Source: Candidatus Njordarchaeota archaeon
Lineage (GTDB): Archaea > Asgardarchaeota > Njordarchaeia > Njordarchaeales > Njordarchaeaceae
Direction: 5' to 3'
Length of the DNA stretch: 32,398 bases
Assembly (NCBI GenBank): GCA_029856055.1
Contig: JAHQWF010000025.1
Coordinates: 1-32,398 of the forward strand
Shown here piece after piece: positions 1-32,398 of the stretch (positions are counted from its first letter, which is position 1; every line of letters begins with the position of its first letter). The notes under the pieces are model-generated. The model ran no database searches. It had not been told where the DNA came from and saw nothing but the letters and a program-made list of their open reading frames with translations. The translations under genes were made by a program, and so were the position numbers.

Positions 1-164
1 GTTACGTAATGGCATTGCCCCCCACATTAGTATTACGCAAGTATTCTCATTAACTGTCTCGAAGAAATAAGTTACGGCTAATTAATGCCGTTTAATCAGC
101 AATTGCGGATTCGTTGAGGCTTAGGGACTTGTAGTTTTACGGTTCAATTATCGGTTTCCTTGGT

Positions 165-371
165 TTATGTTTTCTGGGTTGTTTGGATTAGGTTGTTTAT
201 GATCAATGTGATTATGTCTTCCATTCTTATTATTCCTTTGAATTCGCCTTTTGTGTTTACTACGCCTATTGTTCTTATTTTGTTGTTCAGCATGATGTTG
301 AAGGCTTCTTTTATTGATGTTTGTTCGCTTACGCGTTCGGTGATGATGAATGGGATATCTTTTATTTTCAA
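165..371 (-). CDS. Single CBS-domain-like small protein (68 aa), possibly a fragment
   Basis: Translation IKDIPFIITERVSEQTSIKEAFNIMLNNKIRTIGVVNTKGEFKGIIRMEDI has the CBS-domain pattern; only one CBS unit is present; TTG start without an obvious SD. Confidence 0.5.
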   Translation of the reverse strand: MKIKDIPFIITERVSEQTSIKEAFNIMLNNKIRTIGVVNTKGEFKGIIRMEDIITLIINNLIQTTQKT

Positions 372-507
372 TTCTTTATGAAGCGGAGAATGATTTGCGT
401 TTGGGATATGGGTGATAATGCATTAGTTAAATATTATTGTTTTTTATGAAAAGTGTTTGAAGAAATGCATAGGTTTAAGTACTTTGCGTTGCGGTTTTTG
501 TTGCTTG

Positions 508-522
508 GAGCCTTTCTGGCTC
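508..522 (+). promoter_or_regulatory. Small hairpin (GAGCC-TTTCT-GGCTC) in the presumed 5' leader of the SSB gene
   Basis: Perfect 5-bp inverted repeat, 5-nt loop, between a TATA-like TTTAAGTA (~473-480) and the SD GGAGGT (~541-546) before the TTG at 553. Confidence 0.3.
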
Positions 523-552
523 TGTAAATAATTTAGTTTGGAGGTTAGATAA

Positions 553-948
553 TTGGAAAATGTTGATTCGAATTTTACAAAGGTAAGTGAGCTTAAGACG
601 AGGTCTAGAGGTGTTAATCTAAGAGTTCATGTCCTGAATATTCTGGAGCCGAGGAGTGTTTTCTCTAGGTATACTGGTGAGCGTCATACTGTTACTGAAG
701 CTTTAGTTGGTGATGATACTGGTACTGTTCTCTTGACTTTGTGGGATAAGGATGGGGAGAAGGTTGAGGTTGGTAAGACTTATGATTTACGTAATGTCAG
801 AGTGACTGTTTTCAAGAATTCTATTAGGTTGAGTTTGGGTAGGAATGGGGAGATTTCTGAGAGTCCTGTTGAGATTTCTGAAGAATCTGTTAATAAGGAT
901 AATAATGTTTCTGAGAAAGTTGTGACCAGGAGTAAGAGTTATTACTAG
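553..948 (+). CDS. Single-OB-fold ssDNA-binding protein (crenarchaeal SSB/RPA-like)
   Basis: OB-fold pattern 'VNLRVHVLNILEPRSVFSRYTGERHTVTEALVGDDTGTVLLTLWDKDG' plus a disordered tail; SD GGAGGT before TTG. Confidence 0.8.
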   Translation: MENVDSNFTKVSELKTRSRGVNLRVHVLNILEPRSVFSRYTGERHTVTEALVGDDTGTVLLTLWDKDGEKVEVGKTYDLRNVRVTVFKNSIRLSLGRNGEISESPVEISEESVNKDNNVSEKVVTRSKSYY

Positions 949-967
949 AGTTATTTCTTACTCTAGT
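944..967. terminator. Inverted repeat spanning both stop codons of a convergent pair
   Basis: ACTAGAGT (944-951) / ACTCTAGT (960-967), perfect 8-bp stem with an 8-nt loop; includes the stop codons of the SSB gene and nfo. Confidence 0.45.
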
Positions 968-1842
968 TTCTCTAAGCTCTTCTTACTTTTTCCTTTTAAT
1001 ATGTTTTCTACTATGCGTTTCATTTTTAGGGCATCCTGTTCTAGTATTGGAGATTCACTTATTATTGTTGCTTCTAATTCCTCTTCAACCATTATATCTG
1101 CTAGTGGTATGAATTTTGGTCCGTATCCTTCTCCGAGGGGATGGTGTTTTCTCTCGCCTTTTTCCGAGTACTCTATTTTTGTGAAATGTATGTGTAGTGG
1201 GTTGAAAGCTTTTTTACCTATTTCTTCCTCTAGCATCTCTAATATCTTTTCGTAGTCTTTGCGCGTGTTTAGTATTCCCCCCTCACGAGCATGGATATGG
1301 GGGAAATCAAGTACAGGTTTGGAGTTAGGTATCTCTTTTACCATTTCTATAACTTCGTCGAGTGAACCAAGTTGGGATTTCTTACCCATAGTTTCGGGGC
1401 CTATTAATGGTTTTAATTTCTTTTTTCTCGCTAGATCAGCGACCTCTTTTATAGCGTTTATGGCAATTTCTAGTGCTTCGCGCGGTTTCCTTAATCCATA
1501 GTATCCTGGATGGAATACTACTATGTATGCATCTAGCCAATGCGCTACTTCTAGTGCCATTAGTAATCTCTTTTTTGACGCTTCTATTGTTTCTTCTTTT
1601 TCTGAACTGAAGTTTATTGCGTATGGTGCATGTAGTGATAATAATACATCGTTTTCTTTAGCCTCCTTATTTATTTCTAGCGCCTTATCTTTCTTTATGT
1701 TGATTTGCCTTACTTGCTGCACTTCGAGAGCGTTAAGACCTATTTCACGTAGGAATGCTGGGACTTTTACTATATCGCCTTTAAATCCCAGTGGTTTTCC
1801 AGCTGGGCCGAATCTCACTTTTAATTTCTTTGCTGGGGTCAC
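958..1842 (-). CDS. nfo: Endonuclease IV / AP endonuclease family 2 (xylose-isomerase-like TIM barrel)
   Basis: Motifs 'SLHAPYAINFSS', 'VVFHPGYYG', 'GPETMGKKSQLGSLDEV', 'PVLDFPHIHAR', 'IHFTKIEYSEKGERKHHPLGEG', 'ATIISESP'. Confidence 0.85.
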   Translation of the reverse strand: MTPAKKLKVRFGPAGKPLGFKGDIVKVPAFLREIGLNALEVQQVRQINIKKDKALEINKEAKENDVLLSLHAPYAINFSSEKEETIEASKKRLLMALEVAHWLDAYIVVFHPGYYGLRKPREALEIAINAIKEVADLARKKKLKPLIGPETMGKKSQLGSLDEVIEMVKEIPNSKPVLDFPHIHAREGGILNTRKDYEKILEMLEEEIGKKAFNPLHIHFTKIEYSEKGERKHHPLGEGYGPKFIPLADIMVEEELEATIISESPILEQDALKMKRIVENILKGKSKKSLEKLE

Positions 1843-2004
1843 TTAGGTCTCCTTGCCTAATTTGTTGGAGAACTAAACATTTAATCTATTATGTCTTAAT
1901 TCTATGAAATACATGTTTTTTAAGTAAATGAGAAAATTTATTTATGTTTAAAGCGTTTATTTTTGTAAGACTTTATATAGTTTATTTTTGGTAGGAGATC
2001 TTGT

Positions 2005-3078
2005 ATGGAAGAAACTTTAATCAGTGAATCTATTAATTGGTTTCAAGCATTTGTAATGGCTTTATATAGCGTAACAATAATGTTTTTCGGCGTGGGTATT
2101 CTTTCTGAACGATATAGTGAGATAGTATCGCTCTATAATTTGCTGGCTGGTGACTTCTCTCTATATATCGTATGGCTGTCTTATGGTATATTAATTCTAG
2201 GTGTTTTATCCCTAGTTCTAATGGGTTTTTCCCTAGGGTTTCATCACTATGATTATGCTCTAATCTATTTAGGATTAGCCTTTTTATTAACTGGTGTTTT
2301 TGATATCGCTTATCTAGGTATCTTATACCTAGTAGGCACTGCCCCCATGAATAATGTTTTTTATATAGTATTGTTGGCTAGTGTATTGAAATTAGTAGCT
2401 GGCGCCTTGTCTATCAAATTATCTAGAGATTTGGGAGAAAGTCCTAATTTTATCCCGTTAGTAGCTATTGCTCTCGCTATACCATTTATTAGTGGCTTAA
2501 CAGTTTTTATGGATCCTGGCTATACAGCAGCAGATGTATTTGAGATGATTTGGGATTACGCTTACAACACTGTTTCTTTTGGTATACAGGACATTGTGTA
2601 TCTTTCATTAGGGGGTTACTTATCTACGATAGCGATTTTATCAGTATTGTTTTCACTTATCTTAGCCAATAGAGCTGGAGATCCGAGAAGTAGTTTTGGG
2701 GCTAAATTATCATTAACTTTCGGGGCTTTCAGCGGTATACTAGGTATTCTACTTTCATCTCTTGGTAATGCCTTAGAAAAAGCTAAGGAGATCATCATGT
2801 ACAATGTCAATGCTGAATCCTCTGTTCTTAATCATTACTTTGAAGCTTTGAACATAGTCACTTTCTTCGGGTTGCTTTTACTGGCTTTTTTCATTTTATC
2901 AAGTTACTACGTAGTTGTACCTACCCCGAGAGAAGGGAGAAGAGAGAGGTCGGTAGAGGAAACAATCGAGCGCGTTACAGTTACAGCTGAGGAGAAAAAA
3001 GAGGAAGGAGGCGAGGAGATAATTGAAGGGCTCGAGGAACTTGAATTTGAAGAGTTTGAAGATCTAGAAGAATTTTAA
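2005..3078 (+). CDS. Polytopic membrane protein with a strongly acidic C-terminal tail, unknown function
   Basis: Multiple hydrophobic segments, then a charged tail ending EEGGEEIIEGLEELEFEEFEDLEEF; TATA-like TTTATATAG upstream. Confidence 0.75.
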   Translation: MEETLISESINWFQAFVMALYSVTIMFFGVGILSERYSEIVSLYNLLAGDFSLYIVWLSYGILILGVLSLVLMGFSLGFHHYDYALIYLGLAFLLTGVFDIAYLGILYLVGTAPMNNVFYIVLLASVLKLVAGALSIKLSRDLGESPNFIPLVAIALAIPFISGLTVFMDPGYTAADVFEMIWDYAYNTVSFGIQDIVYLSLGGYLSTIAILSVLFSLILANRAGDPRSSFGAKLSLTFGAFSGILGILLSSLGNALEKAKEIIMYNVNAESSVLNHYFEALNIVTFFGLLLLAFFILSSYYVVVPTPREGRRERSVEETIERVTVTAEEKKEEGGEEIIEGLEELEFEEFEDLEEF

Positions 3079-3150
3079 AGATAAGAGCTATACTTCCTTC
3101 ACTAATATTATTGCTTATATTATTTAATCTAAGCATCGTGGTGATTTGAC

Positions 3151-3612
3151 TTGTCAGCACCTAACGTTGTTTCCTTCTCTATAGTTACGTCTAAAGAGAA
3201 TTTTGCCAGGATATTCCTGGTAGATAGTCCAAGCAATTTGGAGAAGAATATAAATATGGTTAAAGAAGTTTTCTCGAGAACTAACATAAAAGATTTCTTG
3301 GTAAGTTTCAAGAAACTCATTGATAGCTTAAGTGGTGCTGTAGAGGAAAAAGATATAAAAGACGCTGAATGGGTAGTAGCGTTCGATAAGGTTGGTGATA
3401 ATGGGATACTTTTAGTTGACTTAACTAAGCTTGCAGAAAATATGTACTTGCTTTATCTAAGTAGATCTGTCTGGACTAATCCTCGGGATCCTGGAGAGAA
3501 GCAAGTATCTTTTGAGGCGCATTTCTATGCTAAGGATGGTGTAGTTAGGGATTTTCAGAGGGTGCTAATAATTAGAGGGAACGTGATTTATGATGCTCCG
3601 ATAAAGAAATAA
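3151..3612 (+). CDS. Hypothetical protein (153 aa)
   Basis: Open frame starting TTG with SD-like GGTGAT; no recognised domain. Confidence 0.65.
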   Translation: MSAPNVVSFSIVTSKENFARIFLVDSPSNLEKNINMVKEVFSRTNIKDFLVSFKKLIDSLSGAVEEKDIKDAEWVVAFDKVGDNGILLVDLTKLAENMYLLYLSRSVWTNPRDPGEKQVSFEAHFYAKDGVVRDFQRVLIIRGNVIYDAPIKK

Positions 3613-3624
3613 TTACTATTCTTT
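3603..3624. terminator. Inverted repeat spanning convergent stop codons
   Basis: AAAGAA (3603-3608) / TTCTTT (3619-3624) around stops separated by only 3 nt. Confidence 0.25.
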
Positions 3625-4125
3625 CTCGGGGTAAAATGTTTCTTTTAGGAATTCAAATACTTTATTCCAAGCTTCTTCTAGGTTTTTTCCAATGATTATT
3701 TCATCTAGATACTTGAATCTCGCTGGCTTTAATTTATCTGGTTTTTTATCAATTGCGACAAATACTGCCTTTGTGTTAGGGAACAAGTGCTTAAATATTT
3801 GAGCTGCTTCATTAGCTGAATCAGCAGCTGCCCGTTTAGCGATTGTGTCGACGAGGAATATTATGTAGGGTTTATCTCTCGGGCTTGATCTCCTATATAT
3901 TACTACCCCGATTTTGCTTAAAGCATGCTTTAGTAGTGGTCTCTTTATATCTGAAGTATCTAAGAATCCACCTTCTATCCATGATGTTATTAGTTTACCT
4001 CTATCCACCTTATACATGCCTGCTAGCTTGACGTCTTGTTGCAAGAATTCTTCCTTAAAACCATACATTATCTCTTTCTCTAGATCATTTCTCAGGGATT
4101 CTTTAGGTTTTTTCTTAGAGGACAT
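3616..4125 (-). CDS. Hypothetical protein (169 aa)
   Basis: Long open frame with coding-like composition; no recognised family. Confidence 0.65.
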   Translation of the reverse strand: MSSKKKPKESLRNDLEKEIMYGFKEEFLQQDVKLAGMYKVDRGKLITSWIEGGFLDTSDIKRPLLKHALSKIGVVIYRRSSPRDKPYIIFLVDTIAKRAAADSANEAAQIFKHLFPNTKAVFVAIDKKPDKLKPARFKYLDEIIIGKNLEEAWNKVFEFLKETFYPEKE

Positions 4126-4142
4126 AAGTCACCACACCAGAA

Positions 4143-4460
4143 TCATAGGTTGTATCTAAGTAACTCCTTATTTTGATATAAAATAATAATGTTCCGTAAT
4201 TCTTTATCGATACTCTCGATAGTTATTTTGAATGATATTTTAGCTAGGCACTGTATACACATACCCGCCGTGCGAATTATATGCAGGTTAATTACAAGCG
4301 ATGTATCTTGTAGTTCATATGAATAACTTACCTTATGGCAAGGATCTGGGGCTATAATGAATCCATTGATTATCAATTTGTTGTCCAGCCTAGTTACTGT
4401 TGCGGTTGAATCAACTGCACTAGTGCATGTAGGTTTTAGTGATTCAAGTTTTATATCCAT
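4143..4460 (-). CDS. Hypothetical small protein (105 aa) with conserved-looking Cys residues
   Basis: Compact, tightly packed between same-strand neighbours; beta-rich appearance with PDPCH and CIQC elements. Confidence 0.6.
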   Translation of the reverse strand: MDIKLESLKPTCTSAVDSTATVTRLDNKLIINGFIIAPDPCHKVSYSYELQDTSLVINLHIIRTAGMCIQCLAKISFKITIESIDKELRNIIILYQNKELLRYNL

Positions 4461-4462
4461 TA

Positions 4463-5983
4463 CTACGTACCTCTAATATCCCTTAACGCTGAAGGTATCT
4501 CATCAATAACATCTGTAGCTAATAGCTCATAGCTTTTTTTCCTGAAAGCTAGATCTCCAGCATAACCAGATACGAAAGCTCCAGCACAAGAAGCTAGGAA
4601 TAAGTCATTGCATTGAGCCATGAATGCAGCGGTTATGCCGGATAAGACATCCCCGGTTCCACCAACGGTCATTCCTGGATTACCAGTAGTGTTAAATTTA
4701 ATAGTTTTCCCATCGGATATGACATCAATATGCCCCTTTAGAATAATTGTGATGCCGTGGTTCTCAGCCATTTTCCTAGTGATCTCTCCTCTGTCCTTGA
4801 GTTCTAGGGGGGGTTTCTCACCAAATAGTATATTAAATTCACCAGCATGAGGCGTAACAACTATTTTTCCTGAAGGAATGCCATGCTTGGCTATAGCTTT
4901 TAATCCATCAGCATCAATAAGGAGAGGAATACCCTTACTAGCAATAAATCTGGCTAGATCAGCTGCTGCTTCCAGAGTTTCCTCGGCCAGCCCTATTCCT
5001 GGCCCCAATACTACAGTGTCGAAATTACTAATTATTGGTTTTAATAGATCTATGTTCTCCAAACCTAGTGAATCGCCAGGCAATGGTTTAACTATTAAAT
5101 TAGGGGAAAACGATCTGATAACATTAGAAATGAGTTCGGGTGCAGCTACAATTACTAAATCAGCCCCAGTTCTAAGAGCCGCCATAGCGGCTAAAGCTGG
5201 TGCGCCAGAGTAATCCTTGCTCCCCCCTATTATTAGTATCCTGCCGAAGTCTCCCTTATGCGACCACTCAGTTCTTTTCTTTAAGCAGTTAATAACATCG
5301 CCTGGACCGACTAATAAATCCGCTTCTGGAGGTATCCCGATACTGCGTATGATTACTTTGCCCACTTCCTCTTTATCAAAACCTTTCTTAGCTTCATGAA
5401 AAGTAATTGTATAATCTGCATTCACCGTCTCTCCTGTTTTTCTCCCCTCAAAAACATTGAAGCCGCTAGGTACATCAATAGAAACTATTTTGAATCCGAC
5501 CTGGTTTTTTAATTTATTTATCTTTCTTATGGCTTCTAATGCTAATCCTCGCGCAGAACCTTTTATACCAACTCCGAGTAAAGCGTCTACTACTACATCT
5601 ACTTTTTCTAGTACTTCTTCTAGTTTATGGATTTTTGATGAGTCATCTATCTCAATGATTTTAATGCTAAATATCATTCTCCTAAGTATCTCATAGTTTT
5701 TTCTGGCTATTTCTGATCTAATTAGTGATGGCTTACCCATTAGGACCACAGTGACATCGTAATTCATTGATGCCAGGTGTCTAGCAGCCACGAAGCCATC
5801 TCCGCCATTATTGCCAGTACCGCATATAACAGCAATTCTTCTCTTATCTCTGAACTTGCTAGCTACGAAATCCGCAACATTTTTTCCAGCGTTCTCCATT
5901 AATAAGAGAGTATCCACGCCTAGAAATTCCGAGTTTTTATCTAATCTATAAACATCGCTTGGTGACAAGTATTCCGGCATCAT
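4463..5983 (-). CDS. nnr: Bifunctional NAD(P)HX epimerase / ADP-dependent NAD(P)HX dehydratase
   Basis: N-terminal YjeF_N: 'LLMENAGKNVADFV', 'CGTGNNGGDGFVAARHL'. C-terminal carbohydrate-kinase-like: 'GDFGRILIIGGSKDYSGAPALAAMAALRTGADLV', 'VLGPGIG', 'DADGLKAI', 'TPHAGEF', 'TTGNPGMTVGGTGDVLSG'. Confidence 0.93.
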   Translation of the reverse strand: MMPEYLSPSDVYRLDKNSEFLGVDTLLLMENAGKNVADFVASKFRDKRRIAVICGTGNNGGDGFVAARHLASMNYDVTVVLMGKPSLIRSEIARKNYEILRRMIFSIKIIEIDDSSKIHKLEEVLEKVDVVVDALLGVGIKGSARGLALEAIRKINKLKNQVGFKIVSIDVPSGFNVFEGRKTGETVNADYTITFHEAKKGFDKEEVGKVIIRSIGIPPEADLLVGPGDVINCLKKRTEWSHKGDFGRILIIGGSKDYSGAPALAAMAALRTGADLVIVAAPELISNVIRSFSPNLIVKPLPGDSLGLENIDLLKPIISNFDTVVLGPGIGLAEETLEAAADLARFIASKGIPLLIDADGLKAIAKHGIPSGKIVVTPHAGEFNILFGEKPPLELKDRGEITRKMAENHGITIILKGHIDVISDGKTIKFNTTGNPGMTVGGTGDVLSGITAAFMAQCNDLFLASCAGAFVSGYAGDLAFRKKSYELLATDVIDEIPSALRDIRGT

Positions 5984-6038
5984 TAAACACTGGCTAGAAC
6001 TTAACTCAGTAGATTAAGTATTAGTAATTTAACTTAAA

Positions 6039-6050
6039 ACATATTTAATC
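6039..6050 (+). promoter_or_regulatory. TATA-like element for the C/D-box sRNA
   Basis: 'acatatttaatc' about 40 nt upstream of the C box, placing a plausible start ~6070. Confidence 0.35.
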
Positions 6051-6083
6051 GTAAAATAATCTGATTGAGAACTTCTCCATAAA

Positions 6084-6136
6084 ATGATGAAGCGAACAGA
6101 CTGCGACGTAAAGGATGAGCGTCCCAGCTCTTCTGA
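6084..6136 (+). ncRNA. C/D-box sRNA (2'-O-methylation guide), dual guide
   Basis: C box ATGATGA (6084-6090), degenerate D' around 6101-6106, C'-like GGATGA (6113-6118), D box CTGA (6133-6136). Both guide tracts have 8-nt complementarity to the 23S PTC region (CUGUUCGC of the A loop; GAGCUGGG). Confidence 0.65.
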
Positions 6137-6143
6137 TCTCACC

Positions 6144-6157
6144 ATAAATATATATAT
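6144..6157 (+). promoter_or_regulatory. TATA box for the cPGS-family gene
   Basis: 'ataaatatatatat', downstream of the sRNA and upstream of the SD/ATG at 6224. Confidence 0.45.
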
Positions 6158-6223
6158 GAATCCATGAAAAACAGAAAAAGTACATCAAAAATTAAATCTT
6201 AACAAGCAGAATAGGTGAGCAGC

Positions 6224-7570
6224 ATGGGTCAGCAAAAAAAGAAAAAAGTAATAATAATGGGTGCGGCTGGGCGAGACTTCCATAACTTTAACGTATTCTT
6301 CCGAAACAACCCCGAATACGAAGTAGTATGCTTCACCGCAACACAAATCCCAGGAATAGAAGGAAGAACATACCCACCAGAACTAGCAGGACCACAATAC
6401 CCAAACGGAATCCCAATACACCCCGAAAACCAACTACCAGAACTAATAAAGAAACACAACATAGACTACGTAGTATTCAGCTACAGTGATGTTTCTCATC
6501 AGCATGTTATGGATAGAGCAGCTATCGCAGCAGCAGCAGGAGCAAGCTACATGCTGCTCGGACCAAAACACACAATGCTAAAATCAACAAAACCAGTAAT
6601 CGCAATAGGAGCAGTAAGAACAGGAGCAGGCAAATCGACCGTTTCTAGGAAGGTTGCGAGGATTTTTGCTAAGTGTGGCATCAAAGTAGTTGCGGTTAGA
6701 CATCCCATGCCTTATGGGGATTTGAGGAAGCAGATTGTTCAGAGATTCGCTAGTTACGAGGATTTGGATCGTTATAACGTGACATTTGAGGAGCGGGAGG
6801 AATACGAGCATTATATTGATAACGGATTCGTTGTTTATGCTGGAGTAGACTACGAGAAGATACTTAGGGAGGCTGAGAAGGAGGCGGATGTGATTATTTG
6901 GGATGGGGGGAATAACGATTATCCGTTCTACGTACCTGATTTATTCATTGTGGTGGCGGATGCTCTTAGACCGGGGCATGAGTTGACTTATTGGCCTGGA
7001 TCTGTGAATGTAAGAATGGCTGATGTCGTTATAATTAATAAGGCTGCAGAAGCGGATCTTGATTCTATTCTGAAGATTATGAAGAATGTCAAGGCGGTTA
7101 ATGAAAAAGTTCGCATACTAATTGGGGTATCAACATTGAAAGTGGATGATCCGAGCATGATTGAGGGTAAGAGAGTTATAGTGGTTGAGGATGGTCCAAC
7201 AGTTACTCATGGAGAAATGCCTTTTGGAGCAGGATATGTTGCCTCGATAATGTATGGTGCTAGGGAGATAGTTGATCCTAGGAAGTGGGTTAAACCTGGC
7301 ACGGATCTAGCTATGGCTTATGAGAAGTATAAACATATGAAGAATGTCTTGCCTACATTGGGTTACTCCGATAAGGAGAAGAAGGAGGTCGAGGAGGTTA
7401 TTAATGCTGCTGATGCTGATGTAGTTGTTTCAGGTACGCCTATCGACTTATCTAGAGTTTTAAAAGTGAATAAACCGATAGTTAGGGTTAGATATGAGCT
7501 TGAGGAATCAGGTGACAAGAAGCTAGAAGAGATAATTGGCGAGTTCTTAAAGAATAAAGGTTTGTTATAG
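6224..7570 (+). CDS. Cyclic 2,3-diphosphoglycerate synthetase-family GTPase/ATPase
   Basis: 'KVIIMGAAGRDFHNFNVFFRNNPEYEVVCFTATQIPGIEGRTYPPELAGPQYPNGIPI', P-loop 'GAVRTGAGKSTVSRK', 'DVIIWDGGNNDYPFYVPDLFIVVADALRPGHE'. ATG 6224 with SD AGGTGA preferred over the GTG at 6215. Confidence 0.85.
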   Translation: MGQQKKKKVIIMGAAGRDFHNFNVFFRNNPEYEVVCFTATQIPGIEGRTYPPELAGPQYPNGIPIHPENQLPELIKKHNIDYVVFSYSDVSHQHVMDRAAIAAAAGASYMLLGPKHTMLKSTKPVIAIGAVRTGAGKSTVSRKVARIFAKCGIKVVAVRHPMPYGDLRKQIVQRFASYEDLDRYNVTFEEREEYEHYIDNGFVVYAGVDYEKILREAEKEADVIIWDGGNNDYPFYVPDLFIVVADALRPGHELTYWPGSVNVRMADVVIINKAAEADLDSILKIMKNVKAVNEKVRILIGVSTLKVDDPSMIEGKRVIVVEDGPTVTHGEMPFGAGYVASIMYGAREIVDPRKWVKPGTDLAMAYEKYKHMKNVLPTLGYSDKEKKEVEEVINAADADVVVSGTPIDLSRVLKVNKPIVRVRYELEESGDKKLEEIIGEFLKNKGLL

Positions 7571-7651
7571 CTATATCTAATTAATTTTTTATTTAGTTTA
7601 GTTTTTAGGATAAGGTTATTCTTGTTATGTTTTCATGTAAAGGTAATCTCA

Positions 7652-8569
7652 ATGTTCGATGTTTCAGCTATAGGGAATCCTGTTTACGATATTATTATTA
7701 CTCCTTATGTCAGAACGAATGGTAGAGTGCTTTCTGGCTGTAGTACTAATGCAGCTCTAACTGTTGGTAAATTAGGTGGCAAAGCAGCTTTAATTGGGAA
7801 GATTGGGGATGACTTTAGGGATGACTTCATTTCTGTTGCTAGGAATTATGGTGTTACGCCGTTCCCGTTAGCTTCAAGGGAGACTGGAGGTTTCTATCTA
7901 AGATATATAGATGCAAGGATGAATGATAGAGAGTTACGGGTCTTAGGTATTGCTGATAAGATAAAGTTCGAGGAGGTTCCGAAAGAGGCATTGGAATCCA
8001 AATCGATAGTTCTAGGCCCAATTTTAAAAGAGTTGTCGCTTGATTTCGTTAAATCTCTGGTAAATGAGAATGCAGATAGCTTGATTGTGGTTGATCCCCA
8101 GGGATTAATTCGAGAGATTATAGATGGTAAGGTGGTTAGGGTGGCTAATAAGGAGACATATGAAATCATTAGGTTAACGCATGTCACTAAGCCAAATGAG
8201 CATGAGGCTGAAGTTCTCTTCCCAGGAATGGATATGCCGAGAATAGCTAAGAAGATCTATGAATTAAACAATTTTGCTGGTATAGTGACTGTGGCTGAGA
8301 GAGGATCTTACATAGCGTTTGATAAAGGGATATATCATGTACCAGCTTACAGAACTATTGAGCGTGATCCAACGGGATGCGGTGATGTCTATGCTGGTGC
8401 ATTCGCATACTATTTCATTAAGTACCAGGATTTACTAGAATCAGCTATATTCGCATCTGCAGCTGCATCATTCATGGTGGAAAGCACAGGGCCAGGATTC
8501 TCCATCGATCTTAGCAAAGTCATGGAGAGGTTTGAGGCATTACAAGAAAATGTGAAGAAGGTGTCTTGA
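7652..8569 (+). CDS. PfkB-family carbohydrate/nucleoside kinase
   Basis: 'GCSTNAALTVGKLGGKAALIGKIGDDFRDDF' and 'DPTGCGDVYAGAFAYYF' signatures. ATG 7652 with SD AAGGTAA preferred over the TTG at 7622. Confidence 0.85.
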   Translation: MFDVSAIGNPVYDIIITPYVRTNGRVLSGCSTNAALTVGKLGGKAALIGKIGDDFRDDFISVARNYGVTPFPLASRETGGFYLRYIDARMNDRELRVLGIADKIKFEEVPKEALESKSIVLGPILKELSLDFVKSLVNENADSLIVVDPQGLIREIIDGKVVRVANKETYEIIRLTHVTKPNEHEAEVLFPGMDMPRIAKKIYELNNFAGIVTVAERGSYIAFDKGIYHVPAYRTIERDPTGCGDVYAGAFAYYFIKYQDLLESAIFASAAASFMVESTGPGFSIDLSKVMERFEALQENVKKVS

Positions 8570-8570
8570 T

Positions 8571-9149
8571 TTGGGTAGGATACGGGACTGGTATGAGAGA
8601 ACTTTTCTTCCATTGGGAAGAATCCTAGCTAAAACTGGTGTGACACCGAATCAAATTACTTTTTTATCGGTTTTAATAGGGTTGCTACAGATATATTTCT
8701 TCTGGAAGAATGAGCTTATTATTGGCTTTCTATTTTTTATTCTCGCAGCTTTCATGGATGTCTTAGATGGCTCCTTAGCAAGAGCTACAAAGAGGGTAAG
8801 TAGATTCGGGCAACTACTAGATCACTTCTCAGATAGAGTTGTTGAATTCGAACTTATATTCGGGTTAATACTAGGGAAGTATATTCCTGGATGGCTAGGC
8901 ACGTTACTAATTTTCAGCATGATAATGCCGAGCTATGTGAGAGCTAGAGGTGAAGCTGTCTCAGGTATCTCTGGCCAAGGTGTTGGTTTCTTCGAAAGAA
9001 AAGAGAAGCTCGGGACTCTTATAGCTGGAATAATCTTGGAGTACTGGTTTAGTGGATGCATATTCTATGCGGCGATCATAGTATCCGTGTTTTCTTTGAT
9101 CACAGCCATTCAACGATTACTGTATTATAAAGGAAAAATAATAGAGTGA
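8571..9149 (+). CDS. CDP-alcohol phosphatidyltransferase (archaetidylinositol-phosphate-synthase-like)
   Basis: Full motif DVLDGSLARATKRVSRFGQLLDHFSD (DxxDGxxARx8Gx3Dx3D) and several hydrophobic helices. Confidence 0.9.
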   Translation: MGRIRDWYERTFLPLGRILAKTGVTPNQITFLSVLIGLLQIYFFWKNELIIGFLFFILAAFMDVLDGSLARATKRVSRFGQLLDHFSDRVVEFELIFGLILGKYIPGWLGTLLIFSMIMPSYVRARGEAVSGISGQGVGFFERKEKLGTLIAGIILEYWFSGCIFYAAIIVSVFSLITAIQRLLYYKGKIIE

Positions 9150-9153
9150 AAGC

Positions 9154-11565
9154 CTAAAGTATAATGCCTATTTTTGAATCACTTATATCTATAATTATGC
9201 CTTCCTTGGGTTCACCAAGAATTATTTTCTCACAATTATGCATTGCTTTGATATCCATAATAAATGGTTCAAGCGCCTCGGGTAAGTAAAGTTTCTTAAC
9301 AGGGGATTTAAGAGATAAATTCTTCGCCTTCTTCGCTTTCCATATAGCTGAGTTAACGCTTCGTAGTAATCCCGTTAACTCGAGTAACTCGGATTTCACT
9401 GCAAATGGTTCAGGGAAATGTTCAAGATGAATTGTCTTACCGTAGAGTTCCCGGTACAAGTAATCAGTAATAAAAGGTGTCACTGGCGCTAGCAACTTTA
9501 ACACAGTTTTTAACACTAGATGTAACGTCCACCAAGCTGCTTTCTGCTCTTTTTTAGAACCAATGGATCCGTATGCACGTGATTTAACTAATTCTATATA
9601 GTGATCAGCGAATATATCCCACACGAAATCCCTCACATAATTCACAGCAAAGAAATCTAGATCATCATAAAGTACTTTCACGCGATTAATTAAGTTACTT
9701 AATTCAGCTAGAATCCACTCATCACTGCTGCTTAACTCGATCTCGTCTCTTGAAGGCTCGGGGAACGATGAAATAAACCTAGCTATACTATAGAGTTTCT
9801 GAATAAATTTAGCGGCGCCCGCAATCCTATTCTCAGAAACCATTATATCTGCTCCCAACCTAGTCTCAGCAGCCCCCGCAAACCTCAAAGCATCAGCACC
9901 ATATTTCTTTACAAGTGGCTCAGGATAAATGATGTTACCAAGACTCTTACTCATTTTTCTACCATGCTCGTCCATCACTAATCCTGAAATCCAGACGTGC
10001 TTAAACGCGGGTTGCTTAGTAAGTTGATAAACACGAAGCAAAGTATAGTATAACCATGTTCTCACAATTTCTTTACCTTGAGGACGCAAACCAACCGGAA
10101 AAGCTCTCTTAAATAACTCTTCATCCCTAAGGTAACCAGAAATGAAAAGCGCTGAGATACTACTATCAAACCAAGTATCAAATGTACGCCACTCGCCTTT
10201 GAATTTTCTAGAACCACATACCGGACAGGCTTTGATAGGCGGGGGTTCGCGCCAAGGCTGATAATACTTACCAGGTTTAGGCAATATAACATGATCGTTC
10301 TCGCAATACCACAGAGGAACCTCGGTACCATAGTATCTCCTACGGGAAATGGGCCAATCAGATTTAACAGATTTAATCCAATTAATCAACATCTGCTTAT
10401 TATGAGCTGGATGAAACCTAATCATATCCGAGATCCTTAACACGTCCTCCAGGAAATCCAGCTGCTTAAGATAGTACTCTCGCATACTAATGAACTCAAT
10501 CCTAGTTTTACATCTCCAACAAATGGGAACCTTATGCTCTATTCTCTCAATCTTCTCAACGAGTCCTTGCTCCATCAAATTCTCTATAATCCTTTTGCGA
10601 GCCTCGGCAACAAGCAAGCCAGCGTATTTACCAGCTGCTTCTGTCATCCTAGCTTCAGTATTAATCGCCTTAACAGGCTTTAACCCAAGTTCACGGAACA
10701 ATCTAATATCCACCGTATCACCATAGGAACAAAGCATCATGGCGCCAGTACCAAACTCTGGATCCACCTCCTTATGGGGAATAATTGGTATCTCCTTATT
10801 GTAAGTTGGGACAATAGCTCTCTTACCATGCAGATGGGTGTATCTATCATCATCGGGATGAACTAGAATAGCGGCGCAAGCACAAAGTAATTCAGGCCGT
10901 GTAGTAGCAATAATTAAAGAGTCGCTTGAATTCTTGATCCCAAACCTAATGTACACTAAACTTGTTTCTTCTTCAGCATACTCAACCTCAGCATCAGCCA
11001 AAGTAGTATGACACCGGGGACACCAGTTATTAGGACGCTCATCCTCATAAATAAGCCCACGCTTCCACAACTCAATAAAAGTAGCTTGAGTCAAACTCCT
11101 ATACTTGGGGGAATCAGTACGATAAATCTCATCAGGTGAAAGAGAATTCATTGAAAAACCAAGCCGTCTACTAATAGTCAAGATATCATTCTCATATTTA
11201 TCCAACAACTCCCTACACAATTCAAGAAACTTATCTCTAGGAGTCTCAGTCATCCTAATCCCATGAATCTTCTCCACCTGAACCTCAACAGGCAAACCAT
11301 TCCTATCAATCCCCATAGGGAACAAAACCTCGAAACCCTTCATTCTCATCAAACGAGCAATGCTATCTATGGCCGCATAATGATACGCAAAACCCATATG
11401 AGGCGTCCCAGAAGCGTACGGGGGAGGCGTATCGATGGAGAATACGGGTTTTGGTGAGTTTTTGTTGAATCCATATATGCCCTCTTCTTCCCACTTCTTT
11501 ATGAGTTCTTCTTCTTTTTTTATGTCCCATTTTTTTTCCTTGAGCTTTGGTTTGTATTGCGACAA
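9154..11565 (-). CDS. valS: Valyl-tRNA synthetase
   Basis: Class I aaRS: HxGH-like 'PPPYASGTPHMGFAYHY', 'GIDRNGLPVEVQVEK', KMSKS 'GRKMSKSLGN', zinc-type 'CPVCGSRKFKGEWRTFDTWFDSS'; crenarchaeal ValRS-like. TTG start with GGAGGGG SD 8 nt upstream. Confidence 0.9.
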   Translation of the reverse strand: MSQYKPKLKEKKWDIKKEEELIKKWEEEGIYGFNKNSPKPVFSIDTPPPYASGTPHMGFAYHYAAIDSIARLMRMKGFEVLFPMGIDRNGLPVEVQVEKIHGIRMTETPRDKFLELCRELLDKYENDILTISRRLGFSMNSLSPDEIYRTDSPKYRSLTQATFIELWKRGLIYEDERPNNWCPRCHTTLADAEVEYAEEETSLVYIRFGIKNSSDSLIIATTRPELLCACAAILVHPDDDRYTHLHGKRAIVPTYNKEIPIIPHKEVDPEFGTGAMMLCSYGDTVDIRLFRELGLKPVKAINTEARMTEAAGKYAGLLVAEARKRIIENLMEQGLVEKIERIEHKVPICWRCKTRIEFISMREYYLKQLDFLEDVLRISDMIRFHPAHNKQMLINWIKSVKSDWPISRRRYYGTEVPLWYCENDHVILPKPGKYYQPWREPPPIKACPVCGSRKFKGEWRTFDTWFDSSISALFISGYLRDEELFKRAFPVGLRPQGKEIVRTWLYYTLLRVYQLTKQPAFKHVWISGLVMDEHGRKMSKSLGNIIYPEPLVKKYGADALRFAGAAETRLGADIMVSENRIAGAAKFIQKLYSIARFISSFPEPSRDEIELSSSDEWILAELSNLINRVKVLYDDLDFFAVNYVRDFVWDIFADHYIELVKSRAYGSIGSKKEQKAAWWTLHLVLKTVLKLLAPVTPFITDYLYRELYGKTIHLEHFPEPFAVKSELLELTGLLRSVNSAIWKAKKAKNLSLKSPVKKLYLPEALEPFIMDIKAMHNCEKIILGEPKEGIIIDISDSKIGIIL

Positions 11566-11953
11566 TAAGGCATCCCCTCCCTGTCTGTTTTGGTTGTGTT
11601 TTGTCTATGTAGTGTTTTAGTTTTCTTTTTTAATATATTTTTTTCTAAAAGGGAAGAAAATTCGCTAAGATTGACTCTGATTTTACTGTTACTTGTTTTT
11701 AAGTTAATAAACTGAGTATGGTCTCGCATCAGTATTTGAGATATTGAGGAGTGTTATAGATCAATTTCTTCTGTAAGAATTTCTTGATTAAAGTTATGTA
11801 ATCTAATTTTCTTAGGATTTGATGATTGGGTTTGGGTTTCTAATTGTTTATTTTTTATTGATACTAAAAATTGATATCTAGAATATTGAGTGTAAATTTT
11901 TATCATTCCTCTATTATTTTATTTAGTGTATCCAACTTTTAAGGTGTAATTAA

Positions 11954-12628
11954 ATGCTTACGCAGATAAAGAAGAAGGCTTTAACCGAGATGGTGGCTAA
12001 AGATTTATTGGAGAAATATGGCGTTAATTTCCCTAAGAGAGCTATCGCTAAGAAGCGTGAGGAGGTTGCTGAGAAAGCTAAACAAGTGGGGTTCCCATTA
12101 GTAATGAAAATACTTTCTCCCGATATAATACATAAAACGGATGTTGGGGGAGTAGTGCTGGATATAAAGAGTGAGGAAGAGGCTCTTAAGGCGTGGGGCG
12201 AGATCATGAGTAATGTTAAGAAGAAAGCGCCTAAAGCGAGGATTGAGGGTGTTTTATTGGAAGAAATGGTTTCGGGAGGTTATGAAGTGATAATTGGTGG
12301 TTTACGTGATCCAGTTTTTGGACCAGTCGTGATGTTTGGGGGTTTAGGAGGGATCTATGTAGAGCTTTTTGAGGATGTTTCATTCAGATTAGCACCAATC
12401 GATGAATTGGAGGCTGAAGAAATGCTTAAGGAGACCAAGGGTTATAAGATTCTCACCGGTTATAGGGGTATGCCTAAGGGGGATATAGAAGGGTTAAAGA
12501 AGTTGCTTGTTACTGTGTCTAAAATTATGGCTGAGCGGGAGGATATTCTTGAGTTGGATCTCAACCCAGTTAGAGTTTTTCCAGATAGGGTAGTCGTACT
12601 GGACGCTAAGATAATAGTTCGTGGGTGA
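11954..12628 (+). CDS. acdB: ADP-forming acetyl/acyl-CoA synthetase beta subunit (ATP-grasp)
   Basis: 'GFPLVMKILSPDIIHKTDVGGVVLDIKSEEEAL', 'EEMVSGGYEVIIGGLRDPVFGPVVMFGGLGGIYVELFEDVSFRLAPID', 'ELDLNPVRVFPDRVVVLDAKI'. Confidence 0.9.
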   Translation: MLTQIKKKALTEMVAKDLLEKYGVNFPKRAIAKKREEVAEKAKQVGFPLVMKILSPDIIHKTDVGGVVLDIKSEEEALKAWGEIMSNVKKKAPKARIEGVLLEEMVSGGYEVIIGGLRDPVFGPVVMFGGLGGIYVELFEDVSFRLAPIDELEAEEMLKETKGYKILTGYRGMPKGDIEGLKKLLVTVSKIMAEREDILELDLNPVRVFPDRVVVLDAKIIVRG

Positions 12629-12634
12629 ATTATA

Positions 12635-12886
12635 CTGGCTGATAATTCGATTGATAGATTAATTATTTTTATTCTAATATTATTTGCATGGGTTTTATTG
12701 GCTCTTGCTATTCCTTATGCGGCTTCACTAGCGTTAAAATATGTGTTGCGTACGATTAATCCTATTATAAGTAGCTTTATTTTGTTAGCTTTCTTAATTG
12801 TATTTGTGGTTACTTTATATCTATGGTTTTATATGGCTAGAAAATATGTGGAGTATAGAGTGAGAAGATTAAGGAGTGTTGAGTGA
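12635..12886 (+). CDS. Small two-helix membrane protein; probable non-canonical start (CTG 12635) upstream of the predicted TTG 12698
   Basis: Frame is open from the previous stop; SD GGTGA (12624-12628) is 6 nt upstream of CTG 12635. The extended protein has a complete first hydrophobic helix. Confidence 0.45.
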   Translation: MADNSIDRLIIFILILFAWVLLALAIPYAASLALKYVLRTINPIISSFILLAFLIVFVVTLYLWFYMARKYVEYRVRRLRSVE

Positions 12887-13269
12887 GTGTTATGTTTAGT
12901 ACTGGTTTCTTGGCTTACTTGAATTATCTTGTCTTGTTCTTTATTTTCCTCGTTATATATGGGTTAATGGCCTCCCTGTTTTATTATTCTCGGAGGCTGG
13001 ATTTTGAGTCTATAAAAGTTATTTCCGTGTTATCTGTTGTTTTTGTTTTAATAAAGATTGTTCTTGATTATGCTAATGTGTTTATTAGAGTGTTTTTTGA
13101 TTTATCACCGTTGATTTATCTCATTGATGCGTTTTGCTTGATCTTACTATCTCATTATCTAGATGTACCGCAAAGGTATTTACGTAGGATATCATGCATT
13201 TTTGTGTCAGTTATCTTGGCTGTGATTTTATATGACTTAACTTTTCTTCTCTTAGCTAGTTTAGTATAG
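12883..13269 (+). CDS. Small polytopic membrane protein (128 aa), unknown function
   Basis: GTG start overlaps the previous stop (GTGA); several hydrophobic helices. Confidence 0.6.
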   Translation: MSVMFSTGFLAYLNYLVLFFIFLVIYGLMASLFYYSRRLDFESIKVISVLSVVFVLIKIVLDYANVFIRVFFDLSPLIYLIDAFCLILLSHYLDVPQRYLRRISCIFVSVILAVILYDLTFLLLASLV

Positions 13270-13283
13270 TGTAGTGAGCGGAG

Positions 13284-14402
13284 ATGAGAGTAATTCTTGA
13301 TGGTAAAGAATTAGATATTAGGGCTATTTGGTTAGAGGATAGGGATAGAGGAATAGTTAAGATGATTGATCAGAGGGTTCTTCCTTGGAAACTAGATTTT
13401 TTTGTGAGTAGATCTAGCGAAGATACCGCTATGGCGATTGAGAGGATGATTGTCAGAGGTGCGCCTACCATAGGGGTAACGGGGGCTTATGGAGTATACC
13501 AAGCTGTTCTTGAAAGTATTAATGAGAGAGAATTCATTGAGGTTCTTGAGGGAAAAGTTAAGAGGATTCAGCAAACTAGGCCGACGGCAGTTAACTTATT
13601 CAATGTGACTGAAAAGATGTTTCTTGAGATTAAGAAGCGTTACGAGGGGGGCTATTCTAGCAGGGAGATTATTGAGGTCGCTTATGACCTAGCTGAAAGG
13701 ATTGCTGACAAGGAAGTTGAGGCAAACAGAAAAATTGGTGAATATGGTGAGAAATTAATTAGGGATGGATCATCTATTCTAACGCATTGTAATGCTGGGG
13801 CATTAGCAGCTGTTGACATAGGTACAGCACTAGCACCGATAAGAACCGCGTATAAGAAAGGGAAAAAATTGGTTGTCTATGTAGATGAAACTAGACCTTG
13901 GTTACAGGGCGCTAGATTAACAGCATGGGAACTAGAGATGGAGGGGATACCTTACTATTTGATTTCTGATAATGCTGCGGGTTACTATATGTGGCGAGGG
14001 GAAATAGATCTTGTGATTGTGGGGGCGGATAGAATAACAAGGGGTGGAGACATTGCTAATAAGATAGGTACCTATAAACTTGCAGTAGTAGCTAATGAAA
14101 ATGGAATTCCTTTCTATGTTGCTGCTCCACTATCTACTTTCGATATGAGGATACAAGCAGGTAGTGAAATCCCCATCGAGGAAAGAAGTAGCGATGAGAT
14201 ACTTTATGTCAGAGGATATGATGATGATTTAATGGAAGTAAGGAGAGTGCTTGTTAGCTTGAAGGAGGCGAAAGTAAGAAATCCTGTTTTTGATATTACG
14301 CCGAGCAAATATGTCACAGGGATAATCACAGAGTTTGGCGTTCTAAAAAGTGAGAGGGATATTGAAGAAGCATTATCTAGATACAGGATTGATCATGATT
14401 GA
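13284..14402 (+). CDS. mtnA: S-methyl-5-thioribose-1-phosphate isomerase / aIF2B-like family
   Basis: 'MIVRGAPTIGVTGAYGVYQA', 'LTHCNAGALAAVDIGTALAPIRTAY', 'VDETRPWLQGARLTAWEL', 'VIVGADRITRGGDIANKIGTYKLA'. Confidence 0.93.
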   Translation: MRVILDGKELDIRAIWLEDRDRGIVKMIDQRVLPWKLDFFVSRSSEDTAMAIERMIVRGAPTIGVTGAYGVYQAVLESINEREFIEVLEGKVKRIQQTRPTAVNLFNVTEKMFLEIKKRYEGGYSSREIIEVAYDLAERIADKEVEANRKIGEYGEKLIRDGSSILTHCNAGALAAVDIGTALAPIRTAYKKGKKLVVYVDETRPWLQGARLTAWELEMEGIPYYLISDNAAGYYMWRGEIDLVIVGADRITRGGDIANKIGTYKLAVVANENGIPFYVAAPLSTFDMRIQAGSEIPIEERSSDEILYVRGYDDDLMEVRRVLVSLKEAKVRNPVFDITPSKYVTGIITEFGVLKSERDIEEALSRYRIDHD

Positions 14403-14415
14403 TTTAGATATCATG
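14394..14415. terminator. Inverted repeat spanning convergent stops of mtnA and rsmA
   Basis: CATGAT (14394-14399) / ATCATG (14410-14415), 10-nt loop containing the mtnA stop. Confidence 0.25.
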
Positions 14416-15283
14416 TCATAGCAATTAGGTTTTGTTCCAACAAGAATGAAGCTATTTCTTCTATTTCTTCAACCGTTATTTCTCTTATGCGCTTATGCAT
14501 GTTTATTTTTCTTTCTAGCTTAGCTAGTAAATCTCTCCAATCCCTAACTTTCTCTTTAATAAATTGTTTAAGGATTGATCTAATTTTTTTATTTGTGGAT
14601 GCCGAGAACAAGATGCTTGTTGTTTTCTCGAATACCTCAAAGCGGACTTTATGTTGTTTTCTATCAGGCCAAATTTTGATCATCATTGAATCGACATCGG
14701 GTGTAGGAAAGAAATATTTGCGGGGAATAAACTCTATTATTTTCCCTTTTGCGAAATATTTGAATGCAGCGGAAATTCTACCCCAGTTTTTAGAACCAGG
14801 GTTTGACAGTAATTTCTTAACGTAATCTTGCTGGAGTATTAATATCGCGTGCCTGAAGTTTTCTCTGATGAATGATTCCTTAAGCATTTTTATAATTAAT
14901 TGAGATATGATGTTGTACGGGGGATTAGAAACAATAACATTTACGTCTTGGGGGAACTCGTACTTAAGCACATCGCACTGGATTATTTCGATCTTGCTGA
15001 GTAATTCACTGTTGCGGAGCCTCCATCTCATAGCGGAGACAAGTTTTTCATCTATCTCAATGGCATATACTTTTCTAGCGATTTTAGCTAGCTCTTCGGT
15101 TAAGTAACCTAATCCCGCCCCGATATCGAGCGCGACATCGTCCGCCTTAAGATCAGCTACTTTCACTTCTAAGTCAATTATTCTTTCTGAAATTATGAAG
15201 TGCTGACCCATCTCTGGTCTTAGAATTATACCAAAAGCGGAACAAATGTGCTCTATTTCTAGTCTTAGATTCAAGTAAATCAC
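14411..15283 (-). CDS. rsmA: 16S rRNA (adenine-N6,N6)-dimethyltransferase
   Basis: 'MGQHFIISERIIDLEVKVADLKADDVALDIGAGLGYLTEELAK', 'VIVSNPPYNIISQLIIKML', 'FFPTPDVDSMMIKI'. Confidence 0.93.
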   Translation of the reverse strand: MIYLNLRLEIEHICSAFGIILRPEMGQHFIISERIIDLEVKVADLKADDVALDIGAGLGYLTEELAKIARKVYAIEIDEKLVSAMRWRLRNSELLSKIEIIQCDVLKYEFPQDVNVIVSNPPYNIISQLIIKMLKESFIRENFRHAILILQQDYVKKLLSNPGSKNWGRISAAFKYFAKGKIIEFIPRKYFFPTPDVDSMMIKIWPDRKQHKVRFEVFEKTTSILFSASTNKKIRSILKQFIKEKVRDWRDLLAKLERKINMHKRIREITVEEIEEIASFLLEQNLIAMT

Positions 15284-15296
15284 TTTTTAGTAAATA

Positions 15297-15354
15297 TCAG
15301 TATTTTTTTCAATTTTCTTCATCGGTTGGACTCAGATGGTGGCGATCTCCTCAT
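15297..15354 (-). ncRNA. Candidate C/D-box-like sRNA in the rsmA leader region
   Basis: Minus-strand order ATGAGGA (C, one mismatch) - GATCGCCACCAT - CTGA (D') - GTCCAAC - CGATGA (C') - 18 nt AU-rich - CTGA (D). Confidence 0.35.
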
Positions 15355-15539
15355 TTAAACTAATAAATATATTCGTGCAAACTCAAATATTATGGTTTTC
15401 CTTACTTTTGATTGAGACAGGGTCCAGATATATTTTATCCATAGAGTCTTATTTATTGTATATGTAAAATCTTTACTTTTCTAAAATTGTTATAATTTAA
15501 TCGAATGTTCATTCTAAAAAATATGGCTTAAGGTAGATA

Positions 15540-16124
15540 ATGATGCCTAAAAAAGACTTTGTTGAGATAAGAATGCATGGCCGGGGCGGTCAAGGAGCTT
15601 GGACCGCCAGTATAATTCTAGCTCAAGCTGCTTTAGTTGAAGGTAAATATTCACAGTCTTTCCCAGAATTTGGTCCAGAACGATCTGGAGCCCCCGTTAC
15701 AGCATACGCGAGAATAGGTCCATCACCGATCGATATTCACGCGGGGATAACCAACCCAGATTATGTTATAGTAATAGATCCCACGTTAGTACATATGGCT
15801 ACTGTAGGTGTGAAAGAGAATGGTAAGATAATAGCAGCAAGCGCTAAGTCACCAGAGGAACTAAGAAGAGCGCTAAATCTCAGTGACAGCATAGAGTTAT
15901 GGGTTGTAGATGGAGTTAGGATAGCTATAGAGACTATAGGTATAGCCATAGCAAACACAGCAATGCTAGGAGCGTTTGTGAGAGCTACAGATGGGAAAGT
16001 AGTTTCCTTAGATGCATTAATAAAGGCAACAAGGAATGTTCTTGGACCCAGATTATCGGAGGAAGCTGTTAATAAGAATATTCAAGCTATTAAGCGTGCC
16101 TATGAGGAGGTGAAAAAAGGATGA
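15540..16124 (+). CDS. porG: Pyruvate/2-oxoacid:ferredoxin oxidoreductase gamma subunit
   Basis: 'EIRMHGRGGQGAWTASIILAQAALVEGKYSQSFPEFGPERSGAPVTAYARI'. Confidence 0.93.
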   Translation: MMPKKDFVEIRMHGRGGQGAWTASIILAQAALVEGKYSQSFPEFGPERSGAPVTAYARIGPSPIDIHAGITNPDYVIVIDPTLVHMATVGVKENGKIIAASAKSPEELRRALNLSDSIELWVVDGVRIAIETIGIAIANTAMLGAFVRATDGKVVSLDALIKATRNVLGPRLSEEAVNKNIQAIKRAYEEVKKG

Positions 16125-16420
16125 GTGATAAAAAGCCTGGATGGAAGGAAATACCGATAGCTGGTGTGCCGTTTTTATCGAGTCTAGAGTATAAGACGGG
16201 AGACTGGAGAGTTTTCAAGCCAGTTATAGATGATAACAAGTGCATTAGATGCTTGTTATGCAATATCTACTGTCCAGATATGGCTATTAAGGTCGGATGG
16301 GATGAGACTGGAAATAAGGCCTTAGGGGTATTCGTTGACTACGATTACTGTAAGGGATGCGGTATTTGTGCAGACATTTGTCCAGTTAAGGCTATAGAAA
16401 TGGTTAAGGAGGAGAGGTGA
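16121..16420 (+). CDS. porD: 2-oxoacid:ferredoxin oxidoreductase delta subunit (2x[4Fe-4S] ferredoxin)
   Basis: Two cluster motifs CIRCLLCNIYCP and CKGCGICADICP; overlaps porG and porA. Confidence 0.93.
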   Translation: MSDKKPGWKEIPIAGVPFLSSLEYKTGDWRVFKPVIDDNKCIRCLLCNIYCPDMAIKVGWDETGNKALGVFVDYDYCKGCGICADICPVKAIEMVKEER

Positions 16421-17676
16421 GGAAAGTGTTGAGAGAGGAAATTGTTGAGCAGGAAGAGAGATTATTGAATGGTGATGAAGCTGTGGCTTGGGCCGCATAC
16501 CATGTAGAACCAGATGTAGTAGCTGCGTACCCGATTACTCCGCAGACGATCATCGTAGAGAGGTTCAGTGAATTCGTGGCCGATGGACTGGTTAGAACAG
16601 AGTTCGTTAGCGTGGAGTCAGAGCACTCAGCTATGAGCGCTTGTGTTGGAGCGGCGGCTGCAGGCGGTAGGGCATTTACTGCTACTGCTGCGAATGGTCT
16701 TCAATTGATGAATGAGATATTGTACATTGCTTCTAGTCTCCGTTTACCTATAGTAATGGCTATAGCTAATCGAGCTGTTAGTGGCCCAATTAACATTCAC
16801 TGTGATCATACGGATGCTATGAATGTTAGGGATGCAGGTTGGGTGATGTTATTCTGTGAAGACGCTCAAGAGGTCTATGACACTATTATTCAAGCTTTCA
16901 AGATAGCTGAGAACCCCAAAGTACTATTGCCAGTAATGGTTAATTTCGATGGGTTCCTTATAAGCCATACAGCTCAGAAAGTCAAAGTCTTTAAAGATCC
17001 CAGTGTTGTGAGAGAGAAATTCTTGGGTGGACCTAGAAAACCTGTTAAGATAAAGCTAATGGGTAAAGAGGTGGAGCTATCATTAAACCCGAAGAATCCA
17101 GTACCAGTTACTTTCGGCCCGCTCGACTTGTACGATTATTACTATGAACATAAAATGCAACAATTAGTAGCTATTCAAAATGCTTATGATGTTGTTAAAG
17201 AGGTTCACGAGGAATACGCTAAACTAAGCGGTAGGAGATATGGCAACGGTGTAATTGTGCCTTATAAGCTTGATGATGCGGAGATCGCTGTAGTCGCAAT
17301 GGGCAGTGCACCAGGAACAATGAGGTATGTCATAGACGAGATGAGGGAAGAGGGAATTAAAATAGGATTGCTAAGAGTCAGGCTATTCAGGCCTTTCCCA
17401 TATAAAGATATCATTGAAGCGTTGAGAAACGTGAAAGTGGTAGGTGTATTCGATAGAGCTCAGAACCAAGGTATGATGGGTGGGCCATTATTCCTCGAGA
17501 CAAGGGCAGCGTTATATGAGTTAGAATCAAGACCGGAAGTTGTAAACTACATATTTGGACTAGGTGGAAGAGATGCGCCGCCAGAAATGTTTAGAGAAGC
17601 ATTTGATGAGCTAGTAGGTATCTATAGGGGAACTATCAGCCCGTTTATAAGAAAGTATATTGGTGTACGTGAATAG
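16417..17676 (+). CDS. porA: 2-oxoacid:ferredoxin oxidoreductase alpha subunit
   Basis: 'GDEAVAWAAYHVEPDVVAAYPITPQTIIVERFSEFV', 'SEHSAMSACVGAAAAGGRAFTATAANGLQLMNEILYIASSLRLPIVMAIANR'. GTG start with SD AAGGAGG. Confidence 0.93.
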   Translation: MRKVLREEIVEQEERLLNGDEAVAWAAYHVEPDVVAAYPITPQTIIVERFSEFVADGLVRTEFVSVESEHSAMSACVGAAAAGGRAFTATAANGLQLMNEILYIASSLRLPIVMAIANRAVSGPINIHCDHTDAMNVRDAGWVMLFCEDAQEVYDTIIQAFKIAENPKVLLPVMVNFDGFLISHTAQKVKVFKDPSVVREKFLGGPRKPVKIKLMGKEVELSLNPKNPVPVTFGPLDLYDYYYEHKMQQLVAIQNAYDVVKEVHEEYAKLSGRRYGNGVIVPYKLDDAEIAVVAMGSAPGTMRYVIDEMREEGIKIGLLRVRLFRPFPYKDIIEALRNVKVVGVFDRAQNQGMMGGPLFLETRAALYELESRPEVVNYIFGLGGRDAPPEMFREAFDELVGIYRGTISPFIRKYIGVRE

Positions 17677-17690
17677 GAGGTGAGTATGAA

Positions 17691-18671
17691 ATGCAAAAAA
17701 AGTGGGTTCCAACCCCAGTAGAAATAGCTAAAAAACCTGATTATATTCTTTCTGGCCATAGATTATGTGCTGGATGTGCCGCACCAGTTGTTGTTAAATT
17801 AACTCTAAAAGCTCTACCTAACCCCGAAAATACAGTCCTAGTAAATGCAACTGGATGTCTCGAAGTAGCAACAACTATTTTCCCATACACGGCTTGGAGG
17901 AGACCTTGGATCCACAACGCATTTGAAAATGCAGCTGCAACGGCTTCAGGTGTTGAAGCGGCTTTCAAGGCGCTTAAAAAGAAAGGTGTTTGGAAGGACG
18001 AGGAGCCAACTATAGTAGTTTTTGGGGGAGATGGAGGTACCTACGACATTGGTTTACAGTCGTTAAGTGGAGCTATTGAAAGAGGACATAAATTCATATA
18101 TGTTCTTTATGATAATGAGGCTTACATGAACACAGGTATACAGAGAAGTGGTTCGACACCTTTCGCTGCAGCTACCACAACATCGCCGGCAGGAAAAGTA
18201 CTTCCAGGAAAACCAGAATGGAAGAAACCTATTGGTTTCATAGTAGCAGCGCACATGAATGCTTATGTTGCGACAGTTAATCCTTTCTACTGGCAAGATT
18301 TTGTAGTAAAAGTAAGAAAAGCATTTGAATATGACGGTCCAAGTTTCATTCACGCGATTTCTACATGTGACAGGGGATGGCGATTTGAACCAGTTCTCGC
18401 TATGAGGATCTCAAAATTAGCTACGGACACTTGCTTGCACCCACTATGGGAATTTGATCCAGAGACAAGAGAATATCATATTACTGGTCAGAGTCTTTAT
18501 CTAGCTAAGAATCCAGACAAGATTGTCCCAGTAGAAGAATACTTGAAACTACAAGGGAGGTTCAGGCACTTATTCAAGCCAGTGAGACGGGATGATTTAA
18601 TAAATGCGATACAGAATCGCGTAATGAAAGAATGGAAATATCTACTAAAGCTAGCTGGATTAGAGAGCTAG
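17691..18671 (+). CDS. porB: 2-oxoacid:ferredoxin oxidoreductase beta subunit (TPP-binding)
   Basis: 'GHRLCAGCAAPVVVKL', 'NATGCLEVATTIFPYTAWRRPWIHNAFENAAATASGVEAAF', 'VVFGGDGGTYDIGLQSLSGAIERGHKFIYVLYDNEAYMNTGIQRSGSTPFAAATTTSP'. Confidence 0.94.
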   Translation: MQKKWVPTPVEIAKKPDYILSGHRLCAGCAAPVVVKLTLKALPNPENTVLVNATGCLEVATTIFPYTAWRRPWIHNAFENAAATASGVEAAFKALKKKGVWKDEEPTIVVFGGDGGTYDIGLQSLSGAIERGHKFIYVLYDNEAYMNTGIQRSGSTPFAAATTTSPAGKVLPGKPEWKKPIGFIVAAHMNAYVATVNPFYWQDFVVKVRKAFEYDGPSFIHAISTCDRGWRFEPVLAMRISKLATDTCLHPLWEFDPETREYHITGQSLYLAKNPDKIVPVEEYLKLQGRFRHLFKPVRRDDLINAIQNRVMKEWKYLLKLAGLES

Positions 18672-18685
18672 GCCCATTTTCCATT
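18631..18685. terminator. Nested inverted repeats at the porB/pcm convergent junction
   Basis: Outer AATGGAAA (18631-18638) / TTTCCATT (18678-18685); inner CTAGCT (18651-18656) / AGCTAG (18666-18671); T-rich tract follows on +. Confidence 0.35.
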
Positions 18686-19442
18686 AATTTATTTTTTCTA
18701 CTCCATATTTACCCCTAAGAGGAACAAATCTTACGTCTTCTAAGTATTCTATCTTATAATCCTCATCGCCATAGCCTGTTTTTCTTAGTCGAACTAACCG
18801 TTGCCAGAATCCTGATCCAATAGGCATTATTAGTCTTCCTCCAATCTTAAGTTGCTTAATCAATGGAGGTGGTATACGATCTCCAGCCGCAGTAACTATT
18901 ATTGCATCGAATTTTCGATCCTTATCGGGCCATCCTAGCGTTCCATCCCCCCATCTTACATCAACGCAATTTAAATAACATAGTTTCTCTAAGTTCCTCC
19001 TACCAAATTCATATAGCTTCTTTGATATTTCGATGGTACAGACTAATTTTTTATCCAGTTTTATTAATTCATTTTTCTCGTTTTTTGGGCAAACTATCTC
19101 AGCAATTAATGCAGCTTGATAACCGCTTCCAGTACCTACCTCAAATACTTCATCACCTGGCTTGATTTCCGAGTACTCAATAAGTAAGAGCGACATGCTT
19201 ATTGCCGAAATAGTAGCGTTATCGAGTAAGGGTAGTGGTTCATCTATATACGAGTATTTAACGTATTGTGGTAGAACGAAGGCTTCTCTAGGAACACGCA
19301 TAAACGCGTCTAAAACTCTCTTAGATACTAAATTTATACGTCTATAGAATTCTAGTAATTCTCTTTTGTTTCGTTGTAGTGATTCCCTTAGTTTTTTATT
19401 TACTTCAAATTTGGCTGGGGGACAAATATTTTCACGAGACAC
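18684..19442 (-). CDS. pcm: Protein-L-isoaspartate O-methyltransferase
   Basis: 'RVLDAFMRVPREAFVLPQYVKYSYIDEPLPLLDNATISAISM', 'VFEVGTGSGYQAALIAEIV', 'WGDGTLGWPDKDRKFDAIIVTAAGDRIPPPLIKQLKIGGRLIMPIGSG'. Confidence 0.93.
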   Translation of the reverse strand: MSRENICPPAKFEVNKKLRESLQRNKRELLEFYRRINLVSKRVLDAFMRVPREAFVLPQYVKYSYIDEPLPLLDNATISAISMSLLLIEYSEIKPGDEVFEVGTGSGYQAALIAEIVCPKNEKNELIKLDKKLVCTIEISKKLYEFGRRNLEKLCYLNCVDVRWGDGTLGWPDKDRKFDAIIVTAAGDRIPPPLIKQLKIGGRLIMPIGSGFWQRLVRLRKTGYGDEDYKIEYLEDVRFVPLRGKYGVEKIN

Positions 19443-19576
19443 GTTCGCACCTCAAAGAATTTTTGAGCTAAGAGGGTAAATCCTTAAATTATTATTTATT
19501 TTTCAATTTAAATTAAGTAAATAAATAGTTTTCTTACAAGCATTTTTTCACTCTAAGGATATTAAGGTGTTTAAGT

Positions 19577-21385
19577 TTGGAAGAAAATGATGAAAAGAAG
19601 CGGGAGGGTAAAGAGAAATCATTGGAGGAGAGAATAGTCGAGAGTCTTTTATCAGGGGTTAGATTATCAGAGCGGGACCGTGTGGAAGAGACGGATCGAT
19701 TGGTTATTAAGGCTGACTCTTTAGAGTTTGAGGAGGGTTTTAAGCCTCCGGCAGTTGGAGAGGAGGTAAAATCTTTTGATGAGCTCATTAACGAGAGGAT
19801 AAATAGGGTCATCAATGAGGTTTCCGATACTCTTAAGGGATTCCAAGAGGAGTTCAAAGATACCCTTAAGAGACAGATTGTTGAATTACGCGGTAGTCTT
19901 AGGGATTTAGGTAAAGACATTGCAAGATCTTTCGCTGAAAAACTCAAGTTAAAGTATATGGAGAGACATCTGAAGCGTCTTTATGAAGATGTCACTGAGA
20001 AAGTACTTAGCGAGAGAGAAAGAGAGATTGTAAAGAATGTTTTCGAGGGAATAGTTCCTCTCTATAGGAATATTAGTAATAGATTAAAGTCTCTGCAGGA
20101 TGCATTAGAGGATATAAGAAGGCTGTATGGAGAGTGGGTATCAGGGTATACGTCTCTTTTAACGGAGGAAGTTCAGCGAGTTAGGGAAGATTCAGAAAGA
20201 TTGATGGAGGAGAATCGTGAACTTAAACGGGGAATAGGGGAGTGGAAAAAACAGGTTGAGGATCTAAAGAAGGAGTTAGAGGCTAAGATGAAAGAGATTA
20301 ATGAGCTGAAGAGCCAGAAGATAGTTGCAGAAGAAGTTAAAGAGCTTGAGGATAAACTTAGAGCACTAGAGGAAGATCTAGAGAATAAGGATAATGAGAT
20401 AGTTTCTCTGAAAAATCGTTTAGACGAGATAACAGCTAAATACGAAGAGCTTATGAAGGAGCGTGATAAATTACAGGAGGAGAATGCTAATTTAATGAGG
20501 AGATTGAAGGAATTAGAAAAACAATTAATGGAAAAGGAGGAGTTAGCTAAGAAGCTTAGAGAGAAGGAGGATGAGTTAATCAAGGTAAAAGAGGAGTATG
20601 AGAAGGTTTTGGAGCAATTAAGGGCTAAGGAGCTAAAGATAAAGGAGCTAGAGGGTCGATTAGAAACCATAAAGGAAGAATTGCCTAAACTAGATGAGTT
20701 AAAGAATCTAAGGGAGACTTATGAAGCCAAATTAAAAGAGAAGAATGATAAGATTAGGGCTTTGGAAGCTAAATTAGAGGAACTTAAAGGGCTAAAGAAC
20801 ATTGTTGAAGCATGGATTTCCGAATTAAGAAGCATTAAGGAAACAGTTTCTGCTGAGGAAGAAAAATTAATTGAAGTTGGAGTTGAAAAGGGATATGAAG
20901 AGCTTTTTAGAAGTTTAAAGGATGAATTCACTAAAATCAGGGAGGAATTATCCGCCAAGAGTAAGCAGTTAACAGAGATAGTGTCTGAGAATAAAGTACT
21001 GAAGGAGAATTTAGAAATGTTGAAATCGGAGGTTGAACAGTTAAAGAAGAGAGAGCAAGATTTATTAAATGAGCTTCAAAAGAAGAATGAGCTTGTACTT
21101 AAATTAGAAAGTGATAAGAATTTGCTAGAGAAAAATATTGAAGAATTAAAGAAACAGATTGATAAATTGGCACCCTTGGCAGAAGAAGTGGAGACGATAT
21201 TAAACTTATCTTGGATTGGTAAAGTCTATTTGATTCTGAAAGACGCCAAAAGAGCATCTCTAGAAGCATTAGCAGCAACTCTTGGGGTCAATAAAGCTCA
21301 ATTAACTAGAGAGCTATTAAAGCTAGCTAGAACTGGTATAATAAAAATCGAAGATAATACGGTTACCTATCTAGGTGCCGCATAA
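19577..21385 (+). CDS. Long coiled-coil protein with C-terminal winged-helix-like domain
   Basis: About 400 residues of Glu/Lys/Leu heptad-like sequence, then 'LSWIGKVYLILKDAKRASLEALAATLGVNKAQLTRELLKLARTGIIKIEDNTVTYLG' (wHTH-like); no P-loop. Confidence 0.8.
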   Translation: MEENDEKKREGKEKSLEERIVESLLSGVRLSERDRVEETDRLVIKADSLEFEEGFKPPAVGEEVKSFDELINERINRVINEVSDTLKGFQEEFKDTLKRQIVELRGSLRDLGKDIARSFAEKLKLKYMERHLKRLYEDVTEKVLSEREREIVKNVFEGIVPLYRNISNRLKSLQDALEDIRRLYGEWVSGYTSLLTEEVQRVREDSERLMEENRELKRGIGEWKKQVEDLKKELEAKMKEINELKSQKIVAEEVKELEDKLRALEEDLENKDNEIVSLKNRLDEITAKYEELMKERDKLQEENANLMRRLKELEKQLMEKEELAKKLREKEDELIKVKEEYEKVLEQLRAKELKIKELEGRLETIKEELPKLDELKNLRETYEAKLKEKNDKIRALEAKLEELKGLKNIVEAWISELRSIKETVSAEEEKLIEVGVEKGYEELFRSLKDEFTKIREELSAKSKQLTEIVSENKVLKENLEMLKSEVEQLKKREQDLLNELQKKNELVLKLESDKNLLEKNIEELKKQIDKLAPLAEEVETILNLSWIGKVYLILKDAKRASLEALAATLGVNKAQLTRELLKLARTGIIKIEDNTVTYLGAA

Positions 21386-21583
21386 ATTTAGTTAAAATTC
21401 AGTTATTTGGTCGTATACACGCATTTAGTTTTCATATACTTTAGTTTTTAGCCGTCTGATTTTTAGTGAACTTTATGGCTTTTTGCTTACAATCTCTCTG
21501 ACGAGAAAGAACAATTAAATAAAATTTATTAGTGAGCTTTTTTATCTAAGACTAAACAAAGGCTTGATGGTTGGAGAATAGAA

Positions 21584-23905
21584 TTGATATCCATTAATAG
21601 CTATAGATCCCGAGCTATTACACTTCTGTTTCTAGTGTTTCTATTGTTTTCAAGCATTATTATTCCACTAAAATGGGATAGTATTAGGACTCAATTGGAT
21701 CATGGTAACCTTAAAGATATAGAAGAGGATCAGGTAAGGAGCACTGCTCTAACTAATTACCTTGGAATCTATGTACGTGGAGAAAGTTATGTCAATATAT
21801 CTGGATCACTAGTTGACCAGAACGGTGAACCCGTAGCTAATACAGATATATTTGTATTTCTTAATATCTCGGATGATGAAGCCATTTTCATAGGGACATA
21901 TAAGACAGATATAAATGGGTCATTCAACATCTCATTTCTATTGCCAATAAATGTTCCAGAGGGAAACAGAACTATCACGATATATTCTGAACCTAATTTA
22001 AGAGCGGGGATAGGGGATGCTTGGGCATATTATTGGCTATACGTATGTAGTCGAGTTCATGTTAATGTTCTATTAGAGAAAAATGAAGCGGCGTTTTTTG
22101 AGAATAATGCCTCTTTTTCTATAAGTGTGATTTTCGACAATGGAAGCGTTGTCCAGAGAGAGAATATGTTAATTTCTGTAAGTGTAATTCACGAATCTAT
22201 GATAGAGAACGCTAGTTTAAGAACTGGACCCGATGGGGTGGCTAGAGGAATCGTAAATTTCACGTCGGTTGGGGAATATACTATCGAGGCGGTATTTAAT
22301 ACGAGTGAGCCAGATAACTATCTTGGAGATTTTGTGTTAGCTGACGGTCAATATGTGGTTGATGGATCAATATTAGGTGAAACTTTATCTACAGACATAG
22401 GTACTTTATCTGTGTATTTAGCTGATAGAATCATACTAAATTTCGAGAACACTCAAAGCAGGAGTCTCCAGGTTATCCGTGGAGAGGCCTCTATCAGCAT
22501 TCTTGGTCGTTACTTAAACATTAGTGGTTTTCCAGATCGGCATTTAGTTAATTTATCTGTAATATATCTCGGTACTAATGATAATTATTATGAGTTATTT
22601 GTAAGTAAGGTATTGTGGTCTGATGTAGATGGTTATTTTAAATATAATTTTGAGGTGAATGAATCTTTTCTACCTGGGAGATATATAATATCATGCGATG
22701 ATGTGAACGAGTCCACTGTAGATATTGTGGATCCGCTTGATCTATCCGTGTTTAGTAATATTTCTTTGAATATTGTTTATATGAGCCCAAATGTTAGTGC
22801 CACACGTATTTCTAGTGGAAGTTTAGTTGAAATATTTGGTTATGTTCGAGATGGGATCGATGGTACGGCTTTAGAGGGCGTAACAATTAAAGGAATTTTG
22901 GTAGATAATTCATTAGGGAGGGAGATCACGCTTAATCAGACCAATACAGATATCGAGGGCTCATTTATCCTTATGCTTGTTTTACCAGAGACTTTTGAAT
23001 CTGGAATAATCACATTAAAGATTCTTGCAGAAGGATTAAACTACTACCTTAGTGCTGAGCGCGAATTTTCCTTTGAGGTATATAATCACCTTATTTTAAG
23101 GTTAAGGATCGGTAATAACAGTTACATTTGGTCTTTGCGGGAGGGATTGGCTCTAGCGCAAAATGATACGGTTCTATACAATATTGAATTTCCAGCGAAT
23201 CTAACAGCTTATTTTGTAATAGTGGATGATTTTGGAAGAAGAATGAATGTATCCAGTATCACTATTTTAGTTAACGATACAGGGGTTGCTGAGTTTTTTA
23301 ATATCTCAGAGGCCATTTTTTACTTAGTTAACATAAATTCTACCACTAATATAACGCTAATTATAGGTGATCTAGACGTATCTGTATCACTATTGGTACT
23401 TGGAAGATTTCTTGGAAGTACCGAAGGCACAGGGCCTTTGCCTAATATACCGTTTTTTGCTATATTGGTTATCTCGATCCTCGCTGTGCCATTGATACTT
23501 ATAACCTTAATGAGTGAAATCAAGGTGATTACACATACTAGGAGCGAGTCTGAGAAAGATATTTTCGGCATAATATTAAACATTGAAAGAGCGGGAATGG
23601 AGAGGAAGTTTCTCGAGATGGCAGCGTTTATCAGAGCGTTTTTCAACAAATTAGCGACTGATAATGGCATCTCTGTATCCTCATATCTCACTACACGAGA
23701 AATTTATCAATTAATATTAGAAAAAAATGAAGAGTTTGCTGATGCTAAAGATCACTTAGAGTTCTTATTGCATTGTTATGAAAAAATAGTGTATGGTTTC
23801 AAGAGATTATCTGATAGGGAGTTACAAAAGCTTAAGACAGTGATATCGGATATCTATATTTTCTTAAAGAGTCTTATTGCGAGGAGAGAGAACAAAAATG
23901 CCTAA
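21584..23905 (+). CDS. Secreted/membrane-anchored protein with repeated Ig/carboxypeptidase-regulatory-like domains, C-terminal TM and cytosolic helical domain (MoxR-cluster surface protein)
   Basis: N-terminal hydrophobic signal/anchor; repeats 'GSLVDQNGEPVANTDIFVF...TDINGSFNISFLLP' and 'GYVRDGIDGTALEGVTIKGI...TDIEGSFILMLVLPE'; TM 'FFAILVISILAVPLILITLM'; C-terminal helical region resembling the DUF4129 tails of MoxR clusters. Confidence 0.75.
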   Translation: MISINSYRSRAITLLFLVFLLFSSIIIPLKWDSIRTQLDHGNLKDIEEDQVRSTALTNYLGIYVRGESYVNISGSLVDQNGEPVANTDIFVFLNISDDEAIFIGTYKTDINGSFNISFLLPINVPEGNRTITIYSEPNLRAGIGDAWAYYWLYVCSRVHVNVLLEKNEAAFFENNASFSISVIFDNGSVVQRENMLISVSVIHESMIENASLRTGPDGVARGIVNFTSVGEYTIEAVFNTSEPDNYLGDFVLADGQYVVDGSILGETLSTDIGTLSVYLADRIILNFENTQSRSLQVIRGEASISILGRYLNISGFPDRHLVNLSVIYLGTNDNYYELFVSKVLWSDVDGYFKYNFEVNESFLPGRYIISCDDVNESTVDIVDPLDLSVFSNISLNIVYMSPNVSATRISSGSLVEIFGYVRDGIDGTALEGVTIKGILVDNSLGREITLNQTNTDIEGSFILMLVLPETFESGIITLKILAEGLNYYLSAEREFSFEVYNHLILRLRIGNNSYIWSLREGLALAQNDTVLYNIEFPANLTAYFVIVDDFGRRMNVSSITILVNDTGVAEFFNISEAIFYLVNINSTTNITLIIGDLDVSVSLLVLGRFLGSTEGTGPLPNIPFFAILVISILAVPLILITLMSEIKVITHTRSESEKDIFGIILNIERAGMERKFLEMAAFIRAFFNKLATDNGISVSSYLTTREIYQLILEKNEEFADAKDHLEFLLHCYEKIVYGFKRLSDRELQKLKTVISDIYIFLKSLIARRENKNA

Positions 23906-25325
23906 GAAATATACGGTTATCAAGGTTCTTTTTTATCTACTCATAATCATTATTACTTACCCGATTATAGCAAGTGTATTAGGGTTTAATGTTAATTCTA
24001 CTCCTTTTTCTATTTATAATAATGGTGGTAATGGCTTAAGCTATCTTGCTAATGAACTGCGTGATAATGGATATGACCTGAAGACAATTTTATCTTCCCT
24101 CAAGATATTAAGAAGTATAAACACCACGGGTGTTCTTGCGATCATTGCACCTACAATAAAGTACGATATTCAAGAGGCCATAGCTGTGATAGATTTTTTG
24201 AACAGAGGAGGTAGCCTATTAATTGTGGATGATTTTTATGCGTCTAATTCCCTTCTCGGTAATATTTGGCTAATATTTAGCATAGCCCAGGTTTTCACCG
24301 GCCAAGACATAATCCTGGAGGGCATATATTTCAATACTACTGCTGTATTAATGGACGCAAGATCTTTCTATAAGACGCCAGCAAATCCAGTGATCATAAA
24401 TTTTAATGACTACTATGGAATATTAGGAAATAGAGTAAGAAGAGTTTTAACAAGTTTTCCATCATCCTTGTCATTAAAGGTTAGAGTTAATATTAATGGA
24501 TCTAGTAAAGAATTGATCACTAGTTTACCAGGAGAAATTAGTCTATTAAGCTCTACTGAAAACAGTTGGCTAGAGACAGATCTAGAGTCAGCAATAAAGA
24601 ATACCGCTAAGCCTGATCCGTGGGAATGGGGCGGTGCGTCATTCGGGCTAGGACTAGCTATAGAGCTGCCTAATGGTGGTAAATTAGTTATGATTTCTGA
24701 TCCAGATATATTTTCAAATAAACTAATTAAATTACCTGATTTTGATAACTTGAGATTTGTTCTATCTATAATGGATTGGCTTGCCGACGGAAGGAACGAT
24801 GTAACAATATTTTTTGATGAAGCTCATTTGCCGCACATGATGTATGATCCATTGCTTTCTCTCTCAATATGGTTTAAATTGATTACTGAAGTTTCATCTT
24901 CATGGATTATTGCTCCAATTGCACCAATAATCGCAATAATTACGCTGTTAGGTTACGTACCTAGGCTTAAAGGTTTCAGACCGAGGTTATTCAGTAGGGT
25001 TGAGAGAGTGCTAGAAAATTCTTGGACAAAATCTAGGATAAGATGGTATATACGATCAAGAGACTTTAAACAAGCTTGCTCTGTGATTTTAGATCATCTG
25101 ATATATAGTATCATAAGACGTTATGGGCTGCAAGAGACTGAGTGGGATCAAGTTATTGAAGATTTATTGAGTAGGAGAGTTGATTTAACTAGTTATAGAT
25201 ACAGGATTATGGCTTTTATGAATAGGCTTCATGATTACTCAGTAGGCAAGAAAAAAATAAAGGAAGATGAATTCCTTGAACTTCTAGAAGAGTACAAGGA
25301 TGTTAAAGCTTTAATACTGGGTTAA
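23898..25325 (+). CDS. DUF4350-like membrane protein of the MoxR cluster
   Basis: 'NGLSYLANELRDNGYDLKTIL', 'VIDFLNRGGSLLIVDDFYASNSLLGN', 'LVMISDPDIFSN'; TMs near both ends of the extracytoplasmic domain. ATG 23898 with SD GAGGAGAG preferred over 23877. Confidence 0.75.
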   Translation: MPKKYTVIKVLFYLLIIIITYPIIASVLGFNVNSTPFSIYNNGGNGLSYLANELRDNGYDLKTILSSLKILRSINTTGVLAIIAPTIKYDIQEAIAVIDFLNRGGSLLIVDDFYASNSLLGNIWLIFSIAQVFTGQDIILEGIYFNTTAVLMDARSFYKTPANPVIINFNDYYGILGNRVRRVLTSFPSSLSLKVRVNINGSSKELITSLPGEISLLSSTENSWLETDLESAIKNTAKPDPWEWGGASFGLGLAIELPNGGKLVMISDPDIFSNKLIKLPDFDNLRFVLSIMDWLADGRNDVTIFFDEAHLPHMMYDPLLSLSIWFKLITEVSSSWIIAPIAPIIAIITLLGYVPRLKGFRPRLFSRVERVLENSWTKSRIRWYIRSRDFKQACSVILDHLIYSIIRRYGLQETEWDQVIEDLLSRRVDLTSYRYRIMAFMNRLHDYSVGKKKIKEDEFLELLEEYKDVKALILG

Positions 25326-25409
25326 TAAACTTAGTTAGTTAGCGTAGTAGCCATCAAATCATTTTTCTTAGTATTGCGGTATGAAATAATTAACAATTGG
25401 TAAGTTAAG

Positions 25410-26432
25410 ATGAGTGAAGACAATATTATTGGTGAAGAACAAATAATGGAGTCGGAAGAGAGTTTGGTAGTGGAAGAGAAGGTAATAATCGATGTGAATT
25501 TTATTCGCGATACATGGGAAAAGATAAGGGAGGAGATGCGTAAGGCAGTTGTGGGAATGGATAATGTGATTGAAGTTCTGTTTATAGGTCTCTTATCAGA
25601 AGGGCATATACTTTTAGAAGGACCTCCAGGTATCGCGAAAACTTATGCGGCTCAGAATTTTGCACATACATTAGGTTTAAGATTTAAGCGTGTTCAAATG
25701 ACACCAGATTTGTTACCTGCGGATATAATCGGTACTATGGTGTTTGATCCAAAGGAATTGAAGTTTAGATTCAAAAGAGGCCCTATTTTTACTAACATTC
25801 TATTAGTTGATGAGATTAATAGGGCGCCTCCAAAAACACAATCTGCTTTATTAGAAGCTATGGAGGAAAGACAAATTACTGTTGAGGGTGTAACTTATCC
25901 ATTGCCTAAGCCATTCATAGTTTTGGCGACGCAAAATCCGATCGAGATGGAGGGAACTTATCCGCTTCCAGAAGCGCAAGTCAGCAGGTTTATGCTTTAC
26001 CTTAAAATAGGGTACCCAAGCCCTGAGGATGAGCTAAAGATAATAAGGCTAAAGAACAAAACCCTAGAGCGCATAAACGTAAATACAGTTGTTAGTGGCA
26101 GAACGATTATTGAGATGCAAAAGGTCGTACAGAGAGATATTAGGGTGGATGATAAAATAATGAGGTACATAAGAGATATCGTTGTTGCATGCCGAAGAGA
26201 CGCAAGAGTGCTTCTAGGCTGCTCGCCGAGAGCCTCTATCGCACTATTAATGGCCTCAAAGGCTTATGCGGCAATGCAAGGAAGGGACTTTGTTATTCCA
26301 GATGACGTCAAACACGTTACTATGCCAGCATTGAGGCATAGAATAATTCTAAAACCTGAAATCGAGTTAAGCGGCGTTACTAGCGACGATATCGTGTTAA
26401 CTATTCTTAAGGCAATACCAGTGCCTGGTTAG
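25410..26432 (+). CDS. MoxR-family AAA+ ATPase
   Basis: Walker A 'LLEGPPGIAKTYAAQNFA', Walker B 'ILLVDEINRAPPKTQSALLEAMEERQITVEG', 'VLATQNPIEMEGTYPLPEAQVSRFML'. Confidence 0.95.
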   Translation: MSEDNIIGEEQIMESEESLVVEEKVIIDVNFIRDTWEKIREEMRKAVVGMDNVIEVLFIGLLSEGHILLEGPPGIAKTYAAQNFAHTLGLRFKRVQMTPDLLPADIIGTMVFDPKELKFRFKRGPIFTNILLVDEINRAPPKTQSALLEAMEERQITVEGVTYPLPKPFIVLATQNPIEMEGTYPLPEAQVSRFMLYLKIGYPSPEDELKIIRLKNKTLERINVNTVVSGRTIIEMQKVVQRDIRVDDKIMRYIRDIVVACRRDARVLLGCSPRASIALLMASKAYAAMQGRDFVIPDDVKHVTMPALRHRIILKPEIELSGVTSDDIVLTILKAIPVPG

Positions 26433-26443
26433 GTGAAAAAACT

Positions 26444-27847
26444 TTGATAACGCGTAGAGGCGGGCTTTTTGTACTATTTGGTGTGGCATTAGAGTTATTT
26501 GCTTTATCTTTCTATGCGATGCGTGATTTCGCTAATTTTATTTATGATACTTTTGGAATCGATTTAGCTTTGTATCTTCCTAACATATACAACCTAGTTT
26601 ATTTATCCCCTGCATTGATTATACTTTCTAGTATTATGTTGGTTAGTGCAACTATATCCTTTATACAATATAGTTTTTTTACTAGGATTGAATTTATCCA
26701 GATTAGGCGAGAATTATCGACAGATAGGTGTTTTGCAGGGGATTTCGTTACTGTAGTAATCAAAATAACAAATAAAAGTAGGTTTTGGATAGGTAATTTA
26801 TTCATTAGTGATATAATACCTGATACTTTTGATCTTGTTTTGGGGGAAAACTATATATCTACAGCGCTACCACCAAAATCTACTGCAAAGTTTTCTTACG
26901 TAATTAGAAGCGGTGTTAGAGGAGTTTATAAGCTTGGTCCCATGCAAGTCGTTTTACAGGACCGAGCAGGTTTTTTCATGAAGCAATATTTAGTTGAATA
27001 TTATGATGAGATACGGGTATATCCATCATATGAGGATGTGAGGCGTTTAGAATTTCTGCAAAAAGCTTATGGCACTATTTTGTTTGGAAGGTACAGAGTT
27101 CGCGAAAAAGGTCACGGCTATGATTTTTGGGGCATAAGAAAGTATGAAGTTGGAGACAGCGTTAGAGCAATTGATTGGAAGGCTAGTGCACGTACAGGAT
27201 CGCTCATGATTAGGGAGTATGAGGCTGAGAAAAACATTAAGCTATACATTTTTATTGATGCTTCATCTTCAATGAGTGCAGGATCGGTGAGATTAACTAA
27301 ACTGGATTACGTGGCTAGGGCTGCTGTTTTGTTGTCGTACTTAGCTAATAGAGCTCAGGATCTGTTTGGTTTAGTTGTGTTTTCTGACGGAATCAAGGAA
27401 TTTGTACCCGCAAATAAAGGTCGCAGACACTTTTATAGAATATTAGACACTCTTGCTGGAATTGACTCAGAGGGAGCATCTAATTTATCTAGAACAATGA
27501 AGGAATTCGTAATGCGTGAGAAACGTGCAGCACTAGGCATAGTACTATCTGATTTAGAAGGAGACCCAACGATAATTGAAGAAGCGGTTAAAGTTGCGTT
27601 AGCACGAAATGTTTTTCTGTTATTTATTGCTCCCATAGGCCCCTTATTTGAGAGAATACCGTCCGATGAGATCACGAGATCGTTCTTTGAGGTTGTCTTA
27701 ACCGAATATGTCAAGAGAAGGGAACAGATAAGGAGTCGGCTTGCGAGATATTCAGTACCTATAATAGATGTAGGGCCAGAAGATTTAATTGGGGTTGCTT
27801 TAGAGACGTTTCTAAAAGCCAAAGCTAGAGGAATAGGAATGATTTAG
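26444..27847 (+). CDS. DUF58 protein with vWA-like MIDAS
   Basis: 'GHGYDFWGIRKYEVGDSVRAIDWKASARTGSLMIREYEAEKNIKLYIFIDASSSM' is the DUF58 hallmark; two N-terminal TM segments. Confidence 0.93.
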   Translation: MITRRGGLFVLFGVALELFALSFYAMRDFANFIYDTFGIDLALYLPNIYNLVYLSPALIILSSIMLVSATISFIQYSFFTRIEFIQIRRELSTDRCFAGDFVTVVIKITNKSRFWIGNLFISDIIPDTFDLVLGENYISTALPPKSTAKFSYVIRSGVRGVYKLGPMQVVLQDRAGFFMKQYLVEYYDEIRVYPSYEDVRRLEFLQKAYGTILFGRYRVREKGHGYDFWGIRKYEVGDSVRAIDWKASARTGSLMIREYEAEKNIKLYIFIDASSSMSAGSVRLTKLDYVARAAVLLSYLANRAQDLFGLVVFSDGIKEFVPANKGRRHFYRILDTLAGIDSEGASNLSRTMKEFVMREKRAALGIVLSDLEGDPTIIEEAVKVALARNVFLLFIAPIGPLFERIPSDEITRSFFEVVLTEYVKRREQIRSRLARYSVPIIDVGPEDLIGVALETFLKAKARGIGMI

Positions 27848-27873
27848 TTGGCAAATTAAAGAGGCAGATTAAA

Positions 27874-29106
27874 TTGAGTGGTAATGAGTACTTAACGGGA
27901 ATAAATAAAGTAAAGAATAAATTAAGGATGTCTTTATATTTCCTTCAAGCTATAACTCTTATCATCTTTGTGTTTGTGATTTACTACTTTCTATCACTTA
28001 TACCCGAGGGCGTTTTCAGCTTAGATTATGTAATCCTAGTTATAAGGACTGTTAAAGAGATAATAGTTTTGGCTCTTGTAGTAATAGTGTATTACATAAT
28101 TTATCAAAGTATCAGAAAGTTTGACCCAGCTACTAGCGTTGAGATTTATATTGCCGTATTTTTATCGAATATAGCTATAATTTTTGGCATTGATCCAAAC
28201 TATGCGCTTGATGCAAATGCTTTTTATAATCATATAGCCAGTGCATTTAACCAGCCATTTAACCTAATATTTGGTTTTACTTCATTAGTTTTTATAATAT
28301 CTAGCATTCTAATAATTGGTTTCATTAGACGTGGCTCCCTCGAATCCCTGTTCACATTGCTAATAATAATGTATTTTGATTTAATTTTCTTGGGGTTGTT
28401 CACTGAGGTATTTCATATTGAGGGTGTATCTGGTTTTGAATTTACAAGCATAATCAATGTAATAAGAATCTTGTCAACTCAGGAAATTCTATTTTTTGTA
28501 ATAACGTTTATTCTAGTGGAATTTGGGCAGGTATATGCCTTCTTTTATTCTTATGCAAAGCCCCTGTCCGATAGATTAGAGCGCCTAATAGCTCAACTAG
28601 GAAGGGTAGAGAGAATTGTTGAGAGAGAACGGATGCAGCCTCGGGAAAGGAAACTGGAGGAAACCAAGTTTATAGAAGTTCTATCACCACTTGCTAAAAG
28701 CATTATACGTGATGCTTATGAGGGATACGCTTTCCTAGGGGAGGGGACATCACTGTATGTTAGTGCAAAGTTAAAATCTTATGTAAAGAGAATGCAGGAG
28801 AAATCTAGTGATTTTTTTGAGAGTATATCAGGGGTGCTTGCTACACCTAAAGTTATCACTATCATTATGTCTTTGCTATTATCTTTCTTTACGAAGGTAG
28901 CTATAGGATTAATAGTTGTTGTTGGGTCAACTTATCTACTTTTATTTGTGTTAAGTAGATTAGGAGGGGGTACAATAGTTGAGATGAATAGGGTCGAGGC
29001 TTATGTATATGTTAATATAGCTTTGATCTCTCTGATCTATCTGGCGGTTTTGATAATGTCTTTTAGATTAAAATTCAAAAGAAGGGAGGATATTAGGGAG
29101 CTTTAA
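27874..29106 (+). CDS. Polytopic membrane protein, last gene of the MoxR/DUF58 cluster, unknown function
   Basis: About nine hydrophobic segments around a charged central region ('DRLERLIAQLGRVERIVERERMQPRERKLEETKF'); TTG start 26 nt after the DUF58 stop. Confidence 0.7.
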   Translation: MSGNEYLTGINKVKNKLRMSLYFLQAITLIIFVFVIYYFLSLIPEGVFSLDYVILVIRTVKEIIVLALVVIVYYIIYQSIRKFDPATSVEIYIAVFLSNIAIIFGIDPNYALDANAFYNHIASAFNQPFNLIFGFTSLVFIISSILIIGFIRRGSLESLFTLLIIMYFDLIFLGLFTEVFHIEGVSGFEFTSIINVIRILSTQEILFFVITFILVEFGQVYAFFYSYAKPLSDRLERLIAQLGRVERIVERERMQPRERKLEETKFIEVLSPLAKSIIRDAYEGYAFLGEGTSLYVSAKLKSYVKRMQEKSSDFFESISGVLATPKVITIIMSLLLSFFTKVAIGLIVVVGSTYLLLFVLSRLGGGTIVEMNRVEAYVYVNIALISLIYLAVLIMSFRLKFKRREDIREL

Positions 29107-29111
29107 TCATT

Positions 29112-31226
29112 TTAGTAAGAGACAGACTTATATTTTCCAGGTCTAGGTTCATATACATTTCCCTTGTTTTTCTCTCTATTCAGTACTTCTATAACAAAGT
29201 CTTCGCTTATTTTCTTTTGTTTTGCTTCTTCTATTATTCTTTTAATTGGAACTCCGTCGGGATACTCGCTTTCTAGTTCCCTAAGAATATCCATAACTTG
29301 TAGATATCTAGCTCTTTTGGAAGACGATACGCCGGTAGAGACTATCCCGATATCAATGTGTCCACTCTCGGGATCCCTGCCAACTTGAGATAGAGAGTAT
29401 GTCATTAATTCTATAGCGAAATCAGCGTCGCTTTCATCAGCCTCCTCCTTTAATAGCATTCTTGCGCGAGCCTCAGTTAATCTAACCAGAGCTTCTAATT
29501 GCCTGGCTGTGATTGCTACTGGGCTCATACCTAAGCTTTCCTCACTTTCTTCTTTGCTCATTGCTCGCATCTTCATGTAGAAATCTAATATTTTTTTAGC
29601 AGCTTCTTTAGTTAGTTTTGGGAATACATGTTCTTTAGCGTATAGGATATATTTCTTTAAGAATTCTGGAGAGAAGGGTGGTTCGGGACGTATATCTCTA
29701 GTATGTAATCCAAGTATGTGAGACGCCATTTTGTAATCTTCTTCTTTTTTAGGTATATCTACGAGCACAAAAATTAAGTCAAATCTTGAAAGAATTGTGG
29801 GGGGTAAATCAAGATTCTCTGCAAGATTCCTCTCGGGAAGATATCTACCGAATTTCGGATTTGCGGCGGCTAGTATTGAAGTTCTAGCATTGAGTGTGGC
29901 GACAATGCCTGCTTTGGCAATGGATATGCTCTGCTGCTCCATAGCCTCATGAAGGGCTCTTCTATCATCCCTGCTCATTTTATCGAACTCATCGATGCAT
30001 GCTATTCCTTTGTCTGCAAGAACTAGAACTCCTGCTTCGAGAGCCCAACCATCATCGCTCTTAACTACTGCTGCTGTTAATCCGGCAGCAGAGGAACCTC
30101 TTCCAGACGTGTATAGTGCCCTCGGAGAAATCTGTGCAACATATTTTAATAGCTGTGATTTTCCAGTTCCAGGATCACCAATTAGCAAAATGTTTATTGT
30201 TCCCCTGATTTTTGTTCCATCTGGTAGAACCTTTGGTACACCACCAAATAAAAGCGCTGCTATAGCTTTCTTAATACGTTCATACCCATAAATTGATGGT
30301 GCTATACTTTGATATATCTTATTTTCAAGGTCCTCGCTGTTTTTAAGTGATTCAATGATATCTTTTTCTTCCTCTGTTAGCTCTATCTCTTCTAATTCGC
30401 CACTTTCACTATCGATGTATAGTGTCTCTATTACTATATCAAATAAAGGTTTTTTTCCTGCGCGTAAACCGCGCTCTGGAAACGTCTTCACTACACCGTA
30501 TACTGTAACTCTGTCTCCTGGGCGAACTTTACTTGTCAAATCTCCTCTAACCACAGTAACTACGCCTTGTGGTAATTGCCCAGGCGGTAATTCTTCAGGT
30601 AATTCTTGTATTGTCAATTCCTGATACTCCTCATACTCAAGACTCTCTTTCATCATTTCAAATCGGTTTGGATTATTATTGTCACATGTCGGGTTAAGGC
30701 ATACTGTAGGCTTTTGGAATTCATCTTCAAATTCTAATGGGAAATTAAACCCGCATACTAAGCATCTAAACATAGCTCTTCTTAGTATTGGTTTTATTTT
30801 TATCGCTTTGACAACTATGCCTTTAAAATTAATTATTTTTCCTAGATTCTCAGCTCTATGCAATTCTCTTATTGAAATTGGTTTCCCGATGTTTTTTATC
30901 CGTACTCTGTACTTCCTTAATGTGTCTTCCGAGATGTCTTCTTGGAGCAATTTTATGCTTCTTCGGAATGCTACGTTAAATAGATTAATAACTTTTAATG
31001 GAGTTTTTAATAAGTTGTCTGCTAGTTCTTGGTCAAATAATGCTAGGTCTGGGAAATCAACTACTATGGATCTTCGTGTTTCGTCAGCTATAATTTGCAA
31101 TATTTCTTCACGATACTTATAGAAATCTTTTCCCTCTTCATCTAGAATCGTGAAGTTAAGCAAGAAGTTCATGAAACGTTCGATAATTTGTTCGTCTGGT
31201 AGTATCTCTCTAGAAGTAACCTCCAC
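29112..31226 (-). CDS. mcm: Replicative minichromosome maintenance (MCM) helicase
   Basis: Zn-binding 'FRCLVCGFNFPLEFEDEFQKPTVCLNPTC', Walker A 'GDPGTGKSQ', 'SGRGSSAAGLTAAV', 'GIACIDEFDKMSRDDRRALHEAMEQQSISIAKAGI', 'LSRFDLIFVL'. Confidence 0.97.
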   Translation of the reverse strand: MEVTSREILPDEQIIERFMNFLLNFTILDEEGKDFYKYREEILQIIADETRRSIVVDFPDLALFDQELADNLLKTPLKVINLFNVAFRRSIKLLQEDISEDTLRKYRVRIKNIGKPISIRELHRAENLGKIINFKGIVVKAIKIKPILRRAMFRCLVCGFNFPLEFEDEFQKPTVCLNPTCDNNNPNRFEMMKESLEYEEYQELTIQELPEELPPGQLPQGVVTVVRGDLTSKVRPGDRVTVYGVVKTFPERGLRAGKKPLFDIVIETLYIDSESGELEEIELTEEEKDIIESLKNSEDLENKIYQSIAPSIYGYERIKKAIAALLFGGVPKVLPDGTKIRGTINILLIGDPGTGKSQLLKYVAQISPRALYTSGRGSSAAGLTAAVVKSDDGWALEAGVLVLADKGIACIDEFDKMSRDDRRALHEAMEQQSISIAKAGIVATLNARTSILAAANPKFGRYLPERNLAENLDLPPTILSRFDLIFVLVDIPKKEEDYKMASHILGLHTRDIRPEPPFSPEFLKKYILYAKEHVFPKLTKEAAKKILDFYMKMRAMSKEESEESLGMSPVAITARQLEALVRLTEARARMLLKEEADESDADFAIELMTYSLSQVGRDPESGHIDIGIVSTGVSSSKRARYLQVMDILRELESEYPDGVPIKRIIEEAKQKKISEDFVIEVLNREKNKGNVYEPRPGKYKSVSY

Positions 31227-31424
31227 TTTAATTACCTACGTTTAATGATATAATTCTCGAATTAGGTAGATGACTTTATTCTAAAGTGCGGTAACACATC
31301 TATATTATCTAAAACTATACAGTAGCTAATATAAATTTTCATGATACCTTTTTTAAAAATGAATATGTAAGTGAAAGTTAATTAGCTTGATAGTTCTCGA
31401 TAAAAGGTTCTGAATGTAGTAATT

Positions 31425-32390
31425 TTAGAGAATTAAAGTTTCATCATCATTTGGAATTACGACTTCAAACTCATTTTCTATGCCTAATCTTTCTAGAGTC
31501 TCTCTAACTATTTCATGAATTGCATTAAGTTCCTTATACCTTGGAGAGATATGGATTAATGCCAATTTTTTTACCTTAGCAAGCAATGCGGTTTCAATCG
31601 CGTCTTCAACAGTGCTGTGGAAGCGAGTTTCAGCAAGTTCCTTGTGATATTTCCTTATGAAAGTGCTTTCATGTATTAACAAATCTGCATTTTTCATTGC
31701 TTCAATAATATCTGGATCCCTAATAGGTCGCGTATCGCCAGTATAAACTATTTTCCTAGAAAATAGCGGTATTTTCAAAATATCATTAGGTTTTATTATT
31801 TTTCCATTAGGCAACTTTATACTGTGTCCTGCCACTAATTTCTTTCTAAGATTGGGCGGTATGTTCAGCTTATTAGCTTTTTCTACATCGAATATCGGTT
31901 TCTTCTTTTCAATGAGAATGTATCCTAGAGAACTGACATCGTGTTCTGTTCTAAAAGCTATGATATCAAATAGCTCTGTAGATGTGATTAAGCTAGGTTT
32001 ATTGAGATTTAATGCTTCTTTTATGTCTAGTATGAGTGGGATAGGAGTGATATTAAATAATTCGATTATGCCTCGAGTGAATTCTTTTGTTCCCTTTGGG
32101 CCTATGATGTGTACAATACCTTTTTTTCTTGCCAATGTTAATGTATGTATGATTCCTGGTAATCCACTAACATGATCAGTATGTAAGTGCGTTAAAAGAA
32201 TATTTAATGCTGATTTGACTGGGTGAAATTTTTTTCTAAATAAACTATATTGACATCCTTCTCCAGCATCTAAGACTATTAATTCATTTTTCATTTTGAT
32301 TGCGATTGAAGGTAATTTTTTCTGGCTGAATGAAGAAACGCCTCCTGTTCCTATAAAAGTTACTGCTATAGGTTCTGGCATTTGGCTCAC
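31425..32390 (-). CDS. rnz: tRNase Z (RNase Z, metallo-beta-lactamase fold)
   Basis: 'VTFIGTGGVSSFSQKKLPSIAIK', 'LLTHLHTDHVSGLPGI', 'IVYTGDTRP', 'LIHESTF'. Confidence 0.9.
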   Translation of the reverse strand: MSQMPEPIAVTFIGTGGVSSFSQKKLPSIAIKMKNELIVLDAGEGCQYSLFRKKFHPVKSALNILLTHLHTDHVSGLPGIIHTLTLARKKGIVHIIGPKGTKEFTRGIIELFNITPIPLILDIKEALNLNKPSLITSTELFDIIAFRTEHDVSSLGYILIEKKKPIFDVEKANKLNIPPNLRKKLVAGHSIKLPNGKIIKPNDILKIPLFSRKIVYTGDTRPIRDPDIIEAMKNADLLIHESTFIRKYHKELAETRFHSTVEDAIETALLAKVKKLALIHISPRYKELNAIHEIVRETLERLGIENEFEVVIPNDDETLIL

Positions 32391-32398
32391 TATATTGT

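What the first reader, a model, noticed from the sequence alone, without database searches (positions are those of the whole stretch)
6084..6136. Unannotated C/D-box sRNA whose two guides both point at the 23S rRNA peptidyl-transferase region
Seen: C box ATGATGA, C'-like GGATGA and D box CTGA enclose two guide tracts. The tract before D (gcgtCCCAGCTCtt) is complementary to GAGCUGGG. The tract after C (aGCGAACAGa) is complementary to CUGUUCGC. From memory, both are highly conserved 23S segments about 25 nt apart: the A loop around E. coli U2552/G2553 and GAGCUGGG around 2576-2583. Double-guide archaeal sRNAs often target neighbouring sites. Applying the N+5 rule puts the D target near G2578 (E. 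coli numbering). The D' target falls within U2552-U2554, depending on which degenerate D' box is used. A TATA-like element lies ~40 nt upstream.
Basis: partly seen in the sequence, partly recalled or inferred. Interest (0 to 1): 0.75.

Follow-up and report, generated by a model that had tools for sequence, protein, structure and literature searches.

The report
RNA guide for ribosome A-loop methylation
A 53-base stretch between two genes of an Asgard archaeon (Njordarchaeales) almost certainly encodes a small guide RNA that directs methylation of a universally important ribosomal RNA nucleotide (U2552), apparently in a lineage that has lost the protein enzyme most of its relatives use for that site.

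Summary
Window 6084-6136 is a double-guide archaeal C/D box sRNA in an Asgard archaeon (Njordarchaeales), between NAD(P)H-hydrate dehydratase/epimerase and a conserved P-loop protein. The organism's own 23S rRNA holds both predicted targets, 25 nt apart. None of 3000 simulated windows gave such a site. The sRNA is conserved at the same place in two relatives (in one the assembly breaks inside it) and elsewhere in at least seven other Asgard genomes. Relatives carry a canonical CTGA at the same 12-nt spacing, so D' is GCGA (6103-6106) and the N+5 target is U2552. Guide and target co-vary: family f16 has U2551 and a matching A in the guide. The D guide points at G2578 here, but its register wanders in relatives (A2577, C2579, U2580) or moves to G2509. 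RlmE, the protein that makes Um2552, is found in 209 of 222 other Asgard genomes but in only 1 of 10 Njordarchaeales. The guide may therefore be the remaining route to Um2552 here. It is a new member of a known kind (P. abyssi Um2669, yeast snR52), with an interesting enzyme-to-guide twist. No RNA or methylation data exist.

The parts
6084..6136 (+). C/D box sRNA core (C box to D box)
   Evidence: sequence; chance scan; homologs
6084..6090 (+). C box ATGATGA
   Evidence: matches RTGATGA; invariant in all aligned homologs
6091..6102 (+). D' guide AGCGAACAGACT, 12 nt; 8 contiguous WC pairs with own 23S CTGTTCGC, N+5 = U2552 (E. coli numbering)
   Evidence: CGAACAG invariant in the six-sequence alignment; covaries with target in G023
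6103..6106 (+). D' box GCGA (degenerate)
   Evidence: same position is GCGA in G002, G003, G004 and CTGA in G006, G009
6113..6118 (+). C' box GGATGA
   Evidence: GATGA retained in all homologs
6119..6132 (+). D guide GCGTCCCAGCTCTT; 8 contiguous WC pairs with own 23S GAGCTGGG, N+5 = G2578
   Evidence: same 23S segment in G016, G023, G031, G002 but different register
6133..6136 (+). D box CTGA
   Evidence: invariant
6041..6050 (+). TATA-like AT-rich element CATATTTAAT (tentative promoter)
   Evidence: sequence only
4463..5983 (-). flanking gene: bifunctional NAD(P)H-hydrate epimerase/dehydratase
   Evidence: TIGR00196, TIGR00197
6215..7570 (+). flanking gene: conserved P-loop protein resembling cyclic 2,3-diphosphoglycerate synthetase (name from memory; no family model passed its cut-off)

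Best explanation
The window carries a gene for a double-guide archaeal C/D box sRNA. The RNA would be bound by L7Ae, Nop5 and fibrillarin. Its D' guide (6091-6102) pairs with the 23S A-loop and places U2552 five nucleotides upstream of the D' box for 2'-O-methylation (Um2552, next to G2553, which anchors the A-site tRNA CCA end). Its D guide (6119-6132) pairs 25 nt further on with GAGCUGGG and would direct methylation of G2578. In most Njordarchaeales no RlmE-type enzyme for Um2552 is found, so the sRNA is probably the remaining route to Um2552. Shown: boxes, complementarity to the own 23S, conservation, guide-target covariation, presence of fibrillarin and Nop5 genes, absence of strong RlmE hits. 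Inferred: transcription, RNP assembly, methylation, and replacement of RlmE.
For: Boxes and both complementary 8-mers are present; 0 of 3000 Markov windows give the same. In G003 (76% protein identity in the neighbour gene) a homolog lies at the same intergenic place. In G004 (94%) contig C36 ends inside the sRNA and contig C146 starts just downstream; 37 of 38 positions are identical while flanks are about 75% identical or less. Further homologs: G002, G006, G009, G016 (39-45 bits) and G023, G031, G038 (24-26 bits), against a background of at most 16.4 bits. All nine sRNAs mapped have a 12-nt C-to-D' guide with N+5 at U2552. Covariation: G023's own 23S has U2551 and its guide has A there (10 contiguous pairs, against an interrupted duplex on the window's 23S); G006's 23S has U2550, paired by guide A3. 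Fibrillarin and Nop5 genes lie side by side on G000 contig C35. Strong FtsJ/RlmE hits: 209 of 222 other Asgard genomes but 1 of 10 Njordarchaeales, Fisher p about 1e-9.
Against: No transcript or methylation data exist. The window's D' duplex is only 8 contiguous pairs with a mismatch at guide position 3, and its D' box is degenerate. The D target is not conserved, and the D guide has a second 8-bp match in the own 23S. The terminal stem is weak here, and folding energy is no better than shuffles. G016 and f16 carry both the sRNA and RlmE, so the guide and the enzyme are not mutually exclusive. The genomes are incomplete MAGs (own 78%), and the Fisher test ignores shared ancestry. L7Ae was not searched for.
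Confidence: 0.9

Rival explanations
1. Only the D' half is a methylation guide. The D guide mainly holds the neighbouring 23S segment (about 2574-2585), so the sRNA works as a folding chaperone for helices 90-93 as well as a Um2552 guide.
For: The D duplex stays on one segment in window, G002, G016, G023, G031 and tentatively G007, while the N+5 nucleotide slides A2577/G2578/C2579/U2580.
Against: G006 and G009 moved the D guide to G2509, and G003 has no clear 23S target, so the segment is not always held. A2577 and C2579 correspond to eukaryotic methylation sites (yeast Am2946, Cm2948; PMC11542601), which fits a methylation role.
Confidence: 0.25
2. A k-turn in the leader of the downstream mRNA binds L7Ae for translational control, and the 23S complementarity is incidental.
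For: It lies upstream of and on the same strand as the downstream gene; in G006 it lies just upstream of leucyl-tRNA synthetase. L7Ae-mediated regulation of mRNAs is proposed in archaea (PMC5539422, title and abstract).
Against: The downstream gene differs between lineages, while the guide sequence, not only the k-turn, is conserved and covaries with 23S.
Confidence: 0.05
3. Chance arrangement of boxes in an AT-rich intergenic region.
For: Short degenerate motifs; the D 8-mer alone is expected 0.32 times in 23S.
Against: 0 of 3000 simulated windows; syntenic and non-syntenic conservation.
Confidence: 0.01

Closest known systems
Pyrococcus abyssi C/D sRNA sR25 (predicted guide for U2669 = E. 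coli U2552)
   Same: Archaeal C/D sRNA aimed at the same A-loop nucleotide (PMC2584109; PMC11542601 lists Um2669)
   Different: Sequence not available here, so homology untested; no P. abyssi entry is listed beside yeast Am2946 (= A2577)
Yeast snR52 (Um2921 = U2552)
   Same: C/D guide for the same nucleotide
   Different: Yeast also has the protein enzyme Spb1, whose main site is the adjacent G2922 (PMC2584109); the window's genome has no strong RlmE-family hit
RlmE/FtsJ/RrmJ
   Same: Makes Um2552
   Different: Stand-alone protein, not RNA-guided; not found in 9 of 10 Njordarchaeales genomes
Rfam sR17 (RF01144)
   Same: Similar layout with a GCGAAC-type D' guide; weak alignment, 11.8 bits, E 1.9
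   Different: Far below the gathering score of 36; not assignable

Membership tests
Archaeal C/D box sRNA | C (RUGAUGA) and D (CUGA) boxes near the ends, with internal D' and C' | tested here: met
   ATGATGA, GCGA (degenerate D'), GGATGA, CTGA
Archaeal C/D box sRNA | Guides of about 10-15 nt next to D and D', complementary to rRNA, target at N+5 | tested here: met
   12 and 14 nt; 8 contiguous WC pairs each; U2552 and G2578
Archaeal C/D box sRNA | Conservation or covariation with the target in relatives | tested here: met
Archaeal C/D box sRNA | Genome encodes fibrillarin and Nop5 | tested here: met
   contig C35
Archaeal C/D box sRNA | Genome encodes L7Ae | not tested
Archaeal C/D box sRNA | Terminal stem next to C and D | tested here: inconclusive
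   weak in window; GUGG/CCAC visible in G003 and GCG/CGC in G016
Archaeal C/D box sRNA | Expression and guided 2'-O-methylation | not testable with these tools
   needs RNA from an enrichment or in vitro RNP
Any described Rfam family | Score above gathering threshold | tested here: not met
   none in the window; best C/D hit 12.9 bits
Guide for Um2552 (function class of P. abyssi sR25 and yeast snR52) | N+5 nucleotide is U2552 | tested here: met
   all nine sRNAs mapped

The most novel reading that the evidence does not exclude
Njordarchaeales dispensed with the RlmE protein and rely on this C/D sRNA for Um2552, while Baldrarchaeum-like and f16 relatives still carry both, an intermediate redundant state. 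This would be a traceable enzyme-to-RNA-guide replacement at one universal rRNA site within Asgard archaea, with a second guide that wanders over 2577-2580.
Probability: 0.45. Interest if true: 0.6.

Novelty: new member of a known kind. Interest (0 to 1): 0.5.

Why it matters
U2552 sits beside G2553, the base that anchors the A-site tRNA, and its methylation is made by different systems across life (RlmE-type enzyme, RNA guide, SPOUT enzyme; PMC12123411). The held papers that turned up in the searches describe no Asgard C/D sRNA. A conserved Asgard guide for U2552, present both with and without RlmE, gives a test case for how protein and RNA-guided modification replace each other near the origin of eukaryotes. 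Eukaryotes show a related split: yeast Spb1 with snR52. Some Asgard D guides also aim at A2577, matching yeast Am2946 and human Am4523.

Tried and rejected
Rfam scan of the window: nothing above gathering; permissive scan only weak C/D and unrelated hits. A first pattern search used a wrong spacer length and found nothing, even in the own genome; discarded. Search for A-loop guides in the D position across Asgard: 3 hits against 1 in the reversed-pattern control, judged chance. RNA folding: no better than shuffles. G003 D guide: no good 23S target; 16S could not be tested because no 16S lies in the own 23 kb 23S contig. Contamination as a source of the own 23S was considered and rejected: G004 carries an identical stretch at 2490-2589.

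Full report
What is there. The 53-base stretch 6084-6136 (+ strand) reads ATGATGA-AGCGAACAGACT-GCGA-CGTAAA-GGATGA-GCGTCCCAGCTCTT-CTGA. It lies in an intergenic gap between a - strand bifunctional NAD(P)H-hydrate epimerase/dehydratase and a + strand P-loop protein conserved across Asgard genomes. The nearest named hits to that neighbour are an Asgard MAG (94% identity) and Candidatus Njordarchaeota B77_G9 (76%), and the window's genome G000 groups with them, so the organism is an Asgard archaeon of the Njordarchaeales (order name inferred from these titles; the genome itself is unnamed).

Target in the own 23S. G000 contig C55 carries one full archaeal 23S gene. It contains GGGCTGTTCGCCC (the A-loop) and, 25 nt on, GTGAGCTGGGTT. 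G004, the nearest relative, has an identical sequence over 2490-2589, so the 23S belongs to this lineage and is not a contaminant.

Chance. In the window the strict C/C'/D scan gives exactly this one site. In 3000 first-order Markov windows there were 33 box sets, 10 with at least one guide complementary to the own 23S, and none with both.

Conservation. In G003 the same gap holds ATGATGATGCGAACAGCCAGCGAAAAAGATGAGCGGAAAAGTAGCACTGA. In G004 contig C36 ends within the sRNA (37 of 38 positions identical) and contig C146 begins just downstream of it. Elsewhere the gene has moved: in G006 it lies between aIF5A and leucyl-tRNA synthetase (names from reading the translations). A sequence model of six members found them at 39-49 bits, G004 (truncated) at 29 bits, three genomes of family f16 at 24-26 bits, and nothing else above 16.4 bits in 232 Asgard genomes. 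A further, tentative member in G007 scored only 12.7 bits but has textbook boxes: ATGATGA-CCCGAGCAGGCA-CTGA-GTGG-TGATGA-CAACTCAGCACT-CTGA.

Which nucleotide. In G006 and G009 the element after the 12-nt first guide is a canonical CTGA; in the window and its genus mates it is GCGA. That fixes the D' box, and N+5 is U2552 in all nine sRNAs mapped. E. coli numbers are by gapless offset from G2576.

Covariation. The f16 guide has A where the others have G at position 4. On the window's 23S this is a mismatch, but G023's own 23S has U2551 instead of C2551, giving ten contiguous pairs. In G006 the A-loop stem pair 2550-2558 is U-A instead of G-C, and guide A3 pairs with U2550. These are few events, but they are what a real guide predicts.

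The second guide. In the window it fits GAGCUGGG with N+5 at G2578. G016, G023 and G031 address A2577, G002 U2580 and G007 (tentative) C2579; G006 and G009 address G2509; G003 has no good 23S match. For G002, G003, G007, G009 and G031 no own 23S was available and the nearest relative's was used. A2577 corresponds to yeast Am2946 and human Am4523, by its distance of 25 nt from Um2921/Um4498 in the table of PMC11542601. So the D target is lineage-specific, and a holding or chaperone role cannot be excluded.

Protein partners and the enzyme alternative. G000 encodes fibrillarin and Nop5 side by side. A strong RlmE/FtsJ hit is present in 210 of 232 Asgard genomes; the Njordarchaeales have it in 1 of 10 (G008), other Asgard genomes in 209 of 222 (Fisher p about 1e-9, ignoring shared ancestry). 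Fibrillarin and Nop5 were each found in 9 of the same 10 genomes, so incompleteness alone does not explain the gap. G005 is doubtful as a member (12% contamination, divergent 23S and neighbour gene); leaving it out changes little. G016 and f16 have both RlmE and the sRNA. Redundancy followed by loss is therefore a plausible order, but it is an inference.

Known context. Um2552 is made by RlmE-type enzymes, by RNA guides or by a SPOUT enzyme (PMC12123411). A C/D guide for U2552 is predicted in P. abyssi (PMC2584109) and in five of the archaeal species compared in PMC4644070. This locus is therefore a new member of a known kind. What is new is its presence and evolution in Asgard archaea, for which the held literature found by my searches shows no described C/D sRNA.

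Limits.

Noticed in passing
L001 (own 23S), L204 (G004), L120 (G006): At E. coli position 2503 the 23S of these three Njordarchaeales genomes has C, where nine other Asgard-bin 23S stretches printed have A; 2500 also differs (C for T). G004 and G006 also appear to have C at 2059. A2503 and A2059 are nearly universal (from memory).
   Followed up: partly
table, many genomes of families f5, f19, f27: A-loop reads CTGTACGCC (U2555 to A) in many Asgard genomes that carry RlmE and no detectable guide of this type.
   Followed up: no
G000 contig C55 (L124, L125): No 16S rRNA in the 23 kb around the 23S gene, suggesting unlinked rRNA genes; three tRNA hits there are 98-124 nt long, suggesting introns.
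   Followed up: no
G004 contigs C36 (end) and C146 (start): The assembly of the nearest relative breaks inside the sRNA, which hides its D guide.
   Followed up: yes
G119, G144: Some Asgard MAGs carry two divergent types of 23S A-loop region, suggesting mixed bins.
   Followed up: no
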